From: Candidatus Rokuibacteriota bacterium
GTDB taxonomy: Bacteria; Methylomirabilota; Methylomirabilia; Rokubacteriales; CSP1-6
Assembly (NCBI GenBank): GCA_003220535.1
Contig: QHSU01000054.1
Coordinates: 248,001-312,000, forward strand
DNA length: 64,000 bases
Direction: 5' to 3'
Each line of letters starts with the position of its first letter. Positions within the stretch are counted from its first letter, which is position 1. This document shows positions 1 through 64,000 of the stretch, piece after piece. The position numbers and the translations under genes are program-made. Below the pieces are notes generated by a model that had not been told where the DNA came from, did no database searches, and saw nothing but the letters and a program-made list of their open reading frames with translations.

Positions 1-262
1 TCCCGAGGTTGCGCTTGTGCGGCGGGACGAAGAGTCGCCGCGAGGCCGACGCGACCGGGCGGCCGCGCAGGGTGATCTCGCCGGCGTCGAGGTCTTCCAG
101 GCCGGCGACGAGGCGCAGGGTCGTGGTCTTGCCGCAGCCGCTCGGCCCCAGCAGCGTGAACACCTCCCCGCGGCCCACCTCGAGCGAGGCGCGGTCGACC
201 GCTTGGACGGCGCCGAACGACTTGCTCACGCCGTCCAGCCGAAGGACCGTCTCGGCGCCCAT
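1..262 (-). CDS. ABC transporter ATP-binding protein, N-terminal fragment
   Basis: The gene runs off the left edge; only the first 87 residues are visible, from an ATG at 262. It opens with the usual ABC first strand and carries a clear Walker A, GPSGCGKTT, near residues 40-48, followed by RLVAGLEDLDAGEI. The sequence LFVPPHKRNLG just before the edge is the stretch that precedes the Q-loop in the Fe3+/spermidine/sulfate importer class (FbpC/PotA type). It would power import of a small solute at the inner membrane. A binding protein of matching type lies at 3273-4418, but on the other strand, so a partnership is only possible. Signature motif and Walker B are outside the window. Confidence 0.88.
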   Translation of the reverse strand, partial: MGAETVLRLDGVSKSFGAVQAVDRASLEVGRGEVFTLLGPSGCGKTTTLRLVAGLEDLDAGEITLRGRPVASASRRLFVPPHKRNLG

Positions 263-282
263 GGGTCCGGGAGCCTGGCCGC

Positions 283-1428
283 TCAGTGTCCCCAGAGCTG
301 CCACGTCGCCAGGCGCGCCCCTTCCACCAGCGACTCGAACTTGGCCCACGCGATCTTGGGATGCCCGACCCGGGGCCCCAGCCCACAGTCCGTGCCGGCG
401 ATCACGTTTTCCCGCCCGACGAGCCGGGCGTACCTCACGAGCCGCTCGGCCACCAGCTCGGGATGCTCGACGAAATCGCTCGCATGGCCCACCACGCCGG
501 GGATGAGGATCTTGCCGTCCGGGAGCTTGACGTCCTGCCACACGCGCCATTCGTGATCGTGCCGCGGATTGGACGCCTCGATGGAATAGCCCTGCGCGCG
601 CACGGCCAGGACCAGGTCCACCAGATCGCGGAGGGGGAGGTCGTGCTTGTGCGGGCCGTGGTAGCTACCCCAGCACACGTGAAAGCGCACGCGCTCCGCC
701 GGAATGTCACGCAGCGCATGGTTGAGCGCCTCGATACGCAGCGCCGCGAACTTCCGATAGTCGGCCACGCTCATCTCCGGATGGATCTGCCAGCCGTCGG
801 CCAGATCCGGGTCGTCGATCTGCAGGAGAAAGCCGGCCCCGACGATCGTGTCGTATTCGACCTTCATCGCGTCGGCGATGGCGGCGAGATAGGCCTCGTC
901 GGTCGGATAGTGCGCGTTACGCAGCCAGTGCTCGATGGTGCCCGGCGCCACCGCCGGCAAGAACGTCTCGGTCACCGAGACGCCGGACAGCGCCGCCTCG
1001 AAGTTCGCGATGTCCGCCCCGAGGGCCGCGTGACCGACGTACGTCAAGGGGCCCCTGCACACGGCCTCGCGTCCCGCCAGGTTGCCGCGCCCGGCAAAAT
1101 ACTGGGGGAACTCCCTCGCGTCCCGGCCGTAGATCATCGCCAGCACGCGCTCGCCCGGCGCGAGGGTCCGCTCCTCGACGCCGCCCAGACGCTCGCGGGC
1201 GTAGGTGGTGAAGTTGCGCTTCGATTCCTCGCCGTCGTTCACGATGTCGAGGCCGACCGCGACCTGTTGGCCGACGACCTCGGCCACCGCGGCGCGCACG
1301 CGAGCCGCCAGCGCCGCGGCGTCGTGGGCCCGGCCCTCGTCCTTGGCCACCAGCAGGTCGCGCAGATCGTCCGGCCGCGCCAGGCTACCGGCGTGCGTGG
1401 TGAGGATTCGCTCGGTGCTGCGCTTCAT
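283..1428 (-). CDS. MetE-like (cobalamin-independent methionine synthase II family) protein
   Basis: The 381-residue protein belongs to the UROD/MetE-like TIM-barrel family, equivalent to the C-terminal half of cobalamin-independent methionine synthase. It starts with the family opening RILTTHAGSLARP. A zinc site is suggested by HVCWG (about residue 250) and TDCGLG near the C-terminus. Members transfer methyl or alkyl groups to thiols, but stand-alone members at catabolic loci are often of unknown substrate (epoxyalkane:CoM transferase is one relative). It resembles the protein at 40941-42122 closely in its start and in the NPRHEHEW-like region, so the two are paralogues. The start ATG sits downstream of a good promoter on the minus strand (1473-1501). 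Confidence 0.85.
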   Translation of the reverse strand: MKRSTERILTTHAGSLARPDDLRDLLVAKDEGRAHDAAALAARVRAAVAEVVGQQVAVGLDIVNDGEESKRNFTTYARERLGGVEERTLAPGERVLAMIYGRDAREFPQYFAGRGNLAGREAVCRGPLTYVGHAALGADIANFEAALSGVSVTETFLPAVAPGTIEHWLRNAHYPTDEAYLAAIADAMKVEYDTIVGAGFLLQIDDPDLADGWQIHPEMSVADYRKFAALRIEALNHALRDIPAERVRFHVCWGSYHGPHKHDLPLRDLVDLVLAVRAQGYSIEASNPRHDHEWRVWQDVKLPDGKILIPGVVGHASDFVEHPELVAERLVRYARLVGRENVIAGTDCGLGPRVGHPKIAWAKFESLVEGARLATWQLWGH

Positions 1429-1472
1429 CGGTCGTATGGTCGCGCTCGCATCGGTGTCGAGGCGAGGAGACG

Positions 1473-1501
1473 ACTATAATCGTGGCCGCGGAGGCGGTCA
1501 A
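1473..1501 (-). promoter_or_regulatory. sigma70-type promoter for the MetE-like gene
   Basis: Read on the minus strand, TTGACC (1496-1501) and TATAGT (1473-1478) are separated by exactly 17 bases. This is 5/6 and 5/6 to the consensus. The predicted transcript would start near 1466 and give a leader of about 38 bases before the ATG at 1428. Confidence 0.6.
1475..1480 (+). promoter_or_regulatory. -10 element for the DUF885 gene
   Basis: A perfect TATAAT lies 24 bases before the GTG at 1504, with a GGAGG ribosome site between them at 1490-1494. No convincing -35 is seen at 16-18 bases. The element overlaps the minus-strand -10 at 1473-1478, so the two divergent promoters would compete. Confidence 0.5.
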
Positions 1502-1503
1502 TC

Positions 1504-3261
1504 GTGCACTACGCCGGACGATGGCGATGTCTCGCGAGCGCGGTCGCGATCCTCGTGGTCGCCGAGGCCTGCGTTCGCCCGACGGTCGCTCCGCCGCCGA
1601 CCCTGGCCGAGGTCCTCCGATCCTACGAGCGGGACACCACGCCGTATTTCCCGTTCACCGCGAGCGAGAGCGGCGCACGCCAGTACGACCGGGTGCTGGC
1701 CAACGACATCGGCGAGGACTACCGCCGCGGGCTCGAAGCGCTGTGCGCCCGGTATCATGAGGACCTGCAACGCGTCGATCGCGCCTCGCTGAATCGCCAG
1801 GAGCGCCTGACGTACGAGATCTTCGAGTACCGGCTCCAGAGCTGTCTCGAGCGACTCAGGTTCCCCTGGCACCTGCTGCCGATCGATCAAGTCGGCCGGA
1901 GCTGGCCCAGTCGGTTTCCGATCGTCGGCGCCGGAAAAGGCTCGCATCCGTTCCGGACCGCGAGGAACTACGAGGACTTCCTCGGCCGGATCGACGGGTT
2001 CGTCGTGTGGGTCGATACGGCGATCGCGAACATGCGGACCGGCATGGCGCGTGGCCTCACGCAACCGCGCGACGTCGTGCTCAAGGTGATCCCTCAGCTC
2101 GACGCCCAGATCGTCGAGGACCCGCGGGCCAGCCTGTTCTACGAGCCGATCAGGCACTTTCCGAAGGGGCTCGACGACGAGATCCGCCGAGCCTTGACGG
2201 AGACGTACCTCCGGGCCATCCGGGACACGATCGTGCCGACGTACCGGAAGCTCAGGGCGTTCATGCAGGACGAATACCTGCCGCGATGTCGAACGTCGCA
2301 TGGCCTCGGTGATGTTCCCGGGGGCCACGACATGTACCTATCCGCGGTCCGCGCGTCGACCACGACCGGGCTGACGCCCGCCCAGATCCAGGCGCTCGGG
2401 CTCGCCGAGGTGAAGCGCATCGGGGCCGAGATCGACTCCCTCCGTCGAGAGATCGAGGCCGCCCACGACCCGCAGCCGACCCGGTACGCCACCGTGGACG
2501 ACCTGCTCGAAGGCTACGCCGAGCTGCGCGCCTCCGTGCACGCCGCGCTGCCCCGGCTGTTCGGCCGTCTCCCCAGGGCCGGCTTCGAGATCCGCCCGAT
2601 CGAGGCGTTCCGCGAGACGTCGATGCCGTCGAGCTACGAAGCCGCGTCGCTCGACGGCTCACGTTCCGGCGTGTTTTACCTGAACACGGCCGAGCTCAGG
2701 GAAGGCTATGGCATGCCGGTCTCGCGCAGCCTCTTTCTCCACGAGGCCATCCCCGGGCACCATCTCCAGACCGCGCTGCAGCGTGAGAACCGCGACCTGC
2801 CCGGGTTTCGCCGGCTCGCCTGGTACAACGCCTTCGGCGAGGGATGGGCGCTCTACGCGGAGAGCCTGGGCGACGAGCTCGGCGTGTACCCAAGCCGCCA
2901 CGACAAGCTCGGCATGCTCAACGCCGAGCTGTTCCGGGCCAAGCGATTGGTCGTGGACGTCGGACTGCACGAGCTGTCGTGGACGCGGGAGCACGCGATC
3001 GACTACCTTGGTGTACGGCGCGAGACCGCCGAGCGCGAGGTGGAGCGCTACATGGCGTGGCCCGGCCAGGCCCTCGGGTACAAGATCGGCCAGCTCAGGA
3101 TCCTCGGCATCCGCAAGAAGGCAGAGGCGGCGCTCGGAGCGTCGTTCGATGTGAGCGCCTTCCACGACGAGCTGCTCCGGGACGGCGCGATGCCATTGAG
3201 CATCCTGGAAGCCAAGATGGATCGGTGGATCGAAGCCTCTCGACACAAGCCCCGAAACTAA
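1504..3261 (+). CDS. DUF885 family secreted peptidase-like protein
   Basis: A 585-residue protein with a hydrophobic N-terminal export signal ending near AEAC, possibly a lipoprotein (the lipobox is imperfect). The body matches the DUF885 family in length and in its key motif HEAIPGHHLQ (about residues 413-422), with a downstream GEGWALYAE supplying an acidic residue. That arrangement resembles a zinc metallopeptidase centre of the HExxH kind, though with a different spacing, and no reaction is established for most members. The GTG start is chosen because a GGAGG site lies 9 bases upstream. The gene at 3273 follows after 11 bases, so they may be co-transcribed. Confidence 0.85.
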   Translation: MHYAGRWRCLASAVAILVVAEACVRPTVAPPPTLAEVLRSYERDTTPYFPFTASESGARQYDRVLANDIGEDYRRGLEALCARYHEDLQRVDRASLNRQERLTYEIFEYRLQSCLERLRFPWHLLPIDQVGRSWPSRFPIVGAGKGSHPFRTARNYEDFLGRIDGFVVWVDTAIANMRTGMARGLTQPRDVVLKVIPQLDAQIVEDPRASLFYEPIRHFPKGLDDEIRRALTETYLRAIRDTIVPTYRKLRAFMQDEYLPRCRTSHGLGDVPGGHDMYLSAVRASTTTGLTPAQIQALGLAEVKRIGAEIDSLRREIEAAHDPQPTRYATVDDLLEGYAELRASVHAALPRLFGRLPRAGFEIRPIEAFRETSMPSSYEAASLDGSRSGVFYLNTAELREGYGMPVSRSLFLHEAIPGHHLQTALQRENRDLPGFRRLAWYNAFGEGWALYAESLGDELGVYPSRHDKLGMLNAELFRAKRLVVDVGLHELSWTREHAIDYLGVRRETAEREVERYMAWPGQALGYKIGQLRILGIRKKAEAALGASFDVSAFHDELLRDGAMPLSILEAKMDRWIEASRHKPRN

Positions 3262-3272
3262 AGGAGAGCGCC

Positions 3273-4418
3273 GTGCGACGGTTGTCACGTGCTCGGATGA
3301 GACCACCAGGGACTCCGTTGTCGCGGCGGCGCGTGCTGCGCAGCCTCGCCGCGAGCGCCGCCGCCGCGCTGGCCGCCTCCGGCCGGCTCGCGCGGGCGAC
3401 GGCCGCGCCGGCATCGCCGGAGTGGGAGCAAACGCTCGCCGCCGCGAAGAAAGAGGGCAAGGTGGCGGTCAACACCTTCACCGGCCAGGGCTACGCGCGC
3501 GTGTTCAAGCTCTTCACGCGCGCCTATCCGGAGATCAAGCTCGACCACACGAACCTCGAGCCGGTGGATTTCACGCCGCGGCTCATCCAGGAGCGGAAGG
3601 CGGAGGTCTACACCTGGGACGTGGCGACGATGCCGATGACCACCGCATTGCAGGTCCTGAAGCCGGCAGGCGTCTGGGATCCGGTGCGGCCTGCGATCGT
3701 CGCGCCCGAGGCCCGGAACAACGCGAGCTGGCGCGGCGGCTTCGATGCCGGCTTCCTCGACCGCGACCGGAACCTGGCCTACGCCTTCACGCTCGTGCGC
3801 TCGGTCGGTATCTTCGTCAACGTCGATCAGGTGAAGGACGGCGAGCTCCGGAGCGTGAAGGATCTGCTCGCCCCCAGGTGGAAGGGGCGGATCGCGATCT
3901 CGGATCCGCGTACGATCGGCTCGACCTTCTGGCCGCTGACGGCGGCGCGTTTGAAGCTCGGCGACGGGATCATGAAGCAGCTGCTCGTCGATCAAGAGCC
4001 GGTCCTGAGCCGCGACCGCAACCAGCTCACCGAGTTCATGGTGCGCGGGCGCTATCCGATCGCCATCGGGCTCAACGGCCTGGCGCTCCAGGATTTCCAG
4101 GCGCACGGGGTCGGCAAGAACGTCAAGACGCTGCTTCTGGCGGAGCTCGACTATCAGTCCTCCGGCAGCGCTGTCTGGCTCCTCAACCGGCCGCCGCACC
4201 CCAACGCGGCCAGGGTGTTCGTCAACTGGCTCCTCACGAAAGAGGCCCAGGCGGCCTGGGCCAAGGAGCTCCAGACCAACAGCCGCTTCGTCGGCGTCGA
4301 GCCCGGCGATCCGCAGGCCGTCGTGCCGGCCGGGCTCACGCTGATGCAGATCGACTCGGAAGAGCTGCTCCCGGAGCTCGTCAAGACCCAGGACATCGCG
4401 CGGCAGCTGATCAGGTAG
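3273..4418 (+). CDS. ABC transporter substrate-binding protein, Fe3+/polyamine type
   Basis: A 381-residue extracellular solute-binding protein (SBP_bac_6/AfuA-like). The GTG start follows an AAGGAGAG ribosome site at 3261-3268. The N-terminus has a twin-arginine-like signal (SRRRVLRSL) and an alanine-rich hydrophobic stretch ending near ARATAAPA. The mature part begins WEQTLAAAKKEGKV, typical of this family, and carries TGQGYARVFKLF and, near the end, LLTKEAQAAWAKELQTNSR. Ligand could be ferric iron, an organic acid or a polyamine; the sequence does not decide. No permease is next to it; the only candidate ATPase of this class nearby is the fragment at 1-262. It overlaps the convergent MFS gene by 8 bases. 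Confidence 0.85.
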   Translation: MRRLSRARMRPPGTPLSRRRVLRSLAASAAAALAASGRLARATAAPASPEWEQTLAAAKKEGKVAVNTFTGQGYARVFKLFTRAYPEIKLDHTNLEPVDFTPRLIQERKAEVYTWDVATMPMTTALQVLKPAGVWDPVRPAIVAPEARNNASWRGGFDAGFLDRDRNLAYAFTLVRSVGIFVNVDQVKDGELRSVKDLLAPRWKGRIAISDPRTIGSTFWPLTAARLKLGDGIMKQLLVDQEPVLSRDRNQLTEFMVRGRYPIAIGLNGLALQDFQAHGVGKNVKTLLLAELDYQSSGSAVWLLNRPPHPNAARVFVNWLLTKEAQAAWAKELQTNSRFVGVEPGDPQAVVPAGLTLMQIDSEELLPELVKTQDIARQLIR

Positions 4419-5847
4419 AGCCCGACGCCGCCACGATCTTGGTGCCGCCGCGCATTTGTGACGCGAGGAGCGCGACGGCCAGGAGCACAAGGCAAGCAAG
4501 ATACGTGACTCTCATCGCGGCGACGAAGGCCTGGGGATGCGCCGCGCTCGGCGTGGCGTCGGCGATCCCCGCGTAGTAACGGAACGCCAGGGTCAGGAGC
4601 ACGCCGCCCAGCGAGATTCCGAGCAACGTCGAGACGCCGAAGATCGTCTGGACCATTCCGGTCGCGAAGCCGCGATACTCCCTGGGTACCGAGCCGATGA
4701 TGGCCGCCTGATTCGGCGTGTTGAAGAACCCCGAGCCCACTCCGACGAGCCCCAGCATGATCGTCGGCAGAATCCAGTGCGAGTCCATTCGGAGGAAGAG
4801 GCCGATGGCGAAGGCCGCCATCGTCATCAGCACGCCGATCGACGCGGGCACGCGCGGTCCGATCCGGTCGGTGAGCCGGCCGCTGACCGTCGCCAGGCCG
4901 ATCGTGAAGACGGGCGCCGCCAGGAAGATGAGGCCCATGAACGACGGCGAGAAATGGAGCACGTCCTGGATATAGAACGGCATCAGGAACCCGAGCACGC
5001 TCTGGGTGGTGGCGAGGAGGAGCAGGCTCAGGCTGCTGAACGTGAACATCCGGATCCTGAACAGTGCCAGGTTCATGACCGGGTTGACCGCCCGGCGCTC
5101 GTGGGCGAGGAAGCCCAGGAGCGTGGCGCCCAAGACCAGCGCCATGACGCCGGTCCGCTCGGCCCCGATCGTCTCGGCGCTGCGGCGGTCGAGCAGCAGG
5201 GTCAGCATGACCGTGAGCGCGATGAGCAGCGTCGCGCCGAGGTAGTCGATCGATGCCGCGTGGCCCACGGGGGCCGGCCGGCGCCGCCGGGCGCGCATCA
5301 GCGTGAGGACGACGCCGGTCACGCCCATCGGAATCAGCAGGAAGAAGATCCACCGCCAGCTCAACAGATCGATAACCAGCCCGCCGAGGGGAGGCCCGAT
5401 GAGCAGGCCCCCGTGAAAGCCCATCGTCATGTAGCCGTTGGCCCGCCCCTCGGAGCCTTCCGGCATCGCCTCCATCGCCAGGACCCGGGTCGCCGACGCG
5501 ATCATGGCCGCGCCGAGCCCCTGGATGAAGCGGAAGACGATCAGAGACATGGCGTTCGGGGCCAGGCCGCAGAGCAGGAAGCTGACGGTCATGATGGCGA
5601 ATCCGAGCCCGTAAATCGCGTACCGCCCGTGGATGTCGCCGAGCCGGCCGAAGACGACTGAGAGGCTGATCCCGGCGAACTGGTAGGCGATCAGCGCCCA
5701 GGAGATGGCGAGGATGTCGGCGTCGAGTGCCTTGGCGAGCGTGGGAAGCGAGATGATGAAGATCCGCGTGGCGACGCCGGTGAGGAACTGGCCCATGATC
5801 GCGTTGGCGAGGAGGAGCCGGTCCGTGCGCGCGGTCACGGGCCACAT
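4411..5847 (-). CDS. MFS transporter, DHA2 (EmrB/QacA-like) family
   Basis: A 478-residue polytopic inner-membrane protein. The N-terminal half holds the family landmarks: LPTLAKALDAD after the first helix, the loop 2-3 motif GRLGDIHGRY, and helix-5 region GLLIGPPLGGLVIDLLSWRWIF, which is characteristic of the 14-helix drug:H+ antiporter group. The second half repeats the loop motif as GRLTDRIGPR. It most likely exports a small lipophilic compound or metabolite. The gene has no adjacent regulator, and its 3' end overlaps the convergent binding-protein gene. Confidence 0.9.
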   Translation of the reverse strand: MWPVTARTDRLLLANAIMGQFLTGVATRIFIISLPTLAKALDADILAISWALIAYQFAGISLSVVFGRLGDIHGRYAIYGLGFAIMTVSFLLCGLAPNAMSLIVFRFIQGLGAAMIASATRVLAMEAMPEGSEGRANGYMTMGFHGGLLIGPPLGGLVIDLLSWRWIFFLLIPMGVTGVVLTLMRARRRRPAPVGHAASIDYLGATLLIALTVMLTLLLDRRSAETIGAERTGVMALVLGATLLGFLAHERRAVNPVMNLALFRIRMFTFSSLSLLLLATTQSVLGFLMPFYIQDVLHFSPSFMGLIFLAAPVFTIGLATVSGRLTDRIGPRVPASIGVLMTMAAFAIGLFLRMDSHWILPTIMLGLVGVGSGFFNTPNQAAIIGSVPREYRGFATGMVQTIFGVSTLLGISLGGVLLTLAFRYYAGIADATPSAAHPQAFVAAMRVTYLACLVLLAVALLASQMRGGTKIVAASGST

Positions 5848-5888
5848 TATCAGCCCGGGACGGACGGGTTGGCGTAAGATTGCCGGCC

Positions 5889-6836
5889 ATGAGCGAAGAG
5901 GCTCTCCGAAAGCTTGCGATGCAGGTGCGGAACTGGGGCCGCTGGGGCGCGGACGACGAGATCGGGACGCTGAACTTCATCACGCCGGACGCCGTCGCCG
6001 CCGCCTGCCGGCTCGCCACGACCGGCAAGGTGTTCGCGCTGGGCATTCCGCTCCAGCGCGAGGGCCCGCAGAGCGGGACCCGCCAGCGCTTCAATCCCAT
6101 CCACACGATGTTCCGCGACGGCGGCGATGCGCCGAAGACACCGGCGGAGGTCGTGGCGATGCAGGGCTACGGCGGCTCCGACGACTGGATCGTCATGCCG
6201 CTCCAGTGCGTCACCCAGTGGGACAGCCTCGCCCACGTCTTCTACGAGGGGAAGATGTACAACGGGTACGACGCCGCTCTCGTCACCAGCAGCGGCACCG
6301 CGAAGAACAGCATCGACAAGACCACGAGCCGGATCGCCGGCCGTGGCGTCCTCCTCGACGTCGCGCGCTGGAAAGGCGTGCGCGCGCTCGAGCCCGGCTA
6401 CGCGATCACGCCGGCCGATCTCGACGCGACCGCCGCGGCTCAGCAGGTGGAGGTCGGGCGTGGCGACCTTCTCCTGGTCCGCACGGGTCACATGTCGCGC
6501 TACCTCGACCGGAACGACTGGCGCCACTTCGACCTCGACGACTCGCCGGGCGTCTCGGTGCACACCGCACCGTGGATGCACGCCAAAGAGATCGCCGCGG
6601 TGGCCGCCGACAACTACGCCGTCGAGGTGCGGCCCTCGCAGCTACCGCCGTTCCGCAGCCCCTTCCACATCTGCGCGATCCCGAACATGGGGTTGACCCT
6701 GGGCGAGATCTTCTACCTCGAGGAGCTGGCGGCGGACTGCGCCGCCGACGGGCGCTACGCCTTCCTGCTCGTGGCCTCGCCGTTGCCCGTGACTCGCGGG
6801 GTGGGCACACCGATCAACCCCTACGCCATCAAGTGA
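5889..6836 (+). CDS. cyclase family protein (kynurenine formamidase-like fold)
   Basis: A 315-residue protein of the Cyclase family (PF04199), metal-dependent amidohydrolase-type enzymes that hydrolyse small amides or lactones. The metal-binding region is recognisable as QWDSLAHV (the usual HxGTHxD-like segment in a longer, variant form), followed by GVLLDVARWKG and the segment DLLLVRTGHM. The C-terminus VGTPINPYAIK is typical of the long form of the family. I start at the ATG at 5889 (MSEEALR), rather than the in-frame TTG at 5880. It is 13 bases upstream of the enolase-superfamily gene and the two probably form an operon. Confidence 0.85.
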   Translation: MSEEALRKLAMQVRNWGRWGADDEIGTLNFITPDAVAAACRLATTGKVFALGIPLQREGPQSGTRQRFNPIHTMFRDGGDAPKTPAEVVAMQGYGGSDDWIVMPLQCVTQWDSLAHVFYEGKMYNGYDAALVTSSGTAKNSIDKTTSRIAGRGVLLDVARWKGVRALEPGYAITPADLDATAAAQQVEVGRGDLLLVRTGHMSRYLDRNDWRHFDLDDSPGVSVHTAPWMHAKEIAAVAADNYAVEVRPSQLPPFRSPFHICAIPNMGLTLGEIFYLEELAADCAADGRYAFLLVASPLPVTRGVGTPINPYAIK

Positions 6837-6849
6837 GTCGCCGGCGCCG

Positions 6850-7938
6850 GTGCTGATCCGCGAGGTGCTGGCCGACCACTATCGCATTCCGCTGCCGGTC
6901 GCCCTGTCCGACAGCACGCACGGGACGATCCGGGGATTCGAGCTCGTCACCGCACGCGTGCGCGATGCCGACGGCGCTGAGGGCGTCGGCTACACGTACA
7001 CCGTGGGAACGGGCGGCGCCGCCGTCCACGCGCTGGTGGCGCGCGATCTGGCCCCGCTGCTCGTCGGCCGCGACGCCGAGCTCATTGAGAACCTCTGGCA
7101 GGCCATGTGGTGGGCGCTCCACTACGGCGGTCGGGGGGGAGCCCAGGGGCTCGCCATGTCCGCGGTCGATATCGCGCTGTGGGACCTCAGGGCTCGCCGC
7201 CAGGGCGCGCCGCTCTGGCGGGTGCTGGGCGGATTCGATCCGCGCGTGCCCTGCTACGCCGGCGGCATCGATCTCGACTTCTCGCTCGAGGCGCTCCTGC
7301 GCCAGACGGACGAGAACCTGGCCCGGGGCTTCCGCGCGATCAAGATGAAGGTCGGTCGTCCCTCGCTCCGCGCGGACGTCGAGCGCGTCCGCGCGATGCG
7401 CGCGCACCTCGGCCCGGAGTTCCCGTTGATGGTCGACGCCAACATGCGCTGGAGCGTCGACGAGGCGATCCGGGCCGCGCGCGCCCTCGCCGAGTCGGCG
7501 CCCCTCTGGCTCGAGGAGCCGACCATCCCCGACGACGTTCCCGGCCACGCCAGGATCGTCCACGAGGGCGGGCTGCCCATCGCCGCGGGCGAGAACCTCC
7601 ACACGCTCTACGAGTTCAGGCAGCTGATCGCCGCCGGCGGCGTCACGTTCCCGGAGCCCGACGTGACGAACTGCGGCGGCGTCACCGCGTTCATGAAGGT
7701 CTGCCATCTGGCCGAGGCGTTCAACCTCCCGGTCACGTCCCACGGCGCCCACAACCTCACCGTCCACCTCCTGGCGGCGGCACCGAATCGTTCGTACCTG
7801 GAGGCCCACGGCTTCGGCCTGGACCGGTACATCGCCGAGCCCCTCCGGATCGAGGCGGGCTTCGCCATCGCGCCGGTGCTCCCCGGCCACGGCATCGAGT
7901 TCGACTGGAAGGCGCTCGAAGCGGTCCGGACGATCTGA
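6850..7938 (+). CDS. mandelate racemase/muconate lactonizing enzyme family protein
   Basis: A 362-residue enolase-superfamily enzyme with a GTG start. The barrel shows a complete active site for the mandelate-racemase subgroup: KMK (165-167), metal ligands D196 (DAN), E222 (EEP) and E248 (GEN), and a His pair H298/H301 in SHGAHN. Such enzymes abstract a proton next to a carboxylate and then racemise, dehydrate or cycloisomerise; sugar acids and hydroxy acids are common substrates. The last residues are not those of a classical glucarate or galactonate dehydratase, so I leave the substrate open. It follows the cyclase-family gene closely. Confidence 0.9.
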   Translation: MLIREVLADHYRIPLPVALSDSTHGTIRGFELVTARVRDADGAEGVGYTYTVGTGGAAVHALVARDLAPLLVGRDAELIENLWQAMWWALHYGGRGGAQGLAMSAVDIALWDLRARRQGAPLWRVLGGFDPRVPCYAGGIDLDFSLEALLRQTDENLARGFRAIKMKVGRPSLRADVERVRAMRAHLGPEFPLMVDANMRWSVDEAIRAARALAESAPLWLEEPTIPDDVPGHARIVHEGGLPIAAGENLHTLYEFRQLIAAGGVTFPEPDVTNCGGVTAFMKVCHLAEAFNLPVTSHGAHNLTVHLLAAAPNRSYLEAHGFGLDRYIAEPLRIEAGFAIAPVLPGHGIEFDWKALEAVRTI

Positions 7939-7982
7939 GCCGCGCCCCGCCGACCAGGTGCCCGGGCTGCCTTCGCCGCGCT

Positions 7983-8058
7983 ATCAGGTTCCAGCGCCTC
8001 GGCAGACCTGCGGCAGGTCCCTGATAAGATCAGGATGCCGATCGAGTCTCGCGACTCG
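7983..8058 (+). other. leader region with three tandem hairpins
   Basis: Three perfect inverted repeats stand side by side ahead of the SGNH gene: GACCTGC/GCAGGTC (8005-8019, one unpaired base, so 6 bp in practice), CCTGAT/ATCAGG (8020-8034, loop AAG) and CGAGTC/GACTCG (8043-8058, loop TCGC). A second ATCAGG at 7983-7988 could pair with the same CCTGAT, enclosing the first hairpin. The stem is therefore able to form in two exclusive ways. Confidence 0.4.
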
Positions 8059-8120
8059 GGTTGGCGGAGGGACTGAAGTGGAGTGCGACTCCCCTGAAGT
8101 CGGCTGGAGGAGTTCCGCAG

Positions 8121-9557
8121 ATGTTGGGACGTTCTATCAGAGCAGTCTTGTGGCTGGGGCCCGCAGCGCTCCTGTGGGCTGTCCTTGCCTTCGTGGCGCG
8201 GGTAGCCAACGTCGAAGGCGCCGCGATCACCAACATTCTGTTTGTGCTGGCCCTGCCGTTGACGTACGTCGCCGGCGTCGGAGCCGTGGTCCACGCGAGC
8301 GATCAGCCGCGGCGGGCCGTGATGCGTGTGGCGGCGCTGACGCTCGGCATCATCGCCGCCCTGACGCTACTGGAAATGGCGGCCGCCGTCCGGCTCGTTC
8401 ACTGGGAGCTTGTCTTCAAGGCCCTCAGGGGAGAGCAGCAGCACTACGTATCCGATGCCGATCTGGGGTTCCGGCACACGCCCAACGCACGGGGCTCCGG
8501 GCGGCTGCGAAGCGACGTCGAGGTCGCGTGCGGCCTCCCCGCGTCCAGAGCTGATCGGGTCACGGTCACGTACGATCCGCGGGGTTACCGCAACGTGGCG
8601 ACGCTCACGCGGGCGGACATCGTCTTGATCGGCGACTCCTATGTCGAAGGGGCCTACGTCTCGGATGATGAGGTCGTGTCCGGATTCCTGCAGGCTCGCC
8701 TCCGTCGGCCCGTAGCCAACCTCGGCGTCGCCGGCTATGGGACCGCGCAGGAACTCATCGTGCTCGAGCGGGATGCCCTGCCGTTCGAGCCGCGCGTCGT
8801 GATCTGGTTCTTCTTTGAGGGAAACGACCTCTACAACGATCAAGAATTTGAGAACGCCCTGCTCGCGCCGCGCGAGCGGCGGGCGGAGGCGTGGACGGCT
8901 CGGCATGGCTGGTGGCGTCGGTCCCTCGTTCGCAACGCCCCTGCGCAGCTCCGCATCCTGCTCTACCCGCTGGTGCCGAGCTACTGTCCCTATTTCGGCG
9001 TCGTCAGGGCCGGGTCCCATCGAGGCCAGAAGGTGCTCTTTGCGCCGGAGGCGGCCTTCCCCTGGACGGATTTCGAGCGGAGTCGATGGGAACGGGCGCA
9101 GCAGACGCTCCGCGACGCCGTGAGGGTGACGCGCGCGCACGAGGTCAACCTGCTGCTGGTCTACGTGCCGATCAAGTTCCGGGTGTACCGCGACTTCATC
9201 GAGCCGTCGCCCGGCGGCGAGCTGCGTGACTGGACGCTCTGGCCGCTTCCCGACCTGTTCGCGCATTTCTGCCGCACCGAAGAGCTCGCATGCCTCGACC
9301 TGACGGGAGTGCTGCGCGACGCGGTTCGTGCGGGAGGAATGCCCCACGCCCCCGCCGATTCCCACTGGAGCCCCGAGGGCCACCAGCTCGTCGCGCGGCA
9401 GCTCGAAGACACGCTCACGTTGCTCGGCTGGCTTCGTCCGGTCGTCTCCCGACCGACCCTCACTGGTGTAGCCTCGGATCGAGCCAGCGTACGGTACGAT
9501 CGTCGCCGCCGCGCAGGAAAAACGGCTTCGTCCGGCACAACCCGACCTGGACCGTGA
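8121..9557 (+). CDS. membrane-anchored SGNH/GDSL hydrolase-like protein
   Basis: A 478-residue protein with about three N-terminal membrane helices (roughly residues 5-30, 35-60 and 70-95) and a large domain with SGNH-fold motifs: IGDSYVEG (nucleophile Ser), FFFEGNDLY (Gly/Asn block) and DSHWSPEGH (Asp/His block). The last resembles the DHHW/AlgX-AlgJ type, whose members acetylate or deacetylate exopolysaccharides, but there is no polysaccharide locus here. The start at 8121 has GGAGGAG 8 bases upstream, better than the in-frame TTG at 8061. The last 25 residues are basic and low in conservation-like features. Confidence 0.78.
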   Translation: MLGRSIRAVLWLGPAALLWAVLAFVARVANVEGAAITNILFVLALPLTYVAGVGAVVHASDQPRRAVMRVAALTLGIIAALTLLEMAAAVRLVHWELVFKALRGEQQHYVSDADLGFRHTPNARGSGRLRSDVEVACGLPASRADRVTVTYDPRGYRNVATLTRADIVLIGDSYVEGAYVSDDEVVSGFLQARLRRPVANLGVAGYGTAQELIVLERDALPFEPRVVIWFFFEGNDLYNDQEFENALLAPRERRAEAWTARHGWWRRSLVRNAPAQLRILLYPLVPSYCPYFGVVRAGSHRGQKVLFAPEAAFPWTDFERSRWERAQQTLRDAVRVTRAHEVNLLLVYVPIKFRVYRDFIEPSPGGELRDWTLWPLPDLFAHFCRTEELACLDLTGVLRDAVRAGGMPHAPADSHWSPEGHQLVARQLEDTLTLLGWLRPVVSRPTLTGVASDRASVRYDRRRRAGKTASSGTTRPGP

Positions 9558-9581
9558 CCGTGATCGTCCGGTCCTTCAGAC

Positions 9582-10292
9582 CTACACCGCGAGGTGCGCG
9601 CGGCGCACGTCCTCGTTCGCGACGAACTCCGGCATCGTGCCCTGGTAGCGCACCGTACCCTTCTCGAGGACGTACACCCGGTCGCCCAGCTCGCTCACGA
9701 AGTGGACGTTCTGCTCGGCGACGAGCATCGTCAGCCCCGTGCCCTTGAGCCGGGCGAGCTGAGCGGCCAGCATCTCGACGACGAGGGGCGCCAGCCCCTC
9801 CGAGGGCTCGTCGAGGAGCAGCACCGATGGGCTCCCCATGAGCGTGCGCGCGATCGTGAGCATCTGCTGCTCGCCGCCGGAGAGCCGTCCGGCGGGCCGA
9901 TCGCGGAGCGTGGCCAGGTGCGGGAACAGCTCGAAGACGCGGTCGGCGGTCCACGGCTGGCCGGCGCCGTTTCCCCACGTGCGCCGCGCCACCTCCAGAT
10001 TCTCGCGGATGGTCAGGTTGCCGAAGATCCGCCGCTCCTCCGGCACGTAGCCGATCCCGAGACGCGCGACGCGGAACGGCGGGAGCCCGGCCAGGTCGCG
10101 GCCTCGCAGCGTGATGCAGCCCGCGCGCGGGGGCACCAGGCCGATGATGCTCTTGAGCGTCGTCGTCTTGCCGGCGCCGTTGCGGCCGAGCAGACACACG
10201 ACCTCACCCTCGGCGACGTCGAGCGCGAGATCGAAGAGGATGTGGCTGTCGCCGTAGTACGCGTCGACGCCGCGCACCTCGAGAAGCGGCAT
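9582..10292 (-). CDS. livF: branched-chain amino-acid ABC transporter ATPase LivF
   Basis: A 236-residue ABC ATPase of the LivF class. Visible motifs: Walker A GRNGAGKTT (about 36-44), RGRDLAGLPPFRVARLGIGYVPEERRIF (the LivF hallmark, with Q-loop replaced by the IGYVPE segment), signature LSGGEQQML and Walker B LLLDEPSEGLAP. It couples ATP hydrolysis to uptake through LivHM. It is the last gene of livKHMGF; its start overlaps the LivG stop by one base at 10292. Confidence 0.95.
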   Translation of the reverse strand: MPLLEVRGVDAYYGDSHILFDLALDVAEGEVVCLLGRNGAGKTTTLKSIIGLVPPRAGCITLRGRDLAGLPPFRVARLGIGYVPEERRIFGNLTIRENLEVARRTWGNGAGQPWTADRVFELFPHLATLRDRPAGRLSGGEQQMLTIARTLMGSPSVLLLDEPSEGLAPLVVEMLAAQLARLKGTGLTMLVAEQNVHFVSELGDRVYVLEKGTVRYQGTMPEFVANEDVRRAHLAV

Positions 10293-11065
10293 CAGCGTCT
10301 GGCCCTGAACCGCTGACCGAGGTACACGCGCTGGACCTCGGGATCGCCCCGGACCTCGAGCGGCGTGCCGTCCGCGATCACCTCGCCCTGGTGCAGGACG
10401 GAGATGCGGCGCGCGACGGCGAAGACGACGTCCATGTCGTGCTCGGTGAAGACGATCGTGAGCTTCGCGTCGGTCGCGATGGAGGCCGCCAGCGCCATGA
10501 TCTCGTGGCGCTCGCGCGGCGCCATCCCGGCCGTGGGCTCGTCGAGCATCAGCAGCTGCGGCTGGCTCGCGAGCGCCAGCGCCAGCTCGAGCCGGCGCTG
10601 ATCACCGTGCGCCAGGATCCCGCTTGGCTTGGCCGCCTGCCCGACGAGGCCGACCCGATCCAGCAGCATCATCGCCTCCTCGCGGTAGAGGCGCCGCGCC
10701 GGGCGGAAGAAGTCATGATGACGCCGGTGATGCGTCAAGAGCGCCGTCTGGACATTCTCGAGCGTGGAGAGGCGGCGGAATATGCTGGTGACCTGAAACG
10801 TGCGGGCGAGCCCCCGGCGGCAGAGGTCCTGGGGCGCCAGGCCGCTGACGTCCTCGCCTCGAAAAAAGATCTGCCCGGAGTCGTGAGCGAGATCGCCGGT
10901 GATCAGGTTGAAGAGCGTCGTCTTGCCGGCGCCGTTGGGGCCGATGATCGCGCGCAGGTCGCCCTCGGGGACGGCCAGGTCCACGCCGCCCACGGCCTGG
11001 ACGCCGCCGAAATGCTTGCGCAGGCCGACGGTCTGGAGGACTAGCGCGCCGTCGGGGTCCGCCAC
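10292..11065 (-). CDS. livG: branched-chain amino-acid ABC transporter ATPase LivG
   Basis: About 257 residues. Walker A GPNGAGKTTLFNLITG, Walker B LLMLDEPTAGMAP and the C-terminal VYLGQRF segment mark it as LivG. In this class the signature is degenerate; here it reads LAHGDQRRLELALAL. I start at the GTG at 11065 (VADPDGALVLQ), which overlaps the end of livM by 25 bases; an in-frame start further upstream would add a basic, non-family tail. A weak AGAGG site precedes the GTG. Confidence 0.93.
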   Translation of the reverse strand: MADPDGALVLQTVGLRKHFGGVQAVGGVDLAVPEGDLRAIIGPNGAGKTTLFNLITGDLAHDSGQIFFRGEDVSGLAPQDLCRRGLARTFQVTSIFRRLSTLENVQTALLTHHRRHHDFFRPARRLYREEAMMLLDRVGLVGQAAKPSGILAHGDQRRLELALALASQPQLLMLDEPTAGMAPRERHEIMALAASIATDAKLTIVFTEHDMDVVFAVARRISVLHQGEVIADGTPLEVRGDPEVQRVYLGQRFRARR

Positions 11066-11973
11066 GCTCGCCTCTGGAGAAGCCCCACGAACCCCTGCGG
11101 TAGAGCGATCACGACGACGACCACCGCCGTCCCGAGAAAGAGCGGCCAGTACACGGGCCACTGGCGCGCGATGACCGTCTCGAGGATCTTGAAGCCCAGC
11201 GCCCCGGCCAGCGGACCGAAGAATGACTGGATCCCGCCGAGGAGCGCCACCACCAGGGGCTCGAAGGACTTGTTCAGATACGCGAAGTCGGGGAAGACGC
11301 TGCCGTTGAAGAAGGCGAAGAGCCCGCCGGCCAGACCCGAGAAGAAGCCGGACAGGACGAACGCGAAGAGCTGGTGACGACGCACGTTCACCCCGATGAA
11401 ACGGGCGCGACGGGGATTCTCGCGGATTGCGCGGAGTGCCATGCCGAACGGCGAATCGACGATCGCGTGGAGCGCGAGGATCGCCAGCCCGGCCACGGCG
11501 AACGTGAAGTAGCAGTAGGCACGCGGTGACTTCAGCGCTTCGGGTGGCCAGACGTTGAGGATGCCGTCGTCACCGCCGGTGAGCGCCTTCCACTTGAAGA
11601 CCACCGTGAAGACGATCTGGGCGAAGGCCAGCGAGAGCATGGCGAAGTAGGTGTGGGTGAGTCGCACGATGAAAAAGCCGAAGAACAAGGCGCCGGCGGC
11701 CGCCGCGAACGGGGCGACGGCGAGGCCGAGCACCATCGGCCATGCTGCCTGCTTCACGAGGAGCGCGGCCGCGTAGGCGCCGAGGGCGAAGTAGGCGGCG
11801 TGCCCGAACGAGACCATGCCCCCGAAGCCCATGAGGAGGTTGAATGCCGTCGCGAACAGGCCGACGATCGCGATCTCGGTCATCACCACCACGAGGAAGC
11901 TCGGCAGCACGAGCGGCAGGACCAGCAGCCCGGCGAGGACGACGAGCCAGCCGACCGCGCGCACGGTGGTCAT
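11041..11973 (-). CDS. livM: branched-chain amino-acid ABC transporter permease LivM
   Basis: A 310-residue polytopic permease starting at the ATG at 11973. It has the LivM family segments FNLLMGFGGMVSFGHAAYFALGAY and, later, RAIRENPRRARFIGVNV, the cytoplasmic coupling loop that contacts the ATPase. Helices alternate through the whole length and the C-terminus is basic. The ATG overlaps the livH stop in an ATGA, so translation is probably coupled. Confidence 0.94.
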   Translation of the reverse strand: MTTVRAVGWLVVLAGLLVLPLVLPSFLVVVMTEIAIVGLFATAFNLLMGFGGMVSFGHAAYFALGAYAAALLVKQAAWPMVLGLAVAPFAAAAGALFFGFFIVRLTHTYFAMLSLAFAQIVFTVVFKWKALTGGDDGILNVWPPEALKSPRAYCYFTFAVAGLAILALHAIVDSPFGMALRAIRENPRRARFIGVNVRRHQLFAFVLSGFFSGLAGGLFAFFNGSVFPDFAYLNKSFEPLVVALLGGIQSFFGPLAGALGFKILETVIARQWPVYWPLFLGTAVVVVVIALPQGFVGLLQRRAWRTPTAR

Positions 11974-12884
11974 TCCTCCGGCCGTCCGAGGAGACCCCAC
12001 GGGCGGACGATGAGGACCACGGCCATGATCGCGAAGAGGAGCACGATGGACACCGCCGGGAACACGAGGATCCCGAACGATTGCAGCTCGCCGACCAGCA
12101 GGGCGCTGATGAAGCTCCCGGCGAAGCTGCCGAGCCCGCCGATGACCACGACCACGAACGCGGTCGTGAGCACGTCGCCGTCCATGCCGAGCGCCACCGC
12201 CACGGTCGGCGCCGAGAGCGCGCCGGCGAACCCGGCCAGCCAGCTCCCGAACACGAAGACCTGGGTGTACAGCGTGGCGACGTCGACGCCCAGGGCCCCG
12301 AGCATCTCCCGGTCGACGGTCGCCGCGCGGATCAGCATGCCCCAGCGCGTCCGGTAGAAGATGATCCACAGCGCGACCGCGACCGCCGGCGCCAGTGCGA
12401 GCACGACGAGGTAGTAGGACGGGAACGGCTGCCCGAAGATCCGTACCGAGCCCGCCAGCGCGTCCGGGCGCGCAACGCTCTTGTTGTCGGGCCCCCACAC
12501 GAGCAGCACGGCGGTCCCGATGACGAGGATCAGGCCGAAGGTGAGGGTCAGCTGCAGGAGCGGCTCCCGATGGTAGATGCGTCGCAGGAGCGTGACCTCG
12601 ATGACGCCGCCGAGGAGGCCGACGCCGATCGGCGCCAGGCCGAGCGCGACCCAGAACATCAGCGGATGCTGGGGCAGCGTCTCTACCAGCGTGACCAGCA
12701 GATAGGCGCCGACCATGTAGAAGCTGCCGTGCGCCAGGTTCACGATGCGCGTCACGCCGAAGATCAGCGACATCCCCACCGAGACGAGGAAGAGGAACAT
12801 CGCCACCGACAGCCCGCTCATCACCTGGACGACGATGAGCGGGCCGTTGGTGATCCAGGGAAACAGGCTGGTCAGGAGGTCCAC
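11970..12884 (-). CDS. livH: branched-chain amino-acid ABC transporter permease LivH
   Basis: A 304-residue inner-membrane permease with a GTG start. It holds the LivH hallmark GMSLIFGVTRIVNLAHGSFYMVGAY, the coupling-loop region WGMLIRAATVDREMLGALGVD and the glycine-rich helix VVVVIGGLGSFAGSFI. With LivM it forms the transmembrane channel. It starts 6 bases after the livK stop, in a tight operon. Confidence 0.94.
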   Translation of the reverse strand: MDLLTSLFPWITNGPLIVVQVMSGLSVAMFLFLVSVGMSLIFGVTRIVNLAHGSFYMVGAYLLVTLVETLPQHPLMFWVALGLAPIGVGLLGGVIEVTLLRRIYHREPLLQLTLTFGLILVIGTAVLLVWGPDNKSVARPDALAGSVRIFGQPFPSYYLVVLALAPAVAVALWIIFYRTRWGMLIRAATVDREMLGALGVDVATLYTQVFVFGSWLAGFAGALSAPTVAVALGMDGDVLTTAFVVVVIGGLGSFAGSFISALLVGELQSFGILVFPAVSIVLLFAIMAVVLIVRPWGLLGRPEE

Positions 12885-12890
12885 ACTCCG

Positions 12891-14168
12891 CTACTTCTTC
12901 TGCTTGGCCGCCGTGGCCGCCCGGAGCTCCTTCACCTCGTCACAGCTCCGCGCGACGTCCTTGCCCTGGAACTCCTCGACATCGGCGGCGATCGGCTTGC
13001 CCTGCGCGTCGAGCTTCACGACGCCGATCCACTGGGGCGGTAGCGCCTGCTGGTCGCAGCCCCGCATGATGACCTTGCCCCACGGGAAGTCCATCTCGAA
13101 TCCCTCGCTCAACGCACCGATGACCTTCTCCGTGTCGGTGCTCTTCGCTCGCTTGATCGCCTCCGCGATGATGTAGGCGCTCGCGTAGCCCCAGGAGGCG
13201 CCGAGCTTGGGCTGGGGATCCTTGAGGCCCTTCGCCGTCGCCCATTCCGTGTACTTCTTCGTCCACGCGGCGAGCTTGGGATGGAGCTTGTGGAGCCCGG
13301 GGTCGTACCACGCGAACGGCGTGGCGATCGCGCCGACCGGCGCCTCCTTGCCGAGCGGGTCGAGCTCGTCCGGGTTGCCCACCGAGGGCGCGACGTAGCG
13401 CATCTTGTCGAAGAGCCCGAACGGGCGCGCCTGCTTCACGAAGGCGATCGACTGGGCGCCCCAGACCGAGCTGAACAGCCCCTCGGCGCCCGACTGCAGC
13501 AGCGCCGTGATGTACGAGCTGTGGTCGGTCTCGCCGAGCTTCGGCCAGTTCAGCTGGACGAACTCCACGTCCGGCTTGAGCTTCTTGAGGTACGTGGAGA
13601 ATTCCTCCCACATGTTGTGGCCGTACTCGTAGTCCGGCGAGATGTTCGCCCACTTCTTGATCGGGAGTGTCGACGCCTTCTTCGCGGCCACGCGTACGTA
13701 CTGGTTCACGTTGTTGGTGGTGTGCGCGATGTACCGGTGGCCGTCGTCCCAGGTGAGCCGCGAGGTCTGGCAGTGCGTGGCGAAATAGAGGACCTTGGCG
13801 TCCTTCGCGTACGCGGAGATCGCCAGGCCGACCGAGCTGCTGATACAGCCGGCCAGGTAGTCGACCTTGTCCTGCAGCACGAGCTCGCGAGCCGCTTTCA
13901 CGGCCTCGTCCGGCTTCAGCTTATCGTCCCGGTGGATGAACTCGAGCGGCCGGCCGAGGACACCGCCGGCGTCGTTGATCTCCTTGGTCGCCAGCGCCAG
14001 GCCTTCCTTGTATGGAAACGTATAGACGGTGGCGACACCGCTGTAGGAATTGATCTCGCCGATCTTGATCGGCTTCGGCTGGGCGCCCGCATGGTCCGGC
14101 CCCAGCACGACGCCGATCAGGACACTGGCGACGAGAACCGCGAGGACACTCCGGATCCCTGGTCGCAT
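12891..14168 (-). CDS. livK: branched-chain amino-acid/amide ABC transporter binding protein
   Basis: A 425-residue periplasmic binding protein. The start is fixed by an excellent ribosome site, AGGAGGTG, at 14173-14180. A signal peptide (residues 1-27, ending AGAQ) precedes KPIKIGEINSYSGVATVY, the usual beginning of the peripla_BP_6 fold. The sequence is closer to the amide/urea-like branch than to classical LivJ: GGVLGRPLEFIHRDDK and YLAGCISSSVGLAIS. Three cysteines are spread through the body. First gene of livKHMGF; the 47-bp dispersed repeat lies just upstream of its ribosome site. Confidence 0.92.
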   Translation of the reverse strand: MRPGIRSVLAVLVASVLIGVVLGPDHAGAQPKPIKIGEINSYSGVATVYTFPYKEGLALATKEINDAGGVLGRPLEFIHRDDKLKPDEAVKAARELVLQDKVDYLAGCISSSVGLAISAYAKDAKVLYFATHCQTSRLTWDDGHRYIAHTTNNVNQYVRVAAKKASTLPIKKWANISPDYEYGHNMWEEFSTYLKKLKPDVEFVQLNWPKLGETDHSSYITALLQSGAEGLFSSVWGAQSIAFVKQARPFGLFDKMRYVAPSVGNPDELDPLGKEAPVGAIATPFAWYDPGLHKLHPKLAAWTKKYTEWATAKGLKDPQPKLGASWGYASAYIIAEAIKRAKSTDTEKVIGALSEGFEMDFPWGKVIMRGCDQQALPPQWIGVVKLDAQGKPIAADVEEFQGKDVARSCDEVKELRAATAAKQKK

Positions 14169-14187
14169 GCTGCACCTCCTGGTTATC

Positions 14188-14234
14188 GCCTCGGCCGACG
14201 GGGCCCCAGCCCCGCGACGGCCTGCGGCGCGCAC
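14188..14234 (-). repeat. 47-bp dispersed intergenic repeat, copy A
   Basis: On the minus strand this 47-base stretch matches 33629-33675 with about 3 mismatches, and the two ends of 43936-44048. It contains a GGGGCT-GG-GGCCCC-like inner hairpin. It lies in the 5' leader of livK, 8 bases upstream of the ribosome site. Confidence 0.75.
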
Positions 14235-14373
14235 TGCGTGCCGCCTCGGGCCGGGATGGGACGATCGAAAGGTGGCCAGCACTCTGCCCCGGCTCGGGAG
14301 CCTGGTCAAGGGGATTCCCGATTGACCGGCGGGCGCCGCTGCGGCACGATCGGGCCGAGGACATCGGACGGGG

Positions 14374-15426
14374 GTGACGCAGAGAGACGCGCTTCCGCTG
14401 CTGCCCACGACCGTGGTCGGCAGCTTTCCACAACCGGAGTGGCTCATCGACCGGGCGGCGCTGCTCTCCGGGGGCGTGCCGCGTGTCCCGCGTCCCAACC
14501 TCTGGCGGGTCGCCGAAGAGCTCCGCGAGCTGGCGCACGACGATGCAGCTCGGCTGGCGGTGCGAGACATGGAACGGGCGGGTGTCGACATCGTCAGCGA
14601 CGGCGAGGTCCGCCGCGAGAGCTACTTCAGCTGGCTGGCGCCGTCCCTGACCGGCCTCGATGTCCTACGACCGGGAACGGCGATGAGCCGCGTCGGACGC
14701 CCGACCCCGGTGCCGCGCGCTGTCGGGCCCATCACGCGCCCCAAGTCGGTGCTCGCGCGCCACACCACGTTCTTGCGAGCCGAGACGGATCGCCCGATCA
14801 AGATCACCGTGCCCGGCCCGTTCACGCTGAGCGCGCTGACCCAGAACGAGTACTACCCGGACGCGCCGAGCCTGGCGCTGGCGTATGCCGCCGTCGTCAA
14901 CGAGGAGCTGCGCGATCTCAAGGCCGCCGGCGCCGACTTCGTGCAGCTCGACGAGCCGTACCTCCAGGCTTGGCCGGACCTGGCGCGCGAGTACGGGGTG
15001 GCGGCGATCGATCGTGCGCTCGACGGCATCGGCGGGCCGACCGTCGTGCACCTCTGCTTCGGCTACGCGCATACCGTGCGCGAGAAGCCCAGCGGCTATT
15101 CGTATCTGCCCGAGCTCGAGCGATGCCGGGCGACCCACGTCTCGATCGAGGCCGCTCAGCCGCGGCTCGACGGCGCCATCCTCCGGGCGCTGCCGTCGAA
15201 GACCATCGTCCTCGGCGTTCTCGATCTGGGCGACTCGAGCGTCGAGACGCCGGACGTCGTGGCCGGCCGCATCCGCGCGGCGCTCGCCCATGTGCCGCCC
15301 GAGCGCCTCATCCCGGCGCCGGACTGCGGCATGAAGTATCTGCCGCGCGATCGCGCCGTCGCCAAGCTCGAGGCGCTGGTGGCGGGCGCGCGTCTGGTGC
15401 GCGCCGAGCTCGCGGGCGCGTGCTGA
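14374..15426 (+). CDS. MetE C-terminal-like methyltransferase (cobalamin-independent methionine synthase family)
   Basis: A 350-residue stand-alone C-terminal-type MetE domain. The opening LLPTTVVGSFPQPEW is the hallmark of the family (TTVVGSFPQ). Zinc ligands are HLCFGYAH (His/Cys, near residue 230) and PDCGMKYL near the end; an active-site QLDEPYLQAW segment is also present. Family members transfer a methyl group from methyltetrahydrofolate or methylcobalamin-like donors to thiols; without the N-terminal half it may use a corrinoid donor. It is more like true MetE than the two proteins at 283-1428 and 40941-42122. GTG start with GGGG just upstream. Confidence 0.88.
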   Translation: MTQRDALPLLPTTVVGSFPQPEWLIDRAALLSGGVPRVPRPNLWRVAEELRELAHDDAARLAVRDMERAGVDIVSDGEVRRESYFSWLAPSLTGLDVLRPGTAMSRVGRPTPVPRAVGPITRPKSVLARHTTFLRAETDRPIKITVPGPFTLSALTQNEYYPDAPSLALAYAAVVNEELRDLKAAGADFVQLDEPYLQAWPDLAREYGVAAIDRALDGIGGPTVVHLCFGYAHTVREKPSGYSYLPELERCRATHVSIEAAQPRLDGAILRALPSKTIVLGVLDLGDSSVETPDVVAGRIRAALAHVPPERLIPAPDCGMKYLPRDRAVAKLEALVAGARLVRAELAGAC

Positions 15427-15563
15427 GTCCGGGCCATTTCAGCGAGAATCCTCGCTGACCGCGCGGCGCGTGATGGCACTTTTCGGGGACTTCTGCTATG
15501 GTCCCGGGGTCTCGACGTCCCCGAGGCGTGTCGCAGGCGAGGGCTGACCGACAGGAGGCGAGC

Positions 15564-17240
15564 ATGAGCGATCACACGAGCGATCCGAAGCGTCCGGCCA
15601 GCGTCGATCGGCGGACTTTCCTCAAGCGGGTGGGCGCTGGTGGTGCGAGCGCGGTCATTGCTTCGCGATTGCCGGCACCCGGCTCCGCCGCCGCGCAGGA
15701 CGCCACCCTGAGGCCCGATCCCGCGGCCAAGCGCGGCGGCACCCTTCGTTACGGAGTCCACACGGCCCCCGCTCACTTCGACGTGCATCAATCCGGCACG
15801 GTCGCCAACATTGGGGCCCAGAGCCCGATGTACGACACGCTGCTGCGGCGTAGCCCGAAGGACGGACAGACGATCATTCCCGACCTCGCCTGGAAGTGGG
15901 AGATCTCCCCCGACGGCAAGAAGTACACTTTCCACCTGCGCAAGGGGGTGAAGTTCCACGACGGCGCCGATTTCACCGCGGAGGACGTCAAGGCGACCTA
16001 CGAGCGCATCGCGCGGCCGCCAAAGGGCGTGGTGATCCCGCGCACGCCGCTGTTCGCCACCGTGGGCGACATCGTGGTGGTCGACCCGCACAAGATCGAG
16101 TTCCGGCTCACCGAGGCGCGCCCGAAGGCGTTCATGCTGGGCGCATTCTCGAGCGGTTGGAACATCATCGTGCGGAAGAAGACTCTCGACGAGAACCAGG
16201 GCAATCTCCGCCAGGTCATGGCCTACCCGGGGACCGGACCCTTCAAGCATGTCTCGCGGAAGGACAAGGAAGTCTGGATCATGGAGCGGAATCCGGACTA
16301 CTGGAATAAGGGGCTGCCGCTGGTCGATCGGCTCGAGGTCTACCACATGATGCCGTTCTCGGCGGAGCTGGGTTCGGCCTTCCTCTCAGGGAAGCTCGAC
16401 TACGCCCGCCTCTTGGACCCGGTGTCCTGGCGAAAAGCCAAGGAGATGCAAGGAGTGACGGCGGCGGCCTTCAATCAAAGCGTGATCCAGGCCGTCTGGA
16501 TGAACATGAAGAAAAAGCCGCTCGCTGACGTCCGAGTGCGGCGAGCGATGCACCTCGCGATGGATCGGCATACCCTGGTCGAGGTCGTAAAGGACACCGC
16601 GCCGATGCAGGTGGGCGGCTTCGTCTATCCGTTCCACGAAATGTCCACACCCCGCGCCGAGCTGGAGAAGAAGCTGGGATATCAGAAGGACATCAAGCCC
16701 GCTGTGCAGGAGGCACGCCGGCTCATGAAGGAGGCGGGCTACGGCCAGGGCATCAAAGGGCTCGATTTCGTGGTGCGCGACGCCAATACATTCAAGCTCT
16801 GGGCGGTCGCCATCCAGGCCATGCTCAAGGAACACATCAACATCGAGTGCAATCTGAGAGTCGTGCAGATCTCGCAGTGGTTCGACGAAGTCGGCGGCGG
16901 CAACTTCGATCTGGGCATCAGCGCCATCGTCTCCTCGCTGATGGATCCGTCCGACTACTTCAGCGCCTGGTACGGCAAGGACGGCCCTCAGAACTACTCG
17001 TACTGGACGAACCCCGGCTTCCACGACCTCGCCAATCAGATCGAACGCGAGCTGGACGACACCAGACGCAAGGCGATGGTCCGCAAGGCGGAGGACATCC
17101 TCGAGCAGGACCCGCCGCTCATCCCGGTGTCCTACGAGCAGATCTACGACGCCTGGAACAACAAGGTCCACGGGCAAAATCCGTCCACATACTTCGGGAT
17201 TTACGACGTCGTTCGATGGGATCAGGTCTGGCTCGCGTGA
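15564..17240 (+). CDS. ABC transporter substrate-binding protein, family 5 (peptide type)
   Basis: A 558-residue family 5 binding protein starting at an ATG behind AGGAGG (15553-15558). The N-terminus has a twin-arginine signal, DRRTFLKRVG, then a hydrophobic run to AAAQ, so it is likely exported folded by Tat. Family landmarks include RGGTLRYGV, LAWKWEISPDGKKYTFHLRKG, GVKFHDGADFTAEDVKATYER and PGTGPFKHV. Ligand might be a di- or oligopeptide, nickel or another small molecule. The two permeases at 17303 and 18259 follow. A GC-rich hairpin after the stop (17246-17271) may weaken expression of the downstream genes. Confidence 0.9.
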   Translation: MSDHTSDPKRPASVDRRTFLKRVGAGGASAVIASRLPAPGSAAAQDATLRPDPAAKRGGTLRYGVHTAPAHFDVHQSGTVANIGAQSPMYDTLLRRSPKDGQTIIPDLAWKWEISPDGKKYTFHLRKGVKFHDGADFTAEDVKATYERIARPPKGVVIPRTPLFATVGDIVVVDPHKIEFRLTEARPKAFMLGAFSSGWNIIVRKKTLDENQGNLRQVMAYPGTGPFKHVSRKDKEVWIMERNPDYWNKGLPLVDRLEVYHMMPFSAELGSAFLSGKLDYARLLDPVSWRKAKEMQGVTAAAFNQSVIQAVWMNMKKKPLADVRVRRAMHLAMDRHTLVEVVKDTAPMQVGGFVYPFHEMSTPRAELEKKLGYQKDIKPAVQEARRLMKEAGYGQGIKGLDFVVRDANTFKLWAVAIQAMLKEHINIECNLRVVQISQWFDEVGGGNFDLGISAIVSSLMDPSDYFSAWYGKDGPQNYSYWTNPGFHDLANQIERELDDTRRKAMVRKAEDILEQDPPLIPVSYEQIYDAWNNKVHGQNPSTYFGIYDVVRWDQVWLA

Positions 17241-17245
17241 TTGAC

Positions 17246-17271
17246 GTGGGGGGCCTCGAAGGGCCCCCCAC
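17246..17271 (+). terminator. GC-rich hairpin after the binding-protein gene (repeated element)
   Basis: GTGGGGGGCC (17246-17255) pairs perfectly with GGCCCCCCAC (17262-17271) over 10 bp with a 6-base loop, 5 bases after the stop. There is no U-tract. A near copy sits after the stop codon of the gene ending at 30534. It may stabilise the 3' end or attenuate the permease genes. Confidence 0.5.
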
Positions 17272-17302
17272 ACCCCCAGACGTTCGGATCTTGGCGTAGC
17301 GC

Positions 17303-18259
17303 GTGCGGAAGTATCTGGCGCGCCGGGCGGTGTACGCCGCCGTCACGCTGCTCGGCGTCTCGCTCAGCGTCTTCGTGATCCTTCGGATCCTGCCGGGGGA
17401 TCCGCTCGTGGCCATCCTCGGTGTCGAGGGCCACGCGCAGATGAGGCCGGCGGACCGCGTGCGCATCATGGCCGACCTCGGGCTCAGCGACCCGCTGCCG
17501 GTGCAGTATGTTCGCTGGCTCGGCGACATCGGAGCCGGCCGCCTCGGCAAGTCGTTCTTCCGGGGCGACACCGTGGCCGAACTCATCGCGCATCGCGGGC
17601 CGATCAGCGCCGAGATCGGCGTGCTGGCCCTCATCGTCTCCTGGCTGGTCGGCCTTCCGGTGGGAATCCTGAGCGCGTTCAAGCCGAACAGCCTGTCCGA
17701 CGGCGTCGCCCGCGCGTTGTCGGTGCTGTTCATCGCCATCCCGGGCTTCTGGCTCGGCATGCTCATCGTCCTCGCGCTGCTCTTCTGGTTCGGCTATAAG
17801 GCGCCCATCGTCATCGTCCACTTCTGGCAAAACCCGTGGCAGAACTTACAGATCGTCATCGGTCCCGGCATCGTCCTGGGACTGGCGCAGGGGGCCTACA
17901 TCGCGCGCATGGCGCGCTCGTGTCTCCTGGAGGTCATCAGCGAGGACTTCGTGCGGACGGCGCGGGCGAAGGGGCTTCGTGAAGGGCTGGTCGTGCTCCG
18001 GCACGCTCTGCCCAACGCGCTCCTGCCGGTCATCACCATCTCCGGGGTGCTGCTCGGCTTCGTACTGGGTGGCTCGGTGGCGGTCGAGCAGGCGTTCGGC
18101 GTACCGGGCCTCGGGCGTGCGCTCGTCATCGCCGTGATCGAGCGCGACATCATCGTGGTGCAGAACCTCGTGCTCCTCTACGCCGTGATCTTCGTCGTCG
18201 TCAACGTGTTCGTCGACCTCAGCTACGCGTGGCTCGACCCGCGCATCCGGTACGGCTGA
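17303..18259 (+). CDS. peptide-type ABC transporter permease (DppB-like)
   Basis: A 318-residue inner-membrane permease with a GTG start. It has the DppB-class N-terminus LLGVSLSVFVILRILPGDP, the coupling-loop region SRDFVRTARAKGL (as SEDFVRTARAKGLRE) and the C-terminal PGLGRALVIAVIERDIIVVQ segment. It works with the 15564 binding protein and the 18259 permease. Its stop overlaps the next start (TGATG). No ATPase gene follows, so an ATPase from elsewhere, for example the fused one at 45193, must serve it. Confidence 0.92.
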   Translation: MRKYLARRAVYAAVTLLGVSLSVFVILRILPGDPLVAILGVEGHAQMRPADRVRIMADLGLSDPLPVQYVRWLGDIGAGRLGKSFFRGDTVAELIAHRGPISAEIGVLALIVSWLVGLPVGILSAFKPNSLSDGVARALSVLFIAIPGFWLGMLIVLALLFWFGYKAPIVIVHFWQNPWQNLQIVIGPGIVLGLAQGAYIARMARSCLLEVISEDFVRTARAKGLREGLVVLRHALPNALLPVITISGVLLGFVLGGSVAVEQAFGVPGLGRALVIAVIERDIIVVQNLVLLYAVIFVVVNVFVDLSYAWLDPRIRYG

Positions 18260-19200
18260 TGGTCGTGCGAGCCGCAGGACGGCCGGCGCCGCAGGTGGCG
18301 GGCGGCCGAGGCGAGTCTATGGCGGGAGCCGCGGTCGTCGAGCTGGTCCGCTTCGCCCGCCGCAACACGCTGTCCGCGATCGGCGGCTTCGTCGGCGTCC
18401 TGATCATCATCGTCGCGGTCGCGGCCCCGTTGCTCGCGCCGCGCGATCCCCTCAAGGCGGACTTCCGGCGCATGAACAAACCGCCCGACGCTCAGAGTCT
18501 CCTGGGCACGGACCAGGTCGGCCGCGACACCCTGAGCCGCGTGATCTACGGCGCTCGCACCTCGCTGTTCGTGGCGTTCTCCGCCGTGATCTTGGGTACG
18601 ACGGTGGGCTCGCTCTGGGGCGTCGCGTGCGGCTACTTGCGTGGGCGCTTCGACCTCGTGAGTCAGCGTATCATGGAGATCCTCCAGTCGTTCCCCGACC
18701 TGATCCTCGCCATGGCCATCTCCATGGCGATCGGCACCGGGTTGTCCGCCGTGATCTTCGCGATCGCCATCACGCGCATCCCGTTCGGCGGGCGCGTCAT
18801 CCGCTCGGTAGCCCTGTCGGTGCGCGAGATGCCCTACGTCGAGGCGGGGAGGGCGAGCGGGGCCTCCGCGTTGCGGGTCATGACCTTCCACGTCCTGCCC
18901 CAGTGCGTCGCGCCCTACCTCGTGCTCGCCACGACCCACCTGGGCGTCGCGATCGTCATCGAGGCCGCGCTCGGCTTCCTGGGCGTCGGCGTCCCGCCGC
19001 CCACGCCGACCTGGGGCAACATGCTGGCCGACTCGATCACCGCGCTCGTGCCCCCGTGGTGGCTGGCCTTCTTCCCGGGCCTGGCCATCACCGTCACCGT
19101 GCTCGCTTTCAACCTGCTGGGCGACGGTATCCGCGACACGCTCGACCCGCGGCTGTCGCCCGCGTTCCTCCGGATGATGACGGGCGGACGACGGGCCTGA
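18259..19200 (+). CDS. peptide-type ABC transporter permease (DppC-like)
   Basis: A 313-residue permease. It shows the DppC-class segments LLGTDQVGRDTLSRVIYGARTS and GFLGVGVPPPTPTWGNML, and the C-terminal LGDGIRDTLDPRL. I start at the ATG at 18259, which overlaps the preceding stop; an ATG at 18319 (MAGAAVVELV) would remove a basic 20-residue tail and is a good alternative. Second membrane subunit of the 15564-19200 importer. Confidence 0.92.
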   Translation: MVVRAAGRPAPQVAGGRGESMAGAAVVELVRFARRNTLSAIGGFVGVLIIIVAVAAPLLAPRDPLKADFRRMNKPPDAQSLLGTDQVGRDTLSRVIYGARTSLFVAFSAVILGTTVGSLWGVACGYLRGRFDLVSQRIMEILQSFPDLILAMAISMAIGTGLSAVIFAIAITRIPFGGRVIRSVALSVREMPYVEAGRASGASALRVMTFHVLPQCVAPYLVLATTHLGVAIVIEAALGFLGVGVPPPTPTWGNMLADSITALVPPWWLAFFPGLAITVTVLAFNLLGDGIRDTLDPRLSPAFLRMMTGGRRA

Positions 19201-19230
19201 CGCAGGGGGCCCGCCGGCCGGTGACCGCGC

Positions 19231-19950
19231 TCACGCTCCTGCGGGCCGATTCTCTCTGACGCACAACGCGACGACATACCCATCGTGCACGATGTGCCGC
19301 GCTCGGAACTCGAGCCCGTCGGCGGTCACGACTCGGTGGCGGCCGGGGCCCGTCTCCTGGCAGATCACGTCCCGGAGCGCCATGCCGAGGCCGCTGCCCA
19401 CCGCCTTCGCGCACGCCTCCTTCAACGCCCAGAGAATCGCCAGGCGCTCCTCGGTCGGCTGCGCGGAGATCAGGACGTCGCGGTCGTTGGCGAATGCCCC
19501 GGACATCGTCAGGAGGCGCGGCGACACGGCCTCGATGTCGAACCCGACCATCGTGCCGGTCGCCCGCGCGACGCAGGCACCGGCGAAACGTCCCTTGTGA
19601 GAGAGCGAGCAGTCGTACAGCTCGCTCGCGGTCGACGCCGGAGCGCAGGAGAAGAGCCGGGGCCGCCCCCGCAGGTCCTTGACGATCGCGCACTCCAGCG
19701 GGTCGCCGACTCGACGACACCGTAGCAGCATGGTCTTGAGACAGATCCGGGCGCCCAGCCACTCCCGACGGCGCAGCGGATGACGCAGCTCCGCGTATTC
19801 CGCGAGCTCGACGGGCGTCAGGAAGCGGGACGCCGCCCCTTCCGTGTTCTCCAATCGTGTCACGTCGAGCAGACACACATCTCCGTCCGCTTCCCCCAAC
19901 GCGAGCGGCTGGAGCTCGACGCCGTCCGTCCACCCGGCGGAGTCCCGCAT
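19231..19950 (-). CDS. 4'-phosphopantetheinyl transferase superfamily protein
   Basis: A 239-residue Sfp-type transferase that would attach the phosphopantetheine arm of coenzyme A to a carrier-protein serine. Motifs: SLSHK (115-119), the magnesium-binding GFDIE (136-140, usual GVDIE) and WALKEACAK (174-182). It is a full-length two-lobed form, the kind linked to polyketide or nonribosomal peptide carrier proteins or to fatty-acid ACP. No carrier protein or synthase is in the window. A TATAGT lies only 6 bases upstream of the ATG, so the leader may be very short. Transcribed divergently from the bacterioferritin region. Confidence 0.88.
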   Translation of the reverse strand: MRDSAGWTDGVELQPLALGEADGDVCLLDVTRLENTEGAASRFLTPVELAEYAELRHPLRRREWLGARICLKTMLLRCRRVGDPLECAIVKDLRGRPRLFSCAPASTASELYDCSLSHKGRFAGACVARATGTMVGFDIEAVSPRLLTMSGAFANDRDVLISAQPTEERLAILWALKEACAKAVGSGLGMALRDVICQETGPGRHRVVTADGLEFRARHIVHDGYVVALCVRENRPAGA

Positions 19951-20006
19951 GGCGCGACTATACGTGGACCCTGCCCGCGCGCAAAATCAGGCGCGATCAG
20001 ACTGTT

Positions 20007-20022
20007 ATTAGGGTGACCTAAT
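20007..20022. promoter_or_regulatory. palindromic operator ATTAGG-N4-CCTAAT (iron-box candidate), copy 1
   Basis: A perfect 6-bp inverted repeat ATTAGG-GTGA-CCTAAT. An identical arrangement (spacer TCAT) is found at 32358-32373 before the FTR1 iron cluster. The half-site TTAGG/CCTAA is that of DtxR/IdeR/MntR-family metal repressors, though the spacing here is shorter than the classical IdeR box. It lies between the phosphopantetheinyl transferase and the bfd-bfr genes. Confidence 0.6.
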
Positions 20023-20035
20023 TCAGGAAATATCG

Positions 20036-20065
20036 TGGACATACCTTTTTAAGATTTGCTATCCT
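20036..20065 (+). promoter_or_regulatory. candidate promoter for bfd-bfr
   Basis: TGGACA (20036-20041, 5/6) and TATCCT (20060-20065, 4/6) are 18 bases apart. The palindrome at 20007-20022 ends 13 bases upstream of this -35. The 336-base gap 19951-20286 holds this promoter, the palindrome and the remnant at 20145-20249; I see nothing else in it. Confidence 0.35.
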
Positions 20066-20144
20066 CATGGGGCCGATCGAAGAGGAGCCCCAATGCGACA
20101 GAGCAGAGTTCGCCGTCCGGCCGTCCGCGTGACGCTCGGCGCTG

Positions 20145-20249
20145 GTGGCGAAATGGGGCAAGTTCAAGCAGGACGACATCGACATCGCCTCCGCCGGCGA
20201 GTTCCAGGCGGCCGCGACGCGGCTCGCCGATCGCGCCGGGTACCGCTAG
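20145..20249 (+). pseudogene. CsbD-like (UPF0337) C-terminal remnant
   Basis: Only 34 residues are open in this frame, with an in-frame TGA at 20130-20132 just before. The peptide contains KWGKFKQDDIDIA and LADRAGYR, which resembles the WGKLTDDDL...RYG end of CsbD/UPF0337 stress proteins. No frame upstream supplies the expected N-terminal half, so it looks like a decayed gene. The identification rests on short similarity by eye. Confidence 0.3.
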
Positions 20250-20286
20250 GCCCGCGTCGGAGCGCGCGAGAGGAGAGAGCGGCGAC

Positions 20287-20535
20287 ATGATCGTTTGTCT
20301 CTGTCGAGGCCTCGCGGACCACGCGATTCTGGCGATGATCGAGCGCGGCGGCGACACGCGCGAGCGGCTGGCCGCGACCTGCGGCGCGGGCGCCGACTGC
20401 GGGAGCTGCGCGTCGATCCTGGATGCGCTGCTTGATGAGGCCCGGGACGCGAGCTATAGTGGCCGCGCACTGCGACCCCACCTCGCCATTGGAGGACCTT
20501 CATGCGCGGCCACGAGCAGGTCATCACCCTCCTGA
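20287..20535 (+). CDS. bfd: bacterioferritin-associated ferredoxin
   Basis: An 82-residue protein. Its cysteines at 4, 6, 38 and 41 match the four [2Fe-2S] ligands of E. coli Bfd exactly (CLC near the start, then DCGSC). Bfd delivers electrons to bacterioferritin to release stored iron. The classic protein ends near residue 64; here the frame continues about 18 residues and overlaps the bfr start by 34 bases, so the tail may be dispensable. An extra Cys32 lies in the loop. It directly precedes bfr, the usual pairing. Confidence 0.88.
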
Positions 20536-20981
20536 ACGACATCCTCACGGCCGAGCTCACCGCGATCAACCAGTATTTCATTCACGGTCGGATGTGTGAG
20601 AACTGGGGCTACGAGCGTCTGTGGAAGAAACTCCGCGAGGAATCGCTGGGCGAGATGCGTCACGCCGACAAGCTCATCGAGCGGATCCTCTACCTCGAAG
20701 GCGTGCCGAACGTGCAGCGGCTCGGCAAGGTGAACGTCGGCGAGACGGTACCGGAGCAGCTGCGGCTCGACCTCGAGGTCGAGCGGTCCGCGATCCGAGC
20801 CTTGAACGCGGGGATCGAGGTCGCCCGGGGGCTCGGCGACAACGGGACCCGCGACCTCCTCGAGGACATCCTCGAGGCCGAGGAGAAGCACGCCAACTGG
20901 ATCGAGGCCCAGGTGACGTTGATCGCGCAGACCGGTGAAGGCAACTACCTGGCGCAGCAGATCAAGCACGACGACGAGTAG
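20502..20981 (+). CDS. bfr: bacterioferritin
   Basis: A 159-residue haem-containing ferritin that oxidises and stores iron in a 24-mer shell in the cytoplasm. All ferroxidase ligands are present at canonical positions: E18, E51, H54, E94, E127 and H130, and M52 is the haem ligand. Length is typical. A GGAGGA site (20491-20496) sets the ATG start. Translation is likely coupled to bfd through a 34-base overlap, and both sit downstream of the palindrome at 20007. Confidence 0.97.
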
Positions 20982-21009
20982 CGCTTCGCTCCGCGAAGGA
21001 GAACACCCC

Positions 21010-21630
21010 ATGACGAACGGACTGCGCGCGCTGAGCCTTGTGCTGGTGGGGCTGCTCGTCGGAACCGCCTGGGGGCAGACGCCCACCGCGCTCGAGGACG
21101 TGCTGCGGGCGCTGCGCGCCGGCGGCTACGTCATCGTGTTCCGCCACGGCGCCACGCATCCCGACCAGGCCGACACCGATCCTTTGAATCTCGATAACGT
21201 GGCCAAGCAGCGCCAGCTGAACGACAAGGGCCGTGCCGACGCGAAGGCGGTCGGCGACGCGTTCCGCCGGGCCGGCGTCCCGATCGGCAAGTCGTACTCG
21301 AGCCGGTTCTACCGCGCGGTCGAGACGGCTCGCCTGATCAGCGGCAAGGAGCCCCAGGCGACGCTCGACGTGACCGAGGGCGGGCAGGTCGTGAGCCCCA
21401 ACGAGAACACCCGCCGGACGCAAGCGCTGCGCCAGATGGTCGCGGCCACGCCGGACCCCGGCACGAACACCTTGATCATCACGCACAAGCCGAACATCCT
21501 CGACGCATTCGGCAAAGACTGGTTCGAGATCAAGGAAGGTGAGGCGTCGGTCTTCAAGCCCGAAGGTGGCGGCAAGCACTCGCTGGTCGGACGCATCCAG
21601 ATCGACCAGTGGTCGACGGCCGCCCGGTGA
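21010..21630 (+). CDS. exported histidine phosphatase family protein
   Basis: A 206-residue protein with a signal peptide (residues 1-22, ending TAWGQ), so periplasmic or secreted. The catalytic RHG is at 45-47 (VFRHGATH), a second basic patch is SSRFYRAVETA, and the distal His is in IITHKPNI. The family hydrolyses phosphate esters by a phospho-histidine intermediate; this short clade is often called a phosphoglycerate mutase-like or SixA-like protein. It starts 28 bases after bfr and could be in the same transcript. A GGAG-like site is present upstream (AAGGAG). Confidence 0.87.
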   Translation: MTNGLRALSLVLVGLLVGTAWGQTPTALEDVLRALRAGGYVIVFRHGATHPDQADTDPLNLDNVAKQRQLNDKGRADAKAVGDAFRRAGVPIGKSYSSRFYRAVETARLISGKEPQATLDVTEGGQVVSPNENTRRTQALRQMVAATPDPGTNTLIITHKPNILDAFGKDWFEIKEGEASVFKPEGGGKHSLVGRIQIDQWSTAAR

Positions 21631-21640
21631 GCGGCAGCCG

Positions 21641-22723
21641 TCAGCTTCCGGCGGCGGTCTCGGCGCGCTCCGACGCGCTCGCAGCGCGTTCCGACGCGTT
21701 CTCGGCGCCCGCATAGTCCTTCCGGTGGAAGTAGTTGGCGTTGTAGAACTCCAGCACCAGGTCGCCGTAGACGGCACGAGGATAGCGGGCCGGACTCGTG
21801 GCGTCGGCACAGGTCGGCAAGCACTCGATGATTGCCTCGACGTTCGGGCTGTAGAAGAACGCGATCGAGTACCGGTCGGTCCCCGACTCGTTCAGCACGC
21901 CGTGCGGCGTCGAGAGGAACCGGTCGTTCGACCACCGCTTCATGATGTTGCCGAGATTCACGAGAAGGGTCCCGGGGATCACCGGTGGCGCCATCCACTC
22001 GCCGCTCGGGAGGCGGACGGCGAGGCCCGGCACATCCTCCCGCGCGAGCATGGTGATGAAGGAGTTGTCCGTGTGAGGGCCCTGCCCGAACTGCTCGTCG
22101 TCGTCCGTCTCCTGGGACGGGTAGTGCAGAAAGCGCAGGTTGATGTGCGCCTCGTTCCGGAAGAACGGGGCGAAGTGATCCGTCGGCATGCCGAGAGCGC
22201 GCGCGAGCACCGGGAGCAGGCGCTGGCCGAGCGCCTCGAGCGTCTTGAAGTACGCGACCATGGTGGCCCGCATCTTCGCGTGGCCGTCGGGCCACTGGTT
22301 TCGACCCCGGAGCGGCGTGCCGGCGACGACGTCCGGGTGATCGGCGGGCCGGTCGTGGCTGATGAAGAAGCTCTCGTTGAAGTTCGGCCGAGTCGCCTTG
22401 TGGACGGTCGAGTGCCGCTGCATGCTCTCGTTCACCGCAAGGTAGCCGATGTTGTTCTCGTTGATCTTGAGCGAGCGCTTGGCGGGGAGCGGCATCGCGT
22501 GAAACTCGCGCGACGCCGCGAACGCGGCGTCGATCAGCGCTTGCGGCACCCCGTGGCCGGCCAGGTAGAAGAACCCGACGGTCTCGCAGGCGCGTCGGAC
22601 CTGCTGCGCCACGGCCTCGAGCGCCCCCGTCTCCGCGCGAAACGCGGGTCCGGCGTCGATCAGGGGAATCGCCTTGGTCGCCTCGTCGACGTCCTTGACC
22701 GCCAGGGCCTTGAAGATGTTCAT
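21641..22723 (-). CDS. 2-oxoglutarate/Fe(II)-dependent oxygenase (isopenicillin N synthase-like)
   Basis: A 360-residue enzyme of the DIOX_N/2OG-FeII_Oxy family. The iron triad is visible as HTDN (His, Asp) and TPHGV (distal His), with RYSIAFF carrying the Arg/Ser that bind the 2-oxoglutarate carboxylate. It likely hydroxylates, desaturates or cleaves a small molecule; the substrate cannot be told. Start at the ATG 22723, behind a GGAGG site; upstream codons are not of the family. The C-terminus is a low-complexity ASERAAS-like stretch (about the last 25 residues). The 173-base gap beyond the start is shared with the divergent dioxygenase gene. Confidence 0.87.
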   Translation of the reverse strand: MNIFKALAVKDVDEATKAIPLIDAGPAFRAETGALEAVAQQVRRACETVGFFYLAGHGVPQALIDAAFAASREFHAMPLPAKRSLKINENNIGYLAVNESMQRHSTVHKATRPNFNESFFISHDRPADHPDVVAGTPLRGRNQWPDGHAKMRATMVAYFKTLEALGQRLLPVLARALGMPTDHFAPFFRNEAHINLRFLHYPSQETDDDEQFGQGPHTDNSFITMLAREDVPGLAVRLPSGEWMAPPVIPGTLLVNLGNIMKRWSNDRFLSTPHGVLNESGTDRYSIAFFYSPNVEAIIECLPTCADATSPARYPRAVYGDLVLEFYNANYFHRKDYAGAENASERAASASERAETAAGS

Positions 22724-22807
22724 CCCGGTGCCTCCATTCTCACTGGCCGTGATCGTAACGCGACCCCCGGGGTGGAGGCCAGCCGGTTTTGACGCCGCGG
22801 TCGTGGA

Positions 22808-22837
22808 TTGACAGAGGACAGAGCCAGTCTCTAGGGT
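22808..22837 (+). promoter_or_regulatory. candidate promoter for the intradiol dioxygenase
   Basis: A perfect TTGACA (22808-22813) is followed after 18 bases by TAGGGT (22832-22837). A short hairpin GTCGG-AAA-CCGAC (22842-22854) lies between the promoter and the AGGAGGGG ribosome site near 22857. Confidence 0.45.
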
Positions 22838-22871
22838 AGGTGTCGGAAACCGACGCAGGAGGGGAGAACCC

Positions 22872-22910
22872 ATGAGGAAAACCGCGGCCCACTCCAATGG
22901 CATGTTTTAG
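22872..22910 (+). CDS. possible 12-residue upstream peptide
   Basis: An ATG at 22872 sits 8 bases behind the strong AGGAGGGG site, much better placed than the dioxygenase ATG at 22897. It reads MRKTAAHSNGMF and stops at 22910, inside the dioxygenase start region and in a different frame. It may be a coupling peptide, or a sign that a frameshift separates the ribosome site from the dioxygenase. Confidence 0.35.
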   Translation: MRKTAAHSNGMF

Positions 22911-23529
22911 GCCCGCGCCGACCTCGCGTCGCCAGTTCCTGAGCGCCGCCGCCGTGATGTCGACCGCGCTCGTGGCGGCGGCCCGGGCAGCGGTCGCCCA
23001 GACGCAGCCGCTCCGGCCGACGCCGAGCTGCGCCGACGAGCCTCAGCCGACGGCCCGGCAGACCGAGGGGCCCTACTTCAAGCCTGACTCGCCGCTGCGC
23101 TCGTCGCTCCTCGAGCCCGGGATCGGTGGGGCGAAGATCGTGGTGACGGGCGTGGTCCTGTCCACGAGCTGCCAGCCAGTCCCACGCGCGTTGATCGACG
23201 TCTGGCACGCCGACGACCGCGGTACCTACGACAACGCCGGCTACCGGCTCCGCGGCCATCAGTTCACCGACGACCAGGGACGCTATCGCCTCGAGACGAT
23301 CGTGCCGGGGATCTACGTCGGGCGGACGCGCCATTTCCACTTGAAGGTGCAGGCGCCCAACCGGCCGGTGCTCACGACCCAGCTCTACTTTCCCGGCGAG
23401 GCCGGCAACGCCCGAGATCCCATCTTCAATCGCGATCTGGTCCTGAAGGTGAAGGACGCGTCCGACGGCAAGACGGGAACGTTCGACTTCGTCCTCGATC
23501 TCGGCGGCGGCCGTCAAGGACGAGGATGA
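22897..23529 (+). CDS. intradiol ring-cleavage dioxygenase, exported
   Basis: A 210-residue protein of the protocatechuate/catechol intradiol dioxygenase family (Dioxygenase_C), which cleaves catecholic rings between the hydroxyls using Fe(III). The Fe ligands can be placed: a Tyr in DRGTYDN, a Tyr in the VPGIYVG region, and the two His of TRHFHLKV. The N-terminus has a twin-arginine-like signal (SRRQFLSAAAV) and cleavage near VAQT, making this one of the secreted-type single-subunit forms. The ATG at 22897 has no good ribosome site of its own; the better site serves the tiny frame at 22872. Confidence 0.85.
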   Translation: MACFRPAPTSRRQFLSAAAVMSTALVAAARAAVAQTQPLRPTPSCADEPQPTARQTEGPYFKPDSPLRSSLLEPGIGGAKIVVTGVVLSTSCQPVPRALIDVWHADDRGTYDNAGYRLRGHQFTDDQGRYRLETIVPGIYVGRTRHFHLKVQAPNRPVLTTQLYFPGEAGNARDPIFNRDLVLKVKDASDGKTGTFDFVLDLGGGRQGRG

Positions 23530-23575
23530 GACCACGACTCCTCGCGTCCCCATGGCGCGCTGAGCGGGAGGCACC

Positions 23576-24592
23576 GTGACACCGGTACGAGTGGCGGCGG
23601 TCGGCGTCGGCGGCTGGGGACGCGTGCTGGCCGACGCGGCGGGGCGCGGGACCGGGCTCGCCATCGCGGCTTGTACCAGTCGCTCGGCCGACAGCCGTGC
23701 GGCCTTCGCCAAGACCTACGGGTGTCGGGCTCTGCCGAGCTTCGAGGCGGTCCTGGCCGATCCCGAAGTGGAGGGCGTGCTCATCACGACACCGCACTCG
23801 CTGCACGCCGAGCAGGTAGTCGCCGCGGCCGAGGCCGGAAAGCACGTGTTCGTCGACAAGCCGTTCACCCTGACGCTCGCCGAGGCGCGGCGCGCCACGG
23901 AGGCATGCCGCCGGGCCCGTGTCGTCCTCGCCGTCGGTCACCAGCGTCGACGCCAGGCGGCCAGCCGCGCGCTCAAGCGGCTCCTCGACGACGGGACCTT
24001 GGGGCGCGCCGCTCAGATCGAGGGCAACTTCTCGGCTGACATCGGCTTCACGCTCAAGCCGGGTATGTGGCGCACGGTCCGCGCCGAGACGCCGGGCGGA
24101 CCCATGACCAATCTCGGGATTCACCACGTCGACACCTACCAGTATCTTCTCGGCCCCATCGCCCGCGTGACGGCCTTCGTGCGACGAGTGGCGCTCACGG
24201 GCGTGGAGATCGACGACGCGACCTCCATCCTCTTCGAATTCGCCTCGGGCAGCCTCGGCTATCTCGGCACGTCGTGGGTGCACGCGAACCGCACGGCGGT
24301 CATCACGCTGCACGGCACCGAAGCCCAGGCGTGGAGCGAAGCGGACGGTGCGCGTCTGTTCCTGGCGCGGCGTGGCCAGCCCGAGCTGACGGCGGTGCCG
24401 CTGACGGCGGTCGACCCGCTGGTCGAAGAGCTGGCCGAGCTCGCGTGCTGCGTGAGAGACGGAAAGAAGCCGGAGGTCGGCGGTGAGGAGGCGACGGCGA
24501 ACATCGCCGTGCTGGAGGCGATCGTCGAGTCGGCCCAGACCGGGCGCGCGGTGCTGGTGGCGGGTGCCGCCCAGCCGACTTCTCGCCCATGA
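23576..24592 (+). CDS. Gfo/Idh/MocA family oxidoreductase
   Basis: A 338-residue NAD(P)-dependent oxidoreductase with a GTG start. The N-terminal Rossmann fold has GVGGWG (residues 9-14), then TTPHSLHAEQV, AGKHVFVDKPFTL (the EKP-like motif, here DKPF) and the catalytic region NLGIHHVDTYQYLLG. Such proteins oxidise or reduce sugars, inositols or other hydroxy compounds. The ATG of the CocE-like hydrolase overlaps its last 4 bases (ATGA), so they form a two-gene operon. Confidence 0.9.
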   Translation: MTPVRVAAVGVGGWGRVLADAAGRGTGLAIAACTSRSADSRAAFAKTYGCRALPSFEAVLADPEVEGVLITTPHSLHAEQVVAAAEAGKHVFVDKPFTLTLAEARRATEACRRARVVLAVGHQRRRQAASRALKRLLDDGTLGRAAQIEGNFSADIGFTLKPGMWRTVRAETPGGPMTNLGIHHVDTYQYLLGPIARVTAFVRRVALTGVEIDDATSILFEFASGSLGYLGTSWVHANRTAVITLHGTEAQAWSEADGARLFLARRGQPELTAVPLTAVDPLVEELAELACCVRDGKKPEVGGEEATANIAVLEAIVESAQTGRAVLVAGAAQPTSRP

Positions 24593-26340
24593 CCGACTTC
24601 ACCAGTGAGATTCGCGACGGGATGCGCATCGACTGGGACGTTCCCATCCGCATGGACGACGGCCTCGTCCTGCGCGCCGACGTCTTTCGTCCCATCCCGG
24701 CGGGCAAGTGCCCGGTCATCCTGACCTACGGTCCCTACGGCAAGTGGCTCCACTTCGAAGACCTCTACACCGATCAGTGGCGCCGGATGACCGCCGAGCA
24801 TCCGGACGTCGCCGCCGGCTCCACGAACAAGTACCAGAACTGGGAAGTGGTCGACCCCGAGAAGTGGGTGCCGGACGGCTACGCCTGTGTCCGCGTGGAC
24901 TCGCGCGGCGCCGGGCGCTCGCCGGGTCATCTCGACATCTGGTCAGCCCGCGAGGCGCAGGACCTCTCTCATTGCATCGAGTGGGCGGCCGCGCAACCCT
25001 GGAGCTCCGGCAAGATCGGGCTCAACGGCATCTCCTACTACGCGATGAACCAGTGGCAGGTCGCCGCACTCCAGCCACCGCACCTGGCCGCCATCTGCAT
25101 CTGGGAGGGCGCGGCCGACCACTACCGTGATCTCAGTCACCACGGCGGCATCCTCTGTACGTTCGGGAAGGCGTGGTTCCCCTCGCAGGTCATCCGGGTC
25201 CAGCACGGTCGCGGCACCAAGGGGTTCCGGAGCCGGATGAACGGCGACTGGGTCTCCGGGCTGCCGACCTTGACCGAGGAGGAGCTCGGCGGCAACCGCC
25301 GCGATTTCTACGAGGACTGCTGGAAGAATCCGCTCGCCAGCGACGAGTACTGGCGCTCGCGCATGCCCGACTGGTCGCGGGTCACGGTGCCGCTCTTCTC
25401 GGCGGCCAACTGGGGCGGGCAGGGCCTGCATCCCCGGGGCAACTTCGAGGGATTCGTGCGCGCGGCGTCGAAGCAGAAGTGGCTCGAGGTGCACGGCATC
25501 GAGCACTGGACTCACTTCTACACGGACTACGGTGTGGCCCTTCAGAAGAAGTTCTTCGGCCACTTCTTGAAGGGCGAAGACACGGGATGGAAGAAGCAGC
25601 CGAAGGTCGTGCTGCAGGTCCGCCACCCCGGTGAGCAGTTCGTCGAGCGGCACGAGAAGGAATGGCCGCTCGCGCGCACGCGCTGGACCAAGCTCTATCT
25701 GAGCCCGGCCGACCAGAGCTTGAGCCGGACACCCATCGCCCGCCGGGGCGGCGTGGCCTACGACGGGCTCGGCGAGGGCGTCACCTTCCTCACGCCGCCC
25801 GTGCCGAAGGAGATCGAGATCACGGGCCCGATCGCGGCCAAGCTCTACGTGTCGTCCCAGACGACGGACGCCGACCTCTTTCTGATCGTGCGCGTAGTGA
25901 CCCCGAACATGCGAGAGGTCGTGTTCCAGGGCGCGCTCGATCCGCACACGCCGATCGCTCAGGGATGGCTCCGGGCCTCGCATCGAAAGCTCGACCCGAA
26001 GCTGACGCTGCCGTATCGCCCGTACCACACCCACGACGAGAAGCAGCCACTCATCCCCGGGAAGGTGTACGAGCTGGACGTCGAGATCTGGCCGACCTCG
26101 ATCGTGGCGCCGGCGGGCTACCGGATCGGCCTCACCGTGCGCGGACGCGACTACGAGTATCCCGGCGGGCCGTCGACGGGGCTGGGGACGCTCGGCGCGG
26201 TCTTCACCGGTGTCGGGCCGTTCCAGCACAGCGATCCGCGCGACCGTCCGCCGGAGATCTTCGGCAAGAAGGTCACGATCCATTGCGGTCCGGGGCGGCC
26301 GTCGCACGTTCTCCTGCCCATCATTCCGCCCGCCCGGTAG
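24589..26340 (+). CDS. CocE/NonD family hydrolase
   Basis: A 583-residue serine hydrolase of the CocE/NonD (X-Pro dipeptidyl peptidase S15-like) family. The alpha/beta core has VRVDSRGAGRSPG, the nucleophile elbow GISYYA (about residue 145-150) and the long C-terminal jelly-roll domain with ITGPIAAKLYVSSQTTDADLF. Typical substrates are acyl esters or amides. Compared with the paralogue at 51200, both share GSTNKYQNWE, IEWA and WGGQG(L/I)HPRGNF. It overlaps the convergent CoxL-like gene by 20 bases; the paralogue at 51200 is also beside a CoxL-like gene. Confidence 0.92.
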   Translation: MTDFTSEIRDGMRIDWDVPIRMDDGLVLRADVFRPIPAGKCPVILTYGPYGKWLHFEDLYTDQWRRMTAEHPDVAAGSTNKYQNWEVVDPEKWVPDGYACVRVDSRGAGRSPGHLDIWSAREAQDLSHCIEWAAAQPWSSGKIGLNGISYYAMNQWQVAALQPPHLAAICIWEGAADHYRDLSHHGGILCTFGKAWFPSQVIRVQHGRGTKGFRSRMNGDWVSGLPTLTEEELGGNRRDFYEDCWKNPLASDEYWRSRMPDWSRVTVPLFSAANWGGQGLHPRGNFEGFVRAASKQKWLEVHGIEHWTHFYTDYGVALQKKFFGHFLKGEDTGWKKQPKVVLQVRHPGEQFVERHEKEWPLARTRWTKLYLSPADQSLSRTPIARRGGVAYDGLGEGVTFLTPPVPKEIEITGPIAAKLYVSSQTTDADLFLIVRVVTPNMREVVFQGALDPHTPIAQGWLRASHRKLDPKLTLPYRPYHTHDEKQPLIPGKVYELDVEIWPTSIVAPAGYRIGLTVRGRDYEYPGGPSTGLGTLGAVFTGVGPFQHSDPRDRPPEIFGKKVTIHCGPGRPSHVLLPIIPPAR

Positions 26341-28633
26341 CGATCGCACGCCAGATCTTCTCGGCCGTGAGCGGGATGTCGACGTGGCGGACGCCGAAGG
26401 GCGACAGCGCATCGACGACGGCGTTCACGATCGCGGGAGGCGCCACGCAGGCGCTGCCCTCGCCCACGCCTTTCACTCCGAGCGGGTTGAGGGGAGACGG
26501 CGTGACGGTGCGGTCGACGACCAGCTCGGGCATGTCGTCGGCGCGCGGGATCGCGTACTCCATGAAGCTTCCCGTGAGCAGCTGACCGTCCTCGCCGTAC
26601 GCGATGCGCTCCAGGAGCGTCTGACCGAGTCCCTGAGCGAAGCCGCCGACGATCTGTCCCTCGACGAGCAGTGGATTGATCGCGTTGCCACAATCGTCGA
26701 CGGCGATGAACCGCTCGAGACGGACCTGGCCGGTATCCCGAGCCACTCGAACGACGGCCATGCCGGCGCCGAAGCTCCAGGACGGGTGGTCCTGGCGGAA
26801 GAACACCGTCGCTTCGAGCCCCGGCGTCTCCTGGGGCGGCAGGCCCATCCCGCGATGCGCGAACTCACCGACCCGGTCCCACCCGACGATCTTTTCGGGC
26901 ACGCCCTTCACCTGAAAGCCCCCGCGCACGAGCTGCAGATCCTGGGGGCTCGCCTCGAGAAGCCGGGCCGCGAGCCGACGGCCCTTGTCTCTGACTTCCG
27001 CGGCGGCTTGAGCCAGCGCGCTTCCGCCGAGGCCGGCGCTGCGGCTGCCGAACGTGCCGATCGCCTGGGGCGCGCCCAGCGTGTCGCCGTGGCGAACGAT
27101 TACGTCGTCATGGGCGACACCGAGCTGGTCGGCGATGATCTGGGCGAAGGTCGTCTCGTGTCCCTGTCCGTGCGGGCTCGAGCCCGTGACGGCGGTGACC
27201 TTACCGCTCCGCTCCACTCGCACGACGCCGCTCTCCCACCCCAGCACGTTGGTGGATTCGACATAGGCCGCGACGCCGATTCCCATGATCTCTCCGCGCT
27301 CGCGCACCGCGGCCTGCTCTCGACGCAATCCCTGATAGTCCGCCAACTCCACGACGCGATCGAGCGCGCGAGCGTAGTTCCCGGAGTCGTAGGCGACGCC
27401 GAACGGCGTGCGGTGGGGGAACGCTTCGGGCGGAACAAAGTTGCGTCGGCGGATCTCGACGGGATCGAGGTTGGTGGCCCGGGCGGCCTCGTCCATGAGG
27501 CGCTCGATGAGATAGACGCCGACGGGCCGCCCCGATCCTCGATAGGGCCCGGTCGGCGCGGTGTTCGTGTAGACCCCGATGCTCAGGAGCTCGGCGTTCT
27601 GGATCCGATAGGGTCCGAAGATGTGGGTCGAGGCGGACATCGGCGGCACGAGCGACAGCGACAGCAGATGGGCCCCGAGGTCGAAGACAGCCCGAGCCCT
27701 GAGCCCGATGACTTCTCCCTCGGCGGTCACGGCCCCCTCGGCTTCAGAGACAGCCGCCCGCGCCTGGATCGTCGTGAGCAGATCCTCCGTGCGCGTGGAC
27801 ATCCAGCGGATGGGACGGCCGAGCTCGCGTGCGAGCGCTGCCGCGACGATCTCCTCGCGGTAGAGCGGGCCCTTCACCCCGAAGCCACCGCCGACATCCG
27901 GCGCGATCACGCGCAGCTTGTGCTCCGGGAAGCCGAGCACCACCGCGAGGTCGGCCCGCGACAGGAAGGGGTTCTGCGTCGTCAGCCACAACGTGAGCTC
28001 GTCGCTGCCGGCGTCGTAGCGCGCCAGGACACCCCGCGGCTCCATCGGCGCTCCGGCGAGCCGGTTGTGGTCGAGGCGCACCTTCACGATGTGGGCAGCC
28101 CTGCCGAACGCCCCGTCGACGTCGCCGCCCTTGAGCGGCCAGCTGAAGGCCTGGTTCGTCCCGAGCTCGGCGTGGGCGAGGGGAGCGCCGGGCTCCAGCC
28201 CACGCTCGGGATCGGCGATCGGCGCGAGAGGCTCGTACTCGACCTCGATCAGCTCGGTGGCGTCGCGGGCCAGCGACGCGCTCTCGGCGACGACCGCGGC
28301 CACCGGCACGCCGGTCGAGTCGACGACGGCGTCGGCCAGGTACGGACACGGTGCTTGCTTCAGCCCGGGCAGCGTCGCCATAAAGGGAAGGGGCCGCAGC
28401 GAGCCGAGGTCCTTCGCCGTCGCGACGCGGACCACGCCCGGCGCCTGCCGAGCCGCGTCAGTCCTGAGCGCGGTCACGCGGGCGTGGGCGTGCGGACTCC
28501 GGAGAAACGCGAGGTGCGCGAGAGCGGGCAGCGTGATGTCCTCGACGTATTGCCCGCGGCCCGTGATGAGCTTGGGATCTTCGGTCCGCTTGAGCGGGCG
28601 GCCGACGTAGGGCTCCCGGTCGGTCTCGCTCAT
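26321..28633 (-). CDS. xanthine dehydrogenase/CoxL family molybdopterin-binding large subunit
   Basis: A 770-residue molybdenum hydroxylase large subunit. It begins with VGRPLKRTEDPKLITGRG, has the second domain DVGGGFGVKG, and ends with PLGVKGVGEGS (catalytic Glu). The active-site loop reads GPYRGSGRP, not the AYRCSFR of true form I CO dehydrogenase, so it is an aromatic aldehyde, purine or quinoline-type hydroxylase of unknown substrate. No small FeS subunit or FAD subunit is next to it, so these partners must be encoded elsewhere. Confidence 0.92.
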   Translation of the reverse strand: MSETDREPYVGRPLKRTEDPKLITGRGQYVEDITLPALAHLAFLRSPHAHARVTALRTDAARQAPGVVRVATAKDLGSLRPLPFMATLPGLKQAPCPYLADAVVDSTGVPVAAVVAESASLARDATELIEVEYEPLAPIADPERGLEPGAPLAHAELGTNQAFSWPLKGGDVDGAFGRAAHIVKVRLDHNRLAGAPMEPRGVLARYDAGSDELTLWLTTQNPFLSRADLAVVLGFPEHKLRVIAPDVGGGFGVKGPLYREEIVAAALARELGRPIRWMSTRTEDLLTTIQARAAVSEAEGAVTAEGEVIGLRARAVFDLGAHLLSLSLVPPMSASTHIFGPYRIQNAELLSIGVYTNTAPTGPYRGSGRPVGVYLIERLMDEAARATNLDPVEIRRRNFVPPEAFPHRTPFGVAYDSGNYARALDRVVELADYQGLRREQAAVRERGEIMGIGVAAYVESTNVLGWESGVVRVERSGKVTAVTGSSPHGQGHETTFAQIIADQLGVAHDDVIVRHGDTLGAPQAIGTFGSRSAGLGGSALAQAAAEVRDKGRRLAARLLEASPQDLQLVRGGFQVKGVPEKIVGWDRVGEFAHRGMGLPPQETPGLEATVFFRQDHPSWSFGAGMAVVRVARDTGQVRLERFIAVDDCGNAINPLLVEGQIVGGFAQGLGQTLLERIAYGEDGQLLTGSFMEYAIPRADDMPELVVDRTVTPSPLNPLGVKGVGEGSACVAPPAIVNAVVDALSPFGVRHVDIPLTAEKIWRAIATGRAE

Positions 28634-28637
28634 CGGC

Positions 28638-29573
28638 TCAGCCGGCCATCGTGTGGCTCAATTCGCCGATGCGCTCGATCCACAACTTCACCCTGTCCCC
28701 GGCCTTCAGGAACAGCCGCCGCGGCATCCCCACGCCGGCCGGGGTCCCGGTCAAGATGAGGTCGCCCGGTTGCAGCGTCACGCGCGACGACAGCATGGCG
28801 ATCTGCTCGGCGGTGTCGAAGATCATCCTGCTCGTGTTGGAATCCTGCATCAGCGTGTCGTTCACCCAGAGCTTCAGTCCGAGGTTCTGAGGATCGCGGA
28901 CGTCCCCGGCGGGCACGATCCATGGCCCGAGCGGGCAGGAGCCGTCGAAGCACTTCTGGCCGAGCCAATCGTAGTGGAACGGGGAGGTCGCGGGATTCTT
29001 GTCGCGCCTCATGACGTCCCGCGCCGAGAGATCGTTGGCGATCGTGTAGCCGGCGACGTACGCGAGCGCCTTCTCGACCGGCACGTCTCTCGCGACCTTG
29101 CCGATCACGGCGGCGAGCTCGACCTCCCAGTCGACCATCTGCGAGTAGACCGGCAGCTTGACCCGAGCGCCGGGCCCCACCACCGAGCTCCTCGAAGTCT
29201 TGACGAAGTGCCAGGGCTGTTCCCCCAGCTCTTTCATTGTCGGCCCGGGTGGCTGGCCCTGGGCCCGCGCCATCTCGGCCATGTGATCGGTGTAGTTCGC
29301 GCCGGCGCAGTAGATGTTGCCCGGGTACAGCACCGGTGCCAGCAGCCGCGCACTTTTGAGCGGCACGCCCTTTGCGCGCCCCTTGCCAGACGCGATGTGC
29401 TTGGCACCCTGAGCCAGGAGCCGGCTGGCTCGGCCCCAGTCCTCGAGCACACCGAGCACGCTCGTATGGGTGGCGGCGTGTGTCAGCTTTGCCGCATCGT
29501 ACACGGTGTCGCCCACAAGCACGCCCGCGCGCGCAGTCCGATCCGACTGGTAGCTCAGTAGCTTGTACGACAT
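28638..29573 (-). CDS. fumarylacetoacetate hydrolase family protein
   Basis: A 311-residue FAH-family enzyme that cleaves or decarboxylates 2-oxo acids such as fumarylacetoacetate or 2-hydroxyhepta-dienedioate. The metal pair E-x-E is in VDWEVELAAVIGK, preceded by CAGANYTDHM and followed by GYTIANDLSARD, all typical. Length and order are normal. I start at ATG 29573 (MSYKLLSY) behind a GGAGGG site; a start at 29603 is possible. It lies 4 bases upstream of the CoxL-like gene, so both may be one unit. Confidence 0.9.
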   Translation of the reverse strand: MSYKLLSYQSDRTARAGVLVGDTVYDAAKLTHAATHTSVLGVLEDWGRASRLLAQGAKHIASGKGRAKGVPLKSARLLAPVLYPGNIYCAGANYTDHMAEMARAQGQPPGPTMKELGEQPWHFVKTSRSSVVGPGARVKLPVYSQMVDWEVELAAVIGKVARDVPVEKALAYVAGYTIANDLSARDVMRRDKNPATSPFHYDWLGQKCFDGSCPLGPWIVPAGDVRDPQNLGLKLWVNDTLMQDSNTSRMIFDTAEQIAMLSSRVTLQPGDLILTGTPAGVGMPRRLFLKAGDRVKLWIERIGELSHTMAG

Positions 29574-29698
29574 TGCTTGAGTCCCTCCTTGAATCATCGT
29601 CATGCTCCCGCCATGGTCCGACGTCTTGCCGCGCGCCCGACGATAACATAGCCTGTCGGATGCGCCCGACCACGCGAGACGAGGGAAGCCATGAAGCC

Positions 29699-30534
29699 AT
29701 GAAACAGCTGACCAAGAACGTGTTCGTCGAGACCGAGCTACGCGGCTCCAACCACGGGATCGTCACTACCTCAGACGGCATCGTGATGATCGACAGTCCG
29801 CACAAGCCCAGCGACGCCCTGCGGCTCAAAGCGGAGGTCGAGCGGCGCGGCCGGCTCCGCTACTGAACACCGAGCCCCACGGCGACCACTGGACCGGCAA
29901 CGCCTTCTTCGACGCTCCGGTGGTCGCTCACGAAGGCGTGAGGGCCCGGATCCTCGGAACCGACCTGGCGGCGCACGTCGCTCGCGTGGCCTCGTTCGGG
30001 CCTGAGGAGCCGAAGCTCCTGGAGGGCTACCGGCCCAACGCTCCCGTCATCACGTTTCAGAGCGAGATGAAGCTCCACGTGGGCGACCACACGTTCCGCC
30101 TGGTCCACATGCCCGGCCACACCGCCTACCAGGCGGCCGTGATCGTCGAAGAAGAGGGTGTCGTCTTCACCAGCGACAACATCTTTTGCAAGGTCCACAC
30201 CTGGCTCCAGGAAGCCGACCCGAACCTCTGGCTCGAGGCGCTGGAATCGCTACGCGGCCTGCGTGAGGACATGTTCGTCCCGGGTCACGGCCCGGTGTGC
30301 GACAAGCGCTATCTGGACGAGCAAGGCGCATTTATCCGTGAATGGGTGGACTACGTCCGTCGCCGGGGCGTCGAGCGCGGGATGACCAAGGAGCGGTGCG
30401 TAGCCGAGCTCACGGCGATGACGGACCGGTACCCGATGGACGTCGGGCAGGACGGCATGGCGCCGAACGTCATGAAGCTGAACGTCGCCAACCTCTACGA
30501 CTTCGTGACGGGCGCCGGAATCCACCGTTATTAG
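29699..30534 (+). pseudogene. MBL-fold metallo-hydrolase interrupted by a frameshift
   Basis: Two halves of one metallo-beta-lactamase-fold hydrolase lie in different frames. The first, 55 residues from the ATG at 29699, ends at a TGA at 29864-29866. The second continues at once from 29866 in frame +1 with INTEPHGDHWTGN-type sequence (its HxDH half of the metal site), then VHMPGHTAYQ and VFTSDNIFCK, VPGHGPV to the stop at 30534. The break falls exactly before the metal-binding motif. Two bases are present where about six would be expected, so a 4-base deletion is likely. The first metal His of the usual HxHxDH is a Glu. The 30534 end is followed by the repeated hairpin. Confidence 0.7.
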
Positions 30535-30536
30535 AC

Positions 30537-30565
30537 GTGGGGGGCCCCGACATGGCCCCCCGCAC
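30537..30565 (+). terminator. GC-rich hairpin after the MBL gene (repeated element)
   Basis: GTGGGGGGCC (30537-30546) pairs with GGCCCCCCGCAC (30554-30565), 8 bp plus 3 bp around one bulged G. It begins 3 bases after the stop and is nearly the same as the hairpin at 17246-17271, including the C-rich tail. Confidence 0.5.
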
Positions 30566-30570
30566 CCCCC

Positions 30571-30670
30571 GGGGCGGGTCTCGCTCCGTCAACCCGTGGA
30601 CCCTCCGGGGCGGATCGCTCCGTATCAACCCGTGGGCCCCCCAGGGGCGGGTCGCTCCGGCAACCCGTGG
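30571..30670. repeat. three tandem units of about 36 bp
   Basis: Units begin at 30571, 30607 and 30644 (the last one cut to 27 bases). Each runs GGGGCGG-[GA]TC...GCTCCG...CAACCCGTGG. They occupy the convergent intergenic region between the MBL remnant and the cupin gene. There is no room for spacers, so this is not a CRISPR array. Confidence 0.75.
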
Positions 30671-30695
30671 CGTTGTTCGATGCCTCTGATGCGCT

Positions 30696-31046
30696 TCAGC
30701 GGCCAGCCGGCCAGGTGTCTAGGGATTCCGGGTGGCGGTCGGCGCCCGCCTGCACGCGGTAGAGGACCATCCGCGTCAGCGCCGTGACCTGGTGCACCTC
30801 GCCGGCGGGAAAGATCACGGTGTCTCCGGGACCGAGCCGTCGCTCCGTGCGCCCGTCGCTGAAGAGCCCGCGTCCTTCCATGACGTGGTAGATCTCGTCG
30901 GCGCCGGGGTGGCAGTGGATCGGCGAGGTCTGGCCGGGCTCCCAGCACGCGATCGTGATGTCGCTCCGCGGCGTCGCGGTCAGGCTCTTGTGCACGTGGC
31001 GGTGCGGTGAGAACTCCTGCGCCGCTTTCAGGTCGATGACTTCCAT
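30696..31046 (-). CDS. cupin domain protein
   Basis: A 116-residue single-domain cupin. The metal-binding motif 1 reads IHCHPGADEIYHVMEGRG (two His and a Glu), and motif 2 is PAGEVHQVTAL, so a metal is likely bound. Such small cupins act as isomerases, dioxygenases or regulators of unknown ligand. The ATG at 31046 is set by a GGAGGG ribosome site. Confidence 0.85.
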   Translation of the reverse strand: MEVIDLKAAQEFSPHRHVHKSLTATPRSDITIACWEPGQTSPIHCHPGADEIYHVMEGRGLFSDGRTERRLGPGDTVIFPAGEVHQVTALTRMVLYRVQAGADRHPESLDTWPAGR

Positions 31047-31114
31047 GGCTCGCCCTCCGGGATCGCCTCTGGGTTGGTGGACACGGGACCTCTGCACGGC
31101 TCGCCCGGCATCCG

Positions 31115-31462
31115 TCACGCCGAAGCGCTGACCCCGACGGTCTGGCCCGACGACGTGAACAGCTCGACGGTGCCGCGTGCGTTGTCGGTCAGGGCGAACA
31201 CCTCGTAGAACTCGATGTGCGGGTGCATGCCGTATCGCTCGACGATGCCGTCGAGCCACGACCCGCCGTAGAAGCTCTTGGCGTCCTCGAGCCTCTCCCA
31301 CTGGTAGACACCCCCCGCCCAGCCGCTCTCGCTCCAGATGAAGTGCTTGCTGATCAACCCCTTCACCTGACGGAACCCGGGCGCGATGGTGTGAAAGTGC
31401 GCTCGGCAGGAGGCGTAGTCGATGTGCGGCGGTAGCTTGTAGCGCACGGTGGCCGTGATCAT
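31115..31462 (-). CDS. small dimeric alpha/beta-barrel protein (YdhR/ABM-like)
   Basis: A 115-residue protein resembling the YdhR-like mono-oxygenase group of the dimeric alpha/beta-barrel superfamily: MITATVRYKLP at the start, then ISKHFIWSESGWAGGVYQWERLEDAKSFY. The last segment is the recognisable element. Proteins of this kind often act on aromatic compounds or serve as small dimeric partners; the function is uncertain. I choose ATG 31462 because GGGAGG precedes it by few bases; a GTG at 31474 is possible. Confidence 0.7.
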   Translation of the reverse strand: MITATVRYKLPPHIDYASCRAHFHTIAPGFRQVKGLISKHFIWSESGWAGGVYQWERLEDAKSFYGGSWLDGIVERYGMHPHIEFYEVFALTDNARGTVELFTSSGQTVGVSASA

Positions 31463-31508
31463 CTGGCCTCCCACTCCCTCCGTCGTCGTGCCATCCCTGG
31501 AAATATCG

Positions 31509-32234
31509 TCAGAGCTTCTCGGCGAGCCAGTCGAAGATCACCGAGGCTCCGTGGGTCAGGTAGTCGCGCTGGCAGTGCTGGGCGCCTCCTTCCTCGGCCG
31601 TGAAGACGCGGAAGGTCTTGTCCCGAGAGCCGACCGCGTCGAACAGGGCCTGCGCGTCGGCCATGGGGACCTGCTCGTCCTCGGCGCCGTGGGTCAGGAG
31701 AAACGCGCAGCGCATCCGCTGCACGACGCCGTCGAAGAAGACCACGCACGGCCGGCGGGCGACATCGGTGTTTTCGGCGTGCACGAAGTAGCTGGGGAGA
31801 CTGCCGTCCGCGAAGGGCACCTCGACTACCTCGATGCGCGGCCGGTCGGTGAGGCGGGCGAAGCGGTGAAAGCACTCGACGCCCTCGCGATAGGTCTCGA
31901 GGGCCTTCGGGTCCTTCGGCGTCCGGAAGCGCTCGGCCATCTGATAGTAGTTGCACGCGCGCAGGTAGGCGCCCGCGGCCGTGAACCGCCGGCGCTGCCG
32001 CTCGGCGGCGCGCGCCAGCTCGGCCACGCGATCGCCCTCGGCGCGCCACGCCTCGAACCACGCCGCGTTGTCACCGAGGTGCTTGCGCAGGGAGCGAGCG
32101 GCGCGATCGACCTCACCGATATCGCTCCCGCCGTAGGGCGCGCTGCCGAGGATCCCGCCGACGGCCGACGACCAGCGATAGTCCTCGGGAAAGTACGTGA
32201 ACCAGTTGGCGGTCTTGGGCATCACGGTCGCCAT
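31509..32234 (-). pseudogene. alpha/beta hydrolase lacking its nucleophile region (in-frame internal deletion)
   Basis: Only 241 residues where family members (2,6-dihydroxypseudooxynicotine hydrolase/FrsA-like) have about 380-400. The N-terminal helical part and the first strand (RRPCVVFFDG) are normal. The sequence then jumps, at about residue 169-170 (around 31728-31733), straight into the late strand with the catalytic Asp, LLTHGAEDEQVP (D186), and the catalytic His, GGAQHCQ (H220). The oxyanion region, the GxSxG nucleophile elbow and the helices after it are missing. Frame is kept. It cannot be a working hydrolase of the usual type. Confidence 0.72.
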
Positions 32235-32341
32235 GAGCGTCCTCCCGGTGTGCCGACGTCGTCGTCCGCGCTGCGCCGCCGGACGGGCGCCATGGTAGCA
32301 AGGCCCGCGTGGCCCGTCACGCCGCCTGTGGCGAGGGGCCG

Positions 32342-32373
32342 TTGACAGCCCCCTCGGATTAGGTCATCCTAAT
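32342..32373 (+). promoter_or_regulatory. promoter with palindromic operator (iron-box candidate), copy 2
   Basis: A perfect TTGACA (32342-32347) is followed by ATTAGG-TCAT-CCTAAT (32358-32373). The palindrome covers the spacer and the -10 position (CATCCT at 17 bases or CCTAAT at 20), where a repressor would block RNA polymerase. Same palindrome as 20007-20022. It leads directly into the cupredoxin/FTR1 genes. Confidence 0.62.
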
Positions 32374-32415
32374 TCACGCAGGATGGGTACCTAAAGCTTC
32401 GGGGCGGAGGGAAGC

Positions 32416-32760
32416 ATGCGCAGCCGGATCCTACTCCTCGTGGCCGGTGTCGTCGCCTCGCTCCTCGTGATCGTCCCGGCGGCGTCGGCAGCGGACGCGC
32501 CTCCGGAAATCCCCCTGAGCATCGACAAGAGCCAGTTCCAGCCCAGCGAGGTGAAGGTCAAGGCCAACGCCCCGTTCGTGCTCGTCATCACGAACAAGGG
32601 GGCGAAGGCGGCGGAGTTCGAGAGCAAGGACCTCCGCGTCGAAAAGGTCGTGCCGGCTGGGAAGACCGTCAACGTGCGGATTCGCGCGCTCAAGCCCGGG
32701 ACGTACGCCTTCATCGACGACTTCAACCATCAGGCGACCGGGCGCATCGTCGCCGAGTGA
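32416..32760 (+). CDS. exported cupredoxin-like protein (EfeO cupredoxin-domain type)
   Basis: A 114-residue protein with a signal peptide (residues 1-25, ending ASAA). The mature part is one cupredoxin-fold domain: IDKSQFQPSEVKVKANAPFVLVITNKG, KAAEFESKDL and GTYAFIDDFNHQATG. It matches the N-terminal domain of EfeO-like iron-uptake proteins without the peptidase-like M75 part. A classical blue-copper set (Cys, two His, Met) is missing; one His and the acidic residues in EFES are conserved-looking. It lies 12 bases upstream of the FTR1 permease gene and likely hands iron to it. The ribosome site is GGAGGGA. Confidence 0.85.
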   Translation: MRSRILLLVAGVVASLLVIVPAASAADAPPEIPLSIDKSQFQPSEVKVKANAPFVLVITNKGAKAAEFESKDLRVEKVVPAGKTVNVRIRALKPGTYAFIDDFNHQATGRIVAE

Positions 32761-32772
32761 CCGCGAGGCCTC

Positions 32773-33627
32773 ATGGGCGGCACCTTCGTCGTCACGCTCC
32801 GCGAGGGCTTTGAAGCCGCGCTCATCCTGGGCATCGTCTACACGTACCTCCACAAGATCGGCGCGGCACGCCACTACCACTACGCCACGCGGGGCGGCCT
32901 GCTCGGCGTGGTCGCCAGCGTCGCCCTCGGTGTGCTCGTCACGGCGCTGTCCGGACCGCTGCTGGACCTCGGCCCCGACGTGATCGGTCTCGGCGTGATT
33001 TTCATCGCGGTGATCGTCCTCACCTGGCACGGCTACTGGATGCAGCAGCACGCCCGGGCCGTGAAGGGCGACGTCCAGCGCAAGATCGACGAGGCGCAAG
33101 CGACCCACCGCCTGTGGATCATCGGCGTGATCGCCTTTACCGGCGTCTTTCGCGAGGGGGCCGAGACGGTCCTCTTCCTGTGGGGACTCCTGAGCCAGGC
33201 GACGTCCACGTCCAGCTGGGCCAGCGCGACCGGAGCGGTGCTCGGCCTCGCGATGGCGGCGGCGCTCGGCTGGGCCATCTTTCGGGGTGGCCGACACATG
33301 AGCCTGCAGCGGTTCTTCGCCGTCACCTCCATCTTGCTGCTGCTCCTGGCCGCCGGCATGTTCAGCACCGGTGTCGGCAGGCTGGAAGCCATGGGGTTCC
33401 TTCCGCAGTCCCCGACGGTATGGGACACCTCGTCGGCCCTGGACGATCACGCCCTCGTGGGCGGATTCCTCAACGGGCTCGTCGGCTACCGCGCCCGACC
33501 GTCGTTGCTCGAGGCCGGCAGCTATCTGGTCTACCTGATCGTCGCCGGCGCGCTCCTATTCAGAGGTGGTGCGTCGAAACCGCGGCCACGCTCTCCCCGG
33601 AGGCCAATCCCAGCCCAGGTGACGTGA
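32773..33627 (+). CDS. FTR1 family iron permease
   Basis: A 284-residue polytopic inner-membrane protein with both iron-passage motifs: REGFE (residues 10-14) and REGAE (127-131), matching RExxE of the FTR1/EfeU family. It imports iron, in known systems as Fe(III) delivered by a periplasmic or extracellular partner. Its upstream cupredoxin and downstream porin, FMN-binding and ApbE genes suggest a four- or five-component system. Stop at 33627 is followed at once by the 47-bp dispersed repeat. Confidence 0.93.
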   Translation: MGGTFVVTLREGFEAALILGIVYTYLHKIGAARHYHYATRGGLLGVVASVALGVLVTALSGPLLDLGPDVIGLGVIFIAVIVLTWHGYWMQQHARAVKGDVQRKIDEAQATHRLWIIGVIAFTGVFREGAETVLFLWGLLSQATSTSSWASATGAVLGLAMAAALGWAIFRGGRHMSLQRFFAVTSILLLLLAAGMFSTGVGRLEAMGFLPQSPTVWDTSSALDDHALVGGFLNGLVGYRARPSLLEAGSYLVYLIVAGALLFRGGASKPRPRSPRRPIPAQVT

Positions 33628-33628
33628 G

Positions 33629-33675
33629 GTGCGCGCCGCAGGCCGTCGCGGGGCTGGAGCCCCGCTGGCCGAGGC
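33629..33675 (+). repeat. 47-bp dispersed intergenic repeat, copy B
   Basis: Begins one base after the FTR1 stop. It matches copy A (14188-14234, opposite strand) with about 3 mismatches. The centre is a GGGGCT-GG-AGCCCC stem. See copies A and C for context. Confidence 0.8.
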
Positions 33676-33997
33676 ACGGACTCCGGATCGAGGAGAGAAT
33701 CGCGGCAAAGCCCATTCCAACACGATAGACGGGTTACACCGCCAGCCGAGACTCACCGGTGGGTGAGACGGCTGGCCGCTGAGATCGCCAGAGCCAGCCA
33801 CCCCAGGGCAGCACGCGCCCGAGGCAGCCAGCCACGGTACCGGCGCGGCCAACGCCGCGCGATACGGAGAGCGCGTGAGCAGCCAGATCGCAAACGAAAC
33901 CTCTCACCAGCCAGCACTCCGGGGAGGACTCTCTTCCGGTAGCCAGCCATGGGAGCCGGCACCGCCGTACGGCAGCGCCCACAAAGGAGAACTCCAC
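33676..33997 (+). promoter_or_regulatory. long leader before the porin gene: structured, nonamer repeats
   Basis: This stretch carries no gene. It contains a strong two-part stem-loop at 33741-33776: GCCAGCCG/CGGCTGGC outside and CTCACC-GGTG-GGTGAG inside. The nonamer AGCCAGCCA occurs exactly at 33792, 33826 and 33941, with partial copies at 33881 and 33909. An AAAGGAGA ribosome site ends it. I could not match a known riboswitch. Confidence 0.4.
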
Positions 33998-34717
33998 ATG
34001 GCTCGGTGCTTCAGATTGGTGTGCGCAGCCGCCCTGGTCGCGAGCTTGGTGACGCTCGGCGCGGCGGTTCCGGCAATCGCCGCGTCCCCCGAAGAGATCG
34101 ACGCGAAGCTCAAGGCGCTTCAGGAGCAGGTGGACGCGCTGAGAAGGGAGCTCGAGAAGGCCAGGCAATCTCCCCAGGCTGGACCGCCCCCCGCGCCAGC
34201 TGTCGGAGAATCTCCGAAGGTGGCGCCGGCCACCAGCACGTCGTGGATCAGCGACTTCAAGATAGGAGGCTACGGCTCGACGCGCTTCGAGGCCTCGGAT
34301 CTCGACCGCGTGAACAACACCTTCACCTTCCGCCGCTTCGTCCTGTCGGGTGACGCGACGATCGCGAACCGTCTCCGGAGCGTCGTCGAGGTCGAGTTCG
34401 AGCGCCTGACAGAGCTCGAAGTCGAGAAATCATCGCCGTCGGAGGGAGGGCTGCGCGGCTTCTCGAACTCGATCGAGAGCAGCGACCAGTCCGAGATCTC
34501 GCTCGAGCAAGCCTGGATGCAGTTCACGCTGGCGGATTGGGCCCGCTTCCGCGCGGGAACGCTCCTGGTGCCGCTCGGTCGGTTCAACCTCAACCACGAC
34601 GACAACCGCTGGGATCTACCGCGCCGCTCCCTGGTCGATCGCGGCGTCTCGGTTCTTCCGGTCAAGGCCGCATGGTCGGAGGTCGGGATAGGGTTCGTCG
34701 GAGTGTCTTCACGGTGA
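33998..34717 (+). CDS. porin-like outer-membrane protein, C-terminally truncated
   Basis: A 239-residue remnant. It starts with a signal peptide (about 1-27, ending AIAASP) and a coiled-coil (EEIDAKLKALQEQVDALRREL), both typical of phosphate-selective/OprO-type or related porins that form trimeric beta-barrels. The first strands follow (SWISDFKIGGYGSTRFEA, RRFVLSGDATIANRLRS). Family members go on for about 380-450 residues, but here the frame ends right after VGIGFVG at 34717. The rest of the barrel, including a terminal aromatic, is missing; the next coding sequence is an unrelated FMN-binding domain. Either a deletion or an assembly join removed it. Confidence 0.75.
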   Translation: MARCFRLVCAAALVASLVTLGAAVPAIAASPEEIDAKLKALQEQVDALRRELEKARQSPQAGPPPAPAVGESPKVAPATSTSWISDFKIGGYGSTRFEASDLDRVNNTFTFRRFVLSGDATIANRLRSVVEVEFERLTELEVEKSSPSEGGLRGFSNSIESSDQSEISLEQAWMQFTLADWARFRAGTLLVPLGRFNLNHDDNRWDLPRRSLVDRGVSVLPVKAAWSEVGIGFVGVSSR

Positions 34718-35034
34718 CGCGGAACGAGGCGACCGCCGGCTTCGTCGTCGTGATCGAGGAAATCGGCAAGCACCGGCCGATCACCTTCGCGGTCGGAGTG
34801 CGCGCAGACGGCAAGGTGAATGACCTCGCCGTTCTCGCGTACCGCGAGGCGTACGGCGGCGAGATCAGGGACCGGCGGTTCCTCGGCCAGTATCGTGGCA
34901 AGGCGCTTCCCGACGCCTTGCTTCCCCATCAGGACATCCGCAACATCTCGGGCGCGACGCTGTCGGTGCAAGCCACCGGACGAGCCGCCCGCAAGGCCAT
35001 CGCCGTGCTCCGAGCCACCGGAGACCTCCAATGA
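34714..35034 (+). CDS. FMN-binding domain, N-terminally truncated (flavinylation target)
   Basis: A 106-residue FMN_bind domain (PF04205). The flavinylation motif D74-x-x-x-x-SGAT82 (DIRNISGATL) is intact, so T82 is the expected attachment site for FMN transferred by ApbE, which is encoded next. The GTG at 34714 overlaps the porin stop (GTGA). These domains act outside the cytoplasm and normally have a signal peptide or membrane anchor; none exists here, consistent with a lost N-terminus. It would carry electrons as a covalently bound FMN. Confidence 0.75.
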   Translation: MTRNEATAGFVVVIEEIGKHRPITFAVGVRADGKVNDLAVLAYREAYGGEIRDRRFLGQYRGKALPDALLPHQDIRNISGATLSVQATGRAARKAIAVLRATGDLQ

Positions 35035-35044
35035 GGCCGCGCCA

Positions 35045-35950
35045 ATGGTGACCCATGTGAGACCGCGGATGGGCACGCTCCTCGCCGTGACGCTGCCAGC
35101 CCGCGGTGTTCCGGGCAGGCCGGACTGGTCGACCGCATTCGGAACCGCGACCGCATGGGAACGGGTGATGAGCCACCACGCGCCGACGAGCGACGTCAGC
35201 CGCTTGAATCGCCTCGCCGGAGATCCCATCGGCCTGATCTCGCGAAGATTCGCGGCGGCCATCGCCGTTGGATGCGGCCTGGCGGAACGGACCGGAGGCG
35301 CCTTCGATCCAACCTTCGCTCCGTTGGCGCGGTTGTGGCGGAACGCCGCTCGCCGTCGCAGGCCACCCTCGGCGCGGCTGGTGGAGCGTGCACGTCGGCT
35401 CGTCGGCTGGCGCGCGGTCACGGTCGACGGCCCCCGGGTTTCCCTGGCGTCGGAGGGCATGGCGATCGACTTCGGCGCCGTCGGCAAGGGGATCGCTCTG
35501 GACCGCATCGTGAGACGCCTCCGGCGTCGTGGCTGCCGATCCGCCATCCTCAACTTCGGAGAGTCGAGTCTCGTCGCGATCGGGCACCCGCCCCGAGGGC
35601 GATGGCGTATCGTCCTGCGCCATCCCGAAGGTGGCTTCGCCGGCGAGTTCACGCTCGACGAACAGGCATGCTCGACGTCGGGAACGTGGGGTCAGACGAC
35701 GCGGCTCGGATCGGCGGTGCTGGGCCACATCGTCGATCCCAGGAGCGGACAGCCGCTCCGGCGGCGCGCGCAGGTCACCGTGCTCGCCCCGTCCGCGGCG
35801 GTCGCCGAAGCGGCGTCGACTGCGCTCCTGGTTCTGGGGCGTCGGGCCCTGGATGATTTCGCACGAAACCATGGCGTCGACGGTCGTGATGATCGCCGTG
35901 AGCACGTGGGAGTGCCTCGGCTCTCCAGGCCACGGTCCCTAGAACATTGA
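35045..35950 (+). CDS. apbE: ApbE family FAD:protein FMN transferase
   Basis: About 301 residues. It transfers FMN from FAD to the Thr of the SGAT motif in partner domains such as the one upstream. Visible: MGTLLAVTL, then TGGAFDPTFAP, AIDFGAVGKGIALDR, LNFGES and GHIVDPRSGQPL, all in the family order. There is no signal peptide, though known members act in the periplasm. The last 25 residues are unlike the family; in another frame the region reads VVMIAV...LGSPG and stops at 35942, which fits better, so a one-base shift near 35875 is possible. The end overlaps the -35 of the following gene. Confidence 0.8.
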   Translation: MVTHVRPRMGTLLAVTLPARGVPGRPDWSTAFGTATAWERVMSHHAPTSDVSRLNRLAGDPIGLISRRFAAAIAVGCGLAERTGGAFDPTFAPLARLWRNAARRRRPPSARLVERARRLVGWRAVTVDGPRVSLASEGMAIDFGAVGKGIALDRIVRRLRRRGCRSAILNFGESSLVAIGHPPRGRWRIVLRHPEGGFAGEFTLDEQACSTSGTWGQTTRLGSAVLGHIVDPRSGQPLRRRAQVTVLAPSAAVAEAASTALLVLGRRALDDFARNHGVDGRDDRREHVGVPRLSRPRSLEH

Positions 35951-35974
35951 CATCCGTCGACCACGCGTTACCAT
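35947..35974 (+). promoter_or_regulatory. promoter P1 of the peptide-importer operon
   Basis: TTGACA (35947-35952) and TACCAT (35969-35974), 16 bases apart. The 12 bases CCACGCGTTACC around the -10 are identical to the promoter before 39298, which has the same spacing. The two binding-protein genes after them are duplicates. Confidence 0.6.
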
Positions 35975-36053
35975 CCCTGCCGACTCCACACGGCATCTAG
36001 GAACGGCGAGACACGACCACCGAGGTCTGACGCCTCACCGAGGAGGCAGCGCG

Positions 36054-37676
36054 ATGACCCAATCGATCGATCGTCGGACGTTTCTCAAGGGGGCTTCCAC
36101 GACCGCCGCGGCGCTCGTGGGTGCGCCGCTCCTCTCCACGGCGCGCGCCAGCGCGGCCGGCGAGCGTCTCGTCGTGGCGGTGGGGCAGTGGGGCATCGAG
36201 ACGCCGTTCGCGTGGCGCTCCAGCCAGTCCGAGAAGACGCTGTGGGACTGCATGCACGACCCACTGATCATGCGTGACCCGAAGACGTTCGAGTACCGTC
36301 CCGGGCTCGCCACCGAATGGAAACCCTCGAACGAGCTGCGCACGTGGACCTTCAAGCTCCGCTCGGGTGTGCAGTTTCACGAGGGGTTCGGCGAGATGAC
36401 CGCCGAGGACGTCAAGTTCACCGTCGAGCAGAATCTCAGGCCCGACGCCCAGGGCGGGTCGGCGCCGTTCTTCCGGATGCATCTCGACCGCATCGAGACG
36501 CCCGACAAACACACGGTCGCGATGCACTTCAAGAACCGGGTCTGGGAGGTGCCCTCGAACTTCACCCAGTTCGTCGGCTACCAGAACATCACCTCGAAGA
36601 AGTACATCGAATCGGTCGGTGAAGACAAGGCGGCGCTCCACCCGATCGGCACCGGGCCCTTCCGGCACGTCGAGGGCAAGCAAGGGGACTACCACCGATT
36701 CGAGGCGGTGGCGAACCACTGGCGGAAGACGCCCGCATTCAAGGAGCTGGTCGTTCGGCGGATCCCGGATCCGGCCACGCGCCTGGCCGGGCTCCGCGCC
36801 GGCGAGATCGACATCGGCAACGTCTTCGGTGACTACCTCGACCAGGCCCGCAAGTCGGGGCTCAGGATCCACGAGACGGCGAATGCCGCCTGCCACTGGG
36901 TCGTCTTGCAGGGTCAGACGACCCCGGACCGCGAGGACTATTGCCCGACCTGCCCGTGGGCGGGCGATCCCAAGGACCCCAAGAGCCAGGAGAACGCGCG
37001 CAAGGTACGGCTGGCCCTGAACCTCGCCGTCAACAAGAAGACGATCGTCAGTGCGCTCTGGAAGGGCATGGGCGCGGAAGCGCCCTTCATGTACTGGTAC
37101 TACCCGTTCCACAAGGGCTTCAGCAAGGACTGGAAAGTTCCGCCCTACGATCCCGAGCGCGCCAAGAAGCTCCTGGCCGAAGCCGGCCACGCCGGAGGCT
37201 TCGAGGTTCGGGTGAATCCGCTGGTCATGACCTACGCGCTCGATGGACCGGACATGGTGGAGGCCGTGGCGCTCGACTGGGAGAAGATCGGCATCAAGGT
37301 CCGGCGCGTTCCCGAGGCGTTCAGCAACTTCCTGCCCAAGAACCGCGCGCGGAAGACGAACAAGACGCACTGGGTGTACGGCTCTCCGCCCTTCGACGAG
37401 CCCGTCCTCGCCTGGCAGCGCTGCATCTATTCCAAGGGCCCCTTCAACCTGCTGGCCGACGGGCCGTACGACGAGGACGTCGACACGATCTCGCGCGAGC
37501 TGGATGCGGACAAGCGCGCCCGGATGACCCGATCGCTGGCACAGAAGCTCTACGACGAGTACCGCGGGGTGATGCTCGGCATGCGGTCGTTGACGTGGGC
37601 GGTGAGCAAGAAGGTGACGAGCTGGCAGACGCTCGTCTACGTGCCGCTCGAGAACAACTACGAATACGTGAGCTGA
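36054..37676 (+). CDS. ABC transporter substrate-binding protein, family 5, paralogue 1
   Basis: A 540-residue family 5 binding protein with a Tat-type signal (IDRRTFLKGAS) and an alanine-rich hydrophobic core to ASAAG. It starts at ATG 36054 behind AGGAGG. Segments KTFEYRPGLATEWKPSNEL and HPIGTGPFRHV are typical. A special feature is DYCPTCPWAG (near residues 297-306), a CxxC in an insertion; the paralogue at 39298 has DYCPACPWAG. The rest of the sequence is also highly similar between the two, so one is a duplicate. First gene of the 36054-47205 importer. Confidence 0.9.
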   Translation: MTQSIDRRTFLKGASTTAAALVGAPLLSTARASAAGERLVVAVGQWGIETPFAWRSSQSEKTLWDCMHDPLIMRDPKTFEYRPGLATEWKPSNELRTWTFKLRSGVQFHEGFGEMTAEDVKFTVEQNLRPDAQGGSAPFFRMHLDRIETPDKHTVAMHFKNRVWEVPSNFTQFVGYQNITSKKYIESVGEDKAALHPIGTGPFRHVEGKQGDYHRFEAVANHWRKTPAFKELVVRRIPDPATRLAGLRAGEIDIGNVFGDYLDQARKSGLRIHETANAACHWVVLQGQTTPDREDYCPTCPWAGDPKDPKSQENARKVRLALNLAVNKKTIVSALWKGMGAEAPFMYWYYPFHKGFSKDWKVPPYDPERAKKLLAEAGHAGGFEVRVNPLVMTYALDGPDMVEAVALDWEKIGIKVRRVPEAFSNFLPKNRARKTNKTHWVYGSPPFDEPVLAWQRCIYSKGPFNLLADGPYDEDVDTISRELDADKRARMTRSLAQKLYDEYRGVMLGMRSLTWAVSKKVTSWQTLVYVPLENNYEYVS

Positions 37677-37687
37677 TCGGAGGCGCG

Positions 37688-39223
37688 ATGAACCTCCACC
37701 TGTCTTGCGCCGTGGTCGCGTTCTTCACGGCCATCCCGGCGGTACTCGGCGTGAGCACGGCGCGTGCCGCCCAACCGGGCGAAGCGGTCATGGCGTGGCA
37801 CGTCACGATCGCCCCGACGTGGTTCGACCCATCGACGGCCCCGCCGCAGATCACGCCCTTCGGGATGCTCTACGCCATCCACGACGCGATAGTCCGCCCG
37901 CTCCCCGGACACAAGATGGGCTCGAGCCTCGCGGAGTCGTGGCGGGAGAGCGCGGACGGGCTCACGTACGAGTTCAAGCTGCGCCGCGGCCTCAAGTTCC
38001 ACAACGGTGACCCCGTCACGTCCGAGGACGTGAAGTTCAGCTACGAGCGGTACCGGGGAGCGGGCGCGAAGGAGCTGCAGGTGCGCGTTCGCCAGGTGGA
38101 CGTGGTCGATCCTCTCACGGTGCGCTTCCAGCTGAAAGAGCCGTGGCCGGACTTCATGACCGTTTACGGGACGACCGCCACCGCTGCCGGGATCGTCGTG
38201 CCGAAGAAATATCTCACGCAGGTCGGCGACGAGGGCTTCCGCAAGCACCCGATCGGCGCCGGCCCCTACAAGTTCGTGAGCCAGGCCCCCGGGGTCGAGG
38301 TCGTGCTCGAAGCCTACTCGGGCTACTGGCGGCACGTCCCGCACGTCAAGCGTCTGATCATGAAGAGCGTGCCCGAAGGGACCACCCGCGCGGCCATGCT
38401 GAGGACCGGCGAAGCGGACATCGCCTATGCTCTCGACGGCCCCGATGCCGAGAACGTCAAGCGCGATGGACGCCTGCAGATCGTCGCCTCGCGCCACGCG
38501 TCCATCAACTGGCTCGAGTTCGCCGACCAGTGGGACCCGAAGTCACCGTGGAGCGACAAGCGCCTGCGGCTGGCGGTGAACCACGCCCTGAACCGCAAGG
38601 CGATCAACGAGGCCGCCTGTCTCGGCTTCTGCCCGCCGGCTGGTGTCATCATTCCGCGCGTCATGGACTACGCCCTGCAGATCGAGCCGCCGGCGTACGA
38701 TCCGCAAAAGGCCAGGCAGCTGCTCGCCGAGGCCGGCTATCCCAACGGCCTCGACGCCGGCGAGCTCGTGCCCATTCCGCCGTTCTTCACGACGGGCGAG
38801 GCGGTGGTGAACTATCTCAACGCCGTCGGCATCCGCGTCAAGATGCGCCCGCTGGAGCGTGCGGCGTTCTACGCGGCCTGGCGCGAGAAGAAGCTGCGGC
38901 CGTTGTTCATCACCGGGGTCGGGAACTCGGGTAACGCCGCCAGCCGGGTGCAGGAGTTCATCTTCTCGAAGGGCAGCTACGCGTACGGCGGCTACCCCGA
39001 CATCGACGACCTGTTCGAGCAGCAGGCGCGCGAGCGGGACCCGCGCAAGCGCGAAGCGCTGCTGTTCAAGATCCAGCAGCTCACGATCGACCGGGTGATG
39101 TTCGCGCCGATCATGGATTTCCGCGCGTTGATGGGCGTCGGGCCACGGGTGACCGAGCACACGATCACCTGGATCCACAACTCGCCGTTCCCGTCCTACG
39201 AGGACATGCGGCTCAAGGACTAG
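37688..39223 (+). CDS. ABC transporter substrate-binding protein, family 5, distinct type
   Basis: A 511-residue family 5 binding protein with a Sec-type signal (ending ARAAQ). Its body is clearly different from the two flanking paralogues: MAWHVTIAPTWFDPSTAPP, LTYEFKLRRGLKFHNGDPVTSEDVKFSYERYRG and KHPIGAGPYKFVS. It begins 11 bases after 36054-37676 and is probably in the same transcript. The three binding proteins of one operon may feed the same permease with different ligands. Confidence 0.9.
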   Translation: MNLHLSCAVVAFFTAIPAVLGVSTARAAQPGEAVMAWHVTIAPTWFDPSTAPPQITPFGMLYAIHDAIVRPLPGHKMGSSLAESWRESADGLTYEFKLRRGLKFHNGDPVTSEDVKFSYERYRGAGAKELQVRVRQVDVVDPLTVRFQLKEPWPDFMTVYGTTATAAGIVVPKKYLTQVGDEGFRKHPIGAGPYKFVSQAPGVEVVLEAYSGYWRHVPHVKRLIMKSVPEGTTRAAMLRTGEADIAYALDGPDAENVKRDGRLQIVASRHASINWLEFADQWDPKSPWSDKRLRLAVNHALNRKAINEAACLGFCPPAGVIIPRVMDYALQIEPPAYDPQKARQLLAEAGYPNGLDAGELVPIPPFFTTGEAVVNYLNAVGIRVKMRPLERAAFYAAWREKKLRPLFITGVGNSGNAASRVQEFIFSKGSYAYGGYPDIDDLFEQQARERDPRKREALLFKIQQLTIDRVMFAPIMDFRALMGVGPRVTEHTITWIHNSPFPSYEDMRLKD

Positions 39224-39238
39224 TCGCGGGCCGGGGCA

Positions 39239-39266
39239 TTGACTCCTGCGAGCCACGCGTTACCAT
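39239..39266 (+). promoter_or_regulatory. promoter P2, upstream of the second duplicated binding protein
   Basis: TTGACT (39239-39244), 16-base spacer, TACCAT (39261-39266). It shares CCACGCGTTACCATCC with P1 at 35947-35974. The gene was therefore duplicated with its promoter. Confidence 0.6.
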
Positions 39267-39297
39267 CCCGCCACACTCGCTTTCGGAGGACGTCGCC

Positions 39298-40932
39298 ATG
39301 GCCGTGGCCGTGAACCGCCGACTGTTTCTGCAACGAGCCGGAACGGCCGCCGCCGCCGTCATGGGCGCGCCGTTCATCAAGACCTCGCGTGCCACGGCGG
39401 CGCCCGCCGACCGCCTGGTCGTGGCCGTCGGCCAGTGGGGCACCGAGACGCCGTTCGCCTGGCGATCGACGCAGGGCGAGAAGCCGCTGTGGGACTGCGT
39501 GTACGACCCGCTCATCATGCGCGACCCGAAGACCTTCGAGTACCGCCCGGGGCTGGCCACGGAGTGGAAGCCGTCCAACGAGATGCGCACGTGGACGTTC
39601 AAGCTCCGCTCCGGGATCAAGTTCCACGAGGGCTGGGGCGAGCTGACGGCGGACGACGTCAAGTTCACCGTCGAACAGAACCTCAAGCCGGACTCGGGGG
39701 GCGGCTCGGCGCCATTCTTCCGCACGAACCTCGACCGCATCGAGACGCCGGACAAGCTGACCGTGGTGATGCACTTCAAGAACCGGGTCTGGGAGGTTCC
39801 TTCGAACTTCACCCAGTTCGTCGGCTACCAGAACGTCGTCCCGAAAAAATACCTGGAGACGGTCGGCGAGGACAAGGCGGCGCTCCACCCGATCGGCACC
39901 GGCCCCTATCGGCACGTGGAGGGCCGTCAAGGCGACTACCATCGGTTCGAGGCCGTCGCGAGCCACTGGCGGAAGACGCCCGCCTTCAAGGAGCTGGTCA
40001 TCCGTCGGGTCCCTGATCCGGCGACCCGCCTGTCCGGGCTCCGGGCGGGCGAGATCGACATCGGGGTGGTCTTCGGAGACTACCTGGATCAAGCGGCAAG
40101 GGCCGGACTCCGTTTGCACGACGCGCAGAATGCCGCGTGCTACTGGGTCATCCTCAGCGGGCAGACGACGTCGGATCGTGAGGACTACTGCCCGGCCTGT
40201 CCGTGGGCGGGCGACTGGAGCGATCCGAAGAGCCGCGAGAACGCGCGGAAAGTCCGGCTGGCGATGAACCTTGCGGTGAACAAGAAGGCGATCATCAGCG
40301 CGCTCTGGAAGGGCAAGGGCACCGAGACGCCGTTTTCGTACTACTACTATCCGTTCCACAAAGGCTACAGCACCGACTGGAAGATTCCGCCCTACGATCC
40401 CGAGCGCGCGAAGAAGCTCCTGGCGGAGGCCGGACATGCGGGAGGCTTCGAGGTTCGCGTGAACCCCACGGTCATGGTCTATGCCCTCGACGGCCCGGAC
40501 GTGATGGAAGCCGTCGCGCTCGACTGGGAGAAGGTCGGAATCAAACCCAAGCGCTTCCCCGAGATGATCAGCACCTTCGGTCCCAAGAGCCGCAACCGAA
40601 AGACGAACAAGACACACTGGGTGTACGGCTCGCCGCCGTTCGACGAGCCGATCCTCGCCTGGAGCCGCGTGCTCCATTCCAAGGGCACCTTCAACCTGCT
40701 CTGCGACGGCTCGTACGACGAGGACATCGAGACCGCCATGCGGGAGTTCGACACCGAGAAACGTGCTCGATTGACCCAGGCGCTGGGACAGAAGCTCTAC
40801 GACGCCCATCACGGCGTCATGTTGGGGATGAAGTCCATCACGTGGGCCCTGAGCCGGAAGGTCGGCGGCTGGCAGTCCCTGGCCTACGTGCCGCTGGAGA
40901 ACAACTACGAGTACGTGAGCCCGGCGAGCTAG
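39298..40932 (+). CDS. ABC transporter substrate-binding protein, family 5, paralogue 2
   Basis: A 544-residue duplicate of 36054-37676. Over most of the length the two proteins are nearly identical by eye: VAVGQWG(T/I)ETPFAWRS, FKLRSG(I/V), FTQFVGYQN and PLENNYEYVS all agree, and the CxxC (DYCPACPWAG) is kept. The signal is twin-arginine-like (NRRLFLQRAG). It diverges mainly in the signal and the last residues. It has its own promoter P2 and precedes the MetE-like gene by 8 bases. Ligand unknown; a small peptide or amide fits the rest of the operon. Confidence 0.9.
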   Translation: MAVAVNRRLFLQRAGTAAAAVMGAPFIKTSRATAAPADRLVVAVGQWGTETPFAWRSTQGEKPLWDCVYDPLIMRDPKTFEYRPGLATEWKPSNEMRTWTFKLRSGIKFHEGWGELTADDVKFTVEQNLKPDSGGGSAPFFRTNLDRIETPDKLTVVMHFKNRVWEVPSNFTQFVGYQNVVPKKYLETVGEDKAALHPIGTGPYRHVEGRQGDYHRFEAVASHWRKTPAFKELVIRRVPDPATRLSGLRAGEIDIGVVFGDYLDQAARAGLRLHDAQNAACYWVILSGQTTSDREDYCPACPWAGDWSDPKSRENARKVRLAMNLAVNKKAIISALWKGKGTETPFSYYYYPFHKGYSTDWKIPPYDPERAKKLLAEAGHAGGFEVRVNPTVMVYALDGPDVMEAVALDWEKVGIKPKRFPEMISTFGPKSRNRKTNKTHWVYGSPPFDEPILAWSRVLHSKGTFNLLCDGSYDEDIETAMREFDTEKRARLTQALGQKLYDAHHGVMLGMKSITWALSRKVGGWQSLAYVPLENNYEYVSPAS

Positions 40933-40940
40933 GAGCCAGC

Positions 40941-42122
40941 ATGCAGCGCAGCCGCGACCGTATTCTCACCACCCACGCCGGCAGCCTGCCACGTCCGAGC
41001 GACCTGCTCGAGATGATCCAGGCCAAGGCGACGGGTCGAGCCTACGATCAGGACGCGTACGCCACCCGGGTGCGGCGCGCGGTGCGGGAGATCGTCGCCA
41101 AGCAGGCCGAGCTCGGCCTGGACGTCGTGGACGACGGCGAGATGGGCAAGCCGGGCTTCATCCCCTACGTCAACGAGCGCCTGTCGGGCTTCGAGCCCAA
41201 CCGGGACGCGGCAGGAAGCCCGTGGAGCGGATCGCGAGAGGTGAGGGCCTTCCCCGAGTTCTACGAGTGGTTCGCGCGCGCGATGCCCAGTCCGGCCGTG
41301 AGGTCGTTGCACATGGTCTGCACCGGGCCCATCGCCTACACGGGCGACAAGCACGTGCAGGCGGACATCGAGAACCTCAAGGCCGCGCTCGCCGACACGA
41401 ACGCCGACGAGGCCTTCATTCCCTCGATCTCCCCGACGAGCGTCGAGGACTGGCAGAAGAACGCGTACTACAAGACCGACGAGGAGTACCTGTTCGCGAT
41501 CGCCGATGCCATGCACGAGGAGTACCGGGCGATCGTCGACGCCGGACTCCTCGTGCAGATCGACGATCCCCACCTGGCGACCCACTACGTGTCGCATCCG
41601 GAGCTGAGCGTCGATCAGGTGCGCCGGTGGGCGGAGGTGCGCGTGGAGGCGCTCAACCACGCCCTGCGGGGGCTGCCCCGGGACAAGGTGCGCTGGCACA
41701 CCTGCTACGGCATCAACATTGGTCCCCGCGTCCACGACCTCGAGCTCAAGCACTTCGTGGACGTCATGCTGAAGATCCGGGCCGGCGCCTACTCGTTCGA
41801 GGCGGCGAACCCGCGGCACGAGCACGAGTGGCGGGTGTGGGAGCACGTCACGCTGCCCGCGGGGGCCGTGCTGATTCCGGGCACCATCACGCAGTCGACC
41901 GTGCTCGTCGAGCACCCCGAGCTGGTGGCCGAGCGGATCGTGAGGTTCGCCAGCGTGGTCGGGCGCGAGAACGTCATCGCCGGCGCCGATTGCGGATTCG
42001 CCACGTTCGCGGGGTCGGTCGAGATCCACCCGAGCGTCGTCTGGGCCAAGTTCGACGCGCTGGTCGAAGGGGCTCGGATCGCGACGAAGCAGCTCTGGGG
42101 CCGCGAGCCCCTCGCGGGCTGA
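40941..42122 (+). CDS. MetE-like (cobalamin-independent methionine synthase II family) protein
   Basis: A 393-residue member of the same family as 283-1428 (RILTTHAGSLPRP opening). The zinc ligands are WHTCYG and ADCGFA. It is inside the importer operon, between the binding proteins and the permeases, with 8-base gaps on both sides. The thiol-methyl or thiol-alkyl chemistry of the family would therefore act on whatever the importer delivers, for example an alkylated amino acid or thioether; this is inference from context. A 20-residue insertion around RDAAGSPWSG distinguishes it from the 283-1428 paralogue. Confidence 0.85.
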   Translation: MQRSRDRILTTHAGSLPRPSDLLEMIQAKATGRAYDQDAYATRVRRAVREIVAKQAELGLDVVDDGEMGKPGFIPYVNERLSGFEPNRDAAGSPWSGSREVRAFPEFYEWFARAMPSPAVRSLHMVCTGPIAYTGDKHVQADIENLKAALADTNADEAFIPSISPTSVEDWQKNAYYKTDEEYLFAIADAMHEEYRAIVDAGLLVQIDDPHLATHYVSHPELSVDQVRRWAEVRVEALNHALRGLPRDKVRWHTCYGINIGPRVHDLELKHFVDVMLKIRAGAYSFEAANPRHEHEWRVWEHVTLPAGAVLIPGTITQSTVLVEHPELVAERIVRFASVVGRENVIAGADCGFATFAGSVEIHPSVVWAKFDALVEGARIATKQLWGREPLAG

Positions 42123-42130
42123 GAGCCGGC

Positions 42131-43051
42131 ATGCAGCGCTTCATCATCGGCCGCGTCATCCAGTCGATCGTCTCAATGTTCGTGGTGTCGGTCGTCGTCT
42201 TCGCGCTCGTGCGGCTCTCCGGTGACCCGATCCAGATCATGATGCCGGCGGAGGCGTCGAAGGCCGACATCGAGCTGGTGCGCGCTCACCTCGGCCTGGA
42301 TCGCCCGTGGACCGTGCAGTACTGGCGGTTCCTGACCCAGGCGCTCCAGGGGGATTTCGGTCGCTCGGTTCGCTTCCGCCGCCCGGCCCTCGACCTCGTC
42401 ACCGAGCGGTACGGGGCCACGCTCGAGCTCGGTGGCCTGGCCGTGTTCATCGTGATCGCCGTCGCGCTCCCGGTCGGCGTGTACTCCGCGGTCCGCCGTG
42501 GCAGCGCGCTCGACTACGCCGCCCGGGCCTTCGCCGCGCTCGGCCAGGCGGTGCCGCCCTTCTGGCTCGGGCTCGTCCTCGTGCTGATCTTCGGCGTCCT
42601 GCTCCATCTCCTGCCGACCTCCGGGCGCGGCACGCCGCTCCACGTGCTCCTGCCCGGGATCACGCTCGGCTGGTTCGCGGTCGCCGGGCTCATGCGGCTG
42701 ACGCGCTCGTCGATGCTCGACGTCCTCGGCAGCGAGTACGTCAAGCTCGCGCGCATCAAAGGACTGCCCGAGCGGCGCGTGATCTGGAAGCACGCCTTCA
42801 AGAACGCGGCGCTGCCGGTCGTGACCTTCGCCGCCCTCCTGTTCGTGGCGCTGCTGAACGGCTCGATCATCGTGGAGACCGTGTTCGGCTGGCCGGGGCT
42901 TGGCCTGCTCGTCATCGAGGCGGTCGACTCGCGGGACTATCCGATCGTGCAGACGGTCGTCCTGTTCCTGTCCGCGATGTACATCGGCGTCAACCTGCTG
43001 GTCGACATCCTCTACGCGTATCTGAATCCCAAGATCCGGTACTCGCAGTGA
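42131..43051 (+). CDS. peptide-type ABC transporter permease (DppB-like)
   Basis: A 306-residue DppB-type permease: MQRFIIGRVIQSIVSMFVVSVVVF as first helix, RLSGDPI, the coupling-loop LGSEYVKLARIKGLPERRV, and GWPGLGLLVIEAVDSRDYP near the end. The ATG at 42131 is 8 bases after the MetE-like stop. It forms the channel with the next gene. Confidence 0.93.
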   Translation: MQRFIIGRVIQSIVSMFVVSVVVFALVRLSGDPIQIMMPAEASKADIELVRAHLGLDRPWTVQYWRFLTQALQGDFGRSVRFRRPALDLVTERYGATLELGGLAVFIVIAVALPVGVYSAVRRGSALDYAARAFAALGQAVPPFWLGLVLVLIFGVLLHLLPTSGRGTPLHVLLPGITLGWFAVAGLMRLTRSSMLDVLGSEYVKLARIKGLPERRVIWKHAFKNAALPVVTFAALLFVALLNGSIIVETVFGWPGLGLLVIEAVDSRDYPIVQTVVLFLSAMYIGVNLLVDILYAYLNPKIRYSQ

Positions 43052-43932
43052 CGGACGGGTCGGTCGCCGCCACCGACTCCGCGGTCCTCGCGCGGCAGAC
43101 GCGAGAGCGGCGGTGGCCGCCCGCAGTGCCCCTGACGATCGTCACGGCGCTCGTACTCTGCGCGGCCCTGGCGCCGGTGCTGGCTCCACATTCGCCGGTG
43201 GAGGGCTCCCTCGGCGAGCGGCTGGCGCCGCCGATCGGTCTGGAGGGCGCCAAGCCCGGCCACCTGCTCGGCACCGACCGCCACGGCCGGGACACGCTGA
43301 GCCGTCTGCTCTACGGCGCGCGGATCTCGCTGGCGGTGTCGGTCGTCGGGATCACGCTCACCGGCGCGGCCGGAAGCCTCGTCGGCCTGCTGGCCGGGTT
43401 CTTCGGCGGCTGGACCGATACGCTGCTCATGCGACTGGCCGACATCTCGCTCTCGCTCCCCGGCATCCTGATCGCGGTGCTCTTGTCGGTGGTCTTCGAG
43501 CCATCGTTCACGAACGTGATCATCGTCGTGGTCTTTCTCTTGTGGCCGAGCTACGCGCGGCTCACGCGCGGGGAGACGCTCGGCCTCAAGCAGCAGGAGT
43601 TCGTGGCCCTGGCGCGGATCGCCGACTGCTCGAGTCCGAGGATCATGTTCCGTCACATCGTGCCGAATCTGGCGCCGTCGATCCTCGTCCTGGCCACCTT
43701 GCACGTCGGCTACGTCATCGTGCTCGAGGCGGCGCTCTCGTTTCTGGGTGTGGGGATCCCGCCGCCGACGCCGTCGTGGGGCGTGATGGTGGCCGATGGG
43801 CGGGGGTTGATCGAGCAGGCGTGGTGGGTCTCGATCCTCCCGGGCATCGCCATCCTGGTCACGGTGCTCTCGCTGAACATCCTGGGTGACTGGGTGCGCG
43901 ACCGGCTCGACCCGAAGCTCCGTCAGGTCTGA
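43048..43932 (+). CDS. peptide-type ABC transporter permease (DppC-like)
   Basis: A 294-residue DppC-type permease. Its GTG overlaps the preceding stop (GTGA). It has HLLGTDRHGRDTLSRLLYGARIS, the coupling segment QQEFVALARIADCSS and SFLGVGIPPPTPSWGVMV. The stop is followed within 3 bases by copy C of the 47-bp repeat. Confidence 0.93.
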   Translation: MTDGSVAATDSAVLARQTRERRWPPAVPLTIVTALVLCAALAPVLAPHSPVEGSLGERLAPPIGLEGAKPGHLLGTDRHGRDTLSRLLYGARISLAVSVVGITLTGAAGSLVGLLAGFFGGWTDTLLMRLADISLSLPGILIAVLLSVVFEPSFTNVIIVVVFLLWPSYARLTRGETLGLKQQEFVALARIADCSSPRIMFRHIVPNLAPSILVLATLHVGYVIVLEAALSFLGVGIPPPTPSWGVMVADGRGLIEQAWWVSILPGIAILVTVLSLNILGDWVRDRLDPKLRQV

Positions 43933-43935
43933 GTT

Positions 43936-44048
43936 GTGCGCGTTGCAGGCCGTCGCGGGGCGTAGTGCGAGCCGCAGGTCCGCCCCAAGGGCTGGGGCCC
44001 CCAGGCCCGAGGCGAGCGACCCGAAAAGCCCCGCTGGCCGAGGCGCGG
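43936..44048 (+). repeat. 47-bp dispersed repeat, copy C, split by an insertion
   Basis: The first half (43936-43960) and second half (44028-44048) match copies A and B. Between them lie 67 bases with a further GC hairpin (GGGCTGGGGCCCCCAGGCCC region). The element ends 20 bases before the amidohydrolase ATG, in the same place relative to the next gene as copy A. Confidence 0.7.
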
Positions 44049-44068
44049 CTATAAGAGAGGAGGCCGAC

Positions 44069-45181
44069 ATGGCCGAGTACAAGCTCATCTCTGCGGATTC
44101 TCACGTGAGCGAGCCGACTGACCTGTGGGTGGAACGCGTGGACAAGCGCTACCGCGATCGGGCGCCCCGCCTGGCGGTGAATCCCGCTGGTCGCGAAGGC
44201 GCCTACTTCCTCTATGAAGGCCACGCGCCCCATCCCATCGGGATCGGTCTGGCGGCGGGCAAGAGCCCGAAGGAGCTCGCGGAGTTTCTCACCAAGGGCA
44301 CCTACGGTGATGCGCGGCCCGGGGGTTGGGACCCGGCCGAGCGCCTGAAGGACAACGAGCTCGATGGCGTGGAAGCGGACGTGCTCTACACGACGCTCGG
44401 CTTCCGCATCTTCTGGCTCAAGGACGTGGGGCTCCAGCAAGACTGCTTCCGGGTCTACAACGACTGGCTGGCGGCGTACTGCAGCTACGCGCCCAGACGC
44501 ATGGCGGGGCTGGCCATGATCTCACTGTACGACCCCAAGGCCGGCGCGCAGGAGCTCGTCCGCTGCGTCAAGGCCGGCCTGAAGGGCGCGATGATCTGGT
44601 GCTCGCCGCCGACCGATCAGCCCTACAGCTCGGAAGTCTACGATCCCTTCTGGGCCGCGGCCCAGGAGCTGCGCGTACCCATCAGCCTGCACGCCATCAC
44701 CGGAATGGGGCGGGAGAGCCAGTGGGAATTCAGCGAGCGCTACATGCGGGCTACGGTCCTGTCCCACGAGGTCGAGCGCTCCTTCAGCGTGCTCATCTTC
44801 TCCGGCGTCCTCGATCGCTTCCCGAACCTGCAGATCGTGTCGGCCGAGAACAATTGCGGCTGGCTTCCCTATTATCTGCAGCGGATGGACCGCGCCTTCG
44901 AGCGCGGGCGCTACGCCGCCGGGTTCACCCTGAAGCTGAAGCCCAGCGAGTACTTCCAGCGCCAGATGTACTGCACTTACATCGACGACTACGTCGGCGT
45001 CGCCAACCGCCACTTCATCGGGGTCGACAAGCTCATGTGGTCGTCCGACTACCCGCACCAGGCCTCGTCGTGGCCCCATTCACAGGAGGTCGTGGCTCGC
45101 GACTTCAAGGACGCCAGTCCGGACGACCGCTTCAAGATCACCCGCGGCAATGTCGCCAGGCTCTATGGGTTCGAGCTCTAG
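44069..45181 (+). CDS. amidohydrolase family protein (Amidohydro_2)
   Basis: A 370-residue metal-dependent TIM-barrel hydrolase. The first metal site DSH is in ISADSHVSEP, a His follows in ISLHAITG, and the C-terminal metal Asp is in WSSDYPHQASSWP. This order is that of the Amidohydro_2 group (decarboxylases and hydrolases of aromatic acids or amides). The gene lies in the importer operon between the permease and the fused ATPase; the stop is 11 bases before the ATPase start. The ribosome site is AGGAGG at 44058-44063. Confidence 0.88.
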   Translation: MAEYKLISADSHVSEPTDLWVERVDKRYRDRAPRLAVNPAGREGAYFLYEGHAPHPIGIGLAAGKSPKELAEFLTKGTYGDARPGGWDPAERLKDNELDGVEADVLYTTLGFRIFWLKDVGLQQDCFRVYNDWLAAYCSYAPRRMAGLAMISLYDPKAGAQELVRCVKAGLKGAMIWCSPPTDQPYSSEVYDPFWAAAQELRVPISLHAITGMGRESQWEFSERYMRATVLSHEVERSFSVLIFSGVLDRFPNLQIVSAENNCGWLPYYLQRMDRAFERGRYAAGFTLKLKPSEYFQRQMYCTYIDDYVGVANRHFIGVDKLMWSSDYPHQASSWPHSQEVVARDFKDASPDDRFKITRGNVARLYGFEL

Positions 45182-45192
45182 GATCGTCCGGG

Positions 45193-47205
<2,013 letters not shown>

Positions 47206-47218
47206 AGGGGCGAACACA

Positions 47219-48430
47219 TCATCCTGCGCCGACCGAGGTGCGCCGCGGCGCGTCGGCGACCCAGGCCGAGGGAACGTCGAGATAGGAACGATCGAGCTCG
47301 GCGACGGACGCGCAGCCCAGGAGCTTGAGGATTCGAACGAGATCGGCGCGCAGGATCTGAATGGCCCGCGCGACGCCGGCTTCGCCGCCGGCGCCGAGCC
47401 CGTAGGCATAGGCGCGACCCGCCAGGACCGCCCTGGCGCCGAGGCACAGCGCCTTGGCGATGTCACTGCCCCGGCGGATGCCCCCGTCGAGCAGGATCTC
47501 GGCCTGTCCGTTCGCCGCGGTGACGACTTCCGGCAGGGCGCGCAGGGTGGCGGAGACTCCGTCGAGCTGGCGGCCGCCGTGGTTGGAGACCACGATCGCG
47601 CCGGCGCCCTCATCGAGGGCCCGGCGCGCGTCGTCTCCAGTGAGAACGCCCTTGATGACGAGGGGGCCCTTCCAGACTTCCCGTATCCAGCGGAGATCCG
47701 GCCAGGAGGCTGTCGACTGCTCCAGCGCGGCCGCGACGTCCGCGTACGCCATCGGCCCCTCGCCGGGAAGCACGACGTTGGGGAACGCCATCAGGCCCCC
47801 GTCGGACAAGAACCCGGCGAGCCAGCGGGGCCGCGCGAGGAACTGCGGCAGAAAGGGGAGCATCGTCCAGGGGTGGCCGCTCAAGAGCTCCTTGGTGCCG
47901 TTTCGGACGTCACGCTCGCGAAGCCCCGATACCGCGGTGTCGATCGTGACGACGAGCGCCGAGAAGCCCGCGGTTCGGGCCCGTTCGATGGCGGCGGTGC
48001 CGACATCGCGGCCGCCGACCAGGTAGAGCTGATACCAGACGGGTCCGCTCGACGCGGCCTTGACGTCTTCCAGCCTGCACCCGGACAGGGTCGACAGCAC
48101 GTACGCCGTCCCGGCGGCGCCGGCGGCGTGCGCGGCCGCTTCTTCCCCGCGCGGATAGAACATGCGACTGCTGCCGACCGGCCCGAGCAGCAGCGGAAGC
48201 TCCAGGCGGCTTCCCAGGACCGACACGCGCAGATCACACCGGGGGATCGCGACGGCGTTGCGAGGACGAAAGGTCACGTCGTCGAAGACCCGGCAGTTCT
48301 CCCGTAACGTGAGCTCGGCGTCGGCGCCGCCGTCGATGTAGTCGAACACTGCTCTCGGCAGGCGGCGCTTGGCCAGGCGCCGGAGATCGGCGATGTTGAG
48401 AACGCGAGGAGAGTCGACCGCTCGCGACAT
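47219..48430 (-). CDS. alpha-hydroxy-acid oxidizing protein (FMN-dependent)
   Basis: A 403-residue FMN-dependent alpha-hydroxy-acid dehydrogenase/oxidase. The N-terminal FDYIDGGAD, the YQLYLVGGRD segment, the lysine in PLVIKGVL and the catalytic SNHGGRQLD are all present. Candidates are lactate, mandelate or glycolate oxidation. No membrane anchor is apparent, so electrons could go to oxygen or a quinone route. Convergent to the fused ATPase; 13 bases between stops. Confidence 0.9.
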   Translation of the reverse strand: MSRAVDSPRVLNIADLRRLAKRRLPRAVFDYIDGGADAELTLRENCRVFDDVTFRPRNAVAIPRCDLRVSVLGSRLELPLLLGPVGSSRMFYPRGEEAAAHAAGAAGTAYVLSTLSGCRLEDVKAASSGPVWYQLYLVGGRDVGTAAIERARTAGFSALVVTIDTAVSGLRERDVRNGTKELLSGHPWTMLPFLPQFLARPRWLAGFLSDGGLMAFPNVVLPGEGPMAYADVAAALEQSTASWPDLRWIREVWKGPLVIKGVLTGDDARRALDEGAGAIVVSNHGGRQLDGVSATLRALPEVVTAANGQAEILLDGGIRRGSDIAKALCLGARAVLAGRAYAYGLGAGGEAGVARAIQILRADLVRILKLLGCASVAELDRSYLDVPSAWVADAPRRTSVGAG

Positions 48431-48498
48431 GGGGAACGTGGCGTGATTCTACCGCACGCTCAGATCCCGAAGAGATATCGCGACCACCTCGCCAGCAG

Positions 48499-48708
48499 CT
48501 AGACGAGCAAGGCCAGCAGCACGGCCACGAGGCCGCCTCCGACCAGGACCAGTCGCCGGTAGAGATGGCCCATCTGTTCCTGTCGAGCGACGGCGCGTTG
48601 CTGCAGCGCGAGCGAGCGTTCCGCCACGCGCCGATACTCGGCCAGATGCTCGCGCTGAGCATCGCGGATATCGCGCAAGAGCTGCCTGATCTCCTCCTCA
48701 CTGTCCAT
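48499..48708 (-). CDS. small membrane protein, function unknown
   Basis: A 69-residue protein with an acidic/basic heptad-rich helix (EEEIRQLLRDIRDAQREHL, likely a coiled coil) over about the first 45 residues and a C-terminal membrane helix (LVLVGGGLVAVLLALLV). It starts at an ATG at 48708, overlapping by 11 bases the end of the CoxL-like gene as read. I do not recognise it; small tail-anchored coiled-coil proteins of this form are common. Confidence 0.55.
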   Translation of the reverse strand: MDSEEEIRQLLRDIRDAQREHLAEYRRVAERSLALQQRAVARQEQMGHLYRRLVLVGGGLVAVLLALLV

Positions 48709-51034
48709 TGATCGAATCCTGTTCCGATGCCGCCCGAATGGTGAGGCGGCCTAACGACCGAGCGTGTCCGAGCGCGGAGACCGAGCGGCCAGGAAGACAC
48801 GCGCCGGCGTCAAGGGCAGCGCCGTGATCGACAGATCGCCGGGGGGTGAACGCGTCGCACACGGCGTTGGCGGTGGCGGCACCCAGGCCGGGATTGCCGC
48901 ACTCTCCGAGACCGCGCAGGCCGAGCGGGTTCGTCGTCGCCCGTACCTCTTGATAGAAGCCGTCCACGGGCGGGATGTCGGCCGCCGTGGGCAGCGCGTA
49001 GTCCATCAGCGTCGAGGACAGGAGCTGCCCGTCCGCGTCGTACGCGAGGCTCTCGTGCAACGTGTTGCCGATGCCGAAGGCGACGCCGCCCACGAGCTGG
49101 CCGTCGACCAGCGCCGGGTTCACGGCACGGCCGACGTCGGCGCCGACCACGACTCGGCGCAGGGTGACGGCGCCGGTCTCGGGATCGACGTCGACCACCA
49201 CGGCCGCCGCGCAGCCCGCGTAGGTCACCTTCGCCACCTCGAACGAGGCGCCGGCGGCAAGGCGCCGCTCGCGCGCCAGCTCGGCAAGGGTGACGCGCTG
49301 GCCCCGAGCCTCCAGGGCGCCGTGCGCGTACGTGACGTCGCCCTCGGGCACGCCCCAGCGCTCGGCTGCGCGCTGCCGCGCCTCGGCGACCAGCTTCGCC
49401 GCCGCGAGATGCGCGGCATTGCCGGCGGTGACGGTGCCGCGCGAGCCATAGGTGCCCACACCGCTTTCGACGGCGGCGGTGTCGGCGTGGCGCACGTTGA
49501 ACCGCACGGTCGGAATGCCGAGCGCCTCGCCCAGGATCTGCGCCAGCACGGTCTCGAGCCCCGGGCCCATGGACGAAGCGCCCGTGTCGACGACGAAGGT
49601 TCCGTCGGGGCGCGCCTCCACCTGCGTGGTTTCGAAGGGGCCGAGGCCCGTCTTCTCGACGTAGACCGCGAGCCCGATCCCGCGGCGTGGGCCCGACGGC
49701 CGCGCGTTCACCGCAGCCTGCTCGGCGCGCGCCCGGGCGTAGTCCAGACGGCGCAAGAGCTCGTCGAAGAGGGCCGGGAAGTCGCCGGAGTCGTAGACGG
49801 TGCTGGCGCCGAGCGACTTCGTGCCACAGTCGTAGGGCATCTCGTCCGGGCGGATCAGGTTGCGGCGGCGCAGGTCTGCAGGATCGATTCGAAGACGCGC
49901 GGCGGCCCGGTCCAAGAGGCGCTCGCGGACGAAGTTGCACTCCGGGCGCCCGGGCGAGCGCAAGGTACCCGCGGGCGTCTTGTTGGTCACGACCGACCAG
50001 AGGTCACAGGCGTAGTTCGGCACGCGGTAGGGGCCGGGGAGCAGCGCGGCGCCAAACTCCGCGGGGACGAGCGCCGCCGTGCGCACGTAGGCGCCGATGT
50101 CGGCGTGGATCACCGTACGCATGCCGAGAATGCGGCCGGCGGCGTCGAAACCGATCTCGATCTCGTAGGCGACCTCGCGCGCGTGATTGGCCGCCATGAG
50201 ATTCTCGCGCCGGCTCTCGATCCACTTCACGGGGCGGCCGAGCTTCATGGCGGCGAGCGGCACCAGGATATCCTCGGGGTAGAGCTCGCCGCGCACCCCG
50301 AAGCCGCCCCCCACGTCCACCTCGGTGAGACGGAGGGCGCCGAGCGGGATGCCGAAGATCGGCGCCAGGATCGTCCGATTGATGTGGATGCACTTGGTGG
50401 AGCCGATCAGGTGCAGCTCGCCGCCCCGCGGGTCCGGCGGCAGGGCCACGAGCCCGCGCGTCTCCAGCGCGGCCGCCGTCTGCCGGGGATAGGTGAAGCG
50501 CTCGCGAAGCACCAGCGCGGCCCCGGCGAGCGCCTGGTCGGCGTCGCCCACGCGCATCGTGATCGTTGCGACGTTGTTGGAATCGGTCTCCGAAAAGAGC
50601 CGCGCGGCGCCGGGCCCGAGCGCCTCCGTCGTAGAGGCGCACGCGGGCAGGGGCTGATAGACGACGTCGATCTGGTCGAGCGCATCGCGGGCGACGTACG
50701 GGTCGTCGGCGACGACCAGCGCCACGGGCTCGCCCACGAAGCGGACGACGTCGCGTGCGATGGCGGGTTGCAGGTAGCAGTCGGTGCCCTTGGGGGCGGG
50801 GACGCGGTTGGGAATGATCGCGATCGCCGGGACGTCGGCGGCGGTCAGCACGGCGTGGACGCCGCGCAGGTCGCGAGCGCGCTTGGCGTCGATCGACACG
50901 AGCCGCGCGTGAGCGTGGGGCGAGCGAAGGACCGCGGCGTGCAGCAGACCCGGCACGCGCACATCGTCGACGAACCGGCCTGCGCCGGACACGAACCGCT
51001 CGCCGCCGAGCCGGAGATGAGCCTCGCCGATCAT
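48698..51034 (-). CDS. xanthine dehydrogenase/CoxL family large subunit, frameshifted at the C-terminus
   Basis: As read, 778 residues. It opens like other large subunits (GGERFVSGAGRFVDDV), has DVGGGFGVRGELYPED and GLRGLGECGNPG with the catalytic Glu, and a second-site RSPGRPE loop in place of the CoxL AYRCSFR. After AVCDAFTP the frame leaves the family sequence. One base fewer in the G6 run at 48841-48846 restores a canonical tail (GDLSITALPLTPARVF) and a stop at 48751. A homopolymer error or slippage is likely. As in the 26321 gene, no small subunits are next to it. The CocE-like gene at 51200 is divergent. Confidence 0.88.
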   Translation of the reverse strand: MIGEAHLRLGGERFVSGAGRFVDDVRVPGLLHAAVLRSPHAHARLVSIDAKRARDLRGVHAVLTAADVPAIAIIPNRVPAPKGTDCYLQPAIARDVVRFVGEPVALVVADDPYVARDALDQIDVVYQPLPACASTTEALGPGAARLFSETDSNNVATITMRVGDADQALAGAALVLRERFTYPRQTAAALETRGLVALPPDPRGGELHLIGSTKCIHINRTILAPIFGIPLGALRLTEVDVGGGFGVRGELYPEDILVPLAAMKLGRPVKWIESRRENLMAANHAREVAYEIEIGFDAAGRILGMRTVIHADIGAYVRTAALVPAEFGAALLPGPYRVPNYACDLWSVVTNKTPAGTLRSPGRPECNFVRERLLDRAAARLRIDPADLRRRNLIRPDEMPYDCGTKSLGASTVYDSGDFPALFDELLRRLDYARARAEQAAVNARPSGPRRGIGLAVYVEKTGLGPFETTQVEARPDGTFVVDTGASSMGPGLETVLAQILGEALGIPTVRFNVRHADTAAVESGVGTYGSRGTVTAGNAAHLAAAKLVAEARQRAAERWGVPEGDVTYAHGALEARGQRVTLAELARERRLAAGASFEVAKVTYAGCAAAVVVDVDPETGAVTLRRVVVGADVGRAVNPALVDGQLVGGVAFGIGNTLHESLAYDADGQLLSSTLMDYALPTAADIPPVDGFYQEVRATTNPLGLRGLGECGNPGLGAATANAVCDAFTPRRSVDHGAALDAGACLPGRSVSALGHARSLGRLTIRAASEQDSINGQ

Positions 51035-51199
51035 CGCGACATCCTAGCACCCCTCGGCCTTCGCGTCCGCGCCGCCGCCTGTGGGCCGGGTGCCCCGGAA
51101 CATGGCACCGTCGGACACCGCGTGGTAGCTTAGCCCCTCGAAGTATCAGCGGAGTCAGAGACCCGGCTCGAGAGCGCTGAGCGCATGAGGAGAATCACG

Positions 51200-52969
51200 A
51201 TGAGTGGACTCTCCAAGGTCAAGGAGCGGACGGAGGTTCGCGACGGCATGCGGATCACCTGGCAGCAGCCGATCGAGATGGACGACGGGACCGTCCTCCG
51301 GGCCGACGTGTTCCGGGCCATCGAGGACGGGCACGTCCCGGTGATCCTGTCGTATGGCGTCTACGCCAAGGGCCTAGCGTTCCAGGAGGGTTACCCGCTG
51401 CAGTGGGGGAAGATGATTGCGGACTACCCGCAGATCCTCGAGGGCTCGACCAACAAGTACCAGAACTGGGAAACCACCGACCCCGAGCGGTGGGTGCCGC
51501 ACGGCTACGCGATCGTGCGGGTCGACTCACGCGGCGCCGGCTGGTCGCCGGGGTTCCTGGACCCGGGCTGTTCGCGGGAGACCGACGACCTCTACCAGTG
51601 CATCGAGTGGGCGGGTACGCAGCCCTGGAGCAACGGCAAGGTGGGCATGCTCGGGATCTCGTACTACGCGAGCAACCAGTGGCGGGTGGCGGGCAAGCAC
51701 CCGCCGCATCTGGCCGCTATCATCCCGTGGGAGGGCCAGAACGACCGCTACCGCGACTCGGGCTACCACGGCGGCATCCTCAGCCAGTTCCAGGAGCGCT
51801 GGGCGAAGCACCAGGTGGCCAACATCCAGTACGGGATGGGCGAGCGCGCGAAGAAGAACCCGAACACCGGCGAGTCGGTGGCGGGACCCGTCACGCTCTC
51901 CGACGCCGAGCTGGCCAAGAACCGCGTCGACGTCTACGAGGAGCTCAAGAAGCATCCGCTCGACGACGAGTGGCACCGCTCGCGCTCGGCCTATCTCTCG
52001 CTGGTGACGACGCCCCTGCTCACCTGCGCCAACTGGGGCGGGCAGGGGATCCACCCGCGCGGAAACTTCAACGGTTTCATCGAAGCGCCGGCCAGGCAAA
52101 AGTGGCTGGAGGCGCACGGGGACTCGCACTGGTCGCACTTCTCCAGTCCCTACGGCGTGGCTCTGCAGAAGCGCTTCTTCGACTATTTCCTCAAGGGAAT
52201 CGACAACGGCTGGGAGAAGCAGCAGCCCCGCGTGCAGCTCAACATCCGGCACCCGGGGGAGAAATTCGTGCCGCGGTCCGAGAACGAGTGGCCGCTGGCG
52301 CGCACTCAATGGACCAGGTTCTATCTGGACCCGTCCAGGATGGCGCTAAGCCCGACGCCGGTGAGCGCAGCGGGCAAGCGCGAGTACGAGGCGCTGGGCG
52401 ATGGCCTGACGTTCTCGATGACGATGCCGCGCGAGACGGAGATCACCGGCCCGATGGCCGCCAAGCTCTTCGTCGCGTCCTCGACGAGGGACGCGGATCT
52501 GTTCTTGATCGTGCGGGTGTTCGATCCGCAGGGCAAGGAAGTCACGTTCATGGGATCGACCGATCCGAACACGCCGATCGCCAACGGGTGGCTGCGTGTC
52601 TCCCATCGGCGACTCGACGAAAAACGCAGCCTGCCCTACCGGCCCTACCATCCCCACGACCGGGTGGAGCCGCTGACACCCGGCGAGATCTACGAGTGCG
52701 ACGTCGAGATCGTCACCTCGTGCATCGTGGTGCCGGCCGGCTGGCGCGTGGCGCTCACGGTCCGTGGCAAGGACTACGAGTACGAGGGCGAGCTCTCCGA
52801 GTTCGGCAAGAAGTTCCACTACGGCACGCGGGGCACGGGCGGCATGACGCACGCCGATCCCGACGATCGTCCGGCCGCGGTGTTCGGTGGCGACGCGACA
52901 CTCTACGCCGGTGGCGGCCGCGGGTCGTTTCTCTTGCTGCCGATCATCCCTCCGAAGAGCGGCGCCTAG
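51200..52969 (+). CDS. CocE/NonD family hydrolase
   Basis: A 589-residue serine hydrolase, paralogue of 24589-26340. Nucleophile elbow GISYYA, VRVDSRGAGWSPG and the C-terminal jelly roll (ITGPMAAKLFVASSTRDADLF) are clear. The ATG at 51200 has an AGGAG site at 51188-51192; an ATG at 51185 is also in frame. It is divergent from a CoxL-like gene, and followed 22 bases later by an alcohol dehydrogenase. Confidence 0.92.
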   Translation: MSGLSKVKERTEVRDGMRITWQQPIEMDDGTVLRADVFRAIEDGHVPVILSYGVYAKGLAFQEGYPLQWGKMIADYPQILEGSTNKYQNWETTDPERWVPHGYAIVRVDSRGAGWSPGFLDPGCSRETDDLYQCIEWAGTQPWSNGKVGMLGISYYASNQWRVAGKHPPHLAAIIPWEGQNDRYRDSGYHGGILSQFQERWAKHQVANIQYGMGERAKKNPNTGESVAGPVTLSDAELAKNRVDVYEELKKHPLDDEWHRSRSAYLSLVTTPLLTCANWGGQGIHPRGNFNGFIEAPARQKWLEAHGDSHWSHFSSPYGVALQKRFFDYFLKGIDNGWEKQQPRVQLNIRHPGEKFVPRSENEWPLARTQWTRFYLDPSRMALSPTPVSAAGKREYEALGDGLTFSMTMPRETEITGPMAAKLFVASSTRDADLFLIVRVFDPQGKEVTFMGSTDPNTPIANGWLRVSHRRLDEKRSLPYRPYHPHDRVEPLTPGEIYECDVEIVTSCIVVPAGWRVALTVRGKDYEYEGELSEFGKKFHYGTRGTGGMTHADPDDRPAAVFGGDATLYAGGGRGSFLLLPIIPPKSGA

Positions 52970-52991
52970 CAGCATGCGGCGCGCCGACACG

Positions 52992-54041
52992 ATGAAGGCC
53001 ATGATCCTCGCCGAGTTCGGAGCGGCGCTCCGGCTCGCGACCGTCCCGGTGCCGAAGATCGGTCCCAACGACGTGCTGCTCCGCGTGCGCGCGGCCGGCG
53101 TCGGGCTCACGGTGGTCATCATGACCGCCAACCCCGGCCGCGTGACGTCCTTTCCGCGGATCCCCGGCCACGAGGTCGCCGGGGAGGTCGTCGAGATCGG
53201 ATCCGAGGTGACTCACGTGAAGGCCGGCGACCGGGTGACCTGCCACTTCTATCTCACCTGCGGTACCTGTCGCTTCTGCCGGAGCGGGCGGGAAACGCTC
53301 TGCCCCGCGTCCCCGGGCAATGTGGGCATGGCATGCGACGGCGCCTACGCCGAGTACATGGCGATCCCGGCCAGGAACGTCACGCCGATCCCGCGGGGCG
53401 TCAACGACGTCGACGCCGCCATCGCCGCCGACGCGATCGCGACGACCTATCACGCCTGCCGCGAAGAGGCGCGCGTCGGTCCCGGCGATTCGGTCCTGAT
53501 CGTGGGCGCCGGGGGCGGCGTCGGCATCCACGCCGTGCAGATGGCCAAGCTCTCCGGCGGCTGGGTGCTGGCCGCCGACATCACCGACGACAAGCTGGCA
53601 GCGGCTCGGGACTGCGGCGCCGATGCCCTGGTCGACGTGCGGCGCGGCGATCTCGCCGCGCAGGTGGCGACGCTCACCGACGGGCGGGGCGTGGACGCGG
53701 CGATCGACTTCGTGGCGTCGCGGGAGACGCTCGAGGGCTCGCTCAAGTCGCTGGCGCGCGCGGGGCGGCTCGTGATCATCGGCAGTCGTCCCACCGCCGT
53801 CTTCGGCACGGACTCGAGCTTCACGGTCGACCCGCGACACGTGCTCGGCTCGATGCTCGAGATCCACGGTTCGCGCTACGTCACCCTGGCCGAGATCGCG
53901 CAGACTCTCGAGCTGCTGCGCCAGCGAAAGATCCGCGCGATCGTGAGCCGGACCTTCCCGCTCGAAGGGGCCGAGGAAGCCCACGAGCTGCTCCGGAAGA
54001 ACGCGCTGGTCGGCCGGGCCGCGCTCGTGCTCGCGCCCTGA
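52992..54041 (+). CDS. zinc-dependent alcohol dehydrogenase family protein
   Basis: A 349-residue medium-chain dehydrogenase/reductase starting MKAMILAEFG (an ATG at 52974 is an alternative). The structural zinc cluster is intact (CGTCRFCRSGRETLC), as is GHEVAGEV and the Rossmann GAGGGVGIH. The usual catalytic zinc ligand Cys in GVCGTD is absent: the segment reads AAGVGLTVVIM. So the catalytic zinc site may be changed, or the enzyme may act as an NADPH-dependent reductase. It lies 22 bases after the CocE-like gene, likely an operon. Confidence 0.85.
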   Translation: MKAMILAEFGAALRLATVPVPKIGPNDVLLRVRAAGVGLTVVIMTANPGRVTSFPRIPGHEVAGEVVEIGSEVTHVKAGDRVTCHFYLTCGTCRFCRSGRETLCPASPGNVGMACDGAYAEYMAIPARNVTPIPRGVNDVDAAIAADAIATTYHACREEARVGPGDSVLIVGAGGGVGIHAVQMAKLSGGWVLAADITDDKLAAARDCGADALVDVRRGDLAAQVATLTDGRGVDAAIDFVASRETLEGSLKSLARAGRLVIIGSRPTAVFGTDSSFTVDPRHVLGSMLEIHGSRYVTLAEIAQTLELLRQRKIRAIVSRTFPLEGAEEAHELLRKNALVGRAALVLAP

Positions 54042-54057
54042 CGCCGGCGCGATCGAC

Positions 54058-55617
54058 TCAGCGCTGGCCGAGGAACGCCTTCGCGCGCGCGATTTCCGGC
54101 CGGGGCGTATCGGCCTTGCCGGCCAGGGCGACGAGCTTCTCGTAGTGCCCGGCGGCCTTCGGGCGATCGCCGGCCACTTCCGCCGCGCGCGCGGCGCCGT
54201 AGAGACCGCGATAGCGGTTCGGGTTCTCCTTCAGCGAAGCCTCGAACTCCCGCTGCGCGGCCGCCGCCTGTCCCATCTGGAGCAGCAGCTCGCCGAGTAG
54301 CTCGCGCATCGGATAGAGCCGGTTTTCCATCGCCACGTGCTTCACGCTGCCGTCCTCGCCATCGGCGGCGGCGCGCATGAGCTTCAGGGCCTGGTCGCGT
54401 GTGCCCTCCGCGAGGGCCACCCAGGCGGAGACGGCGAGCATCTGCTCTTCGGTGCGGTCGGCCCAGTAGCCCTGGTTCGATTTCTCCAGCGTGGCTCGGA
54501 GCTCCTGCATCGCCTGGATCTCGCGCTTGGCACCCGCCAGGTCGCCGCGACGGGCCATGCCGAGCCCGCGGGTGAAGCGGACGAGGGAATCGGCCTGGGG
54601 CCGCCCGGTGGCCACGACCGGCAGCGCGGCAGCGCCCGCCCAGTCGCCCCGCTCGAGCGCATAGCGCGCCGGCACCGCCGCGACCGCCGTGAACCCGGCG
54701 ATGTTCGGATACTCCTGCGGGGGCAGCGCGGCGACGGCATCGACCAGCACCTTCGCCTTCGCATCCTGCGCGAGCTGGAGAAGGGCGTACACCGTGAAGT
54801 CGGTCGCATGGTAGTAGTCCGGCTGGATCTCGAGCGCAGACCGGTTCGACGCGATGGATTCTTCCCACATCCCCACCATCGAGTAGATGTGCGAAGGCAT
54901 GTGGCGGGCATGGGGCGCCGCTGGCGCGATGCGCGCGTACGACGCCGCGATCTTGATGCCCTTGTCGGCAAGCGGCGGGTAGTCATAGGCGTGGACCAGG
55001 TAATGCGCCACCCCCGGGTGGTCCGGATTCTGCTTGAAGAGTCGCTCGAGGATCTCCGCGGACTTCTGCTGGCTCGCGTAGGTCTTGTCGTTCTTCGGCG
55101 CCGAGGCCTGCAGGGTCAGCGCGTAGTACGTCCAGGCCTCGAAGTCGTCGGGATATCGCTGCGTCATCTGCTCCATCGCCTTCGTGTAGGCGGCGAGTCG
55201 GGTGTTGAGCGGCATCTTGTCGTGGTCGCGATAGTAGACGCCGACCGCCTCGATCCAGTCGCGCTCGCGCTGGGTCTTGGCGCCGGCCGCCCGCGCTTTG
55301 TCCAGGGCTTCGGACGCCGCGGTGAGGTCCTTCAGCGAGGGCGCTCCCGCGAGCGAGTTCCCGAGGTAGTTGACGGCCAGTCCCCAGTAGGCCATCGCGC
55401 AGCTCGAGTCCTGCTGGATGACCCCGTCGAAGACCTTGCGGGCCTCGGTGAACCAGTACGAATGCAGCATGGCCACGCCGCGCTCGAACTGCGCCTGCAC
55501 TCTGGCGTCGCAGGACGTCGCGAACGTGACCTTGCCGAGCTTGTCCGGTTGGGCCGGCGCCGGCAGCGGCAGCGCGATGACGCACAGAAGAGCGAACAGA
55601 ACCGCCTTGATTCTCAT
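54058..55617 (-). CDS. exported tetratricopeptide-repeat protein
   Basis: A 519-residue protein with a signal peptide (1-22, ending APAQ) and many helical repeats with the TPR pattern (for example AQFERGVAMLHSYWFTEARKVF, then YPDDFEAWTYYALTLQ, and near the end AAAQREFEASLKENPNRYRGLYGAARA). A conserved-looking HYLVHAYDYP and HARHMPSHIYSM are typical of a bacterial exported family of unknown role. It probably acts as a periplasmic scaffold. Divergent from the LysR gene. Confidence 0.87.
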   Translation of the reverse strand: MRIKAVLFALLCVIALPLPAPAQPDKLGKVTFATSCDARVQAQFERGVAMLHSYWFTEARKVFDGVIQQDSSCAMAYWGLAVNYLGNSLAGAPSLKDLTAASEALDKARAAGAKTQRERDWIEAVGVYYRDHDKMPLNTRLAAYTKAMEQMTQRYPDDFEAWTYYALTLQASAPKNDKTYASQQKSAEILERLFKQNPDHPGVAHYLVHAYDYPPLADKGIKIAASYARIAPAAPHARHMPSHIYSMVGMWEESIASNRSALEIQPDYYHATDFTVYALLQLAQDAKAKVLVDAVAALPPQEYPNIAGFTAVAAVPARYALERGDWAGAAALPVVATGRPQADSLVRFTRGLGMARRGDLAGAKREIQAMQELRATLEKSNQGYWADRTEEQMLAVSAWVALAEGTRDQALKLMRAAADGEDGSVKHVAMENRLYPMRELLGELLLQMGQAAAAQREFEASLKENPNRYRGLYGAARAAEVAGDRPKAAGHYEKLVALAGKADTPRPEIARAKAFLGQR

Positions 55618-55711
55618 GGGTTCCTCCCTGAGCTCAGCCGGATCGCGGCGAGGTCGAACACGGTGTCACCATAGGGCCCTGGTTGCCATGTGTCCAATGC
55701 ATTTCTGTTCG

Positions 55712-55736
55712 TATAATCGATGCGTCGGGTGCATCG
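55712..55736 (+). promoter_or_regulatory. LysR-gene -10 element and adjacent inverted repeat
   Basis: A perfect TATAAT (55712-55717) is directly followed by the inverted repeat CGATGC-N7-GCATCG (55718-55736), which is a plausible LysR-type autoregulatory site (T-N11-A form). A TTGCCA lies 23 bases upstream, too far for a normal -35. The leader to the GTG at 55740 would be only about 16 bases. Confidence 0.45.
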
Positions 55737-55739
55737 AGC

Positions 55740-56711
55740 GTGGACCTGCGACACTTGCGCGCTTTCGTGACCATCGTCGACGCCGGCGGCTTCGGCCGCG
55801 CCGTCGCGCGACTGAACCTCAGTCAACCGGCGCTGTCGCGGCAGATCCGCGCCCTCGAGACCGAGCTGGACGTCCAGCTCTTCGACCGTATCGGGCGTCG
55901 GATCCAGCTCACGGCCGAGGGCGAAGACCTGCTGCGGCGAGCCCGCGGACTGTTGACGGACGCCGACTCGCTCGGCGAGCGGGCGCGGGCCCTCAAAGGT
56001 GGGCGGGCCGGTGTGCTCCGGGTGGGCGCCACACCGCAGGCGATGGAGACCCTGCTCGCCGGTTTCCTTCCGCGCTATCGCCGGGGGCACCCCGGCATCG
56101 ACGTGCACCTCGTCGAGGACGGCGGCGTTCGCCTGGCCACACGCCTCGAGCGGAGCGACGTTCACCTCGCGCTCACCGCCTCTACCGATGCGCGGTTCCG
56201 CTGGCGCTTGCTGGCGCCCCTCTACGTCCTGGCCGTGTTGCCGAAGTCGCACCGGCTGGGCCGCGGCGCGACGCTGGAGATCGGAGAACTGGCCGATGAG
56301 CCGCTGCTCCTGCCGCGGCGCGATTTCGCCTCCCGCGAATGGTTCGACGCGGCCTGCCAGATCGCGCACATGCGGCCACGCGTGCTCCTCGAGAGCGGCG
56401 CGCCTTCCACGCTGGTGGCGCTGGCCCGGGTGGCGTACGGCATCGCCATCGTTCCGTCCAACGTACGCATTCCGCGCGGTGGTCTCCGGGCCGTGCCTCT
56501 CGTCCAACGCGGGGCACCGATCGGCCGCTGGTTGAGCCTCGCCTGGGACCCGCGGCGATTCCTGGCGCCGTATGCGGAGCAATTCGTCGAGGAATTGGTC
56601 GCGTACGCCCATCGCGCCTCTGCGAAGCCTGGCTCTACCCGGCGCGCGCCGCCCTTGCCCCGTCCGAAAGAGCCGGCGTCGGACGTCAGCCGAGGCGGAG
56701 GCTCGAAATGA
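55740..56711 (+). CDS. LysR family transcriptional regulator
   Basis: A 323-residue regulator. The N-terminal helix-turn-helix is complete (DLRHLRAFVTIVDAGGFGRAVARL then LSQPALSRQIRALETELDVQLFDR), followed by the effector-binding domain (GVLRVGATPQAMETLLAGFLP, LLPRRDFASREWFDAAC). The start is a GTG. It is divergent from the TPR gene, the usual arrangement for a LysR target, and next to the D-aminoacylase gene on its other side. It is the only dedicated transcription factor in the window. The C-terminal 25 residues are proline/arginine-rich. Confidence 0.93.
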   Translation: MDLRHLRAFVTIVDAGGFGRAVARLNLSQPALSRQIRALETELDVQLFDRIGRRIQLTAEGEDLLRRARGLLTDADSLGERARALKGGRAGVLRVGATPQAMETLLAGFLPRYRRGHPGIDVHLVEDGGVRLATRLERSDVHLALTASTDARFRWRLLAPLYVLAVLPKSHRLGRGATLEIGELADEPLLLPRRDFASREWFDAACQIAHMRPRVLLESGAPSTLVALARVAYGIAIVPSNVRIPRGGLRAVPLVQRGAPIGRWLSLAWDPRRFLAPYAEQFVEELVAYAHRASAKPGSTRRAPPLPRPKEPASDVSRGGGSK

Positions 56712-56729
56712 GCGCCCGGGCGGCGCGCG

Positions 56730-58412
56730 TCAGTGGCCTCGCCCGGCGCGGAGCACACGACCCGGCAGCGCCCCGGTGTGCTTGCCCTGCTCCAGCACGA
56801 CCTGGCCGCCGACGACGACGTTGTGAACGCCTTCGGCCCCTTGCACCCGCCGGGGGGTGCCCGATGGGCCGTCGAGGGTGACCTCGTCCTCTTTCACGCC
56901 GATGCTCGAGAGATCGAACACAATGAGGTCGGCCGCCAGCCCTTCGCGGACCAGCCCACGGTCGCGCAGCCCCAGGATGCGGGCGGGCTGGAACGTGAGG
57001 CGGCGGATGGCGTCTTCGAGGGTCAGGAGCTCGCGGTCGCGGACCCACTGGCCCAGGACGTAGCTCGACTCGCCGGCGGTGCAGAAATTGGTGTTGAGAT
57101 GGGCGCCGGCGTCCGATTGTGAGGGGAGCGCGTGGCCGCTCTTCACCATCTCGGCGATCTCGACTTCTTCCTCGGCCGACCGCGTCATCAGCTGAAACTC
57201 GGTGTCGAGTCCTTCCTCGACCGCGAGGTCGAGCATGACGTCGGCGACGTGCTTGCCGCCCTGCTCGGCGAGCTCCATGAGGTTGCGGTCCACGAGCGCC
57301 TGGTTCTTGGCGAGGCTCACCCTGCGAACGAAGATCGAGCGCCAGGGCACGAGCCGACCGGGCACGCCGGGTCGCCGCCGCTGCGGCTTCAGCGCCTGCT
57401 CGCGCATCCGCGCGCGACGCTCCGGGTCGGCGAGCGCGGCCAGTCGCTCCGGGACCTTCATGTGCATCACGACGTCCCAGACGTCGAGGTTGTGGAAGAA
57501 GGTCGTCTTCTTCAGCGTGAACCGCGGGTTGAAGGGAATCGCCCGCAGCAGGTTGTAGAGCTGGGCGCCCTCACGCGCCGCGTTCTCCACGTAGGGGCGC
57601 GCGTTGGCGTCGAAGCTCAGGAAGAACACCGGACGGCCGCTCGTCACGGCCACGTCGCGCAGATGGTCCAGGTCGGCGACGCTGGGCTTGCCCGCGCCCT
57701 TCGGGAGGATCTCGATGATGCCGCGATTGAACTCGCCGAGCGTCCGGCCCAGGGCGACGCGCTCTTCGTCCGCGGCCAGGCGCGTCGGCACGGGCTGGCC
57801 GGCCGGGCCGGCGTGCGTCGGCGAGTCCGTGGTGCTCCAGCCCCAGGCCCCGGCCTCGAGCGACTCGCGCAGCAGCCGCTGCATGTGGGCGATCTCGTCC
57901 GGCGTGGCGGCGCGGTCCCAGGCGGCCTGATCCATCGCCGACAGGCGCAGGGGATTGTGACCGACCAGCGGCATCAGGTTGAGCCCGAGCCCGTGGTCGA
58001 TCGCGTCGAGATACTCGCCGAAGGTCTCCCAGTTCCAGGGCAGCACGGACGCCAGCGACCGCACGGGCAGGTCCTCGACGCAGCAGAACGTCGCGAGCAT
58101 CGTGTCGCGGTGCTCGGGCCGGAGCGGTGCCAGCGTCAGCCCGCAGTTACCCATCAGGACGGTCGTCACCCCGTGCCAGACCGACGAGGTGCAGAGCTTG
58201 TCCCAGAAGGGCTGAGCGTCGTAGTGGGTGTGCGTGTCGATGATGCCCGGGGCCACGAAGAGCCCGTCGGCGTCGATGGTCGCGCTCGCGGCGCCGCGGA
58301 TCTTGCCGATCTCGACGATCGTGCCGTCCTTCACCGCCACGTCGGCGCGATAGCGGGAAAAGCCCGAGCCGTCGACAACCATGCCGTTCTTGATCACCAG
58401 GTCGTAAGGCAT
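56730..58412 (-). CDS. N-acyl-D-amino-acid deacylase family protein (D-aminoacylase)
   Basis: A 560-residue amidohydrolase of the D-aminoacylase group: LVIKNGMVVDGSG at the start, metal-binding GIIDTHTHYDAQPFWD, LMGNCGLTLAP and QSDAGAHLN near the C-terminus, then LGLRDRGLVREGLAADLIVFD. It removes an acyl group from N-acyl-D-amino acids, in line with nearby amino-acid importers. The ATG at 58412 overlaps by one base the stop of the mini-amidohydrolase (TGATG), so they are one unit; ribosome site GGAGGGAA. Confidence 0.9.
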   Translation of the reverse strand: MPYDLVIKNGMVVDGSGFSRYRADVAVKDGTIVEIGKIRGAASATIDADGLFVAPGIIDTHTHYDAQPFWDKLCTSSVWHGVTTVLMGNCGLTLAPLRPEHRDTMLATFCCVEDLPVRSLASVLPWNWETFGEYLDAIDHGLGLNLMPLVGHNPLRLSAMDQAAWDRAATPDEIAHMQRLLRESLEAGAWGWSTTDSPTHAGPAGQPVPTRLAADEERVALGRTLGEFNRGIIEILPKGAGKPSVADLDHLRDVAVTSGRPVFFLSFDANARPYVENAAREGAQLYNLLRAIPFNPRFTLKKTTFFHNLDVWDVVMHMKVPERLAALADPERRARMREQALKPQRRRPGVPGRLVPWRSIFVRRVSLAKNQALVDRNLMELAEQGGKHVADVMLDLAVEEGLDTEFQLMTRSAEEEVEIAEMVKSGHALPSQSDAGAHLNTNFCTAGESSYVLGQWVRDRELLTLEDAIRRLTFQPARILGLRDRGLVREGLAADLIVFDLSSIGVKEDEVTLDGPSGTPRRVQGAEGVHNVVVGGQVVLEQGKHTGALPGRVLRAGRGH

Positions 58413-58693
58413 CAGTTCCCTCCGGGGCTCTCCACGCTCACGGGCTGGAGGTTGTAGAGTCGAGCGCAATTGCCCCACAGAACCTTTCGTTTCGTCTCCG
58501 CTGAGAGATGGGGCAGGGCCAGGAACGAGTCGATCGAGTGCGGGAACCGCGAGTCGTCGTGGGGCCAGTCGGTCGACAGGACGAGGTTCTCGTCACCGAT
58601 CTCGGCCACGACGTACTTGCAGAGCTCCCACAGGGTTCGCGGCTCGATGACGTGCAGGTCGCTGTCCATGACACGGAAGCCTTGCTTGGCCAT
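58412..58693 (-). pseudogene. mini-amidohydrolase: N- and C-terminal ends joined, middle deleted
   Basis: A 93-residue open frame that is two pieces of an Amidohydro_2 protein (normally about 350-370 residues). Residues 1-22 are the typical start with the first metal site (MDSDLHVIEP, RTLWE). From about residue 24 it continues as the far C-terminus (LCKYVVAEIGDENLVLS, then TDWPHDDSRFPHS and NCARLYNL). About 270 residues, with the other metal ligands, are missing; the frame is kept. Junction near 58622-58630. It still lies at the head of the D-aminoacylase unit. Confidence 0.72.
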
Positions 58694-58744
58694 GCCCGCC
58701 TCCCACTCGCCACTCTGAACTAGTGTCGGGAGTCTCTCATCGGG

Positions 58745-59356
58745 TCAGGAGATCGGCAACAAAGGTTTCTGGCCGGGATGCAGCTGCTGATCGACCGTGT
58801 CGAGGATGACGGCCGTCATCGCGTAGTTTCCCATCAGCGCCGCCAGCTCGAGGACCCCGCGCCGACCGAAGAGCTCGACCGCCCGGGCAAACGTCTGCGA
58901 GCGGAGCCTCCGCTTGCGGAAGAGCTCTCGACCGAGGCCGATGATCAGAGCCTCTTTCTTCCCGAGGCGAGCCACGGGCTTGCGGCGCTTCACCACGTCG
59001 ATGATCTTCGGGTCGAGACCTTCCTCGAGCGCGGCCGGCTCGTGCGCCGCCCACTCGAACTGGTTGTCGAGCTCCCGCGCCGTCACGAGAATCGCCAGCT
59101 CGGTCAGGCGCCGGTCCAGCGCGGTGTGGAACCGAAGATACTGGTTGGCCGCCCTCACGAACCCGGCGAGCTTCGGGGAATAGAGCCAGATGCCGCTCGG
59201 TCCTCGCAACCCGACCAGCGTCCGGCTTTGCGGGCTCACGACCTCGTCGTAGAGCGTCTGCCCTGGCGCGTCGAGATCGGCGCGCGTGAGGAGCGGAAGA
59301 CGGGACAGGGAGTCGGGGTGGACGTCCTTCGGCAGCCGCGCTACTTGTTCCACCAC
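58745..59356 (-). CDS. carboxymuconolactone decarboxylase family protein
   Basis: About 203 residues of the CMD/AhpD-like alpha-helical family. The key region is ARELDNQFEWAAHEPAALEEGL with the conserved Glu, Trp and His; the CxxC of AhpD is absent, so it is not a peroxidase-type member. Such proteins are often found at loci for aromatic or carboxylic acid catabolism. The GTG at 59356 is inside the end of the LivK-like gene (16-base overlap), with AGGAGG 10 bases upstream; an adjacent GTG at 59353 is possible. Confidence 0.82.
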   Translation of the reverse strand: MVEQVARLPKDVHPDSLSRLPLLTRADLDAPGQTLYDEVVSPQSRTLVGLRGPSGIWLYSPKLAGFVRAANQYLRFHTALDRRLTELAILVTARELDNQFEWAAHEPAALEEGLDPKIIDVVKRRKPVARLGKKEALIIGLGRELFRKRRLRSQTFARAVELFGRRGVLELAALMGNYAMTAVILDTVDQQLHPGQKPLLPIS

Positions 59357-60540
59357 TTCCAGCTCTCCTCCTGGGAGGTGTTGGGGATCCGATCCACGAT
59401 CGCGTTCACCAGCCGGTTGCCCTGGCGCTCGACCTTCATCACGTAGACGTCGGTGATGACCTGCTGATAACGGTCGAACCGGATCGGGCCGCGCGGCGGC
59501 TGGATTTTGGTCGCGGCGCTCCGGATCGCGTCGCGGAAGGCGGCCCGATCGCCGACCTCGCCCTTGAGCGCCTCGATCGCCGCGCCGACGAGCTGACCCG
59601 ACACGTAGCCGAGCTCGACGTAGCGGGTCGGCCAGGCGTTGTACCTGGCCTCGTGCTCCCGGACGAACGCGCGATTTTCCGGCGTGTCCAGGGTCGCGCT
59701 GTAGTGGCCGACGCTGATGATGCCGAGCGCCGCGTCGCCCAGCGCGGGCAGCAGGACGTCGTCGACCAGCGTGTTGTAGCCGAGGAGCGGCAGCTTCCCA
59801 CCGAGGCCGTATTCCCGGTAGGCTTTCACGAAGCGGACGGAATCGGTGCCGCCGAACCATGCGTAGACCGCGTCGGCTGGAAGCCCGCTCACCTGGGCCA
59901 TGTAGGGCGCGAAGTCCGGCGTGTTCAGGGGCGCATAGATTTCCTTCACGATCTCGCCGCCGGCCGCCTTGAAGGCCGCGATGAAGGCTTCCGCCGAATG
60001 GCGCCCGGCCACGAAGTCCGAGGCCATGACGACGATCTTGCGGTACGGGGTCTTCTTGAAGACCCAGCCGCCCATGGCGAAGTTGCCCTGGTCCGAGGTC
60101 TCGACCACCCGGAACAGCCACGGGCTCGCCTTGCTCGGCGCCGTCAGATCGCGCGTGAACGCCACCGGCACGATCAGCGGGATGCCCTGGCCGTGGACGT
60201 AATCGCGGATGGCGAGGGCGACGCCGCTGTGGACCGGGCCGATCAGCACATCGACCCGATCGCGCTCCACCAGCTTCCGCGTCTTGGTCAGGCCGACGTC
60301 GGGCTTGGCCTCGTCGTCCTCCTTGAGGAGCTGGATCTCGCGCCCACCCGCCTTGTTGCCGATCTTGGCGAAGTAGAACTCGACGCCCTTACTGGTCTCC
60401 TGGCCGTTGATGGCGATGACGCCGGTGTAGGGCAGCAGGAGGCCCACCTTGATCGGCGGCCGCGGCGCCTGCCCTGAGACGGTCAGCGGGACACAGAGCA
60501 GCGCTGCCACGATCAGAGCGATTCGCGCCATCAGCCGCAT
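59341..60540 (-). CDS. ABC transporter substrate-binding protein, LivK-like
   Basis: A 399-residue binding protein of the peripla_BP_6 family with a signal peptide (1-23). It begins IKVGLLLPYTGVIAINGQETSKG and carries LIGPVHSGVALAIRDYV and VIVPVAF-type segments. No LivHMGF genes are next to it, so it must use another transporter, possibly the livKHMGF system at 9582-14168. It is in an operon with the CMD gene (overlap) and is 16 bases downstream of the propeller gene. Confidence 0.9.
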   Translation of the reverse strand: MRLMARIALIVAALLCVPLTVSGQAPRPPIKVGLLLPYTGVIAINGQETSKGVEFYFAKIGNKAGGREIQLLKEDDEAKPDVGLTKTRKLVERDRVDVLIGPVHSGVALAIRDYVHGQGIPLIVPVAFTRDLTAPSKASPWLFRVVETSDQGNFAMGGWVFKKTPYRKIVVMASDFVAGRHSAEAFIAAFKAAGGEIVKEIYAPLNTPDFAPYMAQVSGLPADAVYAWFGGTDSVRFVKAYREYGLGGKLPLLGYNTLVDDVLLPALGDAALGIISVGHYSATLDTPENRAFVREHEARYNAWPTRYVELGYVSGQLVGAAIEALKGEVGDRAAFRDAIRSAATKIQPPRGPIRFDRYQQVITDVYVMKVERQGNRLVNAIVDRIPNTSQEESWKWWNK

Positions 60541-60556
60541 CGCGTCCTCCGACAGG

Positions 60557-61420
60557 TCAGTGCTTGTGCACGTACTTGGTGAGCCGCTTGCCGCCGGCCT
60601 CGGCGAGATAGATGTCGCCGACGGAGTCGACCCAGAGCCCGTGGCCCGAGGGCGAGTCGAAGCGCGCCAGCACCTTGCCGCTCCGGTCGAGGATGCTGAT
60701 CGATGGTCGCAGCTCGCTCACGTAGGCGACCTGCCGCGCGTTGAAGTAGATGTCCGTCGGGCGATGGATGTCCCGCCACTGCGAGACGAACTTGCCCTCG
60801 GCGGTGAACACCTGGATGCGGCTATTCTCCCGGTCGCAAACGTAGACGTACCCGTCGGGACCGACCCACAGACTGTGCGGCAGGTGGAATTCACCCGGCG
60901 CCTCTTTGCCGGGCGTCCCCCAGGACGCGAGCAGGCTGCCCTCTTTGGAGAAGCGATGCACCCGGCTGTTGCGATAGCCGTCCGAGACGTACAGGTCGCC
61001 CGACGGCGCCACGACCATCTCGGTCGGCTTGTTGAAGGGACCGGCGGAGCGCGGCGGCAGCTCGATGTCCTTGGTCGCCCCCGTGTCCGAAGGCTTGCCC
61101 CGGGTGCCGAGGACCATCAGCGGCTTTCCGTCCAGCGTGAACTTCAGCGCGACGTGATCGTCCCGGTCGGTCAGATAAATCACGTCGTCGATGATGGCGA
61201 TGCCGTGAGGGTCGGCAATGGCGCTATGGCCCCAGGAGCTCAAGTAGTCGCCGTCGCGGTCGAACACGATTATCGGCGGGTCCTTGCGCTGGAAGGCGTA
61301 CACGCGGTCCCGCGAATCCGTCGCCACTGCGCTCACCGGGCCGAACGTCCACCCGGCGGGTAGCTTCGCCCACGTCTCCATCACCTCGTACTGGTAGCTG
61401 CCGCTGCCGACGGTCGCCAT
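60557..61420 (-). CDS. NHL-repeat six-bladed beta-propeller protein
   Basis: A 287-residue protein of NHL-type repeats, for example DSRDRVYAFQRKDPPIIVFDRDGDYL, PHGIAIIDDVIYLTDRDDH and DGYRNSRVHRFSKEGSLL, each with the D-x-x-V-x-V-x-D pattern. Fold is a propeller; role is unknown, though such proteins can be peptidyl-glycine lyase-like or ligand-binding. No signal peptide. The ATG at 61420 has GGGGAGG upstream. It leads the unit that includes the LivK-like and CMD genes. Confidence 0.85.
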   Translation of the reverse strand: MATVGSGSYQYEVMETWAKLPAGWTFGPVSAVATDSRDRVYAFQRKDPPIIVFDRDGDYLSSWGHSAIADPHGIAIIDDVIYLTDRDDHVALKFTLDGKPLMVLGTRGKPSDTGATKDIELPPRSAGPFNKPTEMVVAPSGDLYVSDGYRNSRVHRFSKEGSLLASWGTPGKEAPGEFHLPHSLWVGPDGYVYVCDRENSRIQVFTAEGKFVSQWRDIHRPTDIYFNARQVAYVSELRPSISILDRSGKVLARFDSPSGHGLWVDSVGDIYLAEAGGKRLTKYVHKH

Positions 61421-61553
61421 GGCGCGCCTCCCCGGACCAAAGAATGTGGCGGTCGCGCCGATCGTGCTCCATTCCGGCGGCGCGCGCAACCCGCCCGGTC
61501 GGAGTATGATTCGTCCGCCGCGACCTGAAAGAACCGGAGCCAAGGGAGGTCCT

Positions 61554-62201
61554 ATGCCGGGAGACACCGACCTGTTCGAGATCATGCAGACCATGCGGGC
61601 CATGCGCCGATTGAAGCCCGATCCGGTGCCCGACGAGCTCATCGGGAAGATCCTGCAGGCCGGCGCGTGCGCCCCCAACGGCGGCAACACCCAGCGCTGG
61701 CGGTTCCTGGTCATCAAGGACTCGCAGATCAAGCGAGCGGTGCAGGTCCACTACAAACGCGCGTTCGACGAGGTGATCGGCCCACGATATCTCAACAGCG
61801 CGCCGCCGCCCGGCGTCAGCCGCGAGCGCTACAATCGGCAGCACGCGGCGGTGGAGTATCTGACCAACCACTTCCACGAAGCGCCCGTGTGGATCGTCGC
61901 GTGCCTCGAAGAAGGGACGGCGACGCCGACGCGCGGGTCGGGCGCGTCCATCTATCCCGCCGTGCAGAACATGCTGCTCGCCGCGAGGGCCCTCGGGCTC
62001 GGGGCCACGCTGACGACGCGCCACCTCCTGTACGAAAAGGAGTCCGAAGCGGCGCTGGGCCTGCCGCCCGGCGTTCACTCCTATGCGATTCTTCCCATCG
62101 GTTACCCCATGGGAAAATTCGGCCCGGTCGGTCGAGGGCCGCTGGCGGACATCGTGTACCAGGACCGCTGGGGCAACCCCTACCGCGGCGTGAAGGAGTA
62201 G
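61554..62201 (+). CDS. nitroreductase family protein
   Basis: A 215-residue FMN-dependent nitroreductase. The family N-terminus MRAMRRLKPDPVPDELIGKIL, GNTQRWRFLVIKD (FMN-binding) and the C-terminal GLGATLTTRHL and ILPIGYPMGKF are all in place. It could reduce nitroaromatics, enones or halogenated compounds with NAD(P)H. Start ATG behind GGGAGGT. It begins a plus-strand unit (nitroreductase, CMD, VOC, FAH) consistent with degradation of a ring compound. Confidence 0.9.
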   Translation: MPGDTDLFEIMQTMRAMRRLKPDPVPDELIGKILQAGACAPNGGNTQRWRFLVIKDSQIKRAVQVHYKRAFDEVIGPRYLNSAPPPGVSRERYNRQHAAVEYLTNHFHEAPVWIVACLEEGTATPTRGSGASIYPAVQNMLLAARALGLGATLTTRHLLYEKESEAALGLPPGVHSYAILPIGYPMGKFGPVGRGPLADIVYQDRWGNPYRGVKE

Positions 62202-62205
62202 GACC

Positions 62206-62754
62206 ATGCCAAGAGTGGCCCCGATCACCGGCAAGGCCGATGTCCCGGCGGAGCATCATGCCGTCGTCGACGGGGTGCTGAAGGTCTTCGGGCAGGTGCG
62301 CGGACCGTTCAGCATGCTGCTGCACAGTCCCAAGCTGGCCGAGCGGATGCTCAGCCTGGGCAACTTCTATCGCGACGAGAGCATCGTCGAGCCCAAGCTC
62401 CGCTCGCTCGCGATCCTGGTCGCCGCGCGGGAGCGGCAGGGGGCCTACGTGTGGGCGGCCCAGGTCAACGCCGCGCGTCGCGGCGGCCTCCGCGAGGAGG
62501 CCATCGACCTGATCCGCAAGAAGGCCGACCCAGGCAAGTTCACGCTCGAAGAGCGTGAGGTCGTGGCCTACGCCGAGCAGCTGATGCGCACTAACCGCGT
62601 CGACCAGGCGGCCTTCGACGCGCTCGCCAAGCGCTACGGCGTGCCGTGGCTGGTCGAGCTGACGGCGGTGGCGAACTACTACGGTCTCCTTTGCGGGATC
62701 GTCAGCGCGTTCGAGGTGGCCGCGCCGCCCGACGGCGACAAGCTTCCGACCTAG
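62206..62754 (+). CDS. carboxymuconolactone decarboxylase family protein
   Basis: A 182-residue CMD-fold protein. It has HSPKLAERMLSLGNFYRDES, a region typical of the AhpD-like group, and ARERQGAYVWAAQVNAARRGGL, where a usual His is a Gln. No CxxC. It starts 4 bases after the nitroreductase stop. Its paralogue is at 58745. Confidence 0.82.
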   Translation: MPRVAPITGKADVPAEHHAVVDGVLKVFGQVRGPFSMLLHSPKLAERMLSLGNFYRDESIVEPKLRSLAILVAARERQGAYVWAAQVNAARRGGLREEAIDLIRKKADPGKFTLEEREVVAYAEQLMRTNRVDQAAFDALAKRYGVPWLVELTAVANYYGLLCGIVSAFEVAAPPDGDKLPT

Positions 62755-62800
62755 TCGGGGGCACGGCTCCGGTTCCGCAGGAGAGACCAGGAGGTCAACG

Positions 62801-63322
62801 ATGCCGAGTGTCAAGCTGATACATCACGTCAATGTGCAGATCAGCGATCGAGCGCGGACTCGGGCGTGGTACGAGAAGGTGCTCGGTGCGGAGTTTCTCG
62901 ACCGAGGCCCGGCGCTCAACCGACGGCAGCTGCAGCTGAGGATCGGTACTGGCGAGATTCACTTCACCGAAACGCCGCGTCCCGTCGCCGTTCCGTCCAG
63001 CCATTTCGCCCTCGAGGTGGACGACTGGGACGCGACGCTCTCCCGTCTGGACGAGCTCGGGATTCCTCGCGTGCGAACGTCGGCGGCCAGCACCGGGACG
63101 AACATCGGTGGCACCGACCCCCAGCAGGGGCGTCGTGAGGATAGCGGCGAGCACTACACCTACATCAACGACCCCGACGGGAATCTGATCGAGCTCGTGC
63201 ACCATCCGCTGGGCCTCGAGGATTCCCAGGGCAAGAAGGTCGAGGTGGCGCACGATCCTCGGGGGCTGCGCTGGACCCAGCTCCCCGGCGTGGTCGAGCC
63301 CGCGGCGGGCCCCAGACCATGA
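62801..63322 (+). CDS. VOC family protein (glyoxalase/extradiol-like)
   Basis: A 173-residue vicinal-oxygen-chelate domain. It opens with IHHVNVQISDRARTRAWYEKVLG (first His/metal ligand) and has GEIHFTE, HFALEVDDW and NDPDGNLIEL (the last Glu). Such proteins act as lyases, epimerases, dioxygenases or resistance proteins. Its TGA overlaps the next ATG (ATGA). The C-terminal tail after residue 145 is an extra, low-motif extension. Confidence 0.87.
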   Translation: MPSVKLIHHVNVQISDRARTRAWYEKVLGAEFLDRGPALNRRQLQLRIGTGEIHFTETPRPVAVPSSHFALEVDDWDATLSRLDELGIPRVRTSAASTGTNIGGTDPQQGRREDSGEHYTYINDPDGNLIELVHHPLGLEDSQGKKVEVAHDPRGLRWTQLPGVVEPAAGPRP

Positions 63323-64000
63323 AGTGGTGTCGCTTTCAGACCGGCCAGCGCGTGAGCTACGGCCTCGTCGAGGACGACAAGAGCGCCGAGAGCGCCGTGG
63401 TCATCGAGGTCGACGGAAGTCCCTTCGCCGAGCACCGGATCACGGCGACCCGTCATAGCCTCGGTCGGATCAAGCTCCTGCCGCCCATCATCCCCCGCGT
63501 CCTCTACGCGGCCGGCCCCAACTACCGCGGCCACCTCGAAGGCATGGCGAAGCGACGCGGGGAGCCGCCCCGCTATCCGGCCCGGCCCGAGCCGAAGCTT
63601 CGCTCGGTGAACGCGATCATCGGGACGGACGACGACATCGTCGTGCCCAAGGAGTGCGCGGGCGCGGTCCAGCCCGAGGGCCAGCTGGCGGTCGTCATCG
63701 GCAAGACGGCGCGCAATGTCTCCAGGGAAGACGCCCTGGACTATGTCGTCGGCTACAGCATCGGCAACGACATCAGTCAGCGGGACTGGCAGCGATCCGA
63801 CCGCACCCTGTTCCGAGCCAAGAACTGCGACACGTTCAAGCCGTTCGGTCCCTGGATCGCCACCGATCTGGATCCGGCCAAGTTCCGCATCATCGTCCGT
63901 CACAACGGCACAGTCTGGGAGGACTTCTCCTCGGGCGACCAGATCTGGGACACGCCAACCTGGATTCATGAAATGAGCAAGACCGCGACGCTCCACCCGG
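63319..64000 (+). CDS. fumarylacetoacetate hydrolase family protein, N-terminal fragment
   Basis: The gene begins at the ATG at 63319, overlapping the VOC stop, and runs off the right edge after 227 residues. LPPIIPRVLYAAGPNYRGHL, GYSIGNDISQRDWQR and KPFGPWIATD are typical FAH-family segments. The metal pair normally reads ExE (DxEVEL); here it is PEGQL, so the second Glu is a Gln. It may need another ligand or be less active. It caps the nitroreductase/CMD/VOC operon. Confidence 0.88.
   Translation, partial: MKWCRFQTGQRVSYGLVEDDKSAESAVVIEVDGSPFAEHRITATRHSLGRIKLLPPIIPRVLYAAGPNYRGHLEGMAKRRGEPPRYPARPEPKLRSVNAIIGTDDDIVVPKECAGAVQPEGQLAVVIGKTARNVSREDALDYVVGYSIGNDISQRDWQRSDRTLFRAKNCDTFKPFGPWIATDLDPAKFRIIVRHNGTVWEDFSSGDQIWDTPTWIHEMSKTATLHP

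Follow-up and report, generated by a model that had tools for sequence, protein, structure and literature searches.

A cupredoxin–FTR1 operon beside a deletion-broken flavin module in a Rokuibacteriota genome, with a proposed role in reductive iron uptake

Introduction

Flavin-linked iron assimilation has already been published. PMC8238504, in the sections available, describes FTR1/P19 clusters with an FMN-binding gene, which are mostly Gram-positive and for which a redox step in iron uptake is suspected, as well as PepSY-like and MsrQ-like flavinylated assimilatory iron reductases, some of the PepSY-like clusters being Fur-repressed. In the available part of PMC11334425, FezC is modelled as a haem b-binding homodimer. 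FtrABCD and the yeast Fre–Fet3–Ftr1 system provide further points of comparison.

We analysed a stretch of 64,000 nucleotides (the window) from a Candidatus Rokuibacteriota genome, in which a cupredoxin–FTR1 pair is followed by the remains of a module of porin, FMN-binding-domain protein (FMN_bind), ApbE and a four-helix membrane protein, TM4. Like the P19–FTR1 clusters in the available sections of PMC8238504, the locus combines FTR1 and an FMN-binding-domain protein in one cluster; relative to those sections, the module adds the porin, ApbE, TM4 and an FtrB-like cupredoxin or multicopper oxidase. No P19 (PF10634) was found at the locus, the matches in the window's genome, G000, lying on other contigs (C137 and C98), or among the module proteins scanned. 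With the PepSY-like and MsrQ-like reductases, as covered in the same sections, the module would share a flavinylated extracytosolic protein, a membrane electron carrier and iron transport, but it uses an FMN_bind substrate domain, TM4 as proposed carrier, a porin, and FTR1 or an FbpABC-like importer rather than VIT1. As in FtrABCD, an FtrB-like cupredoxin adjoins an FTR1-family permease, whereas the window cluster is without FtrA (P19) and has a flavin module instead; no FtrD polyferredoxin was found among its five proteins. The DUF4405/FezC membrane cytochromes (PMC11334425, available part) are likewise small proteins of the membrane with a connection to flavinylation or iron, but comparison with the DUF4405 Pfam model gave no match that would relate TM4 to them. 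Yeast Fre–Fet3–Ftr1 has the same predicted order of reductase, ferroxidase and Ftr1 permease; the present system differs in being bacterial, in its flavin, predicted to be covalently bound to a periplasmic protein, and in its outer-membrane porin.

A preliminary description of the locus had likened the permease pair to EfeU/EfeO. This likeness was not borne out: the cupredoxin is nearest to FtrB, no M75 (EfeO) domain (PF09375; search control positive in 4 of 14) was found in four genomes (G000, G003, G030 and G077). The scan of the cluster proteins showed no EfeB DyP peroxidase. The description's suggestion of a previously undescribed system goes too far, as FTR1/P19 clusters with an FMN-binding gene and flavinylation-linked iron assimilation both appear in the available sections of PMC8238504; the locus represents a variant in which the new elements are TM4, the porin and the switch of the flavin protein between Tat and Sec export.

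Results

Cupredoxin, FTR1, truncated porin, FMN_bind fragment and ApbE lie in a single line on the + strand between positions 32416 and 35950 (Table 1), together and in one direction as first reported. The best PDB match of the cupredoxin is 8vuk (Brucella FtrB; E 8.6e-12), with which both Glu residues and the DDF stretch align, while the presumed FtrB His121 (by inferred numbering) aligns with an Asn, followed by a His. FTR1 belongs to its family and scores 195.6 bits against the EfeU model, below the cut-off of 255. The N-terminal part of the window porin reaches 25.0 bits against Alginate_exp (family cut-off 25.2), and we call this fragment a porin because its full-length relatives are porin-like. 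The porin structure model resembles OprO (E 3.8e-14), with a barrel of moderate confidence (pLDDT 69.5), and there is a weak match to the phosphate-selective O/P family. An FMN_bind domain with the [S/T]GA[S/T] motif, here SGAT, stands next to ApbE.

Table 1. Features of the iron-related loci in the window (+, forward strand).
Feature	Position	Strand	Basis
Palindrome, second copy, ahead of bfd-bfr	20007..20022		Sequence search
BFD-like [2Fe-2S] ferredoxin gene, under second palindrome	20287..20535	+	Named from its sequence
Bacterioferritin-like gene	20502..20981	+	Named from its sequence
Palindrome ATTAGGTCATCCTAAT, candidate operator of an iron regulator, upstream of cupredoxin–FTR1	32358..32373		Sequence search
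Cupredoxin, FtrB-like, signal-like N-terminus	32416..32760	+	PF13473, E 5e-26
FTR1 iron permease, FtrC/EfeU-like, intact	32773..33627	+	PF03239, E 1.5e-44
Porin, N-terminal 235 residues only; open frame continues to 34717 out of register	33998..34702	+	Full-length homologue L023:7416-9050
Deletion junction 1, lacking about 1,085 bp present in G003	34703..34710		Alignment with G003
FMN_bind C-terminal fragment, SGAT motif (ISGATLS), without signal peptide	34711..35034	+	PF04205, E 1.2e-8
ApbE, no recognisable signal peptide; native to about 35881, foreign tail after	35045..35950	+	PF02424, E 2.8e-55
Deletion junction 2, lacking about 547 bp present in G003	35852..35884		Alignment with G003
TM4 remnant (C-terminal tail), frame 3	about 35874..35942	+	Residues 146-160 of G003 protein, 67% identity, E 0.033

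The window is collinear with the sister genome G003 except for two deletions, which account for the damage to the porin and FMN parts that had been noticed earlier. Deletion 1 (L023:8201-9285 absent) removes the porin C-terminus and the FMN_bind N-terminus; deletion 2 (L023:10422-10968 absent) removes the ApbE tail and most of the sixth gene of the module, that of TM4, the remnant of which is 86% identical to G003 over 36 nt of DNA. The FMN_bind fragment is 85% identical to that of G003, with a dN/dS of 0.12. One FMN_bind match and one ApbE match were found in the window's genome, where the reductive half (the flavin module) is probably dead while the cupredoxin–FTR1 operon persists. Six other genomes of the same genus keep FTR1, and no module was seen in any of them; FTR1 is thus independent of the module.

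In TM4, His80 is present in 66 of 66 sequences and His93, 13 residues on, in 64, the other two having Arg. Structure searches returned no significant fold match, and DUF4405 gave no match to three TM4 proteins at E values up to 1 (Pfam); homologues in the protein database carry the label PF27139.1. Both TM4 and the palindrome upstream of the cupredoxin had escaped the preliminary description.

Fuller modules (porin, FMN_bind, ApbE and TM4) are present elsewhere in the class. When the FMN_bind fragment was searched in 99 genomes, its own included, 19 relatives matched, and iron-import-type or iron-regulator-type genes lie close to the FMN_bind gene in 16 of them. FTR1 stands beside module genes in eight (G003, G030, G077, G079, G080, G082, G087 and G090), in G080 and G090 with the rest of the module on a different contig; FMN_bind shares a contig with FTR1 in seven of the eight (G080 in part). 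An FbpABC-like transporter, of presumed Fe3+ specificity, is near the module in six (G061–G066) and a DtxR-type gene in two (adjacent in G034, about 3 kb off in G044); no iron-type neighbour was seen in three (G048, G052 and G084). Fur also occurs near the module in several relatives. Both module subfamilies, A and B, adjoin FTR1, B in G030 only. The association of FTR1 with genes of the module that had been anticipated in related genomes is found in these eight, as are, in the class, the predicted fuller versions, with a barrel-like porin model (moderate confidence) and FMN_bind proteins bearing export signals. By pattern, these signals are Tat-like in 9 of 9 type A proteins; by eye, they are Sec-like in 4 of 4 of type B.

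The palindrome upstream of the cupredoxin is rare, with four distinct sites in 7.18 Mb at up to one mismatch, and lies 375–402 bp ahead of FTR1 in eight genomes. At the same tolerance, ATTAGGTNNNCCTAAT occurs at 16 distinct sites across 12 genomes, the downstream gene being FTR1 at eight, bfd-bfr at three, dtxR at one, another cupredoxin at two and others at two. In G003 and G006, too, a bacterioferritin homologue has a palindrome of this kind ahead of it. We suspect that the regulator is of DtxR type. These regulators and operator-like sites reinforce the iron connection originally put forward, and the link of the module to iron is well supported.

Carriers of the module include Methylomirabilota, methanotrophs, anammox bacteria and several other groups. 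In other phyla, mostly in methanotrophs, porin–FMN_bind–TM4 usually stands alone: at least 13 of 80 named loci have Fur, FTR1, FbpB, MCO or DtxR labels within about seven genes, a lower bound in that the simple gene caller missed FTR1 in L047 and L094. With so few labels, the main support for an iron link outside the class comes from Fur-like boxes in related genomes, where matches of at least 13/19 to the Fur consensus were found upstream of 16 of 57 porins, against 44 of 694 control genes. In Methylobacter, TM4 adjoins genes for an FTR1::Rieske protein and for bacterioferritin-like and BFD-like proteins. The 80 loci contain 67 FMN_bind proteins, with [ST]GA[ST] present in 58, AGA[ST] in 8 and neither in 2; ApbE was called in just 16 of the loci.

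Discussion

Our preferred reading, in which we have moderate confidence, is that the window contains a cupredoxin–FTR1 operon and a deletion-broken porin/FMN_bind/ApbE/TM4 module, the intact form of which would use a covalently bound flavin to reduce ferric iron in the periplasm for import. The sequences show directly which genes are present, their order, how they are linked to iron genes, the operator-like sites and the deletions. Iron would enter via the OprO-like porin, and electrons from the quinol pool or the cytosol would pass through TM4 to the FMN that ApbE would attach at the [STA]GA[ST] motif. The bound flavin would then reduce Fe3+, and Fe2+ would be re-oxidised at FTR1 by the cupredoxin (in the window) or a multicopper oxidase (in some Methylomirabilis) and moved inward by the permease; other relatives would use an FbpABC-like transporter in place of FTR1. 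TM4 is probably the electron carrier that completes this path, perhaps as a haem-b dimer via the conserved His80 and His93; its chemistry and the direction of electron flow are what we infer. Points against this reading are that TM4 gave no significant fold match and has Arg for His93 in two sequences, that the porin barrel is modelled with moderate confidence, that iron-type labels are few at the named loci, and that six genomes of the genus keep FTR1 and show no module.

More tentatively, porin–FMN_bind–TM4 might be a widespread, iron-regulated machine for reductive iron uptake without a TonB receptor, a generalisation that we hold to be possible rather than probable. With its four helices, TM4 would represent a new class of minimal transmembrane electron carrier, binding two haems b as a dimer and driving a flavinylated ferric reductase. 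The machine would be able to work with FTR1, FbpABC or another importer, and would exist in two export versions, with flavin attachment in the cytosol followed by Tat export, or attachment outside by an exported ApbE.

Electrons could instead run the other way, with the FMN_bind protein and TM4 serving the ferroxidase step as electron sink and carrying electrons from Fe2+, oxidised by cupredoxin or multicopper oxidase, to the membrane. FtrD is thought to act as such a sink in FtrABCD; the cupredoxin is nearest to FtrB, a ferroxidase requires an acceptor and no FtrD turned up among the five proteins of the cluster, and FTR1::Rieske beside TM4 would fit a redox-coupled permease. We nonetheless regard reverse flow as unlikely, given that FbpABC-like transporters, for which a ferroxidase should be unnecessary, accompany the module in 6 of 19 relatives, that it also occurs alone with the porin, and that oxygen can serve a multicopper oxidase directly as acceptor. 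Less probable still, the module could have a redox or solute function of a general kind in the periplasm or outer membrane, such as anion uptake or respiratory electron export, and the nearness of iron genes in the class would be secondary. The porin's OprO likeness and weak phosphate-selective O/P match are in keeping with such a function, as is the lack of a called iron-type neighbour at most methanotroph loci, but iron-type genes are close in 16 of 19 class relatives, two kinds of transporter and two of regulator are involved, and Fur-like boxes lie upstream in other phyla.

A different doubt concerns the damage itself, which might be an error of metagenome assembly, the living cell having an intact module. 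The assembly comprises 162 contigs with 8% contamination, and constraint is still visible in the remaining fragments (dN/dS 0.12–0.18). Against this, the two deletions are separate and interrupt a 386-kb contig at different points, and further Rokubacterial copies of the module are damaged as well: ApbE of G003 has a frame break, and G034 has a stop in the FMN_bind signal region and a porin frame break. We therefore think an assembly error improbable.

In the available sections of PMC8238504, the account of the P19/FTR1 branch includes no membrane source of electrons and names no route through the outer membrane; under the periplasmic-reduction reading, the module offers a candidate for the former and its porin one for the latter. 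Methylococcus and Methylobacter strains have the module, which makes it testable.

Gene content and damage in the window

The preliminary description had grouped cupredoxin, FTR1, porin, FMN_bind and ApbE genes as an iron-uptake cluster with damaged parts, and all five are indeed present, collinear and on the + strand. The closest solved structure to the cupredoxin is 8vuk, Brucella FtrB (PMC11966278), the cupredoxin of the FtrABCD system. In the porin frame 235 residues are native, FMN_bind still has its C-terminal domain with ISGATLS, and ApbE has lost only its last residues; genome searches returned a single match each for FMN_bind and ApbE in the window's genome.

G003, a sister genome collinear with the window in this region, has two stretches that the window lacks. 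Loss of the first joins the porin to mid-FMN_bind in a different frame, and loss of the second fuses the end of ApbE with the last part of a sixth gene, encoding a four-helix membrane protein (TM4) that completes the module of porin, FMN_bind, ApbE and TM4. All six genes occur in G003, where the ApbE frame breaks near residue 99; in G034 the signal region of FMN_bind contains a stop and the porin frame is broken. All three Rokubacterial copies seen of type A, one of two module subfamilies, are damaged. Between window and G003, the porin part has a dN/dS of 0.17, FMN_bind 0.12 and the ApbE C-terminus 0.18, with FTR1 at 0.21 for comparison; the fragments still look constrained, so either decay set in recently or the deletions come from misassembly. 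In G001 and G006, FTR1 is followed directly by the gene that lies downstream in the window, so presence of the module at this site varies within the genus.

Positions of features in the window and in extracted loci (L numbers; L023 is the G003 locus)
Feature	Position	Strand	Remarks
Cupredoxin	window 32416-32760	+	signal-like N-terminus, by eye
FTR1	window 32773-33627	+	intact
Inverted repeat, imperfect	window 33742-33775		between FTR1 and porin remnant; outer arms CCAGCCG / CGGCTGG, by eye; no Rfam match
Hydrolase-like gene, ~0.7 kb	window 31509-32234	-	weak Pfam matches; in ~0.8-kb stretch missing from G003 at that place
BFD-like ferredoxin and bacterioferritin-like genes	window 20007-20981		under rare palindrome also preceding FTR1 operon
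First stretch missing from window	L023:8201-9285
Second stretch missing from window	L023:10422-10968
FTR1 permease with fused C-terminal Rieske [2Fe-2S] domain	L078:7914-8951		adjoins TM4
FMN_bind-ApbE fused as one chain (Brocadia)	L081:7212-9002; L114		signal-like start
Second cupredoxin	L161:1880-2284; L162:1985-2332		under palindrome

TM4 and export signals

TM4 has ~165 residues and is modelled as four long helices (pLDDT 92.5); fold searches with it gave no significant match. Tyr55, Gly57, Pro67, Glu75, His78, His80 and Trp124 are invariant in 66 of 66 sequences, and position 93 is His in 64 of them. On one helix 13 residues separate His80 from His93, which is near the spacing of haem ligands in the helices of cytochrome b; we hypothesize that a TM4 dimer could bind two haems.

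The two subfamilies differ in export signals. Type A FMN_bind proteins of the class have twin-arginine N-termini (9/9), with no signal seen by eye in their ApbEs (9/9), whereas type B FMN_bind proteins have Sec-like signals by eye (4/4) and the type B ApbE start, readable in four cases, is twin-arginine in each (that of L034 found by eye and missed by pattern; the L036 start is unreadable). Within the class, type A modules therefore probably attach flavin ahead of Tat export, and type B modules once the protein has been exported. Beyond these sets, the ApbEs of L055 and L064 look Tat-like and that of L080 does not.

Neighbours of the module and proposed direction of electron flow

Methylomirabilis-like genomes carry various subsets of the order Fur - (AOX-like protein) - FTR1 - porin - (multicopper oxidase) - FMN_bind - ApbE - TM4; the type B order is ApbE - porin - FMN_bind - TM4. 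Type B modules lie downstream of cupredoxin-FTR1 in G030; in G062-G066 a multicopper oxidase and an FbpABC-like transporter precede them, and the same transporter accompanies a type A module in G061. Judging by flanking genes of similar size, modules of both types (L025, L031, L038) seem to share one chromosomal site across different Methylomirabilis-like genomes.

The window's FMN_bind fragment was matched in 20 of 99 genomes including its own, giving 19 relatives. FTR1 adjoins module genes in eight, the FbpABC-like transporter occurs in six and a DtxR-type gene in two, with no iron-type neighbour seen in three; in two of these three (G048, G084) the locus sits close to the start of a contig. 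The contig with FTR1-porin ends in G080 and G090, and the remaining module genes are on another; a second, distant FMN match in G044 (L035), without a surrounding module, was not counted separately. The FbpABC-like label rests on a binding protein that falls in the SBP_bac_6 and 8 families and on neighbouring permease and ATPase genes; the transporter is presumed to be specific for Fe3+.

A TM4-alignment scan of named genomes, with 80 loci kept out of 175 confirmed, gave loci from groups that include Rokubacteria, Methylomirabilota, many methanotrophic Gammaproteobacteria, Brocadia, Deltaproteobacteria, Dadabacteria, Thermodesulfovibrionia and Entotheonella. Calls for TM4 were made in 76 of the 80; the counts for FMN_bind, porin and ApbE were 67, 63 and 16. 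Porin-FMN_bind-TM4 is the order in 54 of 79 loci, 48 of these 54 with an FMN_bind-TM4 gap of at most 10 nt, and the fused Brocadia chain adjoins TM4. Methylobacter WM.3.3 has TM4 downstream of FTR1 fused to a Rieske domain, near bacterioferritin-like, BFD-like and multicopper oxidase genes, the last interrupted by a transposase-like gene (the latter three names come from sequence). Iron-type labels (Fur, FTR1, FbpB, MCO, DtxR) were called in 13 of the 80 loci (L041, L044, L045, L046, L049, L053, L061, L075, L077, L078, L079, L092, L104), which partly overlap class genomes among the 19 relatives; the majority of loci therefore stand alone.

The best reading of the module is reductive iron uptake. 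Iron would enter via the porin, flavin fed by TM4 would reduce it, and import would proceed through FTR1 with cupredoxin or multicopper oxidase, or alternatively through the FbpABC-like transporter. Electrons run the other way in the strongest rival, which makes TM4 and FMN_bind an electron sink for the ferroxidase; it accounts for the FTR1 cases, but more poorly for the FbpABC-like and stand-alone ones. Reductive uptake is a kind of system already known: PMC8238504 describes an FMN-binding gene in 260 P19 clusters and links several flavinylated classes to iron reduction, and PMC11334425 added DUF4405/FezC cytochromes. The word "porin" is absent from the main text of both, and the elements new here are therefore TM4, the porin and the export switch.

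Palindrome and Fur-like sites

The palindrome ATTAGGTNNNCCTAAT, at up to one mismatch, has four distinct sites in the 7.18-Mb genome of the window: before cupredoxin-FTR1, before bfd-bfr within the window, beside the beginning of a dtxR-like gene whose start codon is uncertain, and at a place without an iron gene. Across this genome and 11 relatives there are 16 distinct sites in 12 genomes. Eight lie 375-402 bp before FTR1, three before bfd-bfr, one before dtxR and two before another cupredoxin; the remaining two are the non-iron place and a site with identical 16 letters in G005, which has no FTR1 match. The binding protein is inferred to be DtxR-like. G008, G034 and G048 have no site at up to one mismatch; G008 has FTR1 nonetheless, and G034 has a two-mismatch palindrome in the promoter region of the porin operon.

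At 14 other class loci no palindrome was found at up to two mismatches, and Fur may act there instead. Outside the class, 16 of 57 porin upstream regions match a Fur consensus at 13 or more of 19 bases; for control genes the count is 44 of 694. The Fisher p is 1.8e-6, in genomes that are related and non-independent. The second cupredoxin of L161 and L162 is followed by a ~255-residue protein with a signal-like start.
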